64,000 bases of DNA, from NCBI RefSeq assembly GCF_000016605.1, contig NC_009440.1, positions 1,710,001 to 1,774,000 of the forward strand. Reading direction: 5' to 3'. Positions 1-64,000 of the stretch are shown here, one piece after another. Positions within the stretch are counted from its first letter, which is position 1, and each line of letters opens with the position of its first letter. Below the pieces are notes generated by a model. The model saw only the letters and a list, made by a program, of their open reading frames with translations, was not told where the DNA came from and made no database searches. The position numbers and the translations under genes are program-made. The stretch comes from Metallosphaera sedula DSM 5348 (lineage in GTDB: Archaea; Thermoproteota; Thermoprotei_A; Sulfolobales; Sulfolobaceae).

Positions 1-173
1 CGTCTCTAGGTGGCTGGGTGTAATTGGTCACAGCTAGCCTCTTCTCGTTTTCTTGTTTTCTTCTCTTTTACTTCACGTTTTAGTAGCGTGTGTTTGCCTT
101 TTCAAGAGGTACATGCTCGTAGTTCTGTTTGTCGTTCATAATGTTTTATACCCTGCATCTCCAACTAACTTGT

Positions 174-1298
174 ATGATATCAAAGGATGAGATACTGAGG
201 CTGTTGAGGGAGGATCCAGACTTTAGGAAGCAGGTAGAGGAGATATTAGGGATTGACGTTATCCGCTCCGAGTATCAGGAGATGAGGAAAACCTTAGCTG
301 AGATTGTGGCCTCACTAAGGGCCCTCACTGAAAGCTCAATGGCACAGGCCGAAGCTCAGAAGAGGATGGCCGATGGGATGACGAAGCTCGAGGAGAAAAT
401 GGCGGAACTAGCAGAGGCACAACGCAAGACTCAAGAAGCCCTCCTGAAGCTCGAGGACAGAACCTCTAAACTCGAGGAGAAGATGGCAGAGCTCGCGGAA
501 GCGCAACGCAAGACTCAAGAAGCCCTCCTGAAGCTCGAGGACAGAACCTCTAAACTCGAGGAGAAGATGGCAGAGCTTGTTGAGTCCCAACGCAGAATGC
601 AGGAGGCATTCCTCAAGCTCGAGGACAGAACCTCTAAACTCGAGGAGAAGATGGCAGAGCTCGCGGAAGCGCAACGCAAGACTCAAGAAGCCCTCCTGAA
701 GCTCGAGGACAGAACCTCTAAACTCGAAGACACAACCTCCAAGCTCGAGGCGAAAATGGTCGAGCTCGCTGAGGCACAACGCAAGACTGAGGAGGCCTTA
801 GCTATCATGACTCAATCGTTAACGCAGGTGAAAAAGGGACAGGAGGAACTCGCAATGAAAGTGGAGAGAATGGAGAAAACCGTTAGCAACATTGGGAAAA
901 GATGGGGAGAGGACTACGAGGAACTGGTGAGGGGCTTCTTTAGGGACTTCGTAGATCAGGAGGGGTTAGACTTCAGTTACGTGAACAGGTTTACCTACAA
1001 GGACAAGGACGGTAAATATGGTAAGAAGGGAGCGAGGTATGAGGTGGACATCCTGGCTAAGAATGGCAAGGTTTACCTAGTTGAGGTCAAGTCCTTCGCC
1101 GAGAATGACGATATAGAGTGGTTTGATGTAAAGACCGACGTGATAATAGATGTCCTAGGGATTAAGAATTTCGTCAAGCTCTTCCTCGCTGTCAGCGTTG
1201 ATAAGGATGCATTGGAGACTGCGAAGGATCTGGGGATAAGGCTAGTTTACGGCGACGTGTATGAAAGAAAGAAGTCAACCTCAGATAGTGAACTCTAG
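174..1298 (+). CDS. Coiled-coil protein with C-terminal PD-(D/E)XK nuclease-like domain
   Basis: A 374-residue protein in three parts: a short N-terminal helical segment (MISKDEILRLLRED), a long coiled coil over about residues 45-245, and a C-terminal domain with a PD-(D/E)XK-like signature: Asp292 in YEVDIL, then Glu304 and Lys306 in VEVKS. This fold is shared by archaeal proteins of the DUF3782 kind, thought to be nuclease-like; the true substrate is unknown. The frame is open from a TTG at 129, but a TATA-like box (GTTTTATAC, about 142-150) lies 27 bases before the ATG at 174, so the leaderless start at 174 is preferred. The coiled coil contains near-identical 84-bp tandem repeats (separate entry). 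Role in DNA repair or defence is speculation. Confidence 0.75.
   Translation: MISKDEILRLLREDPDFRKQVEEILGIDVIRSEYQEMRKTLAEIVASLRALTESSMAQAEAQKRMADGMTKLEEKMAELAEAQRKTQEALLKLEDRTSKLEEKMAELAEAQRKTQEALLKLEDRTSKLEEKMAELVESQRRMQEAFLKLEDRTSKLEEKMAELAEAQRKTQEALLKLEDRTSKLEDTTSKLEAKMVELAEAQRKTEEALAIMTQSLTQVKKGQEELAMKVERMEKTVSNIGKRWGEDYEELVRGFFRDFVDQEGLDFSYVNRFTYKDKDGKYGKKGARYEVDILAKNGKVYLVEVKSFAENDDIEWFDVKTDVIIDVLGIKNFVKLFLAVSVDKDALETAKDLGIRLVYGDVYERKKSTSDSEL
387..827 (+). repeat. 84-bp tandem repeats inside coiled-coil gene
   Basis: Four 84-bp units start at 387, 471, 555 and 639 (28 residues, exactly four heptads each). After a 21-base spacer, a fifth degenerate unit starts at 744. Units 2 and 4 are identical over 84 bases, while unit 3 between them has diverged in the middle (about 20 bases around 578-610). 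Each unit begins with LEEKMAEL and ends with LEDRTSK. Because the period is a multiple of three and of seven, unit gain or loss would keep both the reading frame and the heptad register. Confidence 0.9.
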
Positions 1299-1547
1299 AT
1301 TGTACTAGACTCAGGGTGCCTGCGATACACTAGGCCTTAAGGGGGAACGTGTCACAGATGAGAGTTGACTTGATTCAGGCTTACGTTTAACACTTATGTA
1401 CTGATATGGAGAAAGAAGTTGATTTTAATCTCCACAAAAGAAAGCCTAGGTGAACTCAATGGACTGAAGAACCCTCTGGATCAAAACTCGTTAAGATGAG
1501 GGTTCCAATGACAGGGAGGGCTAAGGAAGGTGGGCCTTACCGCGTGG

Positions 1548-2000
1548 TTAAGGTTCTTCTCGTTTTTCTTTCCTCACTACCCCAACAACAAGGATGACGC
1601 CTCCCACTACCCCAATCACCAACCCCAGGAGGCTAAGTATACCTAGGAGGGCGACCGGAGATGCCAGGTTAACCACCACTATCTGCACCTTTACGGGCGT
1701 GGTGTAGTTGTTGTTTACCAACACTGTCCCTGGTCCACTGGAAATCGCCACAAACAGGTTGTTAAACACGGACTCAGTTATCACGTTCCCCTGGATCTCA
1801 ACATTCAAGGGAATAGGCGGTGAGGCGGTCACGGTAATGACTTCTTCCTTGTAGGAGAAGCTCTGTTCCGCAATCTCTCCAGGTTGAAGTGTTCCAGACA
1901 CCCTTAAGGTATTAAGGGTTATACCCACGGTTGAACCGAAATACATTACCACAGCTACGAGTAGTAGTATTAAACCCGCAAGGACTAGATTTCTTCTCAT
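1548..2000 (-). CDS. Small membrane protein with extracytoplasmic domain, unknown function
   Basis: I do not recognise this 150-residue protein. It has an N-terminal hydrophobic segment (about residues 5-25), a central beta-rich domain of about 85 residues with NNNYTT and other possible N-glycosylation sites, and a C-terminal membrane helix (about 113-142) followed by a charged tail KEKREEP. The topology suggests an outward-facing domain held by two helices. It lies 29 bases downstream of the 114-residue membrane protein on the same strand, so the two are probably co-transcribed and may form one membrane unit. Confidence 0.6.
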   Translation of the reverse strand: MRRNLVLAGLILLLVAVVMYFGSTVGITLNTLRVSGTLQPGEIAEQSFSYKEEVITVTASPPIPLNVEIQGNVITESVFNNLFVAISSGPGTVLVNNNYTTPVKVQIVVVNLASPVALLGILSLLGLVIGVVGGVILVVGVVRKEKREEP

Positions 2001-2029
2001 GTAGTAAGGTTCTATCCAAAGCTAATAAC

Positions 2030-2374
2030 CTAGGATCTTGCACCTCGACCCCGGTCACCTGCTCCCCTCTCCATCCCAAACATCACTGAGAAGTTTGCTA
2101 GAACGCCCAGTGCGAGAAATAGGTGTACCAGGAGAATTACCTGGTTTAGGAATATTCCCAAAACCCCATTCACCAGTACAAGCCCCACGTTACCTAGGGA
2201 CATTCTCCTTTGAACCCCTGAGGTTTTCCAGCTGGAGATCAGGCAGACCAGCAACAATAGCCCCCCAGACACCGCGTGAAGGGGCAAGGTTATGAGCCCT
2301 AGTCCAAGGAGGGCCCCATCCATTATCTGCAGTATTGATAGCCCCGCTCCCACGAAGAACAGCCACTGGCCCAT
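2030..2374 (-). CDS. Four-helix membrane protein, unknown function
   Basis: A 114-residue protein with about four hydrophobic stretches (near residues 3-22, 26-46, 59-77 and 80-98) and a short polar, Gly/Arg-rich tail. No catalytic motif is visible. A TATA-like sequence (GTTATTAAC on the minus strand, about 2397-2405) sits about 26 bases before the ATG, fitting a leaderless transcript, and the gene is divergent from the glycosyltransferase at 2454. It probably leads a two-gene operon with the 150-residue membrane protein. Confidence 0.6.
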   Translation of the reverse strand: MGQWLFFVGAGLSILQIMDGALLGLGLITLPLHAVSGGLLLLVCLISSWKTSGVQRRMSLGNVGLVLVNGVLGIFLNQVILLVHLFLALGVLANFSVMFGMERGAGDRGRGARS

Positions 2375-2453
2375 TGACTCACGTATGAGATCTGGTTAAT
2401 AACTTTGTGACTGTTTGGATAAAGGTTAAATCTTTCCCTGCATTCTTCTAACT

Positions 2454-3797
2454 ATGCAGATTTTATCCGAGATATTCGAAAATTTTACTGTTGACGTCTA
2501 TAATGAAACTATCAAAGAATTGAAAAGAACCTCGAGATGGGAGTTCCTTGGGATGTTGGGCTCATCGCCCCTAATGGCGTCTCTCTTCCCGGGATGGCAG
2601 TTCAAGACTGCCCTGGATGCCGTGAAGTTGGGGTGGTACTTCGCCCTGCCCAAAGTGGGAGAATTTGGGGCCTCCAAGCTTGTTCTCGAGAAGGAGAAGC
2701 CCTTCATTGACGTGAATGAGCTTAAGGGGTTTAGGTACGACGGGTTAGTTATCAATCAGGTTGTTACCTCGGGCAAGAACTTGAGGACCGTGGAGAGGAC
2801 CGTGAAGTCCATTCATCATTGGTATGGCGAGGTGGAGAGGAGGTACTCTGTGAGGATACCCCACGAGGTCTGGATTGTGGTTGACGAGGGAAGGGAGGCA
2901 GGTTTGAGGGGGTTAGACGCTAGGGTGGAGGTAGTTCCAGCAGAGTATAGGACCAGGAATGGGTCCATGTTCAAGGCCAGGGCACTCCAGTACGCCGTGG
3001 AACAGAGGGGAGGCACTGGATCAGGCACGTGGGTTTACTACCACGATGAGGAGACCGTGTTTGGGGAGGACAGCGTCCTAGGAATTGCCGAATTTGTTCA
3101 AGGGGACAGGGACGTTGGGGTTCATCCCATAGTTTACCCGGTTAACTGGAGAGGCGACGTGTTATCCACGATTGAGACGTTGAGGACGTCCAATGACGTG
3201 GTGAGCCTTTCCCTGTCCCCCAGGGGAATGTGGCACGGCTCTGGTTTCATGGTTAGGGGAGAGGTGGAGAGGGAGATTGGATGGGACTTTGGCCCAGTGA
3301 GGGCTGAGGACCTCCTCTTCCACCTGAGGGCATCACGGAGGTTCAGGTACGGAGTCATGAAGGGTTTCGTGTACGAGATACCTCCGCAGAACTTAATGGA
3401 CTTCATGAGGCAGAGGAGGAGATGGATACTGGGGATACTTGACGGGTTCAAGGACGGAAGGATGGATGTAAGGAATAGGGTGAAGTACCTTCTGGGTTTA
3501 ACTAGCTGGTACTCCTCCGCGTTGGGTTTCCTGGTGCCCCTATTCGTGTACATGAGGGATGCAAGCGCACCTCTTCCCATTGGACCATATCTAACCGGGC
3601 CCATCTGGTTCACCCTGCTCCTCATGTTAAAGGACGGCTTTGTGCTCACTAGGAGGTATGCTGGCCTCAGGGGACGGGACCTTCCAAGTTTCATGGTGAA
3701 GGGATTAGTAGGGCTCATGCTTGAGGCCATAGCCCCTTGGTATACCCTGTTTACAGGATGGAGGGATCACGGGTTCCACGTCATAGATAAGGGATAG
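2454..3797 (+). CDS. Membrane glycosyltransferase family 2 (Egghead/BRE-3-like)
   Basis: A 447-residue processive-type GT2 enzyme. The cytoplasmic GT-A domain contains the metal-binding segment YYHDEETVF (His197-Asp198-Glu199-Glu200), an acceptor-side acidic motif VRAEDLLF, and the QxxRW motif as QRRRW (320-324). Three hydrophobic segments follow (about 345-367, 375-392, 408-430). The arrangement resembles the eukaryotic beta-mannosyltransferase Egghead/BRE-3 and its archaeal relatives, which transfer a sugar to a lipid; the sugar and acceptor here cannot be told. A TATA-like GGTTAAATC (about 2424-2432) lies 26 bases before the ATG, indicating its own leaderless promoter. It is away from the main glycosylation district, so its product may be a membrane glycolipid or exopolysaccharide. 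Confidence 0.8.
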   Translation: MQILSEIFENFTVDVYNETIKELKRTSRWEFLGMLGSSPLMASLFPGWQFKTALDAVKLGWYFALPKVGEFGASKLVLEKEKPFIDVNELKGFRYDGLVINQVVTSGKNLRTVERTVKSIHHWYGEVERRYSVRIPHEVWIVVDEGREAGLRGLDARVEVVPAEYRTRNGSMFKARALQYAVEQRGGTGSGTWVYYHDEETVFGEDSVLGIAEFVQGDRDVGVHPIVYPVNWRGDVLSTIETLRTSNDVVSLSLSPRGMWHGSGFMVRGEVEREIGWDFGPVRAEDLLFHLRASRRFRYGVMKGFVYEIPPQNLMDFMRQRRRWILGILDGFKDGRMDVRNRVKYLLGLTSWYSSALGFLVPLFVYMRDASAPLPIGPYLTGPIWFTLLLMLKDGFVLTRRYAGLRGRDLPSFMVKGLVGLMLEAIAPWYTLFTGWRDHGFHVIDKG

Positions 3798-3914
3798 TTA
3801 CAAGACAAGTATTTGTAATCTTGAACCGATTCCCACTTTAACTTTAATGGTACTTCATGAAATCGGTTTAATTTACCTGATATTATTTTCCCGTTCAATT
3901 CCGCTTGAGTTGGA

Positions 3915-5384
3915 ATGGAGGAGAAGAACGCATCTGAGATTATAGCCAGGCTGGACAGGTTACCAGTCTGGTCTCTTCCCGCCACCTTCATTGCTGTTTT
4001 AGGTACAGGTTTCCTTTTCACGTTTTTTGATATCTTTGATATTAACGTCTCATTTATCCAGACAGCTCTTACAACCTTTGGCGTGAGTTCGCCGTCATCT
4101 CCCGAGATCCCCCAACTACTTGGACCCGTAGTCCTCTGGAATCTGGTGGGGTATGTAATTGGGGCCCTTGCCTTAACCCCTCTTGCGGACAGATATGGGA
4201 GGAAGAGAATGCTCATGATTACCATGGCCATCACAGGGCTGGGGTCACTGTATAACGCGCTCTCCCCAGATTACCTGAACTATTTGCTCGCTAGGACCAT
4301 TACAGGGATAGGTGTGGGGGCAGATCTGGCCATAGTTAACACGTATATAAACGAGGTATCTCCCGTAAACGGAAGGGCGAAGTTTACATCCTTGGTTTTC
4401 CTTTTCGCTACCCTAGGAGCGTTTCTAGGCCTATGGCTTGGTCTCCTGATCACTACTCCGCCAGCACCTTTCCCCCTAGGGCTTCCATTTGCGTTGGGGA
4501 CAACCGGGATTTTCGCAACCGCTGGTTGGAGAATCATGTACGGAATAGGTTCCCTCCTCGCCCTGATAGGCCTCCTACTCAGGGTGGAGCTACCCGAGTC
4601 TCCGAGATGGCTTGCGTCTAAGGGGAGGATTATGGAGGCCTCAAAAATCGTGGAGAGGATGGAGGAGGCAGCTAGAAAGAAGATAGGAGAACTGCCTCCA
4701 GTACCGCAACACATTGAGGTCAAGACTATCACAGAGGTTTCATACAAGGAAGCCTTGAGGACAATTCTAGGGAATAGGGTTTACCTGAAGAGATGGATCA
4801 TTGTAATGTCCATGTGGTTCTTTGGGTATATCACGGTGTATACAAACGCTGCAGGGCTAACCACTATTCTCTCGTCCTTAGGGTATCCATCATCCGAGGC
4901 AGGCATGATAGCATCGCTTGGGATACTTGGTTTCGTGGCTGTACCGGTTCTTCTAATCCTGTTTGGGGACAGGCTAGAGAGAAAGGTGTGGGTTCCAATC
5001 TCCGCGGTAATCATGTTGTTGGGCGGGGCAATCATGGCTGAGGCTGGGCATAACTTCTTCCTTGAGGTTTTGGGGGCATTTGTTCTCTTCTTCGGGAATA
5101 ACCTGTGGATTCCCATCTCCTACGCCTGGACTACGGAAAACTTTCCCACAAGAGCTAGGGTTACTGGCTTCGGATTGGCCGATGGAATAGGGCATATTGG
5201 AGGAGGAATAGGTGCCTTCCTCGTGGCATTACAGATTGGTAACATAGTCTCTCATGGTGTAACAAGTAACACACCCCTGGAGGTGTTCATGTTAATGATA
5301 TCGTTCCAGCTCTTATCTGCGTTGATATCCCTGGCAGGAATCAGGACAGCAAAGAGGCGTCTCGACGAGATATCCCCTCACTGA
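3915..5384 (+). CDS. MFS transporter (sugar porter/aromatic acid symporter type)
   Basis: A 489-residue major facilitator with about 12 predicted membrane segments. Motif A is present between helices 2 and 3 (LADRYGRKRM, Asp92), the second-domain PESPRWL motif is near residue 227, and a long central loop (about 240-275) follows. These features are seen in sugar porters and aromatic-acid:H+ symporters; substrate cannot be read from sequence. Its position directly before the HTH_10 regulator and the aromatic meta-cleavage genes suggests uptake of 4-hydroxyphenylacetate or a related aromatic acid. At the pH of these organisms, proton-coupled uptake is likely. Confidence 0.85.
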   Translation: MEEKNASEIIARLDRLPVWSLPATFIAVLGTGFLFTFFDIFDINVSFIQTALTTFGVSSPSSPEIPQLLGPVVLWNLVGYVIGALALTPLADRYGRKRMLMITMAITGLGSLYNALSPDYLNYLLARTITGIGVGADLAIVNTYINEVSPVNGRAKFTSLVFLFATLGAFLGLWLGLLITTPPAPFPLGLPFALGTTGIFATAGWRIMYGIGSLLALIGLLLRVELPESPRWLASKGRIMEASKIVERMEEAARKKIGELPPVPQHIEVKTITEVSYKEALRTILGNRVYLKRWIIVMSMWFFGYITVYTNAAGLTTILSSLGYPSSEAGMIASLGILGFVAVPVLLILFGDRLERKVWVPISAVIMLLGGAIMAEAGHNFFLEVLGAFVLFFGNNLWIPISYAWTTENFPTRARVTGFGLADGIGHIGGGIGAFLVALQIGNIVSHGVTSNTPLEVFMLMISFQLLSALISLAGIRTAKRRLDEISPH

Positions 5385-5464
5385 TTCTTAACAATTATAA
5401 TATTTTTAATACATATATAATAAGGAAAAGACTTTTAAAGTTCAAGTAGTTCATATAGTATGAT

Positions 5465-6094
5465 ATGGGATCATTAAAGATAATGACCATTTCAGTCCAA
5501 CATGAGGGTTGTTGGACTAGTAATTTGGGCGATGTTGATGCGAGCACCGTGAACTACCAAGTTTATCCGGAAAGGGATTACCTTAGGTCAAGGATAACGG
5601 TTTACCCTAAGGATAAATCCGTGGTCTTGAGAATGAAGAGGTCTAGGGGAGTGCTTAAGATTAACAAGGCAACCTCGTACGGCGATGTGTACTTTGTGGA
5701 CTTTCTTAACAGGTACAGGGATTCCCTAGCCGGTTGGCTATATGATAAGGAGGTAATGTTCCTGTTTAATAGGATCTGGAGGGGAACTGAAACCTGGGGC
5801 TTCGTGATTCCCAGGGACAGGGTATCTGAGATATTGGGTGAAGTTTCCTCCTATGGTAAACTGGTGAACTACACGCTGGAGGACTTCAAGCTCAACCTTG
5901 GCCCTAGACTATCTCCCGCGGAAAGGCGGGCGTTAAAGACTGCCTTTTCCAGGGGATACCTAGACTATCCAAGGAAGGCAGATGCGGACACGGTAGCCAT
6001 GGAGTTGGGTCTCAGCAAGGTCACCTTCCTCCATCACCTGAGGAACGCGTATAGGAAGTTGACGGTACATTACCTTAACTCGGACTTGAGCTAG
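5465..6094 (+). CDS. HTH_10 (bacterio-opsin activator-like) regulator
   Basis: A 209-residue predicted DNA-binding regulator. The C-terminal HTH_10 domain (about 149-200) begins LSPAERRALKTA and carries the GYLDYPR turn and the recognition region GLSKVTFLHHLRNAYRKL. The N-terminal module starts with QHEGCWTS, which is shared with the second regulator at 55104. The Cys-Trp in this module could form part of a ligand or metal site (inference). A TATA box CTTTTAAAG (about 5431-5439) lies 29 bases before the ATG. It sits between an MFS transporter and the aldehyde dehydrogenase of a putative aromatic catabolic cluster, so it probably controls them. Whether it activates or represses is unknown. Confidence 0.8.
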   Translation: MGSLKIMTISVQHEGCWTSNLGDVDASTVNYQVYPERDYLRSRITVYPKDKSVVLRMKRSRGVLKINKATSYGDVYFVDFLNRYRDSLAGWLYDKEVMFLFNRIWRGTETWGFVIPRDRVSEILGEVSSYGKLVNYTLEDFKLNLGPRLSPAERRALKTAFSRGYLDYPRKADADTVAMELGLSKVTFLHHLRNAYRKLTVHYLNSDLS

Positions 6095-6229
6095 CGTCTT
6101 GCTAGGATATTATTGATGCGATACTACAGTTGATCTTGTTCTAGGCTTGACGTGATAAGACAGGGAAAGGCAAGGTTCAATATGAAATCCGTATCATAAA
6201 AATCCTTTAGTTTCCCGGTATAGTATTAT

Positions 6230-7681
6230 TTGGTTTCTATGATTCCAATTATTCTAGGCGGAGAGAAGGTAGTAACTCAGGCAAAGATAACCGTGATGGA
6301 TCCGGGGAAAGGAAAACCCCTGAACGAGGTTTCCGTTGCTGGAAGGGAAGAAACGAGACACGCCATAGAGCTAGCTGACCAGGCCTTCGATCACTTCTCT
6401 AGGCTCGCATTGAAGGAGAGAACAAAGATTCTTGAGAGGGCGGCTGAAATCATGGAGAAGAGGAGCGAGGAACTGGCTAGAACCCTGACAGCCGAGTCCG
6501 GGAAGCCCATCAGGGATGCTAGGGTTGAGGTAACTAGGGCAATCCATCTCTTCAGGTCAGCAGCGCAGGAAGTTAGACTAGTTCTTGAGGGAGCTACGTT
6601 CAGGGTAGACGGATATGAGTATCCTCCCGGTAACGAGAGGAGAATGGTGATGTCTGTGAGAGAGCCACTGGGAGTGGTTGGGGCAATCCTCCCCTTCAAT
6701 TTCCCGGCAAATAGTTTCGCACACAAGGTTGCACCGAATTTAGCGGTCGGAAACACCGTGGTAGTAAAGCCCTCAACCTCAACCCCCATTACGGGAGTCC
6801 TACTGGGGGAGATCCTGTATGAGGCAGGACTTCCCAAGGGTGTGTTAAGCGTTCTGCCAGGGGGTGGAGATACCGTGGGGGCAGAGATAGTGGAGAACAG
6901 GAGGGTGAAAGGAATCACGTTTACCGGCTCAACTCCCGTGGGGACGTCCATTGCCTCAAAGGCCGTGACAACGGGAAAGAGGGTTATGATGGAGATGGGC
7001 GGATCTGATCCAATCGTAGTGTTCAAGGATGCCGATCTCGAGAGGGCGGTCTCAATATCCGTGAGGGCCAGGTTTGAGTATGCAGGGCAGAATTGTAATG
7101 CCGGGAAGAGGATACTGGTTCAGGAGGAGATTTACGAGAAATTCCTCAAGGAGTACGTGAATAGGGTGAAATCCCTGCGGGTTGGTGATCCCATGGACGA
7201 GAGCACTGAGATGGGACCTGTTATCTCGGCGAGCGTGGTTAAGGACCTGGAGAACGCGGTGTTAGACTCCGAGACGAAGGGAGGGGTGATTCACAGGGGT
7301 ATGGCGGGCACTGGCGGTTATTATTTTGCTCCCACAGTGGTCGAGAACGCTAACTTGGACATGGTCATCATGAAGAGGGAGATCTTTGGTCCCGTTGCAC
7401 CAATAGCTAAGTTCTCTGATTGGAAGGAGGCCGTGGAATTGGCAAACTCGACCGAATATGGCCTGCAGGCCTCTATCTTCACCTCAGATTTGAAATTGGC
7501 ACTAAAGATGAGCCGGGAAATCAGGGCCGGAGCAGTGATAGTGAATGACAGTACCAGGTTGAGGTGGGACTCCCTTCCCTTCGGCGGGGTAGGTCTCAGC
7601 GGGATAGGGAGCAGGGAGGGGGTGAGAAGTACCATGTTAGCCATGACAGAGGAGAAGCTGATCTCCTTGGACCTCTCCTAG
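6230..7681 (+). CDS. Aldehyde dehydrogenase, probable HpaE-like semialdehyde dehydrogenase
   Basis: A 483-residue NAD(P)-dependent aldehyde dehydrogenase. The active-site Glu255 lies in MEMGGSDP and the catalytic nucleophile Cys289 in GQNCNAGKR, 34 residues apart as usual; the cofactor-loop motif GSTPVG and the IFGPV motif near the C terminus are also seen. In this cluster the natural substrate would be 5-carboxymethyl-2-hydroxymuconate semialdehyde, made by the dioxygenase encoded next; from sequence alone a succinate- or lactaldehyde-type enzyme is possible. The TTG at 6230 lies about 30 bases after a TATA-like CATAAAAAT; an ATG at 6239 is an alternative start. Confidence 0.85.
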   Translation: MVSMIPIILGGEKVVTQAKITVMDPGKGKPLNEVSVAGREETRHAIELADQAFDHFSRLALKERTKILERAAEIMEKRSEELARTLTAESGKPIRDARVEVTRAIHLFRSAAQEVRLVLEGATFRVDGYEYPPGNERRMVMSVREPLGVVGAILPFNFPANSFAHKVAPNLAVGNTVVVKPSTSTPITGVLLGEILYEAGLPKGVLSVLPGGGDTVGAEIVENRRVKGITFTGSTPVGTSIASKAVTTGKRVMMEMGGSDPIVVFKDADLERAVSISVRARFEYAGQNCNAGKRILVQEEIYEKFLKEYVNRVKSLRVGDPMDESTEMGPVISASVVKDLENAVLDSETKGGVIHRGMAGTGGYYFAPTVVENANLDMVIMKREIFGPVAPIAKFSDWKEAVELANSTEYGLQASIFTSDLKLALKMSREIRAGAVIVNDSTRLRWDSLPFGGVGLSGIGSREGVRSTMLAMTEEKLISLDLS

Positions 7682-7748
7682 GGCCTGAAGGCGGATAGTG
7701 AAACCCCTTTCATCTTGAGTTTAAGAAAAACGTCTTCCCTTTTCACCT

Positions 7749-8693
7749 ATGCTGGACATATTACGCGTCTCCCATGTAGTTTACAGGGTCACTGATCTGG
7801 ACAGGGCCCTCTTTTTCTATAGGGACCTCCTGGGCTTCGTGGAGACGGAGAGAAATGGAAACGAGGCTTATTTACGCGGAGTTGAGGAGGGACAACATCA
7901 CAGTCTTGTTTTAAGGAAAGCTGACTCCCCCGGTTTATCCTACGCCTCCTTGAGGGTGAGAAAACCCGAGGTTCTGGATCAGGCCAGGGAGAAGTTCGAT
8001 GAGATTGGCATAAGGTACAGGAGAATGAAGGAAAGGGGAGTGGAGGAGGCAATCCTCTTTGAGGACCCGCAGGGTCTACCTATTCTCCTGTATCACGACA
8101 TGGAGTACGTGGGAGATAGAAGGCTCAAGTTCCACGAGTACAGGGGAGTGACCCCCGTAAGGATAGATCACATCAATTTCATGGTAAGGGACCTAGACGT
8201 TGAGGTTGAGTTCTACACCAAGGTCTTTGGATTCACTGAGACCGAGACGTTCCTGGATAGGGATGGGAAAAAGATGGTCTCCTGGATGACCAAGATCGGT
8301 CACTCGCACGAGATTGCCATCGCCAGAAGTTCCAGGAACGTTCCGGGGTTTCATCACGCAACCTTCTACGTTCATGACGTGAGGGATATCATAAGGGCTG
8401 CGGACCTAGTCTCCTCGGCTCAACTTTGGGACAGCCTAGAGAGGGGACCTGGAAGGCACGGGGTTACCCAGGGGTTTTACGTTTACCTCAGGGATCAGGA
8501 CAGGAATAGGATAGAGTTCTTCACGGGCGATTACTTCGTTCTAGATCCCGATAAGTGGAAACCCATAGCCTGGACCTGGGACCAGCTGAGGTACAGGTCA
8601 GACTTCTGGGGAAGGGAGGTGCCAGAGACCTGGCTCAAGGAGTGGGTTCCCGTGGAGGATATCACGGGTAAATTACGGGGGTGGAATAATTGA
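7749..8693 (+). CDS. Extradiol ring-cleavage dioxygenase (homoprotocatechuate/catechol 2,3-dioxygenase type)
   Basis: A 314-residue type I extradiol dioxygenase built from two vicinal-oxygen-chelate modules. The N-terminal module starts [15 protein letters not shown]. The catalytic C-terminal module carries the iron triad His141 (DHINF), His202 (GFHHATF) and Glu256 ([10 protein letters not shown]). The spacing closely follows the two-His-one-Glu site of Brevibacterium homoprotocatechuate 2,3-dioxygenase, as I recall it. It would open the ring of a catechol, here probably homoprotocatechuate, with O2 and Fe(II) or Mn(II). The next gene starts inside its stop codon, so the two are translationally coupled; the hydroxylase there would make the catechol substrate. 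Confidence 0.88.
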
Positions 8694-10171
8694 TCCGAAA
8701 GGGAATAGATTTCATAAAAAGCATGAAGGAAGGACACCACGGGGAGATATACTATAATGGGGAGAAGGTAAGTGACGTAACAGAGCATCCCGCATTTAGG
8801 GCTGCCATACACACGGTCTCAGACTACTACGACCTTCATTGGAAGGATGAATACAAGGAATACCTGAGGGTGTATAACCCTGACGTGGGGGAGGAGACCA
8901 GTATAACCTTCTTCAGGCCAAGGAATAAGGAGGAGTTGAGAAGGCTGAGGATGGGGATAAGTAAGATTTACGACTTCTATAGGGGATTCTTCGGTAGGAG
9001 TCCAGATTACCTAAACGTATGGACCATGTTATTCTACGCACATGCTGACGACTACTTCGGTAAGGTGTTTGGAAATAAGATGATGGAGAACGTGATAGAG
9101 ATATATAGGGAGGCAGCTAAACAGGACCTTTTCTACACGCACGCCATTGTCGCCCCGATGTATGATAGATCCAGACCACCCTCACAATGGGAGGACCCCT
9201 ACATACAGGTGGGCGTGGTCAGGGAAACCACCGAGGGACTCGTGGTGAGGGGCGCCGCGCTACTATCCACTGCAGGTCCCTACTCCGAAAGGTTGTGGTA
9301 CCTGCCCAACATCAAGAGGGACACCGACCCCAGGTATTCCGTGTTCTTCTCACTTCCCACGGAAAGTAAGGGTGTAAAGTTCATCTCCAGGAGGGGGTTC
9401 CATCCCAAGGAGGAGTTCGGCGAGTTTGAGTACCCGATTACCTCTAGATATGAGGAACCTGACGCCATTATGGTATTGGACAACGTTTTGATACCTTGGG
9501 ATAGGGTGATCTTTTACAAGAAACCTGAGGAGATAGAGGGGTTCATGTGGCATACGGTGAACCTGAGGGGATGGTTCAACTGGCACTTCGTGATTCAGCA
9601 CTACTCCAGGACGAAGTTCTTGGCAGGCCTGGCCATAGCCATTGCTGAGGCCGTGGGGATTAACAATTTCATCAATGTGCAGGAGAAGTTGGGAGAGATC
9701 CTAATCTACCTAGCAATGTATGAAGCTGGGATGGTGGCATCAGAGGAACTAGGGGAGCAATTACCTGGAGTATATAGACCGAATCCGCAGATAGCCATAG
9801 CCACTAGCTCCATGGGAATGAAGGCATTACCCAGGATAAACGAGATACTTAGGTCCATAAGTGCTGGATCTTCTATCCCCGTTCCAGCGGGAATTAGGGA
9901 CTTTGAAAACCCCGAGGAGAGAGCTCTCCTGGACAAGTACCTAGCGTCCAAGGGGTTGCCAGCCCTAGAGAGGGTGAAGCTGTTCAATATTCTCTGGGAC
10001 ACCATAGGTTCTGAGACCGGGATGAGGTATGAGCAGTACGACAGGTTCAGTAGGGGAGATCCCACAATTAGGTGGGCTCAGATGTATACCGAGGTGTATA
10101 AGGACAGAAAGCAAGAGTTTGTGAAGATGGTGAGGGACATCATGGATCAGATGCCAAACCCTAAGGCATAA
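8690..10171 (+). CDS. hpaB: 4-hydroxyphenylacetate 3-hydroxylase, HpaB-like oxygenase
   Basis: A 493-residue member of the 4-hydroxyphenylacetate 3-monooxygenase (FADH2-dependent) family. The N terminus shows the family pattern ([16 protein letters not shown]) and the C terminus has [18 protein letters not shown]. It should hydroxylate a phenolic acid to a catechol with reduced FAD and O2. No HpaC-type flavin reductase is encoded near it, so reduced flavin must come from elsewhere. The start is a TTG overlapping the previous TGA (TTGA); the N-terminal residues it adds match family members, supporting this start over the ATG at 8723. Family members also include 4-hydroxybutyryl-CoA dehydratase, but the length and context favour a hydroxylase. 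Confidence 0.85.
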
Positions 10172-10196
10172 TTTTTATCATGACAATCTCTATGTG

Positions 10197-11057
10197 ATGG
10201 GGATGAAACTCGTTTCGTTTATTCAGGAAGGAGAAAGGAAGTTCGGTTACCTGAAGGGAGATTCCATTATCCTAACACAGGAACTTGCGGGAAAGGAAAC
10301 GGGCGAAGAGGTTAAGGTTAACCAGGTTAAGTTAACTGCTCCCCTAGTTCCGTCGGCCATATTTTGCACACTGGTGAACTCGCCCAGGATGCTGGGTGTG
10401 GAGAGCAAGGAGGAGGCCAGGGAGATGCTGGGTTCCCCAAAGTTCTTTCTGAAACTTCCGCAGTTGGCCATAGGACCTGGAGATACCATTCTGGCCCCCA
10501 AGTCTGGCGTGAGGCCTGAGGTCGAGATAGGGGTAATCGTGAGCAAGCCCCTCAAGATGGCCACCAGAGATGAGGCTAGGAATGCGGTACTAGGTTACAC
10601 TGTGTTTAATGACGTTACGGCTCCAGGTGAGATGAAGGAGGACATGTATTACGCGTACAGGCGAGATCCCATGGATGGAAAGGTGAAGAAGATGGCCGTG
10701 AGGGGATCCCATTTCAGGAACAAGAACAGGGACACCTTTGCCCCAATGGGACCGTGGATTGTGACTCCGGATGAGTTAAGCGACCTATCTGGGTTGACCA
10801 TGAGGAGCATTTATGGGGATGTGGTGGTCCAGGAGGGGAAGACCGACGAACTAATCTTTGGGGTGGAGGACCTTCTCGTGGAGGTGTCCAAGGTGCTCAC
10901 GGTCCCCAGGTTAAGCTTGATCTCAACCGGGACCATAGGTTACAGGGGCGCTGAAGAGGCGTCAGAGTACAAGTTTCAGGCCATGGAGGCCAACCTAGTT
11001 GTGGAGGTCGAGAAGATAGGGAGGCTGGAGAATCCGGTGAGGGTGGAGAGATCGTGA
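10197..11057 (+). CDS. Fumarylacetoacetate hydrolase family protein (HpaG-like)
   Basis: About 286 residues of the FAH superfamily, which hydrolyses or decarboxylates acyl-pyruvates or isomerises dienoic acids with a divalent metal. Metal-site features are the PEVEIGVIVS stretch, the DVTAPGEM segment and the final GTIGYRGAEE region. In the homoprotocatechuate pathway an enzyme of this family (HpaG) decarboxylates and isomerises the ring-cleavage product. A short gap (22-25 bases) containing a TATA-like ATTTTTATC (about 10171-10179) precedes it, so it may have its own leaderless promoter. GTG 10194, ATG 10197 and ATG 10203 are all possible starts. Confidence 0.85.
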   Translation: MGMKLVSFIQEGERKFGYLKGDSIILTQELAGKETGEEVKVNQVKLTAPLVPSAIFCTLVNSPRMLGVESKEEAREMLGSPKFFLKLPQLAIGPGDTILAPKSGVRPEVEIGVIVSKPLKMATRDEARNAVLGYTVFNDVTAPGEMKEDMYYAYRRDPMDGKVKKMAVRGSHFRNKNRDTFAPMGPWIVTPDELSDLSGLTMRSIYGDVVVQEGKTDELIFGVEDLLVEVSKVLTVPRLSLISTGTIGYRGAEEASEYKFQAMEANLVVEVEKIGRLENPVRVERS

Positions 11058-11393
11058 TCTTAGTCGCACTACGCTTCGTATCAACACCCCTGAACTCCTC
11101 CCTCACAGGGGATCCGAAATCCTGTACTCAGTCTCTCCACAATCCCAACATAGGATCTAGAAAATTCCCATGATCCAGAGATCATATTCGAAGTCCCTTT
11201 CCCATATCTCAAGTCTCTTCTTAGGACGAAGGTCAAATATCAACTGTAGTTACATCAGTTACTGGTGATACACCAGTGAATAGCTTTCACCCGCTCGAGG
11301 AAGATCCCGGGTTCTTTTTTATCACGATGATGGAACTCGAGTTATGAAGCAGGTTTGCAGAAGTTAAAACTCCTCGTCTCTTGAGCCGGGAAG
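11058..11393. other. Intergenic stretch between convergent genes, with a short hairpin
   Basis: No coding potential is seen in these 336 bases between the FAH-family gene and the SDR gene, which converge. The one structure noted is an inverted repeat at 11261-11277: ACTGGTG, loop ATA, CACCAGT. It can fold into a 7-bp stem, extended by one G-U and one A-U pair. It could be a transcript-end hairpin or a protein binding site. T-rich tracts typical of archaeal termination are not prominent here. Confidence 0.35.
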
Positions 11394-12134
11394 CTAAACA
11401 GAAAACTTGTCCACGAGCCTATAGGTTAACTCTTGCATTACGTTAGCTAGCTTAAGGAAATAGGGATCTAGCTTGAGTTTAGAGGGAACGTAGATCTCCC
11501 TCTTCCCCGTTCTTATTCCCTTTAAAATTGCCTTGGCCACCTTTTCTGGTTCCACAGCGTACTTTGGTGTTATTTCCCTCCCCTTAAAGGACGGGTGAGA
11601 GGAGAAGTTGGTCTTGACGGGACCAGGGTAAACTCCAGATACCTTAACTCCGTACTTTCTGGCTTCAGCCCAAAGTCCGTTGGTGAAGCTAGCTAGTCCA
11701 GCCTTGGTTGCGGAATACACCAGGAGAACCGGAGAGTTAACGTAAGCTGCCTCAGACACCACATTAACTATGGAGCCCGATCTCCTCTTGACCATCACAG
11801 GATAGATACTTTTCGTGACGTAGATCGGGCCTAGGAAATTGGTTTTAACCATGTATTCCTCTTCCTCCAACGAGGTTTCCAGGAAGGAGCCATACACCCC
11901 AAAGCCAGCGTTGTTCACCACAGCGTCTATTTCCCCAATCTCGTTCCTCACCTTCGCGATCAGGGACTCGACCTCAGCCCTATTGGATACGTCTAGCCTG
12001 AACCTGTAGTCGCCAACCTCTGGCTCGGTCCTAGATGTGGCCACGACCTTGTATCCTTCCCTCATGAGAAGTTGTACCGTGGCCTTCCCTATCCCCTTTG
12101 ATGCCCCAGTAACTAAAGCTAGCATGTGTCTCAC
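11394..12134 (-). CDS. Short-chain dehydrogenase/reductase
   Basis: A 246-residue classical SDR. The cofactor motif is TGASKGIG (9-16), NNAG lies at 74-77, and the catalytic residues are Ser127, Tyr140 and Lys144 (VYSATKAG). Thr33-Ser34-Arg35 after the second strand suggests NADPH preference (inference). The substrate is unknown. The GTG at 12134 overlaps the TatD stop codon (GTGA), while the ATG at 12125 gives a shorter protein starting right at the first beta strand; both are plausible. It forms a two-gene operon with the TatD-family gene. Confidence 0.85.
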   Translation of the reverse strand: MRHMLALVTGASKGIGKATVQLLMREGYKVVATSRTEPEVGDYRFRLDVSNRAEVESLIAKVRNEIGEIDAVVNNAGFGVYGSFLETSLEEEEYMVKTNFLGPIYVTKSIYPVMVKRRSGSIVNVVSEAAYVNSPVLLVYSATKAGLASFTNGLWAEARKYGVKVSGVYPGPVKTNFSSHPSFKGREITPKYAVEPEKVAKAILKGIRTGKREIYVPSKLKLDPYFLKLANVMQELTYRLVDKFSV

Positions 12135-12817
12135 TCTCGCGGGAGGATATTAGAACTTGTCCCAAATGCTTTAACAAAATTTCTCTCTATCACTCTCTCA
12201 AGTTCTCCCTCATCGACTCCCTTCCTCTTGGAAATGAATTGCAGTGCATCCTTCACCATGTTGGGCTCTAGAAGTCTTCCTCTGTACACGTAACCTCCGT
12301 CGCTTTCGGTGAGGATTATTTCCAGGGGGGCAACGTCGAGAATTTTCTGGTGCTTCTCCTGGAAGGTGACAGACGGGTTAATCGTTATGAAGTAACCTGC
12401 TCCCTCAATGTCCTTGAGGAGGGTTTGTGGGCCAGTATACCAGTGAAATATCGCCCTCTTTACCCCATGTCTTAACGCCAGATTGAAGGCATCCTCCCAG
12501 GCATCTAGGGCGTGGATGTTCACGGTCTTATCTGGGAGGAGAAACTCCTGGAAATACTTGATCTGAACCTCCCTACTTGCCTTAGATAGTCTGTAATCTA
12601 ATCCAACTTCTCCTATGAAGTCTGCCCTTTCCACGAGTTCCTTGACCCTCTCGAGTTCACCGTTTCCAGCATTCCATGGATGAATTCCGACACCGCGTAG
12701 GACCCCTTTCATGTTAAGGGTCTTCATCGAGGTCTTAAGGTCCATGGAGACCGCAGCGACTACCACGTTATATTTCCCGTCTAGTTCAGAACAGTGACAG
12801 TGGGCATCATATAGCAT
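12131..12817 (-). CDS. TatD-family metal-dependent hydrolase
   Basis: A 228-residue TIM-barrel hydrolase of the TatD family (metal-dependent DNases and related hydrolases). The first metal ligands are His6 and His8 (DAHCHC), followed by GEVGLDYR, NIHALD, FHWYTG and TESDGG with the conserved metal-binding acidic and histidine residues. It is somewhat shorter than bacterial TatD (about 260 residues), as usual in archaea. Its stop codon overlaps the SDR start. It is divergent from the tungstate-type binding protein gene. Confidence 0.8.
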   Translation of the reverse strand: MLYDAHCHCSELDGKYNVVVAAVSMDLKTSMKTLNMKGVLRGVGIHPWNAGNGELERVKELVERADFIGEVGLDYRLSKASREVQIKYFQEFLLPDKTVNIHALDAWEDAFNLALRHGVKRAIFHWYTGPQTLLKDIEGAGYFITINPSVTFQEKHQKILDVAPLEIILTESDGGYVYRGRLLEPNMVKDALQFISKRKGVDEGELERVIERNFVKAFGTSSNILPRE

Positions 12818-12865
12818 GGGATTTACTCGGTTTTAACCATTTAATCTTAATATGAAAGCTGGAAA

Positions 12866-12880
12866 ATATTTATAAATGGC
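12866..12880 (+). promoter_or_regulatory. TATA box of the WtpA-like gene
   Basis: TTTATAAAT at 12869-12877, centred about 23 bases before the TTG start at 12896, preceded by an A-rich BRE-like stretch (GGAAAATA). This is the typical leaderless arrangement of Sulfolobales. Confidence 0.6.
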
Positions 12881-12895
12881 AATATCTCATTCATT

Positions 12896-13996
12896 TTGAT
12901 AGCCTTGAACAAGGGTTTAGTTATTGGTATAGTTGTGTTAGTAATAATTGTAGTAGGAGTTTTAGCATATGTGGAGATTGGAATGCCGAAACACGTAACT
13001 CCCTCGCCAACTACCAACACAACTACTACGACCACGACGACTACCACTACCTCTCAAACCCCGCTCTACATATGGGTAGCTGATGCCTACACGGCAGAGG
13101 CCCAATATCTAGGTTCGTCGTTCCAGAACGCCACAGGCATAACTGTGCCCACTCCCAAGGGAGGCGGATCCTTCGGGCTAGCGAGGGAGATCGCGTCCGA
13201 GGGTCCCAACGCCCAGGTTAGCGTCTTCCTTCCTGTGGCCCTCTCAGCTGCATCTCCCTCATACCTGGGAAATTACTCCTCCGGCTGGGCAATAGCCTTC
13301 GTAGCAGACCAGCTCACCATAGCTTACACTAACTCCAGCATAAACAATCCGTACGCACAAGAAGCCCTCAATTACGCCAAGGAGGCAGAGGCCGGAAACA
13401 CGTCAGCGTGGTACAACTTCTTCCAGATACTGAGTAGCGGTAAGGTTAAGGTTGGTATCTCAGATCCCAACACAGACCCCGCTGGTTTTAGGGCGTGGAT
13501 TACCCTAGAGTTAGCTGGATATGAATATGCCAACAACACTTTCCTATTCTACAATGAAATGCTGAACAACAAGGGTAACGTGACCGCGTCCAACGCAGCT
13601 GAGCTGGTATCGCCGTTGGAGGCGGGACAGATCAACTTCCTATTCATTTACAAGTCGGCTGCCATAGCCAAGGGGTTGGAGTATATACAACTTCCCAATC
13701 AGATTAACCAGGGAGATCCTAGTTACTCGAGCCTTTACTCTAAGTTTGAGTACAATCTATCCACAGGACCGGTTTACGGTTCCCCCATCTACCTCTTCAT
13801 CACTGTACCCAAGAACGCAAATAACCAGGCCGAGGCTCTTGAGTTCGTGACGTACGTGATTGAGAACTCCCAGTCCCTAAGTAAGTTCGGCCTACTTCCG
13901 CTGTCTCCTGCAATCCTGTTCAACTCTACGGCAGTTCCTCCTCAGATAGCCTCTTTACTCTCCCAGGGTAAACTGGTTGAAGGAGGTACGCTTTGA
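12896..13996 (+). CDS. wtpA: Tungstate/molybdate ABC transporter, substrate-binding protein (WtpA-like)
   Basis: A 366-residue extracytoplasmic binding protein. It begins with a membrane anchor (about residues 8-28), not a lipobox, then a Thr-rich linker (about 35-56, including a run of 12 Thr codons), then the binding domain. Such Thr/Ser linkers are typical of Sulfolobales binding proteins and are likely glycosylated. The domain resembles the ModA/WtpA fold, with a conserved start (YIWVADAYTAEAQYLGSSF) and DPAGFRAW segment. WtpA of Pyrococcus binds tungstate and molybdate; the metal preference here is inferred. The TTG start follows a TATA box by the usual distance, and the stop overlaps the permease start (TTGA). 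Confidence 0.8.
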   Translation: MIALNKGLVIGIVVLVIIVVGVLAYVEIGMPKHVTPSPTTNTTTTTTTTTTTSQTPLYIWVADAYTAEAQYLGSSFQNATGITVPTPKGGGSFGLAREIASEGPNAQVSVFLPVALSAASPSYLGNYSSGWAIAFVADQLTIAYTNSSINNPYAQEALNYAKEAEAGNTSAWYNFFQILSSGKVKVGISDPNTDPAGFRAWITLELAGYEYANNTFLFYNEMLNNKGNVTASNAAELVSPLEAGQINFLFIYKSAAIAKGLEYIQLPNQINQGDPSYSSLYSKFEYNLSTGPVYGSPIYLFITVPKNANNQAEALEFVTYVIENSQSLSKFGLLPLSPAILFNSTAVPPQIASLLSQGKLVEGGTL

Positions 13997-14760
13997 ACTG
14001 GATAAAGGTAATCTCGATTTTTTCTGCTCTTCTCCTCTCAGTTCCGGTTCTCTACATTCTCATTGAAGGTTTCGTGGTTAGATCTCCACAGGCCTTCTCA
14101 TCCTCTTTTCTGGAGGGAGTGGAGCTCTCGCTCATTTCATCTGTAACGGCAGCCATCATAGACGTGGTGGTCTTCACTCCCCTGGCATACTATCTATCGA
14201 GGGGAAGGGATCCAGTAGTGGACACCTTGGCTGACGTCCCGGCCTCGATCCCGCATCCGATCGTTGGAGTCGCGCTTGTGTTCCTGGATGCAAGTTATTC
14301 TCCGGTGGGAAAGTTTCTCCAGGCCCTTGGGATAAACTTCTTCGACACTTTTCAAGGCTTGGTGGCAGCCCTAGTGATAGTTTCAGCCCCGATTTACGTT
14401 AGGGGAATGAGATCCTACTTTGATGCCTTACCTAGATCCTACGAAAACTACGCCATGAGCTTGGGGGCAGGACCCCTCAGAACCTTCGCGTATGTGGTTC
14501 TGCCCGAGTCCCTCAGGGGAGTGGTTTTGTCGGCGTTAACCAGCATGTCCAGGGCATTGAGCGAGTTCGGTTCCATAGCTATTATCGCATATTACGTTCT
14601 AGGTCAGCCCTTCAATGGCGTCTCGCCAGCATCAATACAGATCTATAACTATTACGGATATTACGGACCGCAGGTGGCCATCTCCGCCTCCGCGGTAATG
14701 ATATTGGCAGGCCTGATTCTGCTGATAGGCATAAAGATTCTAGGGTTAAGGTTGAGATAA
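13993..14760 (+). CDS. wtpB: Tungstate/molybdate ABC transporter permease (WtpB-like)
   Basis: A 255-residue ABC permease with about six membrane helices. The EAA-like cytoplasmic loop, which contacts the ATPase, is ENYAMSLGAGPLRTF followed by VVLPES. It starts at a TTG overlapping the stop of the binding-protein gene, so the two subunits are translationally coupled. The matching ATPase (WtpC) is not encoded here: the next feature downstream is a tRNA gene on the opposite strand. Confidence 0.82.
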   Translation: MNWIKVISIFSALLLSVPVLYILIEGFVVRSPQAFSSSFLEGVELSLISSVTAAIIDVVVFTPLAYYLSRGRDPVVDTLADVPASIPHPIVGVALVFLDASYSPVGKFLQALGINFFDTFQGLVAALVIVSAPIYVRGMRSYFDALPRSYENYAMSLGAGPLRTFAYVVLPESLRGVVLSALTSMSRALSEFGSIAIIAYYVLGQPFNGVSPASIQIYNYYGYYGPQVAISASAVMILAGLILLIGIKILGLRLR

Positions 14761-14863
14761 GAAACCAGTCCTAACCTGAGAAGTTTTAGTAAATGTCGGC
14801 TTTGTGGAATTTACTCTGTCCCATGCTGAGAATGAGTTGCCTTAGAGAACAGAATTGTGAAGG

Positions 14864-14960
14864 TGGGGCCGCCGGGATTTGAACCCGGGACCACCAGCGC
14901 TCTGGTGGTTAGGGAGTTATCCCCAGGCTGGCATCCTAATCCAAGCTAGACTACGGCCCC
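14864..14960 (-). tRNA. tRNA-Pro (GGG) with 21-nt intron
   Basis: The minus-strand sequence folds as a tRNA: acceptor GGGGCCG/CGGCCCC, discriminator A, D-arm, anticodon stem CCAGC/GCTGG, T-arm CCGGG-TTCAAAT-CCCGG, no encoded CCA. The anticodon GGG (plus-strand 14922-14924) reads proline codons. An intron of about 21 bases (14900-14920) lies after position 37. Its ends form a bulge-helix-bulge: CTGG pairs with CCAG, flanked by the 3-nt bulges GGA and AGC. The mature length is 76. Confidence 0.93.
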
Positions 14961-15142
14961 TCTACTTATGTGCTTCTTGCCTCGCTTATAAATCAATCTA
15001 CTAGTAATACCAAAAAGTTTCAATCAACTCTCCGTGTCTTCCCAACGGTAATTATAGATTAAAATAAGGGACTTCCACCCCGGTATCACGTGCCGATACT
15101 TTAAGAGGGATTACGAATATAGAGTAGGATAGGTGGAAAATT

Positions 15143-15349
15143 TTGGCGATTGTTTATAAATGCAAGGGATGTGATAGCGAACTCTACAAGTTCGAGAAGG
15201 TAGGCCAGGACTTTTATGGGGTGAGGACCCCCTCAGAAATAAGCTCAATCTATGGAGGAAAGTGCCCCAAGTGTGGGAAGAAGCTGAACCCTCCATCCGT
15301 AGACGACGTTAACCTGAAGTTGAGGGATAGGAAGTCTGGATCCTTTTGA
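15143..15349 (+). CDS. Small zinc-ribbon protein
   Basis: A 68-residue protein with two CxxC knuckles (Cys7/Cys10 and Cys41/Cys44) that would hold one zinc ion. No other function can be assigned; similar small zinc ribbons are common in Sulfolobales. The start is a TTG. Its 3' end overlaps the convergent kinase-like gene by 41 bases. Confidence 0.7.
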   Translation: MAIVYKCKGCDSELYKFEKVGQDFYGVRTPSEISSIYGGKCPKCGKKLNPPSVDDVNLKLRDRKSGSF

Positions 15350-15959
15350 GAACCTCATCTAGATCAATTTCACCTTTCTTGTAAGCCCTAGCTAAGTCGT
15401 GAAAACCGAACGCGTTTAAGATCCTGTTCACATTGAAGGGCTTCTCCTTCACGGACACGGAATCGTAGTCGAGGATGTAGGTTCTTCCCTGGGTCACGAT
15501 CACGTTCTTCCAGGGGTGAACTAGCTCCTTGTGTTCCAGGTTAACACTCTCAAGGTACTTGGCCCTAAGCAGGAGATCCGTAATTACTTCCGTGCTCTCG
15601 ACGTAGTCCAGATGCCTACCCTGGACATACTCCATGAGAATGAAATTCCTTCCGAATTTCACTACCCTAGGGGCAGATCTCTCAGCCCTCATCTGTAGTC
15701 TAGCCTCAAGTTCCAGGCTCTCCTTCGGGGAGTCGGTCCTCCTAATCTTGAGAGCTAGGCCGTCCTCTGTCAGGACCACAACCCCAGTCTTTCCCTTCCC
15801 CAGGACCTTGTATTTCCCAAGGGTTGTCCCCCCGATCGAGTATGCCTTGGTTAGTCCAAACGAGACCAGCTCCTCTTCAATCTCGGGAGAGTAGGTAGGG
15901 AAAATGAACTTCGCTATTTCAACCAGAGTGGCCTTTTCCTTAAGAAAGCCCTCGTGCAA
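15309..15959 (-). CDS. Predicted atypical Ser/Thr kinase (COG2112-like)
   Basis: A 216-residue protein that looks like a minimal kinase. A glycine-rich loop (VLGKGKTGVV) is followed by the ATP-binding lysine in LALKIRR, the hinge region ILMEYVQGRHLD, a catalytic-loop equivalent ELVHPWKNVIV, and the metal-binding segment YILDYDSVSV in place of DFG. The usual catalytic Asp of HxD is missing (His-Pro-Trp-Lys-Asn), as I recall for archaeal COG2112 predicted kinases. Activity is not certain. Its start lies inside the end of the CCA-adding enzyme gene (46-base overlap), and its 3' end overlaps the zinc-ribbon gene, so both ends are shared. Confidence 0.7.
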   Translation of the reverse strand: MHEGFLKEKATLVEIAKFIFPTYSPEIEEELVSFGLTKAYSIGGTTLGKYKVLGKGKTGVVVLTEDGLALKIRRTDSPKESLELEARLQMRAERSAPRVVKFGRNFILMEYVQGRHLDYVESTEVITDLLLRAKYLESVNLEHKELVHPWKNVIVTQGRTYILDYDSVSVKEKPFNVNRILNAFGFHDLARAYKKGEIDLDEVLKRIQTSYPSTSG

Positions 15960-17152
15960 TCGTCGCTGGCCTCCGTGAGTTTATACTGTCTTACCGAGTA
16001 CTTATACTTGAGAGAGATAGAGTTAAGGATTATCCTCTCAGGGTCGACCTCCTTCCTCCTCTTCAACGCGTAAAGTTTGCCGTCATCACCCACCCAAACG
16101 TGCCTGTTAGAGAGGATGAACTCAGTGGAGCTCTCAAGGTAGAAGGGAGGTCCCTGTCCCAGGTGATGATCCCCTATCTGCGTTGACTCCACCTGAACCA
16201 ATAGCCTTACCCTCTCGTCCTGGCACCACCCCACATCTACTACCCTGAAACCTGCGTTGAGCAGTGAATTCCTGATCTTCTCCACGCTCCTTCTTATCTG
16301 TCCCCAAAGAACGTCGTCAACGTAGGGCTCCAGTAGCTTGATCTCTGCAACCAGGACCTCTCCTAGGACGGGTTGCGGTTCAGGCGAGGGAGGATAGAAG
16401 AAGTCAAGCGAGGCTTCCTTAAGAAACATCCTAGAGGCAATCGACATTGTTGCTAGACTTTTCATGGATACGGCAGCAGCGGCGTTCCTCCTGGGGTCTA
16501 CGGGATCTGGGATAACCAGGGGTGAGTTGAATTCCTTGGTTTCCCTCTCCAGAACTATCTCGGTACCGGGTTTCCAGGTTGACGCGCCCTTTAACACGTT
16601 CAGGAATGAGCCGTAGTAGATCGTGAGCAACTCAGCAACATATCCAGAGAAACCCATTACTCTTATCTCGGCGCCGTAAACCCCTATCCCCTTCAGGAAC
16701 CTCTTTAGGAGTCTAACCTGGTCCTTTCCCTCATCGCTTAACCTGCTCGTAACGTACCTTGTGTGAAAGGGGGTTCTATCTACAGCCGTGATGGCCTGAT
16801 CCCCACTCTCGACCCTGAGCGCAGGAACAACGTCCACTTCAACACCGTCCACTTCAACTATGACATATGGGTGCTCAGCATAAGCCAGCCTCGTCCTTAG
16901 TCCCTGAAGTCTGTCCAGGATTTCCCTCAAGGCTTCTCGGGCTAGGTACTCCTTCCCAACGCTTCTAGGGTAGAACACGAATAGGTCCACGTCAGTGTCT
17001 CCCTTCAGCCATGTACCCTTCCTGAAGGAGCCGTGAACCTCGGCGTCAAGGTCCTTGAGCCTGGAAATCACCAGGTCCACGGCACTCTGAATCCTGATTG
17101 TGTCCTCAGGTCCCGGTTTCACTCTCCTCAAGACTTCCTCGAGTATCTCCAA
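15914..17152 (-). CDS. cca: CCA-adding enzyme (tRNA nucleotidyltransferase, class I)
   Basis: A 412-residue archaeal class I CCA-adding enzyme, which builds or repairs the 3' CCA of tRNA without a template. The nucleotidyltransferase signature GSFRKGTWLKGDTDVDLF contains the catalytic DxD, and the third carboxylate is in VEVDVVPAL. This function is essential here, since the two tRNA genes in the window do not encode CCA. It lies 12 bases after thpR and overlaps the following kinase-like gene, giving an RNA-metabolism operon thpR-cca-kinase. Confidence 0.93.
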   Translation of the reverse strand: MEILEEVLRRVKPGPEDTIRIQSAVDLVISRLKDLDAEVHGSFRKGTWLKGDTDVDLFVFYPRSVGKEYLAREALREILDRLQGLRTRLAYAEHPYVIVEVDGVEVDVVPALRVESGDQAITAVDRTPFHTRYVTSRLSDEGKDQVRLLKRFLKGIGVYGAEIRVMGFSGYVAELLTIYYGSFLNVLKGASTWKPGTEIVLERETKEFNSPLVIPDPVDPRRNAAAAVSMKSLATMSIASRMFLKEASLDFFYPPSPEPQPVLGEVLVAEIKLLEPYVDDVLWGQIRRSVEKIRNSLLNAGFRVVDVGWCQDERVRLLVQVESTQIGDHHLGQGPPFYLESSTEFILSNRHVWVGDDGKLYALKRRKEVDPERIILNSISLKYKYSVRQYKLTEASDDCTRAFLRKRPLWLK

Positions 17153-17164
17153 GGCAAAACCCCA

Positions 17165-17707
17165 TTATGCCGTGATTCTGTGAAGTGGATCGTAGATAGG
17201 CCCCTTGGGGGTTAAGGTGCTCTTGAACAGGACTATTTCCTTTACCTCCTGTTCACCAAACTGCTTGTCCGACATCTCCTCCACGAGTTTGGCAAGCTCG
17301 AGCACACCTCTCGGTCCCTTTACCCTTCCCAGGGTAAGGTGCGGAACAAATTGTTCCTCTTCCACCCTAACTCTCCTGGAGTTTAGGGCTTTCACCAGGG
17401 ATGTCCTGATCCTTTTGAGCTCGTTGAAACCTTCAGTTATTCCCATCCACACAACCCTAGGTCTGGACACGCTGGGGAAAGCTCCTAACCCCCTGAACAC
17501 AACCCTGAAGGCCGTGAACTTCACCTCGTCCAAGCTCTCCCTTACCAGGTTGACCCTGTCCTCCGCAACTTCCCCCAGGAAAGCCAGGGTAATGTGAACG
17601 TTTTGGGGTTCCACGAGCTTCACGTCAGCTCCAGTTCTCTCCACCATTCCAAGAGCCTCCCTTAGCCACGGTGCGTCATAAACTGGAATCCCTATGAATA
17701 GCCTCAC
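17165..17707 (-). CDS. thpR: RNA 2',3'-cyclic phosphodiesterase (2H family, ThpR/LigT)
   Basis: A 180-residue 2H phosphoesterase. The two HxT motifs are His38-Ile-Thr40 (NVHITLAFLGE) and His123-Leu-Thr125 (VPHLTLGRVKG), each supplying a catalytic His. The family opens 2',3'-cyclic phosphates on RNA ends and can act on tRNA halves in vitro. Length is normal. It heads the operon with cca on the minus strand. Confidence 0.88.
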   Translation of the reverse strand: MRLFIGIPVYDAPWLREALGMVERTGADVKLVEPQNVHITLAFLGEVAEDRVNLVRESLDEVKFTAFRVVFRGLGAFPSVSRPRVVWMGITEGFNELKRIRTSLVKALNSRRVRVEEEQFVPHLTLGRVKGPRGVLELAKLVEEMSDKQFGEQEVKEIVLFKSTLTPKGPIYDPLHRITA

Positions 17708-17746
17708 GTTTTTTAACCCCTCAATCCTAAGGAAAGGTGGTCTCCA

Positions 17747-18274
17747 ATTAAAGTCCTTCTAATCACTGGAATGCCCGGTTCCGGAAAGTCCCTCCTCTCC
17801 TCAATCTTGAAGGAGAGAGGTTACACGGTGATCGTGATGGGTGACTCGGTGAGGAAGAGGTTCGAGAAGGAGGCAAGACACGGTGAAAGACTCATGGATT
17901 ACGCAAAGAGGTTAAGGGAGATCTATGGTGAGGGGATAGTTGCCAGGTTAAGCATAGAGGAGTTGAGGGGAAGGGAGGAAAGGGTAGTCTTTGACGGTGT
18001 GAGAAATCTTGCTGAGGTTGATGAGTTTTCAAGACTTGGAAAACCTGTGATAGTCGCAGTTCATGCCCCACCTGCTCTCAGATACGAGAGGCTAAAGAAA
18101 AGGATGAGGGCTGATGATTCCTTGAGGGAAGAGGACCTAAGGAGAAGGGATCTCGAGGAGATCGCCCTCGGAGTTGGGGGAGTTATAGCCCTGGCCGACG
18201 TCATGGTAGTCAACGACTCCACAGAGGAGGAGTTCAGGAAGAGGGCCCTTGAGGCCCTGGGGAAGATAACTTGA
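17747..18274 (+). CDS. UPF0200 P-loop nucleotide kinase-like protein, apparent ATT start
   Basis: A P-loop protein of the UPF0200 family, related to nucleoside-monophosphate kinases. The Walker A motif is GMPGSGKS. The only in-frame ATG (17771) falls inside the P-loop strand and would remove residues read as IKVLLIT, which form its first beta strand. Upstream, no ATG, GTG or TTG is in frame before a stop at about 17717. An ATT at 17747 follows the Shine-Dalgarno-like AGGTGG by 7-8 bases and gives a normal N terminus (175 residues). The 3' end overlaps the UPF0201 start (TTGA). Molecular function is not established. Confidence 0.75.
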
Positions 18275-18702
18275 CTAGGATTGTGGTAACAGCCGAGATT
18301 AGGCCATCGGAAGACGAGGATAAGGTTAAGGTGGCAGTGGCAAACTTCTTCTCGTTCAAGTCAAGCAAGGTTGAGGAAGGAAAATACAGGTTGTTCGTGG
18401 CGGAATCGGACACGCTATCAAGTCTTTCAAAGTTTCACAGGGTTCTTAGGGAAGAGAGGATACTGGACGCTGCCCGTAAATACCTGAGGAGGGGCATTGA
18501 AGGGGACAGGCTGACCTTCATGATCCATAAGCAGGCAGCCTACGTGGGGAAAATCACCTTTGTGGATAGCGAGAACGAGTCGCCCCTGGGTCCCATAACC
18601 TACACAGTGTTTCACAGGGATCTGGAGGCCGTGGTGGACTGGCTAGCTCCCAGGACCTCAAGGGGAAGACCCCTCTGGGACAACCCTATGCCCGAAGATT
18701 GA
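18271..18702 (+). CDS. UPF0201 protein (COG1325)
   Basis: A 143-residue protein of the UPF0201/COG1325 family, once suggested to be an exosome-linked factor; its function is not proven. It starts at a TTG that overlaps the previous stop codon (TTGA), in the -1 frame relative to UPF0200. In some Sulfolobales, as I recall, the two are one fused protein, so this overlap is the unfused state. The 3' end overlaps the convergent RNase Z gene by 17 bases. Confidence 0.8.
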
Positions 18703-19561
18703 GGAAGGAAAGGTCCTCTGGGACGAAGGACATGGGGAAAATTCTCCTGGCCTGCTTCAACATCTCCGACGTGTCCCTGTACCTGGCACTTATGTGAATT
18801 AGGGCTAGCCTCTTGACCTCTGCTTCCCTGGCTACGGTAGCAGCCTCGGTTGATGTGGAGTGACCGTACTCTGATGCGTCAATCCCCTGCTCAAAGGTCG
18901 AATCGTGGAGGAGAAGATCAACTCCCTTGACCGAGTTGATTACGGTTTCACAGGGCCTTGTGTCTCCTGTGTAAGCTATCCTTATTCCCCTCTTCACGAT
19001 CAAGTAGTCCTCAGGTTTCAGAACCCTGTCACCCCAGGGGACCTCCTTCCCCTCCTTAAGCATCCTCATTACCCTCCAGTCGGTAACCCCTTCCCTCCTC
19101 AACCTCTCTGCATCAAGGTTTGCGGTGTCCTTCTCCTCCACAAGGTAACCCTGGGAGGGAACCACGTGGCAGGTTCTAAAGGGCCTCACCCTAATGCCCT
19201 GGCTCTCGTAGCTTGAGACAAACTCTATGGGAAAATTGGGCGAAAAGTAGGTTCTCTCAAAGGTCTCGGTAAGCAAGTCCTTAAGCCCTTCTGGACCAAG
19301 GATATATAGTCTCTCCTTCCTATCGTACATCCCCATGGTCTGGATCAGTGACGGTAACCCAAGTACGTGGTCTGCGTGGAGGTGGGTTATGGCAATTACG
19401 TTAACGTTCATGATGTTCAAGGAGTTCCTTATCATGGTTATTTGTGTTCCCTCACCGCAGTCCATGAGTATGGAGAGGCCTTCCCTCCTCACCAGGTAAG
19501 CTGGGAGTCCTCTCCTAGATGGTGCTCCCCCACCTGTACCAATGAAGTAAACCTTCATCAT
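18686..19561 (-). CDS. rnz: Ribonuclease Z (tRNase Z)
   Basis: A metallo-beta-lactamase-fold endonuclease of about 291 residues that cuts the 3' trailer of pre-tRNA so CCA can be added. The zinc motif THLHADHVLG is present, with FRTCHVVPSQGYLV, AYTGDTRPC, the HDSTFEQG motif and the C-terminal HISARY His. The frame is open to a GTG at 19576, but the family starts with KVYFIGTGGG, so the ATG at 19561 or 19558 is chosen. With cca nearby this gives both steps of tRNA 3'-end formation in one district. Confidence 0.92.
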   Translation of the reverse strand: MMKVYFIGTGGGAPSRRGLPAYLVRREGLSILMDCGEGTQITMIRNSLNIMNVNVIAITHLHADHVLGLPSLIQTMGMYDRKERLYILGPEGLKDLLTETFERTYFSPNFPIEFVSSYESQGIRVRPFRTCHVVPSQGYLVEEKDTANLDAERLRREGVTDWRVMRMLKEGKEVPWGDRVLKPEDYLIVKRGIRIAYTGDTRPCETVINSVKGVDLLLHDSTFEQGIDASEYGHSTSTEAATVAREAEVKRLALIHISARYRDTSEMLKQARRIFPMSFVPEDLSFLNLRA

Positions 19562-19615
19562 ACGCTGGAACTCCACGAAAATGATGTCGGATGGGTAAAA
19601 AGGTTGAGGAGACGC

Positions 19616-20530
19616 TCATCTCTCCACAACGTATATGGCCCTTGACAGGCTCTTGTGTTGATAGAGGAAGTGGGTGTACACGGTCCTCAGCCCAACTGAC
19701 CTTATGACATCCCTCCAGTCCACGTTGGAGTCTGCGGCGAAAACTAACCTCCCCTCCAGGATTTCCGCCACCTCCGAGAGAAAACCTTGGTACAGCTCCT
19801 CCAGCTTCATTCCCTTCGCGTTACTTGACCTACCGTAAGGCGGATCAGTAACCACGGAGAACCCCCGCGTGTAGGGGAGAGCCGTGGCCGATCCCTGGAT
19901 CAGTTCACTGGAGTATCCAAAGTACTCCAGGTTAACCTTGGCTTTCCCTATCATCTTGAGATCCACATCCAGTCCCACTGCTCTATAACCTAGCCACTCA
20001 GCTTCAATCAGGATTGAACCCAGTCCCGCAAAGGGATCCAGAACCCTCCTGGGCCTAGCCAAGTTCACCATTAGCCTGGAGGTGTAGGGATCCATGGTTC
20101 CAGACTGGGAAAAGGGCTTCCTCGAGTGCTCAACCAGGCTCTTGCTATCCCTCTCCTCTTCTCTGAGCCCAGCCAGGAGGACCCCATCCGTGAAGATTAG
20201 GTCAAGTTTCCGACATGACCTAGACGTCTTAACCCCGCGAATCGCCTCAGAGTATAGGGCGTGAAACCTCTCCTTTTCCCTTCCTAGGATGACGTCGGGA
20301 TAGATCGAGAAGCAATTTCCCTTGAGGCTCTCGTTTATCTCTCCTGGATCGTGGGAGATGGTCAGGACCTGTCCCACAGCCTTTATCGTGGACGACCTTC
20401 TCGCAACCCCCTTCACTTCACGATCGTAAAGGCCAACCCCAGTTAGGAAATGAACCTCCTCCCCAACTAACGCCCTGAGTTCAGCCATGGAGGCAAAGGC
20501 TTCGTCATTGCTTAGCTTAGCGTATTTCAT
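19616..20530 (-). CDS. trmG10: tRNA (guanine-10-N2)-methyltransferase, TrmG10-type
   Basis: A 304-residue class I methyltransferase that would make N2-methyl- or N2,N2-dimethylguanosine at position 10 of tRNA. The S-adenosylmethionine site is DPFAGLGSILIEAEW with GLDVD after the second strand, and the N2-guanine catalytic motif is TDPPYGRS. The N-terminal part (about 1-130) is a THUMP-like RNA-binding region. It is slightly shorter than the Pyrococcus enzyme. Its ATG overlaps the stop codon of prs (ATGA), so it is coupled to that gene. Confidence 0.85.
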   Translation of the reverse strand: MKYAKLSNDEAFASMAELRALVGEEVHFLTGVGLYDREVKGVARRSSTIKAVGQVLTISHDPGEINESLKGNCFSIYPDVILGREKERFHALYSEAIRGVKTSRSCRKLDLIFTDGVLLAGLREEERDSKSLVEHSRKPFSQSGTMDPYTSRLMVNLARPRRVLDPFAGLGSILIEAEWLGYRAVGLDVDLKMIGKAKVNLEYFGYSSELIQGSATALPYTRGFSVVTDPPYGRSSNAKGMKLEELYQGFLSEVAEILEGRLVFAADSNVDWRDVIRSVGLRTVYTHFLYQHKSLSRAIYVVER

Positions 20531-21399
20531 AGCTTCACGGCTATCTGATCCGATATATCCACTAGGTTAACCTTTTCCCTTGGAACCACGGTGTTAACTC
20601 CGACGATCTCCTTGATCCCTGCCTCCCTTAACCTGTTGTATGCCCCGTTAACCAGCAGGAGGTGAACGGCAGCGGCACTCACGGTTTCAGCACCCAGAGA
20701 TTGGGCTATCTTGGTTGCCTCTACCAGCGTTCCACCGGTGCTGATTATGTCGTCCACGAGGACAACGTCGTAACCCTTCAGCGACCCTAGGTTTCCTGCT
20801 CTAACCCTAATCTCCCCGGTGTGCCTATCCCTCTCCTTTTCCAGAAAGGAGTACCTGCATCCTAGTTCCTTAGCGAGTCTCTCGGCCCTCCCCATGGCTC
20901 CCCTATCTGGGCCTAGGACAAAGGGGTTCTTAACGAACCTTCTCACCTCCTTCGCCAAGGAGGGGATGGGATCCACCACCCTCACCTCTCCCCCAAAATA
21001 GTCCAGGGACTCTTGATGATGTGGTTCCACTGTGACCAGGGTTGAGACACCCAGGGAACGCATGACGTTGAGCACTGTCTTTATGCTTATTGCCTCTCCA
21101 TCAAGGAATCTCCTGTCTTGCCTGGAATAGGCTATGTAGGGCACAACGGCCGTCACCCTGGATGCCCCCACGTCCCTTAGGGCCTCGACCATTAAGAAAA
21201 GTTCCATGAGGTTCTTATCCTGCGGTGGTTGAGTTGTCTGGACTAGGACAACCTCCTCACCTGAGAGGGAGGAAGGAATCCTAACGTAGGACTCCCCGTC
21301 TGGGAAAACCTTGTGTTCAACCTTGATCAGCCTGGCTCCCAGTAACTTGGATAGCCTTTCGTCGATCCCGTTCGTCGCAGTACCTCCTACAATGATCAT
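20527..21399 (-). CDS. prs: Ribose-phosphate pyrophosphokinase
   Basis: A 290-residue PRPP synthetase, which makes phosphoribosyl pyrophosphate from ribose-5-phosphate and ATP for nucleotide, His and Trp synthesis. Visible motifs are FPDGESYVRIP, YIAYSRQDRRF (ATP loop), the PEPHHQESLDYF equivalent VEPHHQESLDYF, and the PRPP loop VVLVDDIISTGGT. Length fits archaeal class. It is the first gene of the prs-trmG10 operon and is divergent from the GPN GTPase, sharing a short promoter region. Confidence 0.95.
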   Translation of the reverse strand: MIIVGGTATNGIDERLSKLLGARLIKVEHKVFPDGESYVRIPSSLSGEEVVLVQTTQPPQDKNLMELFLMVEALRDVGASRVTAVVPYIAYSRQDRRFLDGEAISIKTVLNVMRSLGVSTLVTVEPHHQESLDYFGGEVRVVDPIPSLAKEVRRFVKNPFVLGPDRGAMGRAERLAKELGCRYSFLEKERDRHTGEIRVRAGNLGSLKGYDVVLVDDIISTGGTLVEATKIAQSLGAETVSAAAVHLLLVNGAYNRLREAGIKEIVGVNTVVPREKVNLVDISDQIAVKL

Positions 21400-21420
21400 T
21401 GTAGTGAATGTAAGGGTGAA

Positions 21421-21430
21421 GTTTTAAAGG
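21421..21430. promoter_or_regulatory. Palindromic TATA box between divergent genes
   Basis: TTTAAA at 21423-21428, within GTTTTAAAGG, sits near the middle of the 51-base gap between prs (minus, ATG at 21399) and the GPN GTPase (plus, ATG at 21451). Its centre is about 25-26 bases from each ATG, the usual spacing for leaderless starts. No other TATA-like sequence is visible in the gap, so one element may direct transcription both ways. Confidence 0.55.
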
Positions 21431-21450
21431 TTAAGCAACGACGTAAACCC

Positions 21451-22215
21451 ATGTATTACGTGTTCTTCACAGGAACTGCCGGCTCAGGGAAGACCACCAT
21501 GGTGAAGGAGTTCCAGGAATACCTCCTTGACCAGGAAATGGACGTTGCCGTGGTCAACATGGACCCTGCAGTGGAGAGGCTTCCCTACACCCCGGACTTT
21601 GACGTAAGGGATTACGTTGATGCCATGGAGGTAATGGAGAGATATGGCCTGGGTCCCAACTCATCCCTCATAGTCTCCGTGGACCTCCTCCTCACCAAGG
21701 CAACGGAGATAAAGAACGACATTGGGAACATAGAGGCCAATTACGTTCTCGTGGACACCCCAGGTCAGGTAGAACTCTTCGCGTACAGGGACACCGGGAG
21801 GACCTTCTCGTCCCTACTGGTGGGGGACAGCAAAAGCGTCAACGTGTTCCTCCTGGATGCGTTTCTGGCCAGGGATGCCAGGAGTTACGTGTCTCTCCTT
21901 CTTCTCTCCAGTTCAGTTAGGTTCAAGTTGGGAATTCCACAGCTGAACGTTCTCTCCAAGATTGACTTGATCTCCAAGGATGAATTGAATAACCTCCTTG
22001 AGTGGGGCCAGGGAGAGGGACTCATGGACAGCCTGGGAGTCATAGATGATTATTCCTTTGAGCTAGTGAAGACACTCGTGGAGAGCCTGGAGGTACCCCC
22101 CATACCCGTTTCCTCACCAAGTAGGCAGGGATTCGATGAGTTATACGCTGAACTCCAGAGGGTTCTAGCTGGAGGAGAGGACTACGCCACAGAGGAGAAC
22201 AATAGCAGACTGTAG
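21451..22215 (+). CDS. GPN-loop GTPase
   Basis: A 254-residue GPN-loop GTPase of the family related to eukaryotic Npa3/Gpn1, which helps RNA polymerase assembly. The P-loop is GTAGSGKTT (8-16), the Gly-Pro-Asn signature is at 68-70 (GLGPNSS), the Walker B/G3 segment is LVDTPGQVE, and the base-specificity loop is LSKIDL. It should act as a homodimer. The archaeal partner is not proven. It is upstream of pcn, which has its own TATA box. Confidence 0.9.
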   Translation: MYYVFFTGTAGSGKTTMVKEFQEYLLDQEMDVAVVNMDPAVERLPYTPDFDVRDYVDAMEVMERYGLGPNSSLIVSVDLLLTKATEIKNDIGNIEANYVLVDTPGQVELFAYRDTGRTFSSLLVGDSKSVNVFLLDAFLARDARSYVSLLLLSSSVRFKLGIPQLNVLSKIDLISKDELNNLLEWGQGEGLMDSLGVIDDYSFELVKTLVESLEVPPIPVSSPSRQGFDELYAELQRVLAGGEDYATEENNSRL

Positions 22216-22227
22216 GGAAGGGACCTC

Positions 22228-22240
22228 TTCTTTTTTAACC
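22228..22240 (+). promoter_or_regulatory. TATA box of the pcn gene
   Basis: CTTTTTTAACC (about 22229-22239) is centred 27 bases before the pcn ATG at 22262, in a 46-base gap. The gene therefore probably has its own leaderless promoter in addition to readthrough. Confidence 0.5.
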
Positions 22241-22261
22241 TGAACCCTTAATGATTCATCC

Positions 22262-22996
22262 ATGAAATTCAAGGTTATTGACGCTAACTCGATGGCCACG
22301 ATCTTCAGGACCATAGGCGAGTTCATGCCCGAGATTACCTTGATAGGAACCAAGGAAGGCGTCAGGCTCAGCGGTGTTGATCCAGCCAGGGTTGCACTCA
22401 TAGATATCTTTATTCCGCAGGCCTATTTCCACGAGTATGAGAGCGCGGAGAAGGAGACCGTTACTGTTAAGCTTGAGGAAATAATAGCTTCCCTCAAGAA
22501 CGTTAAGAAGAACGATAGCTTAACTTTCCAGTCAGGGGAGGACAGGCTCATGATAACCTTGGACGGTGACTTTGAGAGGACCTTTTACCTACCCATCCTC
22601 ATGGGTGAGGAGCCGAGTCTACCATCGATCAAGCTGGAGTTCGCCTTTAAGGCCAAGATGCTCACCTCGACCTTCTCCAACGTCATGCAGATACTTGGAG
22701 ACCTAGGCGATGCCCTAACCCTGTCCGCAGAGGGAGGAAAGCTCACGTTCATGGTTGAGGGCGATGTGGGCAGTTCCAAGGTGGAGTTGTCTGAGGAGTC
22801 TGGGACCCTGCTTGAGGCCACCGGTGCAGACGCGAAGGGGACTTACGGCATGGATTACCTGGTGAAGACCGCGAAGATGAGGAACTCTTCTGACATAGTG
22901 GAGCTCATGTTCGGTTCCCAACTACCCATAAAGTTGAGGTTTGAGTTACCTCAGGAGGGTTACGGTGACTTCTATATTGCCCCCAGGGCAGAATAG
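22262..22996 (+). CDS. pcn2: DNA polymerase sliding clamp, PCNA2-like subunit
   Basis: A 244-residue PCNA. Sulfolobales use a heterotrimer of three PCNAs. The C terminus (LPQEGYGDFYIAPRAE), the segment GTLLEATGAD and the location beside priS match the Saccharolobus PCNA2 (SSO1047) that I recall, so the subunit type is given as PCNA2. The interdomain connector lies at about residues 115-130. The clamp tethers polymerases, FEN1 and ligase to DNA. Its last 32 bases overlap the priS start. Confidence 0.85.
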   Translation: MKFKVIDANSMATIFRTIGEFMPEITLIGTKEGVRLSGVDPARVALIDIFIPQAYFHEYESAEKETVTVKLEEIIASLKNVKKNDSLTFQSGEDRLMITLDGDFERTFYLPILMGEEPSLPSIKLEFAFKAKMLTSTFSNVMQILGDLGDALTLSAEGGKLTFMVEGDVGSSKVELSEESGTLLEATGADAKGTYGMDYLVKTAKMRNSSDIVELMFGSQLPIKLRFELPQEGYGDFYIAPRAE

Positions 22997-23927
22997 GATA
23001 GTCAGGTCTCTGATCAGGAGCTATTACGAGAGGGCAGAGCTATATCTCCCCTTCGACATGGAGTTGAGGGAGTTCGCCTTTCAACCGCTCTCAGGAGGCA
23101 GTTACGTTAGGCATCTCTCCTTCCAAACTGCCCAGGAGTTGAGGGAGGTGTTGTTGAGGGAGGTCCCAGGTCACGTCTTCTACTCCTCTGCCAAGTATCA
23201 GAGACCCTCAGCCAGGGACATGGAGGAGAAGGGTTGGATGGGGTCAGATCTCCAGTTCGATCTAGATGCTGACCATCTATGCGAGCCCAGGAAGATCACC
23301 TTCTGTCCCGTCTGCGGAAAGGAGGTTATGGGCGAAAGGTGTCCAGATCACGACGTGGAGGCGAGGGAGTACGTGGAGATTCCCTTGGACTGTCTAAGGA
23401 AGACCTGGGACCAGGCTGTGCTTCTCTCCAGGATATTGAAGGAGGACTTTGACCTGAGCCCCAGGATCTTCTTCTCAGGGAACAGGGGCTTTCACGTGCT
23501 CGTGGAGTGCAGTGGAGATTGCGCACTCATGGACTCAGACGACAGGAAGGAGATTGTGAGGTACGTCATGAGGGACCAGGTTCCCTTCAGGGGTGTTGAG
23601 GGGGATCCTGGGTGGGCCGGAAGGCAGGAAGGAGGGGTTAGCGTGGACGAACAGGTTACCGTGGATGTGCACAGGCTCGTGAGAATTCCAGGGTCAATCC
23701 ACGGAAAGAGTTCCCTCCTCGTTAAGGAGATGAACGATTTCCTCTACGATATATCCCTTTCCCCCTTCTCGGGAAAGGCGGTCCTCCTCCCCTTCATTAC
23801 AGGGGACTTCCTCCTAGTGGACAGGCAGTTTCACCTGAACAAGGGGGAGCCAGTTTCCATGGAGGCCGGTTACGCGGTCTTCGCATACCTCAAGGGCTTG
23901 GGTGAGGTGACCTATTACGTTAGATGA
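22965..23927 (+). CDS. priS: DNA primase small (catalytic) subunit
   Basis: About 320 residues of archaeo-eukaryotic primase. The catalytic carboxylates are in LQFDLDADHLC, the zinc site has CEPRKITFCPVCG followed by a second Cys/His pair (GERCPDH), and SGNRGFHVLVE and RIPGSIHGKS complete the active site. The frame is open to a TTG at 22941. The GTG at 22965 is chosen because the resulting N terminus (TSILPPGQNRIVRS) matches the length of the known family and it follows AGGAGGG by a normal distance. It overlaps pcn and is followed at once by gins23, a replication operon. Confidence 0.9.
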   Translation: MTSILPPGQNRIVRSLIRSYYERAELYLPFDMELREFAFQPLSGGSYVRHLSFQTAQELREVLLREVPGHVFYSSAKYQRPSARDMEEKGWMGSDLQFDLDADHLCEPRKITFCPVCGKEVMGERCPDHDVEAREYVEIPLDCLRKTWDQAVLLSRILKEDFDLSPRIFFSGNRGFHVLVECSGDCALMDSDDRKEIVRYVMRDQVPFRGVEGDPGWAGRQEGGVSVDEQVTVDVHRLVRIPGSIHGKSSLLVKEMNDFLYDISLSPFSGKAVLLPFITGDFLLVDRQFHLNKGEPVSMEAGYAVFAYLKGLGEVTYYVR

Positions 23928-24366
23928 GTTCCTATCAAGGGAATTGAAGGGAGAGGACCCCCAGAGTATCCCAGGGGTCGAAGTGGAGCAGATTATCTCC
24001 ACCTTCAAGAGACTAAGGTATAAGTACAAGGACAAGATACACGATGCTGAGCTGAAGATCTATTCCGAGATCGCAGAGTCGCTATTCGAGATGAGGCTCA
24101 TAAAGGTCGTGGAGAACAGGGAGATCAAGGACAGCTTTGACTCCTGGCATAACGAGGCGGTCAACAAGATGAGGGACCTCTACGTTAACTATCTCACCGG
24201 GGCCTACGTCAACAGGGATGGGAAAGTTCTGTGTGAGGTGAGGTCGAACCTGAAAATGGACGGGATCGAGCTCAAGCAGGGAGATTACGTGATGCTAGGC
24301 CTGAAGAGGGCCTTCTCCCTCTGGCTGGCAGGTTACGTTGAACCGTGTAGGGTGGAGAGAAGGTAG
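23914..24366 (+). CDS. gins23: GINS23-like replication factor, apparent ATT start
   Basis: A Gins23 homologue by context and helix pattern, part of the CMG-like helicase complex (Cdc45/RecJ-MCM-GINS). In Saccharolobus solfataricus the order pcna2-priS-gins23 is known. The first standard start (TTG 23944) would cut off the residues TLDEFLSRE, which resemble the usual GINS N-terminal helix. In frame upstream before the stop at 23908 there is only ATT (23914) or ACG (23917), just after GGTGAGGTGA, a near-perfect Shine-Dalgarno sequence. ATT gives about 150 residues and a 14-base overlap with priS. Which codon is used is not settled. Confidence 0.7.
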   Translation: MTLDEFLSRELKGEDPQSIPGVEVEQIISTFKRLRYKYKDKIHDAELKIYSEIAESLFEMRLIKVVENREIKDSFDSWHNEAVNKMRDLYVNYLTGAYVNRDGKVLCEVRSNLKMDGIELKQGDYVMLGLKRAFSLWLAGYVEPCRVERR

Positions 24367-24575
24367 TTCTAGTTGCAACTAGGGATTCCCGGGATACCAT
24401 AGGGCAGTTGTAGAAAGTCTCATCGCAGGTAAACCACTTTCCCTCGCGTTTCTTGTAAATTTTTATTCTCGCGTTTCCTTTTTATCCAGTATATAGACTC
24501 GTCAATAACGAGTGGAACTTAGCTCTCCATGAGTTCTCTAGCCTTCTAATAGAGTCCCTTGGACCCAACCTATCC

Positions 24576-24785
24576 ATGGTCCTAGGGCTGGACGAAGACT
24601 CTTGGATTAGGGACAGTAACGTCCTCGTAGTCGTGAAAAAGATTGATGACCAGGTGAGGAGGAAAGTAGCTAGATCGGCACTCTTGGTCAACGACAAACA
24701 CGACTGCACCATTAGTTACTACCTTGTTGAAGAAGGAGAGGAGCTGATACATGAATTCCAGAAAATCGGAAATACTGTTGAATGA
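24576..24785 (+). CDS. Degenerate minimal nucleotidyltransferase (MNT antitoxin-like)
   Basis: A short protein resembling an MNT-type antitoxin. The frame is open from about 24459, and the upstream part (ending LHEFSSLLIESLGPN) reads like the expected first helix but has no ATG, GTG or TTG; from the ATG at 24576 only 69 residues remain. The usual GSxARG...SDxDL motif is altered to MVLGLDEDSWIRDSNVLVVV, so the metal-binding Asp pair and the GS turn are missing. The stop overlaps the start of the HEPN gene (ATGA). It is likely a non-catalytic or decaying MNT. Confidence 0.5.
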   Translation: MVLGLDEDSWIRDSNVLVVVKKIDDQVRRKVARSALLVNDKHDCTISYYLVEEGEELIHEFQKIGNTVE

Positions 24786-25087
24786 AGCTAAAATCGATAT
24801 CCAAGCGGGTAGCCTTAACAAAGCTGTCAGCCCTGTACTTCTCGGTAAGAAGAGAGTTAGAATCTATTCTGGAGGCGATGAATTTAGAGGTACCCCGTCG
24901 CGACGACAAGCTGGCAAATGTGTTGAAGCACATGGGTTTCAGCTCGGAGGCAGAAGATTTACTACACCTCTACACGCTCAGGAAAAAGGCGGATTACGAT
25001 GAAAGGTCGGTCACCGAAGAGGAGAGTAGGGAGGCTCTCGTGATAGCCACGCGACTTCTTGATGCATTAAGGAAAGTGAAACCGTGA
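24782..25087 (+). CDS. HEPN-domain protein (MNT/HEPN toxin-antitoxin pair)
   Basis: A 101-residue helical protein of the HEPN class. The C-terminal motif LRKKADYDER resembles the RNxADYD-like signature of archaeal HEPN partners of MNT proteins. The His of the RX4-6H ribonuclease motif is not evident, so RNase activity is uncertain. Its ATG overlaps the stop of the MNT-like gene, the standard arrangement for the pair. Related proteins act as RNases neutralised by AMPylation or binding by the MNT partner (family knowledge). Confidence 0.65.
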   Translation: MKLKSISKRVALTKLSALYFSVRRELESILEAMNLEVPRRDDKLANVLKHMGFSSEAEDLLHLYTLRKKADYDERSVTEEESREALVIATRLLDALRKVKP

Positions 25088-25149
25088 GCCTCTTGATGTG
25101 GGACTAGTCATCTCTTTATCCTGATCATAACCAAGTTTTCACAGGAAGG

Positions 25150-25237
25150 TGGGCCCGGAGGGATTTGAACCCTCGACCTCCCGGTCTCTGACAGAAGTTA
25201 TCAGCCGGGCGCTCTAACCATGCTAAGCTACGGGCCC
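25150..25237 (-). tRNA. tRNA-Ile (GAT) with 13-nt intron
   Basis: The minus strand folds as a tRNA: acceptor GGGCCCG/CGGGCCC, discriminator A, anticodon stem CCCGG/CCGGG, T-arm GAGGG-TTCAAAT-CCCTC. The anticodon is GAT (25200-25202). An intron of 13 bases (25186-25198) follows position 37. CTGA in the exon pairs with TCAG near the intron end, with 3-nt bulges TAA and AGA, a bulge-helix-bulge splice site. The mature length is 75 without CCA. Confidence 0.93.
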
Positions 25238-25367
25238 CTCGAGGCTTATCCCTCGACATCATAAAATCGCCCCAACGTTCATTTAAAGCTTTTGCTTTGG
25301 ATTGGGGTATCCTACCCTCATAGGGGCTCTCAACGTTTATTACCTCTGAAAATTCTAGATTCCAAGG

Positions 25368-27740
25368 ATGAAATTTAGTTATGGTTTACTGGCGAAGTGG
25401 TCATCTGCCCTTAAGATAGCCGGATCCCTTGAAGCCATTGCCATAGCCTTCCTCTACCTCTCTAGAGAGATAGGAATCAACCCAACCCTATCCAGTTTAT
25501 CTGTGCCCATCACCTCAGTTCTACCCCTGCTCTTCCTCCTCTTCGTGTCCTTGGCATCTATTCTCAAGCATAGCACGAAGGCTTACGGCCTCGCGATCTC
25601 GGTCTGGCTTGGACTAGCCCTGATCATGCTCAACCTAGGGATGAAGGGCGGAGAGCTAGGAACGGTCACAGGGTACGCTCTGTCTTTCCTTGCTACTCTC
25701 ATTCTTGTCATCTCGTCAATAGTTCTCTTCACTCACAAGGGGAAATGGAAGACCTTTGTTTTCTCCTTTCTTCTCTATGTGATCCTGGTCCTACCCCTGA
25801 TCTCCTACCTTTTCCTGGGCAATCAGTTTATTTCTCTCCTGATCTCCTTGGAGGGAGGTCAACTCTCGGTCATACCCAATACCCTGATCTCGGAACTTCA
25901 CTCCTCGACAGGCTTAATCTCCGTGTTTCTCTCCTCACTTGGTCTTGTGGGTTTCCTCATGTTGAGTTACTCTCCAGATACGAAACCCTTCCAGGCCTTC
26001 AGGTCAGTGGGACTCACGTATCCCTCAATTCCCATATTTGGCTCCCTGTGGCTTCTCGCCTTCAGTCAAGTTCTAGGAGGAGACTTCTCCCTTCCCTTCG
26101 TGATACTGGCCTTGGCTTCCCTGATCATGGTCCCCATCAGTCTCGTTCCCAAGGTAAGGGTCAACGCAGTTCCGCTGGGTCTCATCACGTCTACTATCTC
26201 CCTAGCCCTAGGGGGACTCATGTTCCTCCTCACCTCTAGTCCTCTACTCCCCCTTCTCCTTACGGGCGCAGGTGGTTCAGTGATACCGAGGGGGTTAACT
26301 GATCCAGATAAGGTTAAGGCTAAGCTCGTGGAGTCAGTGAGGCTCAAGAGATATAGCACCGCAAAGAGGTACGTGGGCTTCCTCAACTCACTGGGGATCT
26401 CCACCAGTTCCTTGGCCTGCCAGTTCTCAAGGGACAAGAACTGTACAGTTCTCCTCTGGTTGATTTCTAACTACAACGTTGACTACAATTCATGTCAGGA
26501 CCTGAAGGGCTTCGTTCAATGTATCCTGTCCTCAGGCAACCTTCCCAACAACGTTGATCCTCTCCTTCTAGCCCTGGAGAAGAGGGATAGGGAGAACGCC
26601 GAGAAATTGGCTGGGCTGGTCCTGGCCAAGGGAGTCAACGAGAGGACCAGGGAGACGGCGAGGAGGATAATATCTCCCTCAACACCCGCCCCAGCGCAGG
26701 AGAAACTGAACCTTCCACCCCTAAGTCAGTGGGACCCCTCACTCTGGGTTAACAGGGAGATTTACGGTTATCAAGTTAAGAGAGTAGTGGGTAAGGGAGG
26801 CACCGCCTACGTCCTTCTGGGGGAGAGGGGAGGACAGGCCTATGCCATAAAGATCCCCTTCATATCCCCCGCCTCCGCTGGGGAGAGGACCAGACTGAGC
26901 AAGACCACCTTCGCCGATATGGCCGGGGAATCATCAAAGTTACAGGAGATCTCAACCAAGACCGAGGACATGGTAACCCTGTACGGCATCTTTGTGGATA
27001 GGACCGCGATCACTGAGATACTCTCGGGAAAGGTAGAGGTCTACCTTAAGTCTCCCCCAGCCATGGTCATGGAGTTCATGGGCGGAGGGGACGTGGATTC
27101 CCTTCTCAAGGAACAGGCAGTTTTCTACTCCGAGAAGTGGGAGAGGATAGTAACCTTCATCCTCATGAGGGTTGCGAGGGCACTCAATATGGTTCACACC
27201 GAAGGTTACGTTCACCTCGACGTCAAGACCAAGAACATCTTCTTTTCCTCCTTTCCAGGGAGGAGCGGGGATGAGGTGTTTGAGAACCTAGTCACGGGGA
27301 GAGTTAAGGCCAAGCTGGGTGATCTAGGGGCGTCCAAGAAGGTGGGAGGGGTTCTGGACCAGTACACGGCAGAGTACTGTCCCGTGGATCAGGTTCAGGC
27401 GCTCCTCATGAGGAGTGGGGCCCATCCAAGGATGGACATTTACGCACTAGGGGCCACGGGTTACAAGATGCTGACTGGACAAATCCTGAATCCTGCGGAG
27501 GTTGTTAAGCTCATGGACGGTGCTGTGGACGAGTACCTCAACAGGGGTAACTACAGCGTCTTAATCGACCAGGCATTCAGGGAGTACCAGAAGTTTTACG
27601 CTGGGTTAAGCCTACCAGGCGTTGATCCAGAGCTGGCAAACGTGATAAAGGCCATGGTAAACCCAGACCCCGTGAGAAGGCCTACGGCAGGGCAAGTGGC
27701 GACTAACCTGGAGAGAATTTTGAACAGGATGGGGAAATGA
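25368..27740 (+). CDS. Membrane Ser/Thr protein kinase with C-terminal kinase domain
   Basis: A 790-residue protein. About ten hydrophobic segments fill residues 10-310, a helical TPR-like region spans about 310-440, and a eukaryotic-type kinase domain fills 460-790. Kinase motifs: VVGKGGTAYV (Gly loop), Lys495 in YAIKIP, the catalytic Asp618 in HLDVKTKN, and Asp652 in DLG in place of DFG; an APE equivalent is seen as YCPVD. Membrane kinases of this layout are known in Sulfolobales, where phosphorylation tunes the cell surface and starvation responses. The signal is not known. A TATA-like GTTTATTA lies about 29 bases before the ATG. Confidence 0.85.
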   Translation: MKFSYGLLAKWSSALKIAGSLEAIAIAFLYLSREIGINPTLSSLSVPITSVLPLLFLLFVSLASILKHSTKAYGLAISVWLGLALIMLNLGMKGGELGTVTGYALSFLATLILVISSIVLFTHKGKWKTFVFSFLLYVILVLPLISYLFLGNQFISLLISLEGGQLSVIPNTLISELHSSTGLISVFLSSLGLVGFLMLSYSPDTKPFQAFRSVGLTYPSIPIFGSLWLLAFSQVLGGDFSLPFVILALASLIMVPISLVPKVRVNAVPLGLITSTISLALGGLMFLLTSSPLLPLLLTGAGGSVIPRGLTDPDKVKAKLVESVRLKRYSTAKRYVGFLNSLGISTSSLACQFSRDKNCTVLLWLISNYNVDYNSCQDLKGFVQCILSSGNLPNNVDPLLLALEKRDRENAEKLAGLVLAKGVNERTRETARRIISPSTPAPAQEKLNLPPLSQWDPSLWVNREIYGYQVKRVVGKGGTAYVLLGERGGQAYAIKIPFISPASAGERTRLSKTTFADMAGESSKLQEISTKTEDMVTLYGIFVDRTAITEILSGKVEVYLKSPPAMVMEFMGGGDVDSLLKEQAVFYSEKWERIVTFILMRVARALNMVHTEGYVHLDVKTKNIFFSSFPGRSGDEVFENLVTGRVKAKLGDLGASKKVGGVLDQYTAEYCPVDQVQALLMRSGAHPRMDIYALGATGYKMLTGQILNPAEVVKLMDGAVDEYLNRGNYSVLIDQAFREYQKFYAGLSLPGVDPELANVIKAMVNPDPVRRPTAGQVATNLERILNRMGK

Positions 27741-27806
27741 GGGGAAGATAGAAAGAAGAGGAGCCCCTGCGAAAAACGTTTAATAGGGTATTTCCACTCC
27801 ACCATC

Positions 27807-28310
27807 ATGAATCGCGTTCTAGTTCCCGCAGTGATCGCTGTAGTCGTTGTGGTGGTATTGGTTGCGTTTCTCCTGCTACATCCTGGAACGCCTCCTCTCC
27901 CTCTCAATGAGACCGTTATAAACTCGACCCTGGGCCCCGGAAAAATACTTCCCACTAGTGGGTCTTACCAGGTGAAGGGCAGTTACGTCATAGTTCACCA
28001 GCTCAACGGGGAAACAACAAATCAGAGCTTCTCGGTCCTCGTGAACGGGGTCTATCAACCCTCCGAGGTGAAGTCCGGCGTCCTGGAGTACGTGAACGGG
28101 AGCAACTACCACGCGACAGTGGTCGTGTTCCAACTTGTTAACGTGGTCAGCTCCAATTACACCCAGATCATTAACGGTAGTGGGACCACGATAATCCTGG
28201 TTCACAGGGGCTACGCCGAGGCTGACCTATACTATTTTGGAGGTCACCTCACCTCGTCGCAGGAACAGACACTGGTCTCAGTTCTGTCCAGGTATCTGGA
28301 AACCCTCTAA
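27807..28310 (+). CDS. Secreted or membrane-anchored protein, unknown function
   Basis: I do not recognise this 167-residue protein. It has an N-terminal hydrophobic segment (residues 4-24, Val-rich) and a mainly beta-strand extracytoplasmic part with about seven NxS/T sites, so it is probably exported and glycosylated. A TATA-like TTTAATAG lies 25 bases before the ATG. It is downstream of the membrane kinase and 66 bases away; a functional link is not shown. Confidence 0.6.
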   Translation: MNRVLVPAVIAVVVVVVLVAFLLLHPGTPPLPLNETVINSTLGPGKILPTSGSYQVKGSYVIVHQLNGETTNQSFSVLVNGVYQPSEVKSGVLEYVNGSNYHATVVVFQLVNVVSSNYTQIINGSGTTIILVHRGYAEADLYYFGGHLTSSQEQTLVSVLSRYLETL

Positions 28311-28340
28311 GTTTTTAGCCATTCCCTCTCACAGGAAGAC

Positions 28341-29237
28341 ATGAAAGTTCTCACGGATCAAGATCTCCTAGACCTCCTCACTCCAGAGAGGGCAGTATCA
28401 GCCATGAAGGAGGCCTTCTCCCTCCTGTACAGGGGAGAGGTCCTCTCACCGCAGAGAACAGTCCTCACGGTCAAGGAAGATTGGTGGGGCGTTATGCCCT
28501 GCAGGACCAAGTACCTCTTCACAGTGAAGGTTATCGCGGTTATACCAGGGAACAGGGATAGGGGTCTTCCAGCCGTGAACGGTGCAATCCTGGCCATGTC
28601 ACCGGATACAGCTGAGCCCTTGGCACTCCTTCCTGGGGCAACCCTAACCGCAATCAGAACCTCAGCCACCTCGATTCTGTCCACAGAACTCGCCGTTGGG
28701 AGGAAGGTGGGAGTTCTTGGGGTGATCGGTGCAGGCCAGGAGGCCGAGTTCCACATTAGGATGGCCCAGGGGTATCTATCTCCCTCGAGGATTCTCGTGA
28801 CCTCGAGGAAAAGTCACGTGGAGCTGGCAAGGAGGACAGGTGCAGAGGCAGTGGACTTGGATACCCTCCTGAGGGAGAGCGACGTGATCTTTGCGACCAC
28901 GTCGTCAACTACCCCCGTGGTGAAGGGTAAACTCCTCAAGGAAGGTTTCCACGTGGCAAGCATAGGGGCTCATACCCCTGAGGCTCGCGAACTCGATGAC
29001 GAGACTGTCGGGAGGGCAAGGACATACATGGTCGATTCGCTTGAGGCAGTTTCCAAGGAGAGCGGGGACTACATACAACCAGCAAGGAGTGGCGTTCTCA
29101 GGGGTAAGGTGGTGGAGCTAGGAGAGGTTCTGGAGAGGGGAGTGAAAGTGGAGAGGCCCTCAATTTTCAAGAGTGTTGGGGTAGCAGTTCAGGACAACTT
29201 GGCGAGTTACTACGCAATTAGGCAGGTCTCACTCTAG
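28341..29237 (+). CDS. Ornithine cyclodeaminase/mu-crystallin family protein
   Basis: A 298-residue NAD-dependent enzyme of the ornithine cyclodeaminase/mu-crystallin family, which also holds archaeal alanine dehydrogenases. The Rossmann motif is GVIGAGQEAE near residue 135, and the family segment RTSATSILST is present. The substrate (ornithine, alanine, an imine such as pyrroline-2-carboxylate, or an N-alkyl amino acid) cannot be told from sequence. A TATA-like GTTTTTAG precedes the ATG by about 27 bases. Confidence 0.8.
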   Translation: MKVLTDQDLLDLLTPERAVSAMKEAFSLLYRGEVLSPQRTVLTVKEDWWGVMPCRTKYLFTVKVIAVIPGNRDRGLPAVNGAILAMSPDTAEPLALLPGATLTAIRTSATSILSTELAVGRKVGVLGVIGAGQEAEFHIRMAQGYLSPSRILVTSRKSHVELARRTGAEAVDLDTLLRESDVIFATTSSTTPVVKGKLLKEGFHVASIGAHTPEARELDDETVGRARTYMVDSLEAVSKESGDYIQPARSGVLRGKVVELGEVLERGVKVERPSIFKSVGVAVQDNLASYYAIRQVSL

Positions 29238-29343
29238 ACGAGTCATGGAAACTTCGGGGGCCATCGGTCAAAAGCTCCTTCTACGCTCTCGTAACGTTTT
29301 CTCCCCGTCTCTCACTCGAGATTCCCTAGCAATCAACACGGGC

Positions 29344-30456
29344 TCAGCTCGAGAACGTTATCCCAATCAAGGGCTCTGCGGGGTAATATTTCCCGTTCTC
29401 CTTCACTATCCACGACGATCTCATCAACTGCCTCAAGTAGTTTGAGATCTCGGTGTCACTAATCTCAACTCCTTCCCTCGCCTCCAACGAGTCCTTTATC
29501 TCTCCCCACGAGGCACATCTGGACACAGCTCTCATCACGGTGAAGTATCTCTCCCGAGCCAAGCTCTTATCCCTCAGGAAGTTCTCGAACTCTTGCGTTA
29601 TTAACCTAGTGGCAGTGTCAAGGGTCCTCTGTAGGGAGGCGTTAAGATCAAGCTCCTGCAGGTAATAATAACCAAAGTAGGTTAGCCACCCTGGTATGCC
29701 TCCTATTCTCTCGTATACCTCCTCAGGTTTATTGAACTGTATGGAGTGCTCCTCAAAATCCCTTCTTAAGAACTCGATTGACTCTTCCCTGGAGAAGGGT
29801 TGCAACTTCACCTCGAGGAAAGCCCTCCCGTAGAGCGGTGCCCCTGGATCCTCAACCCTAAGGTATCGTGAAGGAGCCCCATCTCTGAACCTCCCAGGAT
29901 AAACTTTACGTTCCTAAGGTTGTCGTAAGCGTAAGCAAGAGAGGGCAACAGGTTCACTCCCCTCACCTTCCTGAGCTCCTGGGCCTCATCAATGACCACC
30001 ACCACTCTAGTCCCGTGATTCTCGGCCCACTCCTCAAGTACCTCAAGAAGGGATGAGAAGGAGACCCTCTCCCTTCTACCCCAGCTGAACTTTACCTCGT
30101 TTCCTAGGATCGAGACACCCTGAACGTGCTTCAGGAAGTTGAGGAGAGAATTATCAGCCCTTGTGAGCTTGTCTCCCTCTGTATCTCTAGAAGGAAGTCC
30201 CTGTACGGGACGTAAGCCTCTTGAAACTTTCTAAAGTGAGGTACGAGTTGGGGAGACCCAATTCTCCCAGAGCTATCCTTATGAGAGAGGATTTTCCGGT
30301 CCTTCTCAAACCCAGGGTTAAGGCTATGGGAGATGACAAGGTCTTTAGCCTCTCCAGTTCACCCTCTCTGTCAAAGAAGTCCTTCCTATCCCGTTTCGGC
30401 GAAGGGTCAAATAACACTTCTACCCCCAGAAGTAAAAACTTGAGCAACATGTTCAC
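29344..30456 (-). pseudogene. Broken archaeal AAA+ ATPase (ATPase_2 family)
   Basis: Three minus-strand fragments together make one archaeal ATPase_2 (PF01637-like) protein: the N terminus with FDREGELERL and the P-loop GLRRTGKSSL (30456 to about 30230), the middle with Walker B VVVVIDEAQEL (about 30180 to 29860), and the C-terminal winged-helix part (29850 to 29344). Reading the protein through needs at least three frame changes, near 30230, 30190 and 29850; I can follow the homology across each (for example FQEAYVPYRDFLLEIQ in the skipped frame). Such ATPases are common in Sulfolobales and often decay. The likely original start is the GTG at about 30417, before LFDPSPKR. Confidence 0.8.
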
Positions 30457-30559
30457 GCGGACTAGCGTGAAGTGGGCTCAGTGCTGCAGTGTATCATCAC
30501 TGATCTAGCCGCCCATCGCTCTTCATGGCCCCGTCTAAATGGTAGGGCCAGATAAAAAG

Positions 30560-30721
30560 TCAGCAGACTTTCCCTCTCCTGGCCAGGATCCTATACTTCA
30601 CCATTCTGTCCACAGGAGAGAACCTGGGAGGGTGAGCGGGCTTCGTCTCGCCTCCGCAGGCGGGACACCTCTCGTGAAGGGTGTAAACCTTGTCCTTGGG
30701 ACACTTCCTGATTAGCCTCAC
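30560..30721 (-). CDS. nop10: Ribosome biogenesis protein Nop10 (H/ACA RNP)
   Basis: A 53-residue protein, just below common length cut-offs. It starts with a GTG overlapping the aIF2-alpha stop codon (GTGA) and reads RLIRKCPKDKVYTLHERC, then CPACGGETKPAHPPRFSP, ending in YRILARRGKVC. The pattern of Cys residues and the basic PPRFSP stretch are those of Nop10, a zinc-ribbon component of H/ACA RNPs that guide pseudouridylation with Cbf5, Gar1 and L7Ae. Archaeal Nop10 is often next to aIF2-alpha, which supports the call. Confidence 0.95.
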   Translation of the reverse strand: MRLIRKCPKDKVYTLHERCPACGGETKPAHPPRFSPVDRMVKYRILARRGKVC

Positions 30722-31488
30722 TTGGCAACCTCCGCTGAAACGCCCTCCTCCTTTGCCCTCTCTAGTATCCTCTGTACGACCTCCTCGAGCCTCTGTGCTA
30801 CAGCCTTCGGGTCGGTCCCTGAAACCTCAACCCTATACCTTGGGGCACCAATCGTGAATATCCTTATGTCCCCCTCATCCTCGAGGTCGAACACCTTCCT
30901 GATCTTGTCCACACCATCAGGGTCCAGGCTCTTCACCAGGACCACTTTGCTCTCCTTAACCTTCTTCTCTTCCCCGTGTTTGCTGGCCTCCTCAAGGATG
31001 GGCTTAATCCAGATCTCTGGCACCCCCGCATCCAGGAGGACCTTCTCCCCTTCCTTAGATGCCTTCTGGAGGGCCTCGTACACGTCGCCGTACTTCTCCT
31101 CGAGCTTCCAGGCCACCTGCTCCCATGCTTCCTTCTCGCTCTTCTTGAGCTTCTGCGCCACTATCTCCAGGATCTTGTCGATCTTCTGTATCCTCTTCCA
31201 CTGGGCGTTCTTCTTCCTCCTATCGTCGTCATTGACCTTCTTCAGGGAAACGTCAACTGACCCCTTCTTGCGGTCAACTCTAATCACCTTGACGATGATC
31301 TTCCTTCCCTCCTTTACCACGTCCCTTATGTTCTTAACCCACCTGGTACTTATCTCACTCCAGGGAAGGAAGGCCTGAAGCCCACCATACTCGTCTAGCG
31401 TGACGTAACTACCGTAATCAAAAACCTGCTTCACGGTCGCAATTAGAATGTCCCCCTCACGGGGGAGAGGGTACCTGTTGTAGATCAT
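30718..31488 (-). CDS. eif2a: Translation initiation factor aIF2 alpha subunit
   Basis: A 256-residue aIF2-alpha. The N-terminal S1 domain (EGDILIATVKQVFDYGSYV to about residue 85) is followed by a helical domain and a C-terminal alpha-beta domain that contacts the gamma subunit. aIF2 brings initiator tRNA to the ribosome. It is the third gene of the L44e-S27e-aIF2alpha-Nop10 operon, a conserved archaeal gene order, with a 1-base gap after S27e and a 4-base overlap with nop10. Confidence 0.95.
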   Translation of the reverse strand: MIYNRYPLPREGDILIATVKQVFDYGSYVTLDEYGGLQAFLPWSEISTRWVKNIRDVVKEGRKIIVKVIRVDRKKGSVDVSLKKVNDDDRRKKNAQWKRIQKIDKILEIVAQKLKKSEKEAWEQVAWKLEEKYGDVYEALQKASKEGEKVLLDAGVPEIWIKPILEEASKHGEEKKVKESKVVLVKSLDPDGVDKIRKVFDLEDEGDIRIFTIGAPRYRVEVSGTDPKAVAQRLEEVVQRILERAKEEGVSAEVAK

Positions 31489-31489
31489 T

Positions 31490-31687
31490 TTAACCTAGCT
31501 GTCTTAGTTCTTCTCCGACTATTTTTGCTTTCCCGCCCCTCGGGTAAACGAGCTGTGTCCCGCAGGCGAGGCAACGCGCAGGGAACGTGGAGTGGGAGAA
31601 GATTACCTGCTCGTTGTTGCAGTTGGTGCACTTGACGCGAACGAAGTGGGATGCAGGTTCTGGGATTAGTATCCTAGTCTTCCTCAT
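31490..31687 (-). CDS. rps27e: 30S ribosomal protein S27e
   Basis: A 65-residue zinc-ribbon ribosomal protein. The C4 zinc site is formed by CTNCNNEQ and [11 protein letters not shown]. Length and sequence are typical for archaeal S27e. Its ATG overlaps the L44e stop codon (ATGA). Confidence 0.96.
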
Positions 31688-31971
31688 TTGATCACCTCAA
31701 CTAGTTCGAGCTTCTTTACCCTCATCCCTAGCTTGGAGTAGGTGTAACCGCACTTCTGGCACTTAAACATCAGGGTCTGCTTCTTCGTGACCTTGGCGAA
31801 CCTCTTGGGAACTGGCTTCCTTGTGCTTCCGTAACCTAGGTTCTTCCTGTTGTACCTGCGCTGTCCCTCTGCGATCTCCCTCCTCTTTCCACCCTTGTAA
31901 AGGGAGATGGAGTGGTCAGTGTGAGTCTTACACTTGGGGCAGTAAGCCTTGACTAGCTTAGGGAATTTCAT
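31684..31971 (-). CDS. rpl44e: 50S ribosomal protein L44e
   Basis: A 95-residue ribosomal protein with two CxxC pairs (YCPKCKTHT and [16 protein letters not shown]) and the basic central region [16 protein letters not shown], all typical of L44e. It is the first gene of the operon. A TATA box TTTAAA at 31993-31998 lies about 25 bases before the ATG, so the transcript is likely leaderless. Confidence 0.96.
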
Positions 31972-31989
31972 GGGAGGAAAGAGAAGTCC

Positions 31990-32000
31990 AAGTTTAAAAG
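31990..32000 (-). promoter_or_regulatory. TATA box of the L44e operon
   Basis: On the minus strand CTTTTAAAC, core TTTAAA at 31993-31998, centred 25 bases before the ATG of L44e (31971). It should drive the ribosomal protein/initiation factor operon as a leaderless transcript. Confidence 0.6.
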
Positions 32001-32225
32001 TCCATCTCCAGCGTGTTGGTGCCCTGGTTAGAGGGTGTTATGAGGATGAACGATTGTGGTAAGGTTAAATTCCTGATCAGCCTCAAGTCGTCATGCCACC
32101 TAAGTTCCTGTCGTGATGGGAATCTGTTCAGGGATGAATGTTAAGGGACCTAGGAGGCGATTTAGACGGGGGAACTAGCCTTAGTCTGGATTAAGCTTAA
32201 TTATGTCCCACTCCTTATTCCCGCA

Positions 32226-34442
32226 ATGGCTCTTAAGGAAGTCTCCAACGTTCTCAGGAAGACAACCCTTGTGGATCTAGTAGTTGTGATAGGAATCTCC
32301 ATTATCTCGATCGCTATACGTGGCCTTAGTGCCACCTATCCTCTCTCGATCAATGGTTTTGACTCATGGTACCTCTTCTACAACGCGGTACTGATAGCTC
32401 AAGCCCACGGGAATTGGTACGCCGTCCCTCCAGACGTTCACTCTTGGTTTCCATCGGGTTACTTCATCGAACTCGGTGACACCATAGGGCTCCCCTTCAT
32501 CTCAGCCCTACTTGCCCTACCCTTCTACTCTTCCTTTGGAGCAAACGCAGTCTACACGGTAGTCCTCTTCCTGGACATGGCTCTAGCAGGGCTAGGCGTT
32601 GCATCTGCTTACCTAGCTGTTGATGGCCTTACCAAGAGCAGGGTTGGGGCCGTGATCGCGGGACTAGTGATAGCGGTCTCGCCTGCGCTAACTTACAAGA
32701 ATCTGGTGGGTGGCCTCCCCAAGACCTCCTGGGGAGGGGTCTTCGTCCTCTTCTCAATCTACCTCCTGAACCTGGCCATAGAGAGGAAAAAGCCGTGGTA
32801 CGGCGCAGTTGCCGCGGTGCCCCTCTTCCTAGCAGAGATATCCTGGGGAGGTTACACCTACATCGACATAAGCCTTCTGGCAGCTGCCTTTCTGGCCATC
32901 CTCCTGAACAGGAACGATGAGGTCACAGTGAAGTCCTTCACGTTAATGGGCGTCATAACAGCCTTCTTGACCTCCTTCGCCCCCAATAACATAGGATTTC
33001 TATCAGGTGCAGCTCACGGTCTCTCTCTCCTCCTTGTTTCGCTTCTCCTGTTTGTGGACCTTTACCTAAGGAAGATACTGCCGAAGGAGAGCTCGTTAAC
33101 CAGGTCCTTAATACTCACCTCGTTCCTAGTCTTGATCTTCGTCCTCGCCATAGGCGGTCTATCAGCTTTGAGGGCTACCCCTATTCCCTCTAGATATTAC
33201 GCAATCGTGGATCCCTTCTACCAGTTCACCGTGCCCATAGACAGGACGGTGGCGGAGTATATACCTCAGCCGTTGACTTCAATGCTCACTGACTTCGGCG
33301 TTGCCATATTTCTATCGGTGATTGGGATGTACTACTTCCTCAGGGAGGGTAACCTCTCCGGGCTGTGGCTCCTCGTCTTGGGAGTGGCGAGCATATACGG
33401 GACCTCGGAGCAACCCTATCTCTTCAACTACACGGTGTACATGGTCGCTCCCCTGGCAGGGGCAGGGATCTACTTCGTGGTGTCTAGGCTGAAACAGGCC
33501 AGGGTGAGGGTTGCTCCCATCCTTCTCTTGGCGGTGGTTGGGATCTCCCTCGTGGCAGATGCCGGTTCAGCCATCATGGCTAGCAATACACCTAATGCCA
33601 TCATCACCTCCGCTTCGCCCTACCCCGTGCCCAACTATGCCTGGGTCACTACGCTTAACTGGCTTAGGACGCAAACCTCACCTCACGCCTTCGTCCTGAG
33701 TTGGTGGGACTACGGTTACTGGATTGAGGTGGTGGGAAATAAAACCGTGATTGACGAGAATAACACGCTTAATAATACGCAGATCAAGTTAATGGCTGAG
33801 ATCTTCCTGAATAACGAGACCTACGCGGCCCAGATCCTCGAGAGGGACTTTCACGTCTACCCCTACGGAAACCCCAACTACACAATCCCCACTTACATCG
33901 TGGCATATGACGCGGTTACCATCTACAGGGGACAGGAGGCCTTCCTTGGTTATCCCACGAACTTGGGCGGTCAGTTCCTAGGCTATACCTCGAGCCTCGG
34001 GGACATTGGGAAAGCCATGGGAGCAATGACCGTGATTGCGGGTTACCCAGTGAATGAGTACGTGAATATTACACTTCTAAACCAGACTGAGACGCAGATT
34101 GCCAGCGAATTCTCATCAAATCCCACGCTGGCTCAGGAACTTGTAAGCCTAGTGGGTAACTCGTTCCCGTTTGCGTGGACCCATCGCGCGTATCAGTCGC
34201 TGATAGCCAACATGTTCATTGAAGGACTGCAGAGCCAGGGTTACCCCGTGATCGCCCCATTCAGTACCCAAATCTCGACCTCTGGAGTCAGCCTTGGCAC
34301 TCCTCTACCGCAAGTCAGAATGGAGTACTTCCAACCAGTGCAGATATCAATGGACCCACTTTACGGAAATGGAGAGTACCAGGTTTACATTATGGTAGTG
34401 GTGTATCAGTTCGTCCAGCCCGGATATGTGGCACCTAACTGA
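32226..34442 (+). CDS. aglB: Oligosaccharyltransferase AglB (STT3-like)
   Basis: A 738-residue membrane enzyme that moves a lipid-linked glycan to Asn in N-X-S/T sites outside the cell. About 12-13 membrane helices cover residues 15-440. The first acidic motif is NGFDSWYL (Asp46), and the catalytic-recognition motif WWDYG is at 493-497 (SWWDYGYWI), followed by the conserved DENNTLNN. It is right upstream of the S-layer genes, whose SlaA and SlaB products are its expected major targets (inference). A TATA-like GCTTAATTA lies about 27 bases before the ATG. Confidence 0.95.
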
Positions 34443-34499
34443 CCAGACTCTACTCCCTTTTCTTGCGCCCTTTCTTGTTTGTATACATCAGTAGTCAAT

Positions 34500-34515
34500 C
34501 GCTTTTTATATTATT
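34500..34515 (+). promoter_or_regulatory. Promoter of the S-layer gene slaA
   Basis: A strong TATA-like CTTTTTATATTA (about 34502-34513) lies about 38 bases before the slaA ATG, leaving a short leader of roughly 12 bases with a weak GTGA. This differs from the leaderless layout of most genes here and fits a highly expressed gene. Confidence 0.5.
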
Positions 34516-34545
34516 ACACCTTATCCGACTTTCAGTGAAATTAGT

Positions 34546-37500
34546 ATGAATAAGAGTGCGATAAGATATCTATCGCTCCTCCTGGTTTTCTTAATGGGAG
34601 GTTCATTCCTAGCAGGAATAACAACATTTGGTCAAACAAGTTCCACAGCTGGCGGAGTTACCATATCAGTGAGCAATGAGTGGGTAGGCAATGATACAGT
34701 GGTACTTGTAGCAATTTACAATCCCAATGTTCCTCAAAGTGCACAGGGTGCCAAGTATGTAGCGGGTAACGTAACAATTTCCGCTGGAGGCGTTACAGTA
34801 CCTCTAATAAGCAATGATACATCAAATGCCTCAGTGGTATATTACCTGAATAACGGGCAGCATTACTTCTGGTTCTTCATAACAATGACCCCAGTTCCTA
34901 CTACCTCTGCTTCATCCCTATCCATGACTGAGACCCTTACAATAAACAGTACATCTACTAATGTTCAATTAACCAATCCCTATCTTAGCTTCACTACTCC
35001 AGTTGGAAATGTCCAAACTGACGGAAAAGCTGGCGTATTTCAGCTTACACTACCCTCATCCTTCCCCAATCAGTTGATAGGAGAGTATGGTCAAACAGTA
35101 TATGGAGGCCATAAAGTAAATATTACTGACTTGTACTTCTTTAGTGGCGATAAAACAATTACGATCTCATATAGCACAGGTGCATCTGTAACAATTAACA
35201 ATTACTTGGCAGACTCAAGCAATTACGCAGCCACCCTCCAGACTACCGAATCCACAGTGCCCCTTAACTCCACTTGGCAAGTATACTTCGTGGACAATAT
35301 CATGCAAGCTAATCCACTTGTTGGAGGAAATGGTGGCTTCATGATCACGGCAAACGGAACGCAGGTATCTCCGGTTATCCAAAATGTATCCTACCTAGCG
35401 GTAAAGAACGGAGTTTACGTGAACACAACTGTGTTTGCTAATAACCCTGTTCCAAACGCACAGGCAATGTTTGGCTATGGAAATGTTTACTACGGAAACT
35501 TCACCATGTACACCAGCTCCATTGTTACTAACAAGACTTATGCAACACTACTATCTGGGAACAACTACACCCCAGCTAATGTGTCCTTTAGCCAATACAA
35601 GATGCTAATAACCAGTGGTCTATTTACCACAAATACGCCTATAACCATATACCTATCCGATTGGATTGGAAATAATGCCTCGGTATCCATAAAGGGCACC
35701 ATAAAGGAGACCACTCTACAATCAATTACTCTCTCAGTTCAGAAGGGAGAAAACTTAACGGTGAACGATTTCAATAACATATCAAACTATAGCGTCAGAA
35801 GGAACATAATGGTGTATGTGGCTCTCCAGAATATTACAGGATCTACTTATAAGACTGCTATGGTTTCTCTTCCTGAGACCTATGCAGGTTCAGGCGTATT
35901 CAGTTTGCCTACGGTTCTAAGAATTGGCTCATCACCAAGTATTACTTACTCAACCTCTCAAGTTACAATAACCCTACCACCTTATGATTTCAGCAATACT
36001 TCTCTATTGATAACAGCTACTAACGATATAGGTGCCTCCTACTATTACCTTGGTAGCAATACGGTTAAGAATATCTCTACTCCCGGTACCATATCAGTTG
36101 GTACTCCAACACTTGTTCCTATCCCCAACGTTGTGTCTGTAGCCAATGTGACTCCTGTGATAGAGCTGGCGTATACTGAGCCCAATCTAGCCTTCGGAAC
36201 TGCTACTACGTTAACAGTTAGTGGTACCAGTGTAAAATATAATGGCGTGCAAGTGGCAACTGATAGCGTAACTGCGGTTCTTCCAAACGGAACAGTAATT
36301 AGCGGAAATCTTAATGGATTGAGTATTACCAGTTTAACATCCGCTAACGGTAATGGTACGTTCTTTATCGTAGTGCCAAGCACTGTTATAAAGACTTTCT
36401 TGGGAACTCACACTTACATACCTTCAGGAACAGAGCTAACATTCAAGATTTATGATGAGTTCGCTGCGCAAACTCTTAGCGTGACCTACAAGTTTACGAC
36501 AGTTGCACCAGTAATAGCCATTAAGACTCCAACCTCCACGTCGTTCTCCTCAGCTGAGACCGCATACTTACCACCATTGCCCTATAACGTAGTTCCAGAG
36601 AAACACTACATCTCAGTTAATGTTACTGACACTCTGTATGCCCAAAGCGTTCCATCATCAGCTCTTCAAACTACACTCAAGATAATAGTTGAGAATCCAG
36701 CGGGACAAAAAGTAGGTAACGTGGTAACCACGGTAGTTTCCGAGACTGCTGCCAATAGTGGACTCTTTACAGGCAAGATATACTACACAGTCTATGAAAA
36801 TAGCAGTGGATATTGGTTAAATATAAATGGCCAAAATATTACTAACTTGAAAAACGTGGTTAATGGTGGGCTCATAGTATTCGAGTACACTTCCCCATCA
36901 TCTCAGTCAACTGTTAACGCTACTGCCTTGCTCGAGCCATCTCCATTCACCCTAAGCGTAAGCCAAACTTCAGCCAATCCTGGACAACATGTTAATGTCT
37001 CAGTGAACAGTCCTGGACTTGTTGAATCCAGCAACATGAAGTTTACAGGTTCCCTGATAATTTACGCCCAATTTGCCGAATGGAACGGACCGGGTTCTCA
37101 ACCAACCATTGCTGTATCTCCAATCACCTTGAAGGAAGTTTCTGCCGGGTCTCCAGTATTCGGAGGAACCATAGTATTAGGTAATTCAAGTGTTGTCTCT
37201 TCGGGCAACCTTACCTCCTTGATAACTACCCCAGGATATACGGTTGCTCCTGGATCAGTGGTCCTTGTGAATGCAAATGCGACCATAGGACCAACAAGCA
37301 CTTCCAGCTCCATTACTCCATATTATCAGCAGCAATCAATATCTATCAATGTTGTAGATATCAATGTCTCGATACTCAATCCATCTCCAGCTTCACCCTT
37401 CGCTAAGCTTGAGATTGAACTCCAATCTCCACTATTCAACCTGCTTACGCATCCTGCGGCAGGAAACTACACCTCTGCAGGGACTAGCGCCGGAATATTA

Positions 37501-38628
37501 GAGGGAATACTTTCAACAATCACCACCCAGCAGTCCCAGCAACTTGTTACCTCAACCCAGCTCGTAACTTCACCAAAGACCTCATTCTACTACAACAATA
37601 CCATATGGGTCATAGAGACGCCAATGACCTTATGGAGTGGCACTCCTGGAAGCTATGGAATACCCATAGAAGTGAATCTAACTGATCTATTGACTGTAAC
37701 TCACAATGTCTATGCAATTCATGTAGTTGAAGTTCCCAATGTCACCACAGGCACCGTTTCTCTGGTATCCGCCTATGCTGTTCCCAGCGTCTCCAGTAAT
37801 GTTGCCCAGCTACAGATTAATGGATTAGTGCCTCCAGTGATCTCCGTGTTCTTCAACGGTAACAACATAACGCAGTCAGCAAGCGCGGCAATTCCGTTCC
37901 CCAATACAACTGCAGGCGAACTAGTAAACGTCACGGTATACGCGCCTGATGCTGTGAATAATCTTAATGTGCCAGGCTCAGGTACTACATTCAACGTTAC
38001 CATAGTGAACACTGCAAATGGTGAGACGACAACCCTCACACTAACACAGATGACTAAGATAATCGGCGGTGTAGCTGTTCCTACTCCATACTATACAGGG
38101 TTATTGAAGGTAGTTGAACCAACAGTGTACACTCCTGGTACACCAGGTGTAATCTCAGCTTCCTCAGGAGTTGTTAATAAGGTACTGGTCAACATGAACC
38201 TTGTAGAAGGTCAGTACTACAATACACAGGGATTACTGCAACAGTTAAGGATGAAGGCCAGCTCCTACTTCTATGTGGGAGTTATCAAGTTGAGCGTCTT
38301 AGTATCTCACTTCACCATATTGAGCAATGGAACTCCCGTAACTGGCATGCAAGTTGGAAAGTCTTACAGCCTATTATTCAATGTAACCAACAATGGTAAT
38401 GTAAACGAGACAATATATGGTACACTAGAGGTACTATTGAATGGTACTCCAGTTCAACCAGAGATTGTGGCCCAAATAACCTTAGCGCCAGGGCAGAGCA
38501 CCCAGATAGGAACACTATTTACTCCCACAATGCCAGGTAGCTATACCATAACCTTCATACCATTCCAGAACAACCTGTTAAGTATACCCTACAACCAAGG
38601 ATTGACCGAGGTTGTTACGGCAAGTTAA
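34546..38628 (+). CDS. slaA: S-layer protein SlaA
   Basis: A 1360-residue exported protein, the outer S-layer lattice subunit. It has a signal peptide (about 1-30, with the hydrophobic stretch LSLLLVFLMGGSFLAG), a very Thr/Ser/Asn-rich body with repeated beta domains and dozens of NxS/T sites, and no membrane helix at the C terminus. This matches SlaA, which is held by SlaB. Base composition and codon use are more AT-rich than the housekeeping genes, common for S-layer genes. It ends before a T-rich tract, and slaB follows 37 bases later. Confidence 0.93.
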   Translation: MNKSAIRYLSLLLVFLMGGSFLAGITTFGQTSSTAGGVTISVSNEWVGNDTVVLVAIYNPNVPQSAQGAKYVAGNVTISAGGVTVPLISNDTSNASVVYYLNNGQHYFWFFITMTPVPTTSASSLSMTETLTINSTSTNVQLTNPYLSFTTPVGNVQTDGKAGVFQLTLPSSFPNQLIGEYGQTVYGGHKVNITDLYFFSGDKTITISYSTGASVTINNYLADSSNYAATLQTTESTVPLNSTWQVYFVDNIMQANPLVGGNGGFMITANGTQVSPVIQNVSYLAVKNGVYVNTTVFANNPVPNAQAMFGYGNVYYGNFTMYTSSIVTNKTYATLLSGNNYTPANVSFSQYKMLITSGLFTTNTPITIYLSDWIGNNASVSIKGTIKETTLQSITLSVQKGENLTVNDFNNISNYSVRRNIMVYVALQNITGSTYKTAMVSLPETYAGSGVFSLPTVLRIGSSPSITYSTSQVTITLPPYDFSNTSLLITATNDIGASYYYLGSNTVKNISTPGTISVGTPTLVPIPNVVSVANVTPVIELAYTEPNLAFGTATTLTVSGTSVKYNGVQVATDSVTAVLPNGTVISGNLNGLSITSLTSANGNGTFFIVVPSTVIKTFLGTHTYIPSGTELTFKIYDEFAAQTLSVTYKFTTVAPVIAIKTPTSTSFSSAETAYLPPLPYNVVPEKHYISVNVTDTLYAQSVPSSALQTTLKIIVENPAGQKVGNVVTTVVSETAANSGLFTGKIYYTVYENSSGYWLNINGQNITNLKNVVNGGLIVFEYTSPSSQSTVNATALLEPSPFTLSVSQTSANPGQHVNVSVNSPGLVESSNMKFTGSLIIYAQFAEWNGPGSQPTIAVSPITLKEVSAGSPVFGGTIVLGNSSVVSSGNLTSLITTPGYTVAPGSVVLVNANATIGPTSTSSSITPYYQQQSISINVVDINVSILNPSPASPFAKLEIELQSPLFNLLTHPAAGNYTSAGTSAGILEGILSTITTQQSQQLVTSTQLVTSPKTSFYYNNTIWVIETPMTLWSGTPGSYGIPIEVNLTDLLTVTHNVYAIHVVEVPNVTTGTVSLVSAYAVPSVSSNVAQLQINGLVPPVISVFFNGNNITQSASAAIPFPNTTAGELVNVTVYAPDAVNNLNVPGSGTTFNVTIVNTANGETTTLTLTQMTKIIGGVAVPTPYYTGLLKVVEPTVYTPGTPGVISASSGVVNKVLVNMNLVEGQYYNTQGLLQQLRMKASSYFYVGVIKLSVLVSHFTILSNGTPVTGMQVGKSYSLLFNVTNNGNVNETIYGTLEVLLNGTPVQPEIVAQITLAPGQSTQIGTLFTPTMPGSYTITFIPFQNNLLSIPYNQGLTEVVTAS

Positions 38629-38655
38629 TTTTTTTCCTTCCTTTATAAGTTAAGG
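38625..38655 (+). terminator. T-rich tract between slaA and slaB, with slaB ribosome site
   Basis: TTTTTTT follows the slaA stop at about 38630, a likely site of partial transcription termination. The next bases hold CTTTATAAG and a strong Shine-Dalgarno, GGGTGATT, six bases before the slaB ATG (38666). So slaB may be made from readthrough, or from its own promoter, at a lower level than slaA. Confidence 0.5.
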
Positions 38656-38665
38656 GTGATTAAAT

Positions 38666-39916
38666 ATGAAGTATAATCTTCTTCCCTTGATTCTTTTATC
38701 CCTACTAGTAGCACCATTGTTGGCCATGGGTTCAGCTCCAGCTATTACAGTAACTACTCAACCAGTATATCATCCTGGACAGACTGTATTCATTTCAGGA
38801 GTTACTTCTCCTAACACTCTTGTGGGCATAACAATCTATAATCCGCAGGGGAAGGCAGTTTACTCCAACACCACCACAAGCGGACCTAATGGAGATTACT
38901 CATTGAAAGCCTTCACATTCCCGCTACAGGAGAGCACAACGTTCCCATTCGGGACTTATACCGTTCAGGTTGGGACCCAGACTGGGTTCACCAACTCCAC
39001 AACGTTCCAATTCCTACCTCTAACCGCTACGGTAAATGTATTAGTGGTTAATCCACAGGGTGTACCAATTCAGGGAGCCACTGTTACTGCAGATAGTGTG
39101 ACTGCCACTACCAACGCTTCAGGTCAGGCAGTTTTGAACCTTCCCACGGGGACATATACCTTGAAGGTAGTTCCCCCATCTCCATACTCGCCTGCCAGCG
39201 AGAACATAACAGTAACAGCACCTAATACATACTCATTCAAGATAACTGTACAGATCCAGGAACTGGCTCTCCAGGTAGTTAGCGCTACTTCACCCAACGT
39301 TAATCTGAAGGATTTGACAAGCGGGACAAGCATAACAATGATTGGTGGCACTACACTCACATTGATGAGCATGGTAACATTCGCAGGTCAGCCAATAAGT
39401 ACGGCTACTGTGACTGCTATGTATAACGGGACCATGTATAATGCAACCTATATGAACGGTTACTACGTTATCACCATATCAGTTCCAAACACGCAGTATG
39501 AGACTGACTTAGTAATACAGGCGACTTACTCTGGGATGCAATCCAACACCGTAACCCTTCCGTTAACCGTGAATGTTAATGAACAGGCTATAATAGCAAG
39601 TCTTAACTCGACAATACAGTCTCTCGAATCTCAAATAAGCTCACTAAGTAGCACTGTCTCCACTCTCAGTAGCTCAGTCACAAGTTTGAGCAATACTGTC
39701 TCTAGTTTGAGTAGCACAGTCTCTAAGCTCAACGGCACTGTGGCAAGTCTACAGAGTTCCGTGTCCACACTGTCTAGCGAATACAGTACTCTAAATAGCA
39801 GGGTTAATGCACTTTCAGGTCTCTCTGGCACAGTGGATATTGCTCTAGCTGTCAGCATTATAGCCATAATCATCTCCATAGTAGTCCTTATCCTTGTCTT
39901 TAGAAAGATAAGTTAA
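38666..39916 (+). CDS. slaB: S-layer membrane anchor SlaB
   Basis: A 416-residue protein: signal peptide (about 1-20), two or three beta-sandwich domains with many NxS/T sites (about 25-305), a Ser/Thr-rich coiled coil (about 310-385, of heptad type with SLSSTVS-like repeats), and a C-terminal membrane helix (390-412) ending FRKIS. This is the SlaB layout, which anchors the SlaA lattice to the membrane as a stalk. Its strong GGTGATT site fits high expression. Confidence 0.93.
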   Translation: MKYNLLPLILLSLLVAPLLAMGSAPAITVTTQPVYHPGQTVFISGVTSPNTLVGITIYNPQGKAVYSNTTTSGPNGDYSLKAFTFPLQESTTFPFGTYTVQVGTQTGFTNSTTFQFLPLTATVNVLVVNPQGVPIQGATVTADSVTATTNASGQAVLNLPTGTYTLKVVPPSPYSPASENITVTAPNTYSFKITVQIQELALQVVSATSPNVNLKDLTSGTSITMIGGTTLTLMSMVTFAGQPISTATVTAMYNGTMYNATYMNGYYVITISVPNTQYETDLVIQATYSGMQSNTVTLPLTVNVNEQAIIASLNSTIQSLESQISSLSSTVSTLSSSVTSLSNTVSSLSSTVSKLNGTVASLQSSVSTLSSEYSTLNSRVNALSGLSGTVDIALAVSIIAIIISIVVLILVFRKIS

Positions 39917-39930
39917 TTTTTTTCTTAAAA
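39915..39930 (+). terminator. T-rich terminator after slaB
   Basis: TTTTTTTCTT directly after the slaB stop codon (TAA at 39914-39916), a T-tract typical of archaeal intrinsic termination. It separates slaB from the following glycosyltransferase, which has its own promoter. Confidence 0.5.
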
Positions 39931-40057
39931 CCTCTTATAAATCGATTCTTCTGCTTGTGCTGTGACATATATATTTTTCTATTTTTATGCAATAAATAGT
40001 ATACAGTTAGCTAGAGACTAACACTTAGCTTAAAATGTGGTGCTTGGATCTGATTTC

Positions 40058-41308
40058 ATGAGAGTAGGCCTAGTTACTTTTTCCTTGATGAACCTACGGG
40101 AAGGCGGAGCAGAGAGGCATGTTAGAGAATTTGTTAATATTGCTAAGACTAGATTTGAACTTGTTCTCTTTCCCACTTTAAACACGTATTTACAAGTTGA
40201 AAACGAGGAAGATAAAAATGCCCTAATCAAGAGAGCTCAGGAGCTAGAGAAGGAGGGTATTACACTAGCCTCAGAGTTTTACTCCTTGGTTGACCGCTCG
40301 ATTACCAGGAAAGAGCGTCTCTTGAATTTTGTGGACTTTCGTTTACTGCGCGAGTTAAGTAAGGCCTACTATTCCGATCTAAACAAGATTGATTTTCTTT
40401 TCTCCCCGAACTTTATATCTCCAGACGTAGTTCTCATGGCTAGCCACTCAGGAAAAGGTTATGGAATTCTGATAAACGGGTATATAGCGCCCCTTCACAT
40501 GGATCCCCTCTTATATTCCATTTATAAGTTTAGGATTGGTCAGGAGAGCTTTCTTAGCTCATTGCCTAAAAACCTTCTAATTTCTAATTATTGGGCTAAA
40601 GCCATTAAGATAATGAAAAATAATCCACCTAAGTTCGTGGCAGGCGTAAATAGGGTAGCTATTGAAGGAGTGATAGGTAAATTGCCAACTAATCACGTCA
40701 TTCTGGATCCTGGATTTGCAATTGATCCATCTATCGTGAAGTATAGGTCTGAAGCTAAGGATAACTATGCAATCTTCGCTGCAGCTAGAGTAGAGCCCAG
40801 TAAGGGGATGCTAGATCTGTTGAGGATCATGAAGCTCCTTAAAAGTGCAGACGTGAAACTAAAGATCATGGGAAGGTTAAAATCAGATTCTTCCAATTTT
40901 TATCGATTAGCGGAACGTTATGGTGTAAGGGATAAGATAGAATACCTAGGATTTCTATCTGGAGAGGAAAAGTACAAGGTCATGAGCTCTGCAAGGGTCA
41001 TGGTTTACCCGTCTCATGACGATACCAATGCACTGGTTGTGATGGAATCCCTTGCAGTTGGGACTCCTGTCGTTACCTATGCTATTCCTGGCATTAAGTA
41101 CGTGTATGATGGTGTTCCTGGTGTAACGCTAGTGAAAGAGTTTAACTATGACGGAATGGCGAAAGAGATCAACAAGATCATGCATACTCAATATTCGTTA
41201 AATGATGAGAAGCTACAGAAATTACTCTCCCATCATAGTTCTTGGGCCAAGGTAGTCGAACAAGAGGTTAACCTGATACTTAAATATGGTATTAAAGATA
41301 TGAAATAA
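40058..41308 (+). CDS. Glycosyltransferase family 4
   Basis: About 416 residues, a GT-B-fold family 4 glycosyltransferase. The N-terminal glycine-rich loop is LREGGAERHVREF, and the C-terminal nucleotide-sugar domain has YAIFAARVEPSKGML-like residues and the E-x7-E equivalent around VVMESLAVGTPVVTY. The frame is open to 40037, but a TATA box CTTAAAATG (40029-40037) lies 25 bases before the ATG at 40058, so this start is used. The sugar is not known. It is likely part of S-layer N-glycan assembly. Confidence 0.85.
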   Translation: MRVGLVTFSLMNLREGGAERHVREFVNIAKTRFELVLFPTLNTYLQVENEEDKNALIKRAQELEKEGITLASEFYSLVDRSITRKERLLNFVDFRLLRELSKAYYSDLNKIDFLFSPNFISPDVVLMASHSGKGYGILINGYIAPLHMDPLLYSIYKFRIGQESFLSSLPKNLLISNYWAKAIKIMKNNPPKFVAGVNRVAIEGVIGKLPTNHVILDPGFAIDPSIVKYRSEAKDNYAIFAAARVEPSKGMLDLLRIMKLLKSADVKLKIMGRLKSDSSNFYRLAERYGVRDKIEYLGFLSGEEKYKVMSSARVMVYPSHDDTNALVVMESLAVGTPVVTYAIPGIKYVYDGVPGVTLVKEFNYDGMAKEINKIMHTQYSLNDEKLQKLLSHHSSWAKVVEQEVNLILKYGIKDMK

Positions 41309-41424
41309 TGTCATGCGTGATTTAATATAGCTAAAGAGAAGTTTGCTATTATTGAAGGACTAAAATACCCTTTTCTGTTCTGATCCGCTCAAAGTTTTTT
41401 AGATAGGAAGTCTACAGCCATTCC

Positions 41425-42333
41425 ATGAAATATCTAGTAATAGGCGGAGCCGGTTTCCTGGGCTCCCATCTGATTGAGTCCCTTAGTGGGGATATAACGG
41501 TTGTTGACGACCTCTCCACCGCGAAATACTTTCAAGGGAACGCGAAACTTATCAGGGAGAAAATAGAGAACTTCTCCACAGACGAGAAATATGATTATGT
41601 TATACACTTGGCTGCTAGGCCCTCCCCGGAGGATTACATCAACCATCCGGTTGAGACTGCCTTGTCCAACTCCGTGGGAACTTACAAAGCCCTCGAAATA
41701 GCCAGGAGAAGCGACGCCGTATTTCTCTATACCTCCTCCTCCGAAATTTACGGTCACGCAGAGGTAATTCCAACACCTGAGAGCTACTGGGGTAAGGTAA
41801 ATCCGACCGGGGTCAGGAGCTGTTACGACGAGAGTAAGAGGTTCTCCGAGGCCCTAATCATGTCCTTTTACAGGGAGTATGGACTAGACGTGAGGATACA
41901 GAGGCCCTTCAACGTGTATGGACCTAGGCTCAGGGAGGATGGCTCGTATGGAAGGGTGATCTCGAGGTTCGTGTATCAGGCATTGAGGGGTGAGGACTTG
42001 ACGATATTTGGGGATGGGAATCAGACGAGGGCTTTCCTTTACGTGAGCGACTGGGTTGAGGCAACCAAGAGGATGCTGGGCCCAGGGCTCAAGGGAGTTA
42101 TCCTGAATGTGGGATCTGACAAGGAAACGAAAATAATTGACCTAGCGAAAACAATAATATCCATGACTGGAAGCAAGTCCGGTCTCAAGTTCCTACCTCC
42201 AAGGCAGGACGATCCTCCAAGGAGAGCAGCAGACATAACCAAGGCTAAGGAGGTCCTGGGCTGGGAGCCTAAGGTTTCCTTGTTCGAGGGATTGAAGATG
42301 ACTATAGAGTGGTTCAGGGGTGTACTCAGTTGA
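41425..42333 (+). CDS. NAD-dependent sugar-nucleotide dehydratase/decarboxylase, UXS-like
   Basis: A 302-residue extended SDR. The NAD motif is GGAGFLGSH, the active-site segment TSSSEIYG gives Ser-Glu, and SCYDESKR carries the Tyr and Lys. Several segments read like UDP-glucuronate decarboxylase (UXS): ESYWGKVNPTGVRSCYDE, QTRAFLYVSDW, and DDPPRRAADITKAKEVLGWEP. The Glu and the NQTRAF Arg fit the extra residues used for decarboxylation. It should make UDP-xylose from UDP-glucuronate; a plain epimerase cannot be excluded. It overlaps the UDP-glucose dehydrogenase gene, which supplies UDP-glucuronate. Confidence 0.75.
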   Translation: MKYLVIGGAGFLGSHLIESLSGDITVVDDLSTAKYFQGNAKLIREKIENFSTDEKYDYVIHLAARPSPEDYINHPVETALSNSVGTYKALEIARRSDAVFLYTSSSEIYGHAEVIPTPESYWGKVNPTGVRSCYDESKRFSEALIMSFYREYGLDVRIQRPFNVYGPRLREDGSYGRVISRFVYQALRGEDLTIFGDGNQTRAFLYVSDWVEATKRMLGPGLKGVILNVGSDKETKIIDLAKTIISMTGSKSGLKFLPPRQDDPPRRAADITKAKEVLGWEPKVSLFEGLKMTIEWFRGVLS

Positions 42334-43538
42334 GGATAGGGATTGTGGGACTAGGAGTCGTGGGTTTATCCACAGGAGTTGTGCTCGCTGAGCAGGGACA
42401 TGAAATAGTTGGAGTCGATATTGATCAGGGGAGAGTTCATGGACTTCAGTGTAGGAGGCCTCCCATATATGAGCCCGGTCTGGAGGAGGCACTGAACAGG
42501 AACTTTGAGAGGATGAAGTTTTCAACCGACTACTCGTCGCTCTCGGACGCTGAGGTCATCTTTATCACTGTTTCTACCCCAACCGTTGATGGAAGGATAT
42601 ACCTTGGCTACGTGTTCGACGCCGCGAGGAAGATAAAGGAAGTGGCGAGGGGCGTGATTGCCATAAAGAGCACCGTAGTCCCAGGGACTGCAAGGAAGGT
42701 CAAGGAAATCACGAACCTTAAGGTTGTATCCAACCCAGAGTTCTTGAGGGAGGGAAACGCCCTGCACGACACTGAAAGCCCGGACAGGGTTGTGATAGGT
42801 AGTGACGACAAGGAGGCAGGCGACCTGATCCAGGAGCTGTGGTCCTTCACGAAAGCCCCAGTGATCAGAACCACCACAGACGAGGCTGAGCTAATAAAGT
42901 ACGCTGCGAACTCCTTCCTAGCAGTTAAGGTGTCCTTCATAAACGAAATAGCTAACTTATGCGAAAGGCTAAACTGCGACGTTAACGTTATAGCCAGGGC
43001 AATTGGACTTGATAAGAGGATCTCCCCTTATTTCCTGTCAGCAGGACTAGGCTGGGGAGGATCGTGTTTCCCGAAGGATACCCTGGCGATAACCTCGTTC
43101 GCGAGAGACGTTGGGGAGAAGCTCAGAATAGTTGAGGCAGCCATAGAGGTTAACCAGGAAAGACCCTTCAGGGCTCTCAAGCTTCTTAAGGAAGTCATGG
43201 GCGAGGTTAGGGGTAAAACTGTTTGTGTCCTAGGACTGGCCTTCAAGCCTAATACCGATGACACCAGAGAGAGCGTGGCACTCAAGGTGGTTAACCTGCT
43301 GAGACAGGAGGGAGCCATGGTTATAGCCTACGATCCAAAGGCTAGATCTGACGTCGAAATGGTGACTCTTGACGAGTGCATAACTCGGGCAGATGGTGTC
43401 ATCATTGCTACTGAGTGGGACGAGTTCAGGGGACTTGAGCCCAAGTTAAGGGGTAAACCAGTGGTTGACGGCAGAAGAGTTCTAGATCCAGCGAAGATGG
43501 GACAGGAATTTAGGGCCATTGGGCTTGGTGTTAGGTGA
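42330..43538 (+). CDS. ugd: UDP-glucose 6-dehydrogenase
   Basis: About 402 residues. Starts at a TTG overlapping the previous stop (TTGA); the longer frame from 42309 lies inside the upstream gene and is not favoured, since the family starts at RIGIVGLGVVG. It oxidises UDP-glucose to UDP-glucuronate with two NAD. The catalytic nucleophile is Cys246 in GWGGSCFPKD; the Rossmann motif and SIKST-like IKSTVVPGT are present. It lies between the UXS-like gene and galU, so three pathway steps are joined in one transcript. Confidence 0.9.
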   Translation: MRIGIVGLGVVGLSTGVVLAEQGHEIVGVDIDQGRVHGLQCRRPPIYEPGLEEALNRNFERMKFSTDYSSLSDAEVIFITVSTPTVDGRIYLGYVFDAARKIKEVARGVIAIKSTVVPGTARKVKEITNLKVVSNPEFLREGNALHDTESPDRVVIGSDDKEAGDLIQELWSFTKAPVIRTTTDEAELIKYAANSFLAVKVSFINEIANLCERLNCDVNVIARAIGLDKRISPYFLSAGLGWGGSCFPKDTLAITSFARDVGEKLRIVEAAIEVNQERPFRALKLLKEVMGEVRGKTVCVLGLAFKPNTDDTRESVALKVVNLLRQEGAMVIAYDPKARSDVEMVTLDECITRADGVIIATEWDEFRGLEPKLRGKPVVDGRRVLDPAKMGQEFRAIGLGVR

Positions 43539-44306
43539 ATGCAGGCCGTAATTACCGCGGCTGGTCTCGGAACCCGGATGCTTCCTGCCTCCAAGGAGAT
43601 CCCAAAGGAGATGTTTCCAGTTCCCTTCAGGGGCTCGTTCAAGCCCATAATCCAGGTTATATTCGAGCAGTTATATGACGCTGGCGTTAGGGATTTCGTC
43701 ATTGTTGTGGGAAGGGGAAAAAGGGTAATTGAGGATCACTTTACTCCCGATCAGGACTTTGTGTATTACCTCGAGAAGATGGGTAAGAGCAGGCAAGCCA
43801 AGGACCTGAACGCGTTTTATGAGAAAATCGAGAAAAGTAATATAGCCTTTGTGAATCAGGCTTCACCTGAAGGCTTCGGAGACGCGGTATTGAGGGCTAA
43901 ACCTTTCATCAAGTCGGACTTCTTGGTTTCAGCTGCTGATACCATACTCGAGGAGATCCCCAGGATGGAGGTTAACTCCTTTCTGGTGACCCAAGTTGAC
44001 GACCCTAAGCCTTATGGGGTTGTCTTACTGGACGGGGAACTAGTCGTAGATGTTGAGGAGAAGCCTAGGGAACCCAAATCGAACTGGGTCATAGCTCCAT
44101 ATTACCACTTTGATTACATGATTTTCGAGGCACTTGAGAAAACCAAGAGAAGTGGAAAGGAGTTACAGCTCACAGACGCAATCAAATACCTGATGAATAA
44201 TGGGGTAGCCTTTCGTGCAGTGAAAGTTGCCAAGATGTATGACCTTGGTAACGTCGAGAATTACATCTCATCATTGAGGGCTATACTGTTGCGAGGGGAT
44301 ATATAG
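43539..44306 (+). CDS. galU: UTP-glucose-1-phosphate uridylyltransferase
   Basis: A 255-residue nucleotidyltransferase of the GalU type, making UDP-glucose from UTP and glucose-1-phosphate. The GLGTRMLPASKEIPKEM signature includes the phosphate-binding loop and catalytic Lys. The stop of ugd and the ATG abut (TGAATG). Together with ugd and the UXS-like gene it supplies UDP-glucose, UDP-glucuronate and probably UDP-xylose for glycan building. Confidence 0.92.
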   Translation: MQAVITAAGLGTRMLPASKEIPKEMFPVPFRGSFKPIIQVIFEQLYDAGVRDFVIVVGRGKRVIEDHFTPDQDFVYYLEKMGKSRQAKDLNAFYEKIEKSNIAFVNQASPEGFGDAVLRAKPFIKSDFLVSAADTILEEIPRMEVNSFLVTQVDDPKPYGVVLLDGELVVDVEEKPREPKSNWVIAPYYHFDYMIFEALEKTKRSGKELQLTDAIKYLMNNGVAFRAVKVAKMYDLGNVENYISSLRAILLRGDI

Positions 44307-45084
44307 TCCTTTTTAGGGCTAGTTAAGGCATTGTAGTGAATCAGAACATCTCTATCCGGTACTCCAAAACTCACACCTCCGATAATGATAACGTTCCAAA
44401 AGTTGTTTCATGACAAGATAAATCATAGTGTCGCCATGAAGTTACAAATTCCTGGATCAGGCCATGTTCCCACAGGACGATCCCAACGGAGTACTTCATC
44501 TACTCAAGAGAGTGGCTGGATTACGCAAGATTCGGCATGTTTCGATATGAAGCATAAAATTAATCCTGCATCTCAAGTTCTTACCTTGATCTAGGGTTAA
44601 ATTGACTAACTAGGTTTGTATCTCTTAATAGAAATTAATATGTCAAGAATAGCCGGGTCTAATCCCTCGTCCCACGTATGCGTTAAGGGAGCTGGTTCGC
44701 GCGTAACTCGCGCGGGGTCCTTCGCTGCACTGAGACGAAGTGTCATGTTATACGTGGTCGTGCACAAGAAGGTCTCGATCCTCACCTTCATCTCGGCATA
44801 GTGCCTCCAGTGTTAGGAAGATTCCAAAGTGCTCCACAAATGGACGTAGGTACTTGAAGTTCCCATGGGGATGGACTAAGGTTCCTCCCTGAACCCGCGA
44901 TCCACAGGCTTTAAGCCCTTCCTTGACAGCCTGCACCTCGCGTTAGAGAAGCCCTATCAGTAGGTTAAACTAGATCCTCACACTAATTTGGATAAAAATC
45001 TAGGAGAAGCATGAATGTATGAAGCCTTGGGAATTACATTCCCATAGAAGCATTTTTAAACGTCATCGAATTAAATGTCTTTTG
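44307..45084. pseudogene. Intergenic region with decayed coding fragments
   Basis: No intact gene is seen in about 780 bases. Plus-strand 44438-44542 reads, after a stop, as a plausible protein piece (SYKFLDQAMFPQDDPNGVLH, then LLKRVAGLRKIRHVSI) that ends at a TGA; it resembles a piece of a larger enzyme but I cannot name it. Minus-strand 44606-44936 reads as a protein piece in two frames (VQGGTLVHPHGNFKYLRPF, then EMKVRIETFLCTTTYNMT) needing one frame change near 44800. A GC-rich hairpin (CGCGCGTAACTCGCGCG) sits near 44698. The region looks like the edge of an insertion or replacement event. Confidence 0.4.
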
Positions 45085-46044
45085 ATGGATCACAGAATTG
45101 TGTGTTTTATGCCATCTTACAATCTTTTTAGTCAGGGCTATCCATTTCTGGAAGTCATATACTCAAGTCTCTTCGTTTGTGATAAGATGTATATTTTCGA
45201 TGGATCTTCAGATGAAACTAGTAAGATTCTCTCTATGTTGAGAAATGAGAGAATAAAGATAGCAAGAATGGAGTGGAATTTCACACAACGCAATACGCGA
45301 AGAGGTGAAGTTATAGCAGAGATGAGCAACAGGATGATTGATCAAATTATTAGAATAGAGAAAGAAAATATTTCTAAGACATTTATATACTATATTCAGG
45401 CGAATGAAGTATTTCATGAGGATACCTATGCTCAAATTCGTTCAATTCCAGACGCATACCCTGGATATAGGGGATATCTTCTCTACTATTATGGTTTTTA
45501 TGGGCACATTCTTAGAGGAGAACAATTTAGATTAAGAATGGCACCTCTTTCAAAGAATGTGAGAGCCATCCATGATGGATGGACTCTAAATGTCTTTGGT
45601 GGGTTCCTCGAATCATTAAAGAGAACCATTAGACATGAGGCAGGAATGTTACTCAGATATGGTAAACTAAACGATTTTCTTTGGATAGGCAATGCCATGT
45701 ACAGGTATGTTTATACTAAGAAACCAATTTTTAGATACAGCCTAATATTTAGGAATATAGTAGCCAAGAAAATACAAACTCACAAAATCATGTTTAAGAG
45801 CGGAGCATTTGAACAACTTCTGGACGTTTCTACACTAGACAGTATTTCAGATGATCAGTTTTGGATGGAACTAGTTAAAATTAGCACTAAAGTTCAAGGA
45901 AAGGGAAAGAAAGAATTTCCTCAACTCAATGTTTCTCTCGATGAGCATCCAAAAATAATGAGAGATATATTAGGGCAAAGAGAATACAAAATAAGAGAGG
46001 AAATAGTTAAGGAAATTAATACTTTATCTGATATTAGCAATTAA
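45085..46044 (+). CDS. GT2-like glycosyltransferase in AT-rich island
   Basis: About 319 residues. MDHRIVCFMPSYNLFSQG begins a GT-A-like nucleotide-sugar domain; FDGSSDETSKIL and the segment YIQANEVFHED (which takes the place of the DxD motif, with Asn at the usual Asp) suggest a GT2-type transferase. It resembles uncharacterised archaeal glycosyltransferases. A TATA box ATTTTTAAA (45052-45060) lies about 29 bases before the ATG at 45085, so the longer frame from 45019 is not used. The gene is clearly more AT-rich than its galU neighbour, a sign of transfer. Confidence 0.65.
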   Translation: MDHRIVCFMPSYNLFSQGYPFLEVIYSSLFVCDKMYIFDGSSDETSKILSMLRNERIKIARMEWNFTQRNTRRGEVIAEMSNRMIDQIIRIEKENISKTFIYYIQANEVFHEDTYAQIRSIPDAYPGYRGYLLYYYGFYGHILRGEQFRLRMAPLSKNVRAIHDGWTLNVFGGFLESLKRTIRHEAGMLLRYGKLNDFLWIGNAMYRYVYTKKPIFRYSLIFRNIVAKKIQTHKIMFKSGAFEQLLDVSTLDSISDDQFWMELVKISTKVQGKGKKEFPQLNVSLDEHPKIMRDILGQREYKIREEIVKEINTLSDISN

Positions 46045-46578
46045 ACTAGACTGCTAATGCTTATATTATGTTTTAGTTTCCTTGATCAATCTCTAATTTA
46101 TTCATTTAAACACTGATTACTAGGCTACGTCCAAAGGGATGACTTTAGTTTATTAAATAAATATTAAATTCTCTGCACCTGATTGGAATGAGGGAAATGA
46201 CAAAGGTTCAGCATAAACATCATTTAGACATGTAGTAAAATCTACTAAATGGGAAGCTTACCTAAACTTTTCCTTTAATTACCGCGCAATCGCGATGAAG
46301 TGTACCCGCTCTAATATACGATACCCAAGTTTACAGGTACTTAATCGATTTGTTGTATATTCTAGGAATTTAGAACGCCAATATATAAATGGTATTAGGT
46401 ATCCAGTTTACACGTTACAGAGCTACAGAGTTTTTAGAGCAAGGAGATTCACGTTAAATCTACAATTATTTCATAAGTAGTTATAAATTACTAGATATTT
46501 GGAAAATACTTTATGAGGATTCATGTGTCCTAGAACAAATAATTTATCCTTACATTATGGCTATTAATATGCTCAGTA
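46045..46578. other. AT-rich intergenic region, nothing recognised
   Basis: About 530 bases between the GT2-like gene and the polytopic membrane protein. Strongly AT-rich, with several TATA-like and T-rich tracts. Short open frames (for example 46295-46480) lack family features and are not called. No repeat, RNA gene or promoter could be fixed with confidence. Confidence 0.4.
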
Positions 46579-48660
46579 ATGAACCTAAACGGGCATCATA
46601 ATATAGTAACTGCATCTAGCAAATATTCCAATTACATAGACATTATAATTATAGTCATTACATTCTTAGTCTTTCACGGATTATTACTTAACGGATATAT
46701 AGGTTATCTTGATACGGCAACCTATCCTCCCTTCGTTCATGCCACATTTCAACTCTCCTCTCTCTTAGGCATCTCCTCCTCTCCACCCATTTTCACTATA
46801 GAACTAAATCCAGGGTTGACACTACTTGAGTCGGTCCTGATTCTTCTCTTTCATAACTTTGGTCTGAATCTTTTCCTTTTTATCTACATATTGATTTGGA
46901 TGTTAGGGATAAGGCAACTAGCCTCTGTCTTTACTAGGAATAAAATCTTGGTAATATTATCAACATTAGCGGGAGGACTTAATCCAGCAACTATAGCGGT
47001 GATCATGGATTCTCCAATCACATTATATGTAGCTCCTTTACCATGGTTCATCGCGTTTTACTACAGATACCGTATTATCACGGCTTCGAGGAAGGATCTG
47101 TTATACTCTCTAGTTCCGTTGACCATTCTAGGAGTATATGGACCACCTATCCCCTCCTTAATGGGGTCCCTTCTCTCGATTGAGATATTTTCCATTGTAA
47201 AAAACAAAGGAATGTTCAATAAAGGTATTAGATACGTAACTCCCCCCCTTATAGTGCTTCTATTCTTCTCTCTAGTTCATATCAACACACTTTATCTTAT
47301 ATTATCTCATGGATCTCAGGTTTCCACGTATGTCTCCGCTGTGAACATGTTCTTTCATGGAAATTTTCCTCATTCCTTCAATTTGGTCCAGGAGCTAGAG
47401 CTCTCCTTTGATATGATTAGAAGTGGTCCTATTTTCTATAACCTGTTATCCTCTTGGGCACCTCCCATTGTATCTGAGCTATATATCCTTGTCCTGATAG
47501 GGTTTATTATTCTAGGATTAATCTACCTAATTAAAAGTAAAATATACTTTCCTGTAATTTTCTCGAGTATAATCTTAGCGCTCGCAAGTTATGAGAGCAA
47601 TTATCTTGGAATCTTCTCACTACTACATGAAACTTTACCAATCTTTTCAGGAGTAGACCCGTATGAGTATGGCCCAATGGTAGGTTTATTGTTTCCCTTA
47701 ATTATAGCTAACCTATCTGGATCAAAACATAGAATAGAGAAGAATCTCTCCCACATTCTGGTTCTCTTCTCTATCTTTATGATAGGTGTAGCTAGCGTTG
47801 TGGCCGGAATCGATTTCTCCATTATATGGCATCCCATTTCGGTTCCAAGCAGTTTTGCTACAGCATACGAGAAACTCTATGCTGGGAGTAATGGAAAGGA
47901 AATACTCATTTTGCCACCTAATACTAAATTTCCCTTCTCCATGTATACGTATAACTTTTCCCCAGATTTTAGCCAGGCTATCCCGTATTATCCTCCACCA
48001 AACTTCTTTTCTGTCCCAAAGGGAGATACTATAGTTATTGCAAATATCCCAGCCACTGATAACCCTTACACACTATTGTACATAGCATTAATATCAGGAA
48101 ACTTGTCAGGAATTATACACTACTCCAAGGAATTAGACGTAGGTAAATTGCTCGTGGTTAATCCTTCAGTGTTCTCTGGGTATGAAGATGTCAATTACGG
48201 CCCCAACGCAAGCTCTCTCAACATTTCATCGCTTTCCACCGCCTTTAGTAGCTATATATTTTATGTTCCTAGATTGGAATTTTTTAATAATTCCAATTTT
48301 ACGGTATTATATAGTAATAATCAACTCGAGGTTATAGGAATAAATCAAACTTCAGTGTACAGTTTTAGGATATTGTGGTATGGAATAGAGATCATGCCTC
48401 TCACCAATACCACAACGGTAGTAACACCAGTGGGAGCTGGTACGTCTAGCGTAATTATGGCACCCTATAAGCAAGCCAATTATGGTGGGCAACTGGAAGT
48501 AATGTCCGAATCCCCCATGAAAAGTTTTGTTATATCATCATATTATGTTATTTTTAATGCAATCAGCTATATAGTTATAATTGTTCTATACCTCTATTTA
48601 ATTTTCCCTGTTCTAGGGCATCTAGTAAAGAGGATTAGATTTTCATTGAGACTCAAGTAG
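46579..48660 (+). CDS. Polytopic membrane protein, possible GT-C-type glycosyltransferase
   Basis: A 693-residue protein with about 11 membrane segments over residues 20-420, an extracytoplasmic beta-rich region with many NxS/T sites (about 425-645) and a final membrane helix (about 655-680) before a basic tail. The plan is like GT-C transferases and the larger protein encoded at 50047-52875: loop residues GYLDTATYPP after helix 1 may hold a catalytic Asp. I do not recognise a named family. The gene is AT-rich, with unlike codon use, part of the island. It would act on lipid-linked sugars if GT-C. Confidence 0.55.
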   Translation: MNLNGHHNIVTASSKYSNYIDIIIIVITFLVFHGLLLNGYIGYLDTATYPPFVHATFQLSSLLGISSSPPIFTIELNPGLTLLESVLILLFHNFGLNLFLFIYILIWMLGIRQLASVFTRNKILVILSTLAGGLNPATIAVIMDSPITLYVAPLPWFIAFYYRYRIITASRKDLLYSLVPLTILGVYGPPIPSLMGSLLSIEIFSIVKNKGMFNKGIRYVTPPLIVLLFFSLVHINTLYLILSHGSQVSTYVSAVNMFFHGNFPHSFNLVQELELSFDMIRSGPIFYNLLSSWAPPIVSELYILVLIGFIILGLIYLIKSKIYFPVIFSSIILALASYESNYLGIFSLLHETLPIFSGVDPYEYGPMVGLLFPLIIANLSGSKHRIEKNLSHILVLFSIFMIGVASVVAGIDFSIIWHPISVPSSFATAYEKLYAGSNGKEILILPPNTKFPFSMYTYNFSPDFSQAIPYYPPPNFFSVPKGDTIVIANIPATDNPYTLLYIALISGNLSGIIHYSKELDVGKLLVVNPSVFSGYEDVNYGPNASSLNISSLSTAFSSYIFYVPRLEFFNNSNFTVLYSNNQLEVIGINQTSVYSFRILWYGIEIMPLTNTTTVVTPVGAGTSSVIMAPYKQANYGGQLEVMSESPMKSFVISSYYVIFNAISYIVIIVLYLYLIFPVLGHLVKRIRFSLRLK

Positions 48661-48762
48661 GGAGATATTCCTTGCATACCTACGCTATCACGGAAGTTAA
48701 TACATGAAATAGTTTTCACTGAAAGGGATTTAATCAGCAAACGAGCTCCTCAAGGAAGCCCA

Positions 48763-49809
48763 CTAGGTTATGGCTCTCTCAATTACATTCCACATTCTCT
48801 CCTTAAATATCCTCCTGTCAAAACCTAGCGCCTTCTCCCTTAGATCTCTCCTGACGGAACTAGGAGCCTTAAGGTTATTTTTCACTAGTTCAGATGCCTC
48901 CTCAAGGCTATCATAACTAAACTCGGGTACTATCTCAAATCCTCCGCTCTCCCTGGGAACTATGGGAACAAGGCCTGCAGCCATGGCCTCAACAATGGGT
49001 ATACCGAAGTGTTCCCCAAGGGTGGGATGGAAGTAGATAGAGGCCCTTTTCATCACCTCTATGAGGTGTTCCCTTTTCGCGTTAGGAAGGAATTGAACGT
49101 CTGCCTTAAGCTCCTTACTTAACTTAACCAGCCTTTTCAGATAACTATCGCTTTCCATGGAACCCACAATCACCCCCCTTATCCCTGTCATAGCGGATAG
49201 GCGCACCGCGAGGTCTAGTCTCTTCCCGGGCTCAAATCTTCCGATAGTCAGGAAGAAGGGTTCTCCCTCCTCATGATACGCCTTAAGGAAATCTGTAACA
49301 TCCACCGGAGGATACACCACCTCAGAATCTACTCCATAGATTTCTCTTATTGCCTTGGAGGAGTAACGGGAATTAGCTATGAACACAGATCTTTGAGCCT
49401 CTTCCCTGAATCTTTTAAGGAGACCACGCAAAGGTAGAATATAAAGCTTCCAAACTAGGGAGCTATTATACTTAGACGGAACAGAGGAGAATTCAGGCGC
49501 TACGCCATAGATTATATGTTTGGCTATGTCCGAAAGAGGGATGGGAATTGCTGTTATATTCAGGAAGAAATCTGGTCTAGTTTTCCTGGCAGAGATATAG
49601 GTGAAAGCCCTCTGATACTTGTCAAATAGCCTGAGTTTAAACGGAACTACCGAAAAATAGGGTAGGCCCAAATCATCCAAGGGAGGAGAGAATGTGGCCA
49701 ATGTGGTGTCCACTTTTTTCTCCTTGAGTAACTCTGCCGATGCCCTGACCACGTTCCCTTCTCCGCTCACCGACTTCGTCACTCTATGAATTACTAGGGT
49801 AGATTTCAT
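48763..49809 (-). CDS. Glycosyltransferase family 4
   Basis: A 348-residue GT-B-fold family 4 glycosyltransferase. The C-terminal domain has FFLTIGRFEPGKRLDLAVR, a donor-loop SIYFHPTLGEHFGIP, and VEAMAAGLVPIVP with the E-x7-E pattern. N-terminal VSGEGNVVRASAELL is the acceptor-side loop. It is on the minus strand with a TATA-like TTTTATAG (49831-49838) about 26 bases before the ATG. It belongs to the glycan district; the sugar is unknown. Confidence 0.85.
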   Translation of the reverse strand: MKSTLVIHRVTKSVSGEGNVVRASAELLKEKKVDTTLATFSPPLDDLGLPYFSVVPFKLRLFDKYQRAFTYISARKTRPDFFLNITAIPIPLSDIAKHIIYGVAPEFSSVPSKYNSSLVWKLYILPLRGLLKRFREEAQRSVFIANSRYSSKAIREIYGVDSEVVYPPVDVTDFLKAYHEEGEPFFLTIGRFEPGKRLDLAVRLSAMTGIRGVIVGSMESDSYLKRLVKLSKELKADVQFLPNAKREHLIEVMKRASIYFHPTLGEHFGIPIVEAMAAGLVPIVPRESGGFEIVPEFSYDSLEEASELVKNNLKAPSSVRRDLREKALGFDRRIFKERMWNVIERAIT

Positions 49810-50046
49810 TCTCGCTATGAAACGAAGCTTCTATAAAATTTTAAGTTTATTTGGTGACAGATTTTCATGTCTTTACCTGAAAACTGTTCAGGCCATGAAT
49901 CTAGAATTGAGACTAGACAACTTGAGGCTCCTTTAACCTCAACGTTGTGTATTTGATATTGGACAGGCCTAGAATACACAAGACGGCTGAAGCCTAAAAC
50001 CGGCTTAGATCAACAGCTTCCTTTTAACTTAAAGGGTAACTTTAAA

Positions 50047-52875
50047 CTAACTTTCAATTTTATCGAGAATTATCCCAACGAAACGTCTTATTTCGTTAAG
50101 CCCCTCTCCTACCCTCTCAGATAGCAAGGCTATGACGAAGGACAGAATGGACACATAAAGACTTGGGATTAGAAAAACCTCACCTGGATAGACTAACTGG
50201 ATCACATGTGTACCTGGACTTAGCTCCGTAATAAGACCCTTAAACGGAGAACCGTCAACCTTGTACCCAATCCCCTTTATGGGTATTATAGTCATGTTCA
50301 GGGGAAGATGGGAAGAGACGATTAGCTCCTCCCCGCCAATTAATTGCTTTGTCTTCACTTGGTACGTGGTGTTTATGGGAAGGGCCCCAACCACGTAAGT
50401 AGCTGACTTATTATAAGTAAAGTAAAGAGCAGAGACATTAACAGGTCCAGGACCCGAGATTAAGGTGATGTTACTCACTTTAGTAAAGGAGGATCCATTC
50501 TCTGCGCGAACTCCATTAATCTCTACTGATATTGAACCACTAGACTTATAATAGACTGTGCCGTTTAGTGCGGTACTAGGATAAAAGGCAACTTGGAACT
50601 GCTTTGAGGAGTTCCAGTAAATCCAGTTTTGAGTAATGTTGACAGGAACAAAGGATGATACCTGAATCTGGGTAAAATTTAGTTCGTTTTTAAGGGGGAG
50701 AATTAAACCCAATGAGCCGATCTCATTCCAGGGCAAGGTAGTGTTGATATCGAGGGGATGAAATTCTCCATCTATCGTCTCACCAGTGAGGAATGTGAAG
50801 TTACCCTGTTTCTCTAGGTAGAAGTTCAGGCTGAACTGCCCTGACGTGGGAATTGGATATCCACTCGGTAGCTTATGGACGCCCTTCGAGTATAGCAATA
50901 CCTGCCCGTTATTAGTCAACCAAAGGGTAAGCGCAGTGAAATTTATAGGGGTTACGGAACTTTGATTCGAGACGTTATAGCCTAGGAATAAGATAGGGTT
51001 TCCAAAATACGAGATCCAACTCCCGTTAAGGCTCACCAGCAAACTGGATTCGTTGTTGGGGATCCTCCACGCTATAAACTGTACACCAATTTCGCTTTTG
51101 ATTAGAACACCCTTTGAAACATTCACGAGAAGTCCATCGGACTTATAGTTCCAGAGGAAATGTGATGAGTTGAGAGTTAGTAATGGATAAACTCCAGGGA
51201 CCCATGTTCCGTTTGCTCTTGATAAATTATCTGGAAGAATCACCTTAAAGAACGCTGGGAATCCTATGTATTTAGGGTTAGGCAATACCTCCCCCTGGCT
51301 GTTTACTACGTATTGAACTCCCTGCGTAACTACTGGAGACGTATTGAAGGGAACTGGAGATAGGAGTGGATAGGAATAGTTCCACCAGACCAAGGTTGCA
51401 TTCTCCACTTCCTTGCTGATCTTCTGTATAGTGGGTGGGATAGTCAATGGATGATAACTTCCGACCTGAAACACTGCAGTCACCAGGAGTAGAGATATTG
51501 TAACTCCAGCCAACACCTTCTTCACTCCTTCCCCGCTCACAAGGAGAAGAGAGGACATTATGGCTACGGGGTAGGCCAATTCCGAGTAGGGAAGCCCCGA
51601 CACTAGATATGCCAGCGAAACAAGCGCAGTTAACACCTTCACCTTATCCTCCAGTTTGGCAGTTACCACAAGCACAGGAAGCAGGAGAGCTAGGGTTAAG
51701 GAGGACGAAATCTCGCCGAGACTGGGCCCACCTAGCACCAGGTAGGGTATTATCCAGAACGCATTAGCCCCCACGATTGCAACCCCAATCCAGGGTAACT
51801 CCTTCCTTCTAAGGAAGGCTCCCATGACGATCGCGGACACTGGGAAAAGAGGGAAGGACGAACCAACTACGCTGGTCAACATTATTGCAGAGTACTTTAC
51901 GCTTTTCCTCGCGTTAAGGCTCATGAGGTATACCGTGAACGGAAGTATAGCGTATCCCAGAAGAAGGTAAGGATGAGGAAAGGGCGACAGAACCTGATAC
52001 ACAAGGGAAAAGAGAGTCGCTTGCCTAACTCCCAGCTTCTTGAACATCAAGTAACTTCCCACACCTGAGATGTAGGTAAGCAATGCCATGTAGACGTTAA
52101 CTCCGAGGGGTAAATGTACAAACAAGTGGGCCAGGGGCCATGATCCAAGTATTTGGTTCACCTGTGGGAAATAAATGACAGGAACCCAGAGGGAGAGAGG
52201 GTTCGCCCTGAACACAAAGGAGCTTTCGCTCCACCAGTAGTACTCGGGAGGGATACCAAGCCCGAGAGTCACAAGCGCGTAGGGAACGAAAAGTAGAGGA
52301 ATTCTAGGAAATCTCCTAGGCAATCTAGAGTTCTCGATCACTAGACCAAGCACACCAAAGAAAAGCGAATAATAGGCCCCATCAGACAGAGCGTTTACCG
52401 TGGCAGAGTCAATTCCCTGCCCAATGGCAACAGCCGAAGCTACCAAGAGTAAAAAGATCCCGTTAGCTACAATTCCCCTAAGATCTACCTTAAGATATGC
52501 CAGGACCCCCACAAGGATAATGAACCCCAACACCTGATATCCTGCGTTAAGGTCAAACACTAGAAGCGAGACGCCCAGGGCCAAAAGAAACGCTGTTGCC
52601 TTATCCCTCAAATAAAAGGAAAGAGCAACTGAAAGGGAGGAGATAGCAAGGAAGAAGTAAGAGTGGGAGAGAAGGGTAAAGGGCACAAGGGATGCAGGCA
52701 ATGATATCGATAGGTCAGTTAGAATGAGGGAATAAATCGCAGATCCTAGTAAGATAATGGCCAGGGTCTCATATGTCGAGAGCCCCAGGAAAGGCGAAGA
52801 ACCAACAACAACGTCAATGATAATGGCAACAAGATAGCTGATCGTTCTATCCATGACATTTAGAGGGAGAGTCAT
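50047..52875 (-). CDS. Very large polytopic membrane protein, possible GT-C-type glycosyltransferase
   Basis: A 942-residue protein: about 13-14 membrane helices (residues 10-470), a long extracytoplasmic beta-rich part with over 20 NxS/T sites (about 480-905), one last helix (about 905-925) and a charged cytoplasmic tail. The segment YYWWSESSFVFRANPLSLW in an outer loop recalls membrane glycosyltransferases that act on polyprenyl-linked sugars. No family name can be given with confidence. A TATA box CTTTATAATA (minus, 52896-52905) is 25 bases before the ATG, a clear leaderless start. It is a larger relative in plan of the 46579 gene. Confidence 0.55.
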   Translation of the reverse strand: MTLPLNVMDRTISYLVAIIIDVVVGSSPFLGLSTYETLAIILLGSAIYSLILTDLSISLPASLVPFTLLSHSYFFLAISSLSVALSFYLRDKATAFLLALGVSLLVFDLNAGYQVLGFIILVGVLAYLKVDLRGIVANGIFLLLVASAVAIGQGIDSATVNALSDGAYYSLFFGVLGLVIENSRLPRRFPRIPLLFVPYALVTLGLGIPPEYYWWSESSFVFRANPLSLWVPVIYFPQVNQILGSWPLAHLFVHLPLGVNVYMALLTYISGVGSYLMFKKLGVRQATLFSLVYQVLSPFPHPYLLLGYAILPFTVYLMSLNARKSVKYSAIMLTSVVGSSFPLFPVSAIVMGAFLRRKELPWIGVAIVGANAFWIIPYLVLGGPSLGEISSSLTLALLLPVLVVTAKLEDKVKVLTALVSLAYLVSGLPYSELAYPVAIMSSLLLVSGEGVKKVLAGVTISLLLVTAVFQVGSYHPLTIPPTIQKISKEVENATLVWWNYSYPLLSPVPFNTSPVVTQGVQYVVNSQGEVLPNPKYIGFPAFFKVILPDNLSRANGTWVPGVYPLLTLNSSHFLWNYKSDGLLVNVSKGVLIKSEIGVQFIAWRIPNNESSLLVSLNGSWISYFGNPILFLGYNVSNQSSVTPINFTALTLWLTNNGQVLLYSKGVHKLPSGYPIPTSGQFSLNFYLEKQGNFTFLTGETIDGEFHPLDINTTLPWNEIGSLGLILPLKNELNFTQIQVSSFVPVNITQNWIYWNSSKQFQVAFYPSTALNGTVYYKSSGSISVEINGVRAENGSSFTKVSNITLISGPGPVNVSALYFTYNKSATYVVGALPINTTYQVKTKQLIGGEELIVSSHLPLNMTIIPIKGIGYKVDGSPFKGLITELSPGTHVIQLVYPGEVFLIPSLYVSILSFVIALLSERVGEGLNEIRRFVGIILDKIES

Positions 52876-53135
52876 ACTTTTAAATTCTTTGATATTATAA
52901 AGTGGAAAATTATATAGGGAATGGTAAAATATATCTCCTGTCTAAATGCAAGGCAGAGATAAAATGTGAGATTTATTTCATGGGGATATTTTGAAAAATG
53001 AGTTAAATTCATTTGTCCTCCCTTCAACACGTAAAATTGACGATTTTTGTGATAAAGTTCAAATTCCTTCAAGAACACTATAGGAGGCTTTACTAGATTT
53101 AGAAACTCTTATAAATATCTTTTCGTATCTTAGTT

Positions 53136-53840
53136 ATGCCCCTTTCCATTGTGATTCCAGCTTATAATGAGGAAAAGAGGATTGAAAGGACTCTCTCCGA
53201 GCTTGTTTCCTTGTTTCATGATGACCAGATACTTGTAATATTTGATGGTAACGATAAGACCCCAGACGTGGTTAGAAAGTACCCCGTCGAGCTTGTGGTG
53301 AGCACTCGAAGGCTGGGGAAGGGAGGGGCACTAAGGGAAGGGTTACTGAGAAGCAAGGGAGACTACGTGGTTTTCCTAGACGCTGATCTACCAGTGGGAA
53401 AGGAGGACCTCATGCGGGTGATCCAAGAGGCAAGGGATCACGACCTAGTGATCACCACTAGAATATTCAGGAATATGCCCACGAATAGGAGCTTTCTCCA
53501 TAGGGCCTTCGTTTCTGTAGCCAAGGTGTTTTTCCCCTCGCTTTCCTTCGTAAGGGACTTCCAGTCAGGACTGAAGGTGGCAAGGAGGGAGAAGCTTCTT
53601 CAGGTTAAGGACGAGCTAGTGATGAGTGATTGGCTCTTCGACGTCAATCTAATCTACTCCTTCGTAAGGAGGGGCTTTTCAGTCAAGGAGGTCGAGGTTA
53701 AGTGGGATCACGAGGATCAGGGAAGTAAGATCTCAAGGAAGGTGATGAAGGTGTCCCTGATGATGTTCCTCTCCCTCGTGAAGTTAAGGACCTTCTATTC
53801 CCCCTTCAGGGGGATCCTGCAAACTGGGGCGTACAGGTAA
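53136..53840 (+). CDS. Dolichol-phosphate mannosyltransferase-like glycosyltransferase 2
   Basis: A 234-residue GT2 enzyme with the Dpm1 pattern: SIVIPAYNEEKRIERTL, FDGNDKTPD, GKGGALREG and the metal motif FLDADLPVG. It would charge a polyprenyl phosphate (dolichol phosphate in archaea) with a sugar such as mannose or glucose for extracellular transfer by GT-C enzymes. No C-terminal membrane helices are seen, so it is the soluble, peripherally bound type. A TATA box CTTATAAAT (53108-53116) is 23 bases before the ATG. Its stop codon lies inside an 18-bp tandem duplication. Confidence 0.88.
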   Translation: MPLSIVIPAYNEEKRIERTLSELVSLFHDDQILVIFDGNDKTPDVVRKYPVELVVSTRRLGKGGALREGLLRSKGDYVVFLDADLPVGKEDLMRVIQEARDHDLVITTRIFRNMPTNRSFLHRAFVSVAKVFFPSLSFVRDFQSGLKVARREKLLQVKDELVMSDWLFDVNLIYSFVRRGFSVKEVEVKWDHEDQGSKISRKVMKVSLMMFLSLVKLRTFYSPFRGILQTGAYR

Positions 53841-53856
53841 ACTGGGGCGTACAGGT
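53821..53856 (+). repeat. Perfect 18-bp tandem duplication across the stop codon
   Basis: AAACTGGGGCGTACAGGT occurs twice in a row, at 53821-53838 and 53839-53856, with no mismatch. The TAA stop of the Dpm1-like gene is made at the junction of the two copies. The second copy is untranslated. Confidence 0.9.
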
Positions 53857-53960
53857 GGGCCGAGTCCAGGATAGTGGACGCGTTAAGATGAGCGCTACTC
53901 GCACATTGACTGAGGGGAGATGCAAAAACTTCGCGGAAATTTGTTCGTTAAGTCCCTAGC

Positions 53961-54656
53961 TTACTCTCCCTTCCTACTACTCAAGAGTTTTATTAACTCG
54001 TCAAATCTGGCGTTCATATCACTTCGTAGGTCATCGATCCGCTTCTCCGTCTGAGTAAACCCGGTTTCCATTTCCTTCTTTAACTCGTCAATCTTTTTGT
54101 TAGTATCAGCCTTGAACCCCTCCATCTCCCTCCTGGTATCATTCCTGAACTCATCAAACTTCTTACCCATATCAGCCTTGAACTCGTCGAACCTTACATC
54201 CACATGCTTGAACTGCACATCCGTGTACTCCTTCATCTTGACGAATTCCATATCCACATACTCCTTCAGTTCCTCAAATGTCTTATCCGTGTACTCCCTC
54301 GATTCCTTGAATTTGCTCTCAGTGAACTGCCTCGACTCCTCAAACTTCTTGTCCACATGGTCCCTCAATACGTCGACCCTGCCATCCACGTGATACCTGA
54401 GCGTGTCGAACCTCTTGTCCACGTAGTCTCTCATGGTATCAAACTTCTTGTCCACATGGTCCCTCAACCCCTTCACGTCCTCCTTTACCTCCCTCATCTC
54501 CGAGGACAGATCATCAATTCTCTTGTTGACTAGATAGGATAGTAACACTTGGTAATCCTGCTCTGAAAGCTTCCTTCCCTGTTTCGACTTGTCCAGGATG
54601 TTCTTTACATATTCTACGACTAGCTCAGATACCATTGACGAGATGTCTGTGGCCAT
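53961..54656 (-). CDS. Protein of 15 consecutive 11-residue (hendecad) repeats
   Basis: A 231-residue protein. After a 62-residue N-terminal part with helices (SELVVEYVKNILDKS) it consists of fifteen 11-residue repeats, residues 63-227, of the type xxRDHVDKKFD, for example TMRDYVDKRFD and ELKEYVDMEFV, with no break in register, then four residues (RKGE). Eleven-residue periods give a near-straight or slightly right-handed coiled coil, as in tetrabrachion. No signal peptide or membrane helix is seen, so it is probably cytoplasmic. Function unknown; related coiled-coil proteins are common in Sulfolobales. A TATA-like GATTTATTTG is about 30 bases before the ATG. Confidence 0.8.
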   Translation of the reverse strand: MATDISSMVSELVVEYVKNILDKSKQGRKLSEQDYQVLLSYLVNKRIDDLSSEMREVKEDVKGLRDHVDKKFDTMRDYVDKRFDTLRYHVDGRVDVLRDHVDKKFEESRQFTESKFKESREYTDKTFEELKEYVDMEFVKMKEYTDVQFKHVDVRFDEFKADMGKKFDEFRNDTRREMEGFKADTNKKIDELKKEMETGFTQTEKRIDDLRSDMNARFDELIKLLSSRKGE

Positions 54657-55103
54657 ATCTATCTACTTCTCTTTTTGGTACAAATAAATCTTGGAGATAG
54701 GTGAAAGTACTCTTGCTACCTGTTGGGAAAGGAGGATGATAGCTCAAACAAGAAAATCGGGGAATCAGGGCGCTATGTCCTTCACACATGCATAATATCA
54801 TTTTTCGCTAAATAGCTTTTCTTTCCTGTTTCATGAATGATGAGAGCGAGCCAGCTTTCTGGTGAATTTAGCCAAATAAGTTTAGATCATCTAAATTAAT
54901 TTATGATCCTGAGTAATATCTATCCCCGATGTATCTCATCTATTACCTTCTTTACTTGGTAAACTTTCCTAGAATTTCAAATCGTTTTAAACACTTTTTA
55001 GTCACAGTAATCTTACCAGTCAAGTTTTACGTGAACTCTTAACCTTTTTTAATAAACTTAACATGTGAGTTTATTAAACAATGTAACATTCTATGAAGAT
55101 GGA
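54657..55103. other. AT-rich intergenic region with a 15-bp palindrome
   Basis: About 450 bases between divergent genes, with no credible coding sequence. The perfect interrupted palindrome TTTAGATCATCTAAA lies at 54881-54895 (7-base arms around one C). It may be a binding site for the HTH_10 regulator encoded next or another dimeric factor. A TATA-like TTTTTTAATAAA is at about 55045-55056, suggesting a start of transcription near 55075-55080. Confidence 0.4.
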
Positions 55104-55715
55104 ATGAAGAAGCTTTACAGGGTCAAGTTTTCACTAATACATGAGGGGTGTTGGACAAGCAAGATAAGAGATGACAGGGTCGTCACGTTAAGGCTTTCAC
55201 AGTACAACAGAAGGAAGGTCCACGTTCTCGTGGCTTCATCGAAATTGATTGTTCGCGATCTAAAGACCTCAGATAACGTGGACGACATCCTAAAATACAG
55301 GAAAATGAAGGGAGGATACGTCATCGAATTCCTTGAGGATTTAGATACCACCATATCAGGGGCTATTCTAGAGTCCGGAAGTAACGTGTTGGAGTATAGC
55401 AACACTGTTAAGGCCGGTATGGAAAAGTGGGAGGTAATAACAACAAGTAAAGCCCTCGTAAACCAATTCGCTGAAAGGTTCAAGGTTAACGACCTCACGG
55501 TTCACGAAATGAAGTTTCCCGAGCTGTTTGGCTCTGGGTTAACGGAAAAGGAGATGCTCACCCTGAAAACTGCCCTATCCATGGGCTACTTTAACTATCC
55601 TAGATCTGTTAAGGCCAAGGACATAGCTGAAAGCCTAGGTGTCTCTAAACAAGATTTCCTATACCATCTGAGGAATTCCATTAACAAGATCGTGTCGTCC
55701 TACGACCTCGGTTAG
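55104..55715 (+). CDS. HTH_10 (bacterio-opsin activator-like) regulator, second copy
   Basis: About 203 residues, a paralogue in plan of the regulator at 5465. The N-terminal module has LIHEGCWTSK (the same EGCWTS motif), and the C-terminal HTH_10 domain begins LTEKEMLTLKTALSMGYFNYPR with recognition helix GVSKQDFLYHLRNSINK. The frame is open to a GTG at 55065, but the ATG at 55104 aligns with the start of the other regulator. It lies upstream of the APC permease and the GlcD/DUF1177/M20 genes, so control of that unit is likely. Direction of control unknown. Confidence 0.8.
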   Translation: MKKLYRVKFSLIHEGCWTSKIRDDRVVTLRLSQYNRRKVHVLVASSKLIVRDLKTSDNVDDILKYRKMKGGYVIEFLEDLDTTISGAILESGSNVLEYSNTVKAGMEKWEVITTSKALVNQFAERFKVNDLTVHEMKFPELFGSGLTEKEMLTLKTALSMGYFNYPRSVKAKDIAESLGVSKQDFLYHLRNSINKIVSSYDLG

Positions 55716-55898
55716 GTGGAATCATCTGTCCTACTTAAACCCATGAAACGAATCCATTTTAGAAATGTTAACTACCTTTAAGCACCTTACTTATACTATA
55801 AAAGCTTCCCCTTTAACTATGTTAAACGTTTAATCTTGAAACTCAATGAATAATTATTTGTAGTAAAGTAAAAAATCCCCATAATTGCATTTGTATTG

Positions 55899-57323
55899 AT
55901 GGATGAGAAAAAGAAACTGGAAAATGAGGCTCAACCAAGCCTGAAGAAGGACGTGTTGGGGACGTGGTTAGTGGCAAGTTACGGTATAGCTGCAAACGCT
56001 CCCATTGCAGTTGCCACGCTGTATTTCGTGGGGATTGCTGGTATAGCTGGAGGTGCCATGCCCCTAGTGGTTCTGCTTTCCTACCTGATTTACGCTACCA
56101 CACTGATCGTGATATACGAGTGGAGCAAGGACGTGGCTTCATCTTACGGCTACGTGGCCATCATGAAGAAGGGTCTTAACAGCAGTTTAGCTGCTTTCAC
56201 CGTGGGATACGGTTACATTTATCAGTACCTGGTCGCAGGGACTGCCGGTTTCGGCATACTCGGCCTAGCTTCCTTCCTTTACTTAATATCGCCAAGTATA
56301 GCCTCAACGATGCCGTGGCTGTGGGCCCTGATCACGGTGATCCTGACGCTCGAGGTTACCCTTGTAATGTGGTTGGGCGTGAAGCCCGGTGGTCTGCTCA
56401 ACCTCGTGATAGGTCTATTTTCCATTGGATTTCTCGTGGTAACGTCTATCTCTCTCATAGCCGTTGCGGGAAGTCACAACACCGTAAGCGTGTTCACCGC
56501 ATCCCCGGTGAACAACAACTGGGTTCTAATACTGGTTTCAATGATCTTTGCGATCACGACGTTTGGAGGAGCCACGACTCCCATAGGCGTTGCCGAAGAG
56601 GCCAAGGTACCAAAGAGAACCATGCCCAGGGCACTCCTCCTCGGGTTTGGACTACTTGGAGTGGGGCTAATTCTCAACTCCTATGCGCAGACCGTGATCT
56701 ACGGAGTGTCCAACATGTTCAACTACGCCTCTCTCCCTGATCCCATGGTGATCATCTACAGCAAGTATTTCAGTCCCGTGATTGTGGATCTACTAATAGT
56801 ACTGGTTGCATTCATGTTCAACTCCTCTATCATTTCCTTTGCGACCAGCGGTAGCAGAATGATATACGGGATGGCAAGGGACGGAATACTCTATCCAAGC
56901 AACTTCTCGAAGGTGAACAGGCACGGGGCTCCCGGTAACGCAATAATATTGACTGGAGTTATCGCTGGGGCACTTTGCCTGCTAACCGGTTACCTTCTAG
57001 GTCCCCTGGAGGCCAGCATCTTCCTAATAACCTTCGGCTCATTTTACGTTTCTCTCGGGCACCTGTTTGCTGCCTTGGCTCTCATTAGAAGAAAGGTGAA
57101 GCTGGGGAGGCCAGACATCGCCAAGCACGTGTTAATCCCCATAATCTCCATGGGCGCTTACGTGGCTACGATATACTTCGGAACCTATCCGGCACCAGCG
57201 TTTCCCTTGAACATAGCAGTGTATTCGGCCTGGGCCGTGTTGGCGGTTCACGTCGTAGTGTATTATTTGATGAAGAGAAGATATCCGGAAAGGCTAAGCA
57301 AGTTCGGGGATCACAGTCTATAG
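55899..57323 (+). CDS. APC-family amino acid permease
   Basis: About 474 residues with roughly 12 membrane segments, of the amino acid-polyamine-organocation superfamily. The unwound-helix motif in the first half (ASYGIAANAPIAVATLYF) and the segment FGGATTPIGVAEEAKVPKRT, the conserved helix 6 to loop region with acidic residues, are typical. Uptake of amino acids or amines by proton symport is expected; the substrate is unknown. TTG at 55896 precedes the ATG at 55899 used here. A TATA-like GTAAAAAATC lies about 27 bases upstream. It is downstream of an HTH_10 regulator and upstream of the GlcD/DUF1177/M20 operon. Confidence 0.87.
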   Translation: MDEKKKLENEAQPSLKKDVLGTWLVASYGIAANAPIAVATLYFVGIAGIAGGAMPLVVLLSYLIYATTLIVIYEWSKDVASSYGYVAIMKKGLNSSLAAFTVGYGYIYQYLVAGTAGFGILGLASFLYLISPSIASTMPWLWALITVILTLEVTLVMWLGVKPGGLLNLVIGLFSIGFLVVTSISLIAVAGSHNTVSVFTASPVNNNWVLILVSMIFAITTFGGATTPIGVAEEAKVPKRTMPRALLLGFGLLGVGLILNSYAQTVIYGVSNMFNYASLPDPMVIIYSKYFSPVIVDLLIVLVAFMFNSSIISFATSGSRMIYGMARDGILYPSNFSKVNRHGAPGNAIILTGVIAGALCLLTGYLLGPLEASIFLITFGSFYVSLGHLFAALALIRRKVKLGRPDIAKHVLIPIISMGAYVATIYFGTYPAPAFPLNIAVYSAWAVLAVHVVVYYLMKRRYPERLSKFGDHSL

Positions 57324-57666
57324 TACGTAAAGACAATGTTTTTCAAGCTCGGGTTTCTCCCCGTCTGAGTTTGCGTCTCGCTTCCCTTAGAGGAGTAGGA
57401 TCTCGCTTTCTTGTACCACCAGTGAGTAATGACCAACCTAGGCTCAATTCCTGAAAAACTAGGCTTGACGTGGAAATCGCCTTGAACAAGCGTACGTGTC
57501 CTCTTTGCTGGTAGCAATTGGTTGTGAGCTGAATCAGCCAACAAACCCCTTTCTAAGATCGTCACCTCACTTGCCTGAGACTGCTCAGGGTAACGCGTTT
57601 TCACCTCATTAGAACTTTAACATAGTTAAAGGGAATCCATTAATACAAACTTCACCCTATTAAACC
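57324..57666. other. Intergenic region before the GlcD/DUF1177/M20 operon
   Basis: About 340 bases. A minus-strand open frame (57311-57604) reads ADSAHNQLLPAKRTRTLVQG and then KPSFSGIEPR; it overlaps the end of the permease gene and has no recognised domain. Its tone recalls C-terminal tails of archaeal TnpB-like proteins, but this is a weak impression. CATTAATACA (about 57638-57647) is a TATA-like box about 24 bases before the ATG at 57667, the promoter of the operon. Confidence 0.35.
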
Positions 57667-58896
57667 ATGGAATCCTATCTGAAGGACCTGGAAAGGGAGT
57701 TCGGCTCGAGATTCATCTCAAGAGGAGAGATCATTGATCAGTACTCAAGTTCCCCCTACCTAGTCTCACCAGTTCTCTCGAAAATGGGTAAAAGGATCCT
57801 AGGCGTTGTCGTGGCCGAGGACATCGATGACATCAAGAACCTCCTACGCTTCTGTGACGCCAACAGGATTCCGCTCCTGGCCAGGGGAGCTGGGACTTCA
57901 ACCATAGGCCAGGTATTACCCATAACTCCGTGTATTGTCCTGGATATACAGAGATTAAATAAAACTCTGGAATACGACAAATACCTGAGAGTTTCGCCCG
58001 GGGTTAAGGTCCTGACAGCACTCAACTACCTCAGGAAGAGGGGCAAGGAGCTCCAGGTCTACCCCAGTAGCTTCTACATCTCCACCCTCGGTGGCTACAT
58101 AGCTGGAGGAGACGTTGGGATAGGCTCGTATCAGTACGGCTACCATTTCGACCATGATGGGGTCAGAAGGTTAACTGTGTTGGGGACCACTGGGACCTAC
58201 GAGCTCAAGGGAAAGGAGACGCTGGCAGTCTCGCAGGCAGCCGGGACGACAGGCGTGATCGCGGAGGCCGAGCTCTCGGTAGTGGATTACGAGGACTGGA
58301 GGGATCAGCTAATCAGGGTTGACGAGGTGGAAGGAGTAGTGAAGTTGCTCAAGAGACTCGAGGAGGACAGGCCTAGGATCAGGAGAATAACCTTGGAGGA
58401 TTACGAGACTCTCTCCTTGATCGCCAAGGGTAGGATCAACCCAGGAAAATGGAACGTAATAGTCTCGAGCACCAAGAGCTTTGGGGAAGAGGTTGACATG
58501 AGATTTCTGGATGAGCTCGCGTTCGCAGCGATTTACGTTACCATGAGCAAGTTAACCGGGTTCTCGAGGTACTTCTACGAGGTGAGGCTCCTCTCACTGG
58601 AAAGCTTCCTGAAGGTAGTGACGCAGGTAAAGATGGCCCTTGGTTCTAAGGTTCTAGTTCACGGTGACGTCATGACGTTGAGGGGGGAGACCGTGGTGTA
58701 CACAGTCTTCATATCGGAAAGGGAAAACTTTGAGGTAATAGACTCCATAATGCTCAAGGAGGGAATACCCTTCGAGATACACTCCCTCGTTGTGAATGAC
58801 AGGGTAGATGAGGAATTCAGGCTTGAGTTAATGAGGAAATACAAGGAAATCGTGGACCCTCATAACATCCTGAATCCGGGGAAGTTAAGAGTCTAG
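57667..58896 (+). CDS. FAD-linked oxidase (GlcD-like, FAD_binding_4)
   Basis: A 409-residue FAD-dependent oxidase or dehydrogenase of the vanillyl-alcohol oxidase type. The FAD pyrophosphate loop is LLARGAGTSTIGQV, with SPGVKVLTALNYL and TLGGYIAGGDVGIGSYQYG typical of the PP-binding region; the C-terminal half is the substrate domain ending VDPHNILNPGKL. Relatives oxidise glycolate, lactate, D-amino or D-hydroxy acids. The natural substrate here is unknown. It starts the operon with DUF1177 and M20 genes, so it may oxidise a hydroxy or amino acid released by the peptidase. Confidence 0.83.
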   Translation: MESYLKDLEREFGSRFISRGEIIDQYSSSPYLVSPVLSKMGKRILGVVVAEDIDDIKNLLRFCDANRIPLLARGAGTSTIGQVLPITPCIVLDIQRLNKTLEYDKYLRVSPGVKVLTALNYLRKRGKELQVYPSSFYISTLGGYIAGGDVGIGSYQYGYHFDHDGVRRLTVLGTTGTYELKGKETLAVSQAAGTTGVIAEAELSVVDYEDWRDQLIRVDEVEGVVKLLKRLEEDRPRIRRITLEDYETLSLIAKGRINPGKWNVIVSSTKSFGEEVDMRFLDELAFAAIYVTMSKLTGFSRYFYEVRLLSLESFLKVVTQVKMALGSKVLVHGDVMTLRGETVVYTVFISERENFEVIDSIMLKEGIPFEIHSLVVNDRVDEEFRLELMRKYKEIVDPHNILNPGKLRV

Positions 58897-58912
58897 TCTA
58901 GTTGGTGGTACC

Positions 58913-59788
58913 GTGATCCTAAAGACCCTACTTGACGTCATAGATATCCTCGAGTCAAGGGACCCAGTGGAGAGGATTAGGCGAAGGCTCGAGGGAAGGG
59001 TTAAGTTCGACGAGGTTGTTGTGGAGGGAGTCCCATTTATCAAGGCCCTTTATGAGGGCGGAGGAAGGAGGGTCGAGATTTTGGGCAGACTCGGGGCAAT
59101 CCAAACAGGTGAGAAGGGACTGGTCTCCGACGCTGACGGCGCCGTGGTCAGCTTAACGACGTTACTGGAACTCTTGAACCTCAGGGAAAAGGGAATAGAG
59201 CTCAAGCTTGACGTTTCCTTCGCGACTAACCTGTCAACTACCGCGAGGTTGATCCCACACTCACCCTTCAAGTTCATGGTCCCGCCCGTCGGGCTAGATG
59301 AGGCGCTGAAGGTGGAGGTGGACCCACAGGCTACCACGGTGCTGTCGATAGACTCGACGAAGGGCAATAGACTAGCAAAGTACGACGACTTCGCCCTAAC
59401 CCACGTGATAAAGGACGGGTATATCCTGAAGCTGAGTGACGAGGTCTTGGACATCTACAACAGGGTCACGGAACACGAGGTGTACATGGTCCCCTTAACC
59501 AGCGGTGACCTAACTCCGCTAGACGTGAATGTGTACCACATTAGTACCCTGATTTCGCCTTGGCTCTACACGAGTGCACCAGTGGTTGGCCTTGCAACGG
59601 TCTCCCCAAGGGCAATACCCGGGTACGAGACCGGGGTCATGAACCTCAACATGCTCGAGCACGCCTCTAGATTTTGCCTCGAGTTTCTGAAGTACATGGA
59701 GAAGGGTGGAAGCGTCTACAACGAGGAGGAGCTCAGGGAACTGGAGAGGAGATTCGGGCCGTCTAACCTAGTGAGGAGGGCCGTCTAA
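58913..59788 (+). CDS. DUF1177 family protein
   Basis: A 291-residue protein that I recognise as DUF1177 by GRLGAIQTGEKGLVSDADGA and LSIDSTKGNRLAKYDDFAL, also TSAPVVGLATVSPRAIPG near the C terminus. Function is not known. In bacteria and archaea the family tends to be near peptidase or amidohydrolase-type genes (memory, not checked). Many acidic and His residues in conserved motifs hint at a metal enzyme. GTG start follows the Shine-Dalgarno GGTGGT by five bases. It sits between the oxidase and the M20 peptidase with short gaps. Confidence 0.8.
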   Translation: MILKTLLDVIDILESRDPVERIRRRLEGRVKFDEVVVEGVPFIKALYEGGGRRVEILGRLGAIQTGEKGLVSDADGAVVSLTTLLELLNLREKGIELKLDVSFATNLSTTARLIPHSPFKFMVPPVGLDEALKVEVDPQATTVLSIDSTKGNRLAKYDDFALTHVIKDGYILKLSDEVLDIYNRVTEHEVYMVPLTSGDLTPLDVNVYHISTLISPWLYTSAPVVGLATVSPRAIPGYETGVMNLNMLEHASRFCLEFLKYMEKGGSVYNEEELRELERRFGPSNLVRRAV

Positions 59789-59806
59789 TCTGGTGAGGGC
59801 CGTCTA
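59756..59806 (+). repeat. Imperfect tandem copies of GGGCCGTCTA at a stop codon
   Basis: GGGCCGTCTA occurs at 59756-59765, 59778-59787 and 59797-59806, spaced 22 and 19 bases, with similar bases between (CTAGTGAGGA, TCTGGTGA). The DUF1177 stop TAA at 59786-59788 lies in the second copy. Confidence 0.75.
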
Positions 59807-59842
59807 GTGGCGAGTCTACATTAGAGCATACCAGGTGAGATC

Positions 59843-60952
59843 ATGAACCTTCTAAGGGAGCTCGTGGAGATAGAGACCGTGAACCCTCCCGGGTCTCATT
59901 ACGAGGAATTTACGTCGGTGATGAGGGAGAGACTTGGGGAACTGGGATTTCAGGTAGAGCTCGTGGAGATTCCAGACGAGTTCCTGGACAAGAACTACAT
60001 TTATTCCCCTAGGCACAGGGGGAACAAGAGGGTCATACTCCTCGCGAGGAATGACCCTGAACCCAGGCTTCACTTCAACTTCCATTACGACGTGGTTCCT
60101 GCAGGGAACGGTTGGGTGACTGATCCCTTCAAGCTGAAGGTAGTTGAGGACAGGGCATACGGGAGAGGGACTTCTGACATGAAGGGGGCCATCGCGAGCC
60201 TTTACCTCGCGTTATCGGGTCAGGACTTCCCCGTAGAGGTTGCGCTTGTACCTGATGAGGAGAGCGGAGGGCTAGGAACCAGGTACCTTGTGGATAAACT
60301 TCGGGTCAGGCCGAGACACGTGATCCTAGGCGAGCCGAGCTTCCCCGACCTGTACGTGGGTCATTTCGGGATCGTCCGGGGAGTTGTGAGGGTGTTCGGG
60401 AAACAGGTCCACGCCAGCATGGCAAACCAAGGAGTTAACGCCTTCCTTGAGGCCTCTAGGTTAGCCCTGGAGCTTCAGAGGAGGTACTCCTCGCTCTCGC
60501 TCTCGCTCGAGGGATCAACGGTGCTCGGCGGATACGTCGAGGGTTCAACGAGCGACGGGATGGTTCCAGGGACATTCGCCTTCAGTTTCTATAGGTCAGT
60601 CCCACCAAAGGGAAGGGGTCCGGACCTCGATCATGAGATCGTGGACGAGACGGCCAGGGAACTGGGGATCAAGCACGAGTTCGAGATTAAGTCCTTCGTA
60701 CCGGGTTCAATGACCAGTCCTGATTCCAGCTTGACGAGAGTCGTCGAGGCGTGTATTAGGGAGATGGGCTGGGAACCTAGGAAGGAGGTGGCGAAGATTA
60801 GATATGACGCGGTATTCTACGGAGATATTGACGCCGTGAACTTCGGCCCAGGGGAGCCGGGGCAGGCCCACGTTGCGAATGAGTATGTTGACCTTAGAAA
60901 CGTAAAAAGGGTAAGCCAAGTATATAGTTGCGTGATGAGATCCATGTTGTAG
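59843..60952 (+). CDS. M20 family peptidase/deacylase (ArgE/DapE/CPG2-like)
   Basis: A 369-residue M20 zinc hydrolase. The metal and catalytic sites are His81-x-Asp83 (FNFHYDVVPAG), Asp112 (RGTSDMKGA), Glu139-Glu140 (PDEESGG), and the C-terminal EPGQAHVANEY His. It would remove an acyl or aminoacyl group from an N-acyl amino acid or short peptide; which is unknown. The ATG follows a strong Shine-Dalgarno (AGGTGAG) by a few bases. It ends the GlcD-DUF1177-M20 operon, 54 bases after DUF1177. Confidence 0.88.
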   Translation: MNLLRELVEIETVNPPGSHYEEFTSVMRERLGELGFQVELVEIPDEFLDKNYIYSPRHRGNKRVILLARNDPEPRLHFNFHYDVVPAGNGWVTDPFKLKVVEDRAYGRGTSDMKGAIASLYLALSGQDFPVEVALVPDEESGGLGTRYLVDKLRVRPRHVILGEPSFPDLYVGHFGIVRGVVRVFGKQVHASMANQGVNAFLEASRLALELQRRYSSLSLSLEGSTVLGGYVEGSTSDGMVPGTFAFSFYRSVPPKGRGPDLDHEIVDETARELGIKHEFEIKSFVPGSMTSPDSSLTRVVEACIREMGWEPRKEVAKIRYDAVFYGDIDAVNFGPGEPGQAHVANEYVDLRNVKRVSQVYSCVMRSML

Positions 60953-61080
60953 GGTGGCGGTGGATAAGGAGAGATGTGGAGAGTCTCAACCAAAAGTAAG
61001 TGGACTTAATTCGTAGAGCTACTAAAAGATCTAAAAATTCAAATCAGGTTCCCACCTGAATTATCTAGTCAAGATTTGTG

Positions 61081-61415
61081 TCACTCTAGTTTCTCCATTA
61101 ACTCCTTAACTTTCTCTGCATGATTCTTCCAATGAAGAGATTTAGCAATTTCCCAAGAGTTCTTGCTGAACTCCCTTCTCAAGTTCTCCGACTCCAGGAT
61201 TTCATTTACCCTATCTATGGCCTCCTCCCACTCCCTCACCACAAAACCGTTGTCCTTGATCAACTCCTTACTTCCTAGACCATCACTCACGATTACTGGC
61301 ATACCGCTGGCCATGGCTTCTAAAACTCCTAGGCCCGGGCCCTCTCGTGGTATCCAAACCTTATGAAGATTTAAGCTTGAGCTCGCATACTGAACAAGAG
61401 AACACTGGTGCTTCT
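61081..61415 (-). pseudogene. C-terminal fragment of a GT4 glycosyltransferase
   Basis: The minus strand codes for the donor-binding half of a family 4 glycosyltransferase: VWIPREGPGLGVLEAMASG, PVIVSDGLGSKELI and a final helix. The frame is open only back to about 61415, where a stop codon lies, so about 250 N-terminal residues are missing. No start codon is in a usual place (the ATG at 61314 lies in the motif EAMASG). It is a remnant, 130 bases after the M20 gene and next to a polytopic membrane protein. It is similar in type to the GT4 genes at 40058 and 48763, but the parent is not known. Confidence 0.8.
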
Positions 61416-61498
61416 AAATGAGTTTCTTCGCATGTCAAGTTTGAGGTTCAAGGTCCGATAGTCGACAATTCTTTTAACCCTCGATCGAATTCCCTCAA

Positions 61499-62944
61499 AT
61501 GCGATGGGACGTAGTCCTTGGACCCCTCCTGTTCCTTTCCTCCTTCTATCCGCATTTCACCTTGTCTGTCCTTGTGGTGTATGCCCTAGCATATTACCTT
61601 GGGGCCAAGGACTTCCCTCCCCTAGTTTCAGCGTTCCTGATCCCGTTCTCCCCAGTGCATGCCCTGCTAACTCTTCTTCCCTATCCTCTTCTCTTCGTGA
61701 AGGACAGGCCCTTTACCCTCACCCTTCTCTTATCAACTTTCTTTGCCCTCGTGACGGGGAACTACCTGATTCTAACGCTTTCCGTGCTGGAGAGGAAGGG
61801 TCTAATCACCTCAGGCATTGTTTTCCTGGTGAGTTCCTCAGTATTTCTAGATCAGGCCGTCTCCCTTGGCAACATCGCCTTCTTCCTGCTCGTGGCTGGC
61901 GTGATTTCCTCGATCCTAGAGAGTAAGTTCCACTTCTCTCTAAGGACCAGGGGAGCCATTTTCCTGTCTTCGTTAGCTGTGTATTTCCATCAACCTTGGC
62001 TAGTTCCCCTGTTGAGTAGCGTGTCCCCACTCACGGCGTTGGTATACTCACCCTTTAATCCCTGGCTCGTGTCAGTGGCCCCGCTTCACCTAGAGAAGAG
62101 ATGGAAATGGTCGTGGATTTTCCCAGTGATGGCAGGTTTCTTCAGCCCCGTGATCTCCCTATCGCTTGTGCCCAGAAAGGTGGTATACGGACTCATCGGG
62201 CTCTTCGCGGTGTCTCTGGTTCTGTTCGCCCTTGGAAGGTACACGGAATTTGAGATTGTCTCCCTTGCCTTGATCGGATCGGTGGCGTGGCCCTACGTGA
62301 GGAGGGTCGCAGGTAAGATGAGGGGAATCCCCATCAGGATCGTGTTGGCGATCGCGTTACAGGGGCTCGCCCTTCTATATTACAGTGACCTCTTCAGGTT
62401 TGTCCTCCTCTCCTTGGTTGCCATCTCGTTCGTGGCCCCTAGGGTGAACGTGAGGGCCTTAAGCTTCTCAGTCCTGTCTCTCCTTAATCCCTTTGCTGGG
62501 TTAGGTGAGGCCGTCCCGTATTTCCTCGTGGTTCCCCTAGTGGGGGTCATCTATTTCCATTTCCCTGTCATTTCCTGGGTTATCTACGCTGTGGGAAGCC
62601 TGTTGGGTTGGCTCCCCGACAGGAAGATCAAGGCGAAATTCGCGTTTCTTGCAGTCGCATGCATCTACCTGGCGTATTCGTTATACCTGTTTGGTGGTGG
62701 GAATGAGGTAATGTCCACCTACTTTTCGGTTCTTGGTGCGGGGTCGGCAATCCTGAGCATGAGGGAGTGGGGAGATTCCACATTGAGGAGTGTGATGAGA
62801 TATATAGGGGTGTCCCTTCCCTTTCCTGTCCTGGGGCTACCTTTCTTCGCGATGAGGAAATATGACCTTCTCGTCATCGAGGCCATAGTGGTTATCCTCG
62901 TAATCAAGTACCTGAGTGTGGCCAGTTTTCTTTTCATCGCGTAG
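61499..62944 (+). CDS. Polytopic membrane protein, unknown function
   Basis: A 481-residue protein almost wholly made of membrane segments (about 14 hydrophobic stretches), with few charged loops. No named family or motif can be seen. A TATA box CTTTTAACC (61471-61479) lies about 25 bases before the ATG, a clear leaderless start. Codon use is like the housekeeping genes. It might be a GT-C-type or flippase-like protein, suggested only by the nearby GT4 remnant. Confidence 0.6.
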   Translation: MRWDVVLGPLLFLSSFYPHFTLSVLVVYALAYYLGAKDFPPLVSAFLIPFSPVHALLTLLPYPLLFVKDRPFTLTLLLSTFFALVTGNYLILTLSVLERKGLITSGIVFLVSSSVFLDQAVSLGNIAFFLLVAGVISSILESKFHFSLRTRGAIFLSSLAVYFHQPWLVPLLSSVSPLTALVYSPFNPWLVSVAPLHLEKRWKWSWIFPVMAGFFSPVISLSLVPRKVVYGLIGLFAVSLVLFALGRYTEFEIVSLALIGSVAWPYVRRVAGKMRGIPIRIVLAIALQGLALLYYSDLFRFVLLSLVAISFVAPRVNVRALSFSVLSLLNPFAGLGEAVPYFLVVPLVGVIYFHFPVISWVIYAVGSLLGWLPDRKIKAKFAFLAVACIYLAYSLYLFGGGNEVMSTYFSVLGAGSAILSMREWGDSTLRSVMRYIGVSLPFPVLGLPFFAMRKYDLLVIEAIVVILVIKYLSVASFLFIA

Positions 62945-63275
62945 GGTATGACACGTGTTGATTTGAGGAGGCCTGAGACGATACTGCACTTGACGTTAAG
63001 TGTCTGGAATTAGGTGTCGCATAAGTGGAACCGAGACAAGTTGAGATGTTCGAAATGCCTAGAATACACAAAAATCCATCCCAGTCTTAGAACTGTCCTT
63101 ATCGCGAAATATGGTAGGTTAGATGATGCCGATATATGATTAGACATGTTGAGTCAGCCAAACTCATTTAGGTAATCTAGTATTACCAATTTATTTAAAA
63201 TAGAAATATTAAGCTACAACAGTGGCCATCCTTCACAGGAAAAGAAATATATGTTGCAGATCTAGTAGACTCTCA
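62945..63275. other. Intergenic region, with a sequence repeated at 49967
   Basis: About 330 bases without coding sequence. GCCTAGAATACACAA at 63057-63071 also occurs at 49967-49981. A TATA-like AAATATAT (63244-63251) lies about 28 bases before the ATG at 63276 and is the likely promoter of the next gene. Confidence 0.4.
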
Positions 63276-64000
63276 ATGTCGTTGTCAAGGGCAATCCTGT
63301 TATCTCTTATCTTTGCGTTTCTGACATCCCTTACAGTGTTGAGTTACACTGTACAGGTTAGCTATCCCAGTAACGTGCTCTTGGGTCAGAATTTCAACAT
63401 CTCATTCTCTCTTGTTTCTAACCTTATTAACTCAACTAACTTCCAGTACATGACACCCGGAACCAAGCTGGTTAATGTTTCAGGAAAGACAGCCTATGAG
63501 GGATTCGGTTCTTACTGGTTAATCGATAGGATAAACGTTACCGACTCGAGCCAGATAATGATCACCTTTGATGGAAACGTCGTAGGTGGTTTCAGTAATG
63601 TCCCCGGGCATAGTACTTTATGGTAGTAACTTCACATTATCCAATATGGATGGTCAGATAGGTAACTATGAAATTCTTGTAGGATGGTATGGAATTTTGT
63701 TTCTAGATAAATTGACAGGTTATAACGGAGTATTATATACATTACCTTCTTTCTCCTCCGGCAATTACACCGTGATTTTTAAGAATGTAAATTCTTCAGT
63801 CTGCGTTTATTCAATTACCATTAATTCATCAATTTACATGATAAAATATAATACTGGAATTCCTTGGAGAAGCGTGGGATATGCTGGTATTCGGACAGAC
63901 ACCGACACCATATTACCACTTTCCTTTCGTGTCCTCTCCTTTATTCCATCAAACTACACGGTGTTCGTGAACGGAAAAGAGTTCAGGTCCGGATTTAGCA
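63276..64000 (+). pseudogene. Secreted protein gene with a frameshift, running off the window
   Basis: A signal peptide starts at the ATG 63276 (MSLSRAILLSLIFAFLTSL), then a beta-rich exported protein with many NxS/T sites. In the first frame it stops at 63624-63626 after about 116 residues, but from about 63603 another frame stays open to the window end and reads PGIVLYGSNFTLSNMDG, then more of the same kind of protein. One extra C in GTCCCCGGG near 63602 would explain it. It could be a pseudogene, a sequencing error or programmed frameshifting. Family unknown; it looks like a cell-surface protein. The frame from 63222 is not favoured. Confidence 0.65.

Follow-up and report, generated by a model that had tools for sequence, protein, structure and literature searches.

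The window, a stretch of 64,000 nucleotides from the thermophilic and acidophilic archaeon Metallosphaera sedula DSM 5348 (positions 1,710,001–1,774,000 of a genome that forms one contig of 2,191,517 bases), holds a compact three-gene cassette, uxs–ugd–galU, whose products very probably convert glucose-1-phosphate to UDP-xylose, an activated pentose; we put the probability at roughly 0.8. Much the same confidence attaches to reading the three genes as one accessory transcription unit for making this sugar. At the sequence level, the basis consists of the gene layout, the clade of the first enzyme, its catalytic residues, the pairing of uxs with ugd, an upstream box, and the presence or absence of the genes in sister species.

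Gene layout of the cassette

The features discussed here are collected in Table 1. All three reading frames are open, in the order and at the positions first described, and both of the tight junctions reported between them are exact to the base. The uxs stop codon (TGA, 42331–42333) forms a TTGA overlap with the ugd start, and the ugd stop codon (TGA, 43536–43538) is followed immediately by the ATG of galU, giving a TGAATG junction. For ugd, the GTG at 42309 is merely the longest mechanical start, and the TTG at 42330 is preferred. The three motifs that had been quoted for the first protein were found at residues 119 (ESYWGKVNPTGVRSCYDE), 200 (QTRAF) and 262 (DDPPRRAADITKAK). Since ugd adjoins uxs and is followed by galU in all 12 Sulfolobaceae copies of uxs, the layout is not due to chance. 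The upstream box is probably the promoter of the cassette: a box at −32 to −35 is common to nine representative cassette copies, and it scores 12.5 bits, a level that none of 60 shuffles approached more closely than 9.7.

Table 1. Positions of the cassette and of related features in the window
Feature	Position	Strand	Description
BRE/TATA-like box AAAGTTTTTTAG	41391..41402	+	34 nt upstream of the start codon of uxs
uxs	41425..42333	+	UDP-glucuronate decarboxylase (UDP-xylose synthase), putative, 302 aa
ugd	42330..43538	+	UDP-glucose 6-dehydrogenase, putative; TTG start overlapping the uxs stop
galU-like UTP-glucose-1-phosphate uridylyltransferase	43539..44306	+	
GT4 glycosyltransferase	40037..41308	+	PF00534, 1.3e-24; neighbour at the S-layer glycosylation locus, outside the cassette
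ORF45019	45019..46044	+	GT2-like glycosyltransferase, candidate pentosyltransferase co-occurring with uxs
Second GT4 glycosyltransferase	48763..49809	−	PF00534, 4.6e-20; same locus, outside the cassette

Family placement of the first enzyme

The original prediction took the first protein for a UDP-glucuronate decarboxylase (UXS) rather than a plain epimerase and, as far as sequence goes, its clade, its catalytic residues and its strict linkage to ugd and galU uphold that reading; the enzyme is highly likely to be a UDP-glucuronate decarboxylase. Among solved structures, the best match is human UXS1 (245 bits). In a maximum-likelihood tree comprising E. coli ArnA, RmlB, GalE, Gmd and Fcl, the paralogues from the host genome itself, and the human and S. 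meliloti UXS, the uxs protein joins human UXS1, S. meliloti UXS and ArnA in a clade with 97/99 support, leaving RmlB, GalE, Gmd, Fcl and the paralogues outside; ArnA and the outgroups sit on long branches in this tree. The S. meliloti gene, on pSymB, where the record is unannotated, was taken to be the enzyme of Gu et al. 2011, going by its citation in PMC6024577. The structure prediction and comparison with UXS1 and ArnA that had been proposed as a check gave a similar picture: the AlphaFold model (pLDDT 88, pTM 0.89, with low confidence around residues 109–124) has human UXS1 (2b69) as its top Foldseek match, and the Arg and Glu of decarboxylation are kept. None of the curated equivalog models names the protein as UXS.

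That the first gene encodes a plain UDP-sugar 4-epimerase, for example a UDP-glucuronate 4-epimerase, is extremely improbable. The Pfam label of the protein is only 'Epimerase', and the next PDB family is a Thermotoga UDP-glucose epimerase (167 bits), but this lies 78 bits below UXS1, GalE falls outside the UXS clade, and a glutamate, Glu107, replaces the serine of UDP-glucuronate epimerases (PMC7984243), which makes this residue informative.

Comparison with the characterised decarboxylases places the uxs protein closest to the UXS of human and S. meliloti (EC 4.1.1.35), with which it shares a clade, the catalytic set, an arginine after the catalytic lysine and 43% identity (about 295 residues in each case). 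It differs from them in that the Sulfolobaceae branch has Ser for Thr118 and Pro for Ala79, and in that uxs here shares an operon with ugd and galU. The decarboxylase domain of E. coli ArnA shares the start of the reaction, the catalytic residues and the clade, whereas its identity is 25%, it has Gln in place of the arginine after the catalytic lysine, and it releases a 4-keto sugar. Mth373 of Methanothermobacter (PDB 8W3U/9AR1) is likewise an archaeal SDR assigned as a UXS, a function proposed from crystal-bound UDP-xylose (PMC12820599); it is, however, a distant relative (81 bits) that lacks an equivalent of Tyr84 and has Lys for Arg277.

Active site and expected product

The catalytic residues were taken from Table 3 of PMC12820599 and located on an alignment in which human and ArnA numbering is recovered as published. 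Tyr84, Ser119, Glu120, Arg144, Tyr147, Lys151, Asn176 and Arg277 are all kept in the aligned uxs protein, where Tyr71, Glu107, Arg131, Asn163 and Arg267 correspond to Tyr84, Glu120, Arg144, Asn176 and Arg277 of human UXS1. The SDR triad (Ser105, Tyr134, Lys138) is present, and the GGxGxxG motif reads GGAGFLG.

At the position of human Arg236, an arginine needed for the reduction step, the uxs protein has Arg139 and ArnA has Gln468. Because ArnA releases the 4-keto sugar, the arginine points to UDP-xylose as the product to expect, and the behaviour of related enzymes makes this sugar very likely to be the main one. The other possible outcomes are that the enzyme stops at UDP-4-keto-xylose in the manner of ArnA, on the way to amino-arabinose or a similar sugar, or that it makes UDP-apiose, and we consider these unlikely. 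UXS, ArnA and UAXS do have a common fold and most catalytic residues in common, and the Ser at the Thr118 position could be read in the same direction: in EvdS6, a Thr-to-Ala change at this position stops the reduction step. Unlike that change, however, Ser retains the hydroxyl. Against release of the keto sugar stands Arg139 itself, for it is precisely the human Arg236His change that leaves the enzyme stuck at the keto sugar in an abortive cycle (PMC13404148), and no aminotransferase or formyltransferase was seen beside the cassette. Against UDP-apiose, Cys 100 and 140 of UAXS are Pro66 and Ser106 here.

Partner enzymes and pathway

The second protein carries the three UDPG_MGDP_dh domains (PF03721, PF00984, PF03720) and passes the cut-off of the nucleotide-sugar dehydrogenase model TIGR03026 (411 bits against 189.8). 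Its best PDB matches are UDP-glucose dehydrogenases, and ugd is the sole gene of this kind found in the host genome. The third protein has galU (TIGR01099) as its best NCBIfam model, at 150 bits, missing the cut-off of 327; with GalU-type enzymes as its best PDB matches, we grade it as GalU-like.

Inferred from characterised relatives, the reactions would run as follows. The GalU-like enzyme would join glucose-1-phosphate and UTP to give UDP-glucose, which Ugd would oxidise to UDP-glucuronate; UXS would then oxidise C4 with bound NAD+, lose the carboxylate as CO2 and re-reduce the 4-keto sugar, yielding UDP-xylose. This is an ordinary pathway with enzymes of known kinds.

An N-acetylated counterpart of this pathway, UDP-GlcNAc to UDP-GlcNAcA to UDP-N-acetylxylosamine, is known from Bacillus. 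The decarboxylases of that route belong to the same superfamily, a Psychrobacter oxidoreductase/decarboxylase (8vr2) was also matched by the uxs protein, and the specificity of nucleotide-sugar dehydrogenases is hard to read from sequence. We nevertheless regard such a route as very unlikely for the cassette, since 8vr2 reaches 122 bits against 245 for UXS1, Ugd scores 355–359 bits with UDP-glucose dehydrogenase models against 187 with the UDP-ManNAc model, and the third gene is GalU-like, not GlmU-like. By score, tree and residues, the readings as an epimerase, an N-acetyl-uronate decarboxylase, an ArnA-like or a UAXS-like enzyme all rank low.

It had also been stated that the sulfoquinovose pathway of Sulfolobus acidocaldarius is a different one, and the host genome bears this out: a UDP-sulfoquinovose synthase (NF041015, 671 bits against a curated cut-off of 575) is encoded near 200–202 kb, adjoined by another nucleotidyltransferase gene. 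The Agl3 (UDP-sulfoquinovose synthase) pathway of Sulfolobales, which serves the S-layer N-glycan, resembles the cassette in starting from UDP-glucose and in its adjacent nucleotidyltransferase gene, and differs in enzyme family and locus; as it is present besides the cassette, two routes based on UDP-glucose coexist in this genome. A further cluster, near 1,797 kb, contains RmlB and RmlC, both passing curated cut-offs.

Distribution and mobility

Of 31 Sulfolobaceae genomes, 10 contain both uxs (at least 69% identity) and ugd, and the other 21 have neither; farther away within Sulfolobales, seven genomes likewise pair the two genes. All five carrier genera include cassette-free genomes as well (two of these are <90% complete), and the genes flanking the cassette vary among carriers, so that the cassette is accessory. 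In the tree, uxs copies from two different genera (genomes G131 and G090) are sisters with full support, and further copies from the G131 genus branch in other places, which makes horizontal transfer of uxs likely. A scan of viral contigs for the cassette returned merely distant relatives (best 40% identity) and no virus carrying it.

The clearest comparison is with the sister species of the organism of the window, G084, whose AglB is 93% identical and whose sister position has 99/99 support. Its site is empty: AglB, SlaA, SlaB and the GT4 gene are kept, and the place of the cassette is taken by ORFs resembling transposases and by another GT2-like gene. The AglB tree requires that within Metallosphaera the cassette was gained or lost two or more times. 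The uxs match in one further genome, G119 (L134 9400–10345), ends after about 260 residues, and the rest of the protein continues in another frame; this frameshift reflects either a damaged gene or a sequencing error.

Relation to the S-layer glycosylation locus

The original prediction placed AglB, SlaA and SlaB about 7 kb upstream and argued from this distance that the pentose serves the S-layer N-glycan. The figure fits the middle of the block; SlaB ends at 39916, leaving 1.5 kb to uxs, and the start of AglB is 9.2 kb away on the same upstream side. The argument itself does not hold in general, because every one of the 24 genomes tested has AglB, whether or not it has uxs, and the other nine carriers have AglB either on a different contig from uxs or separated from it by 200 kb or more. 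A conserved link between cassette and AglB was thus rejected, and the closeness to AglB, SlaA and SlaB is peculiar to this genome. Homologues of the GT4 gene upstream of uxs likewise adjoin SlaB whether a genome has uxs or lacks it, and the second GT4 gene is kept in the uxs-free genomes G084, G102 and G022.

A better connection between the cassette and the S-layer is offered by ORF45019, and through its co-variation with uxs at the S-layer glycosylation locus the earlier proposal is partly sustained. Of 197 Sulfolobales genomes, six have the gene, and each of these also has uxs. Within Metallosphaera, both carriers of the cassette and none of the four non-carriers have it, and in genus g52 the corresponding counts are four of four and none of two. 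It follows directly after ugd in two g52 genomes, and it adjoins SlaA and SlaB in both Metallosphaera carriers; in the second of these, the congener G072, homologues of both GT4 genes flank it, a copy of SlaA and SlaB is next to it, and 53 kb of the same contig separate it from the cassette. Since the carriers are few and related, this tie is an association and not proof. PF00535 and PF13704 recognise seven of its eight family members (at best 1.4e-8); the copy in the window has no Pfam match alone, reaches GT2 models at only E 0.14, and gives a single-sequence structure model with a pLDDT of 37. ORF45019 is the best candidate for the pentosyltransferase, a role we give about an even chance, and other transferases must serve the 11 of 17 uxs genomes from which it is absent.

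By a weaker line of reasoning, the GT2-like protein would transfer the pentose to a cell-surface glycan, in Metallosphaera probably the S-layer N-glycan. Acceptor sites abound on SlaA, which has 46 N-x-S/T sequons. We hold this acceptor to be plausible, at somewhat less than even odds, and on a better argument than distance. A strong competitor, with a chance only a little short of even, is that UDP-xylose is made for an exopolysaccharide, a glycolipid, or glycans of pili or other proteins, the closeness to SlaB reflecting insertion into a variable region rich in glycosyltransferases. In its favour, the cassettes of the nine other carriers lie far from AglB, amid varied glycosyltransferases and unrelated genes, and most carriers are without ORF45019; against it, ORF45019 varies with uxs in Metallosphaera and borders the S-layer genes in both carriers there.

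Several other features of the locus and of the window were recorded. Two large proteins with many hydrophobic stretches and no Pfam match (46579–48660, 693 aa; 50047–52875, 942 aa) belong to the S-layer glycosylation locus throughout Metallosphaera, with duplicates in some of its members. Fragments comprising the last 100–130 residues of AglB occur besides the full gene in G072 (L167 6006–6383), G084 (C1:1526319–1526669) and G022 (C1:1591011–1591298), one of the three with an internal stop. Repetitive, coiled-coil-like ORFs, with repeats such as SKLEEKMAELAEAQRKTQEALLKLEDRT, lie at 129–1298 and 53961–54656.

Discussion

A search limited mostly to the open literature found no pentose in Sulfolobales surface glycans, which counts as a weak negative, and no assayed Sulfolobales UDP-xylose synthase. 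Pilus-mediated mating recognition is known in Sulfolobales. It is conceivable, albeit doubtful, that a pentose from UDP-xylose, placed on the S-layer N-glycan by ORF45019, acts as a horizontally exchanged species tag bearing on such recognition. The N-glycans of S. acidocaldarius and S. tokodaii contain hexoses, HexNAc and sulfoquinovose and differ between the species in their outer residues, and these differences in outer sugars have been proposed to decide cell aggregation and DNA exchange in Sulfolobales (PMC7064770). Sister species that differ in having or lacking four genes at an S-layer glycosylation locus offer a genetic way into this question, with ORF45019 named as one candidate transferase, and the cassette would supply a heat-stable enzyme set for UDP-xylose. 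That cassette and transferase come and go between close relatives is a hint that the cell coat may bear a sugar tag open to change.
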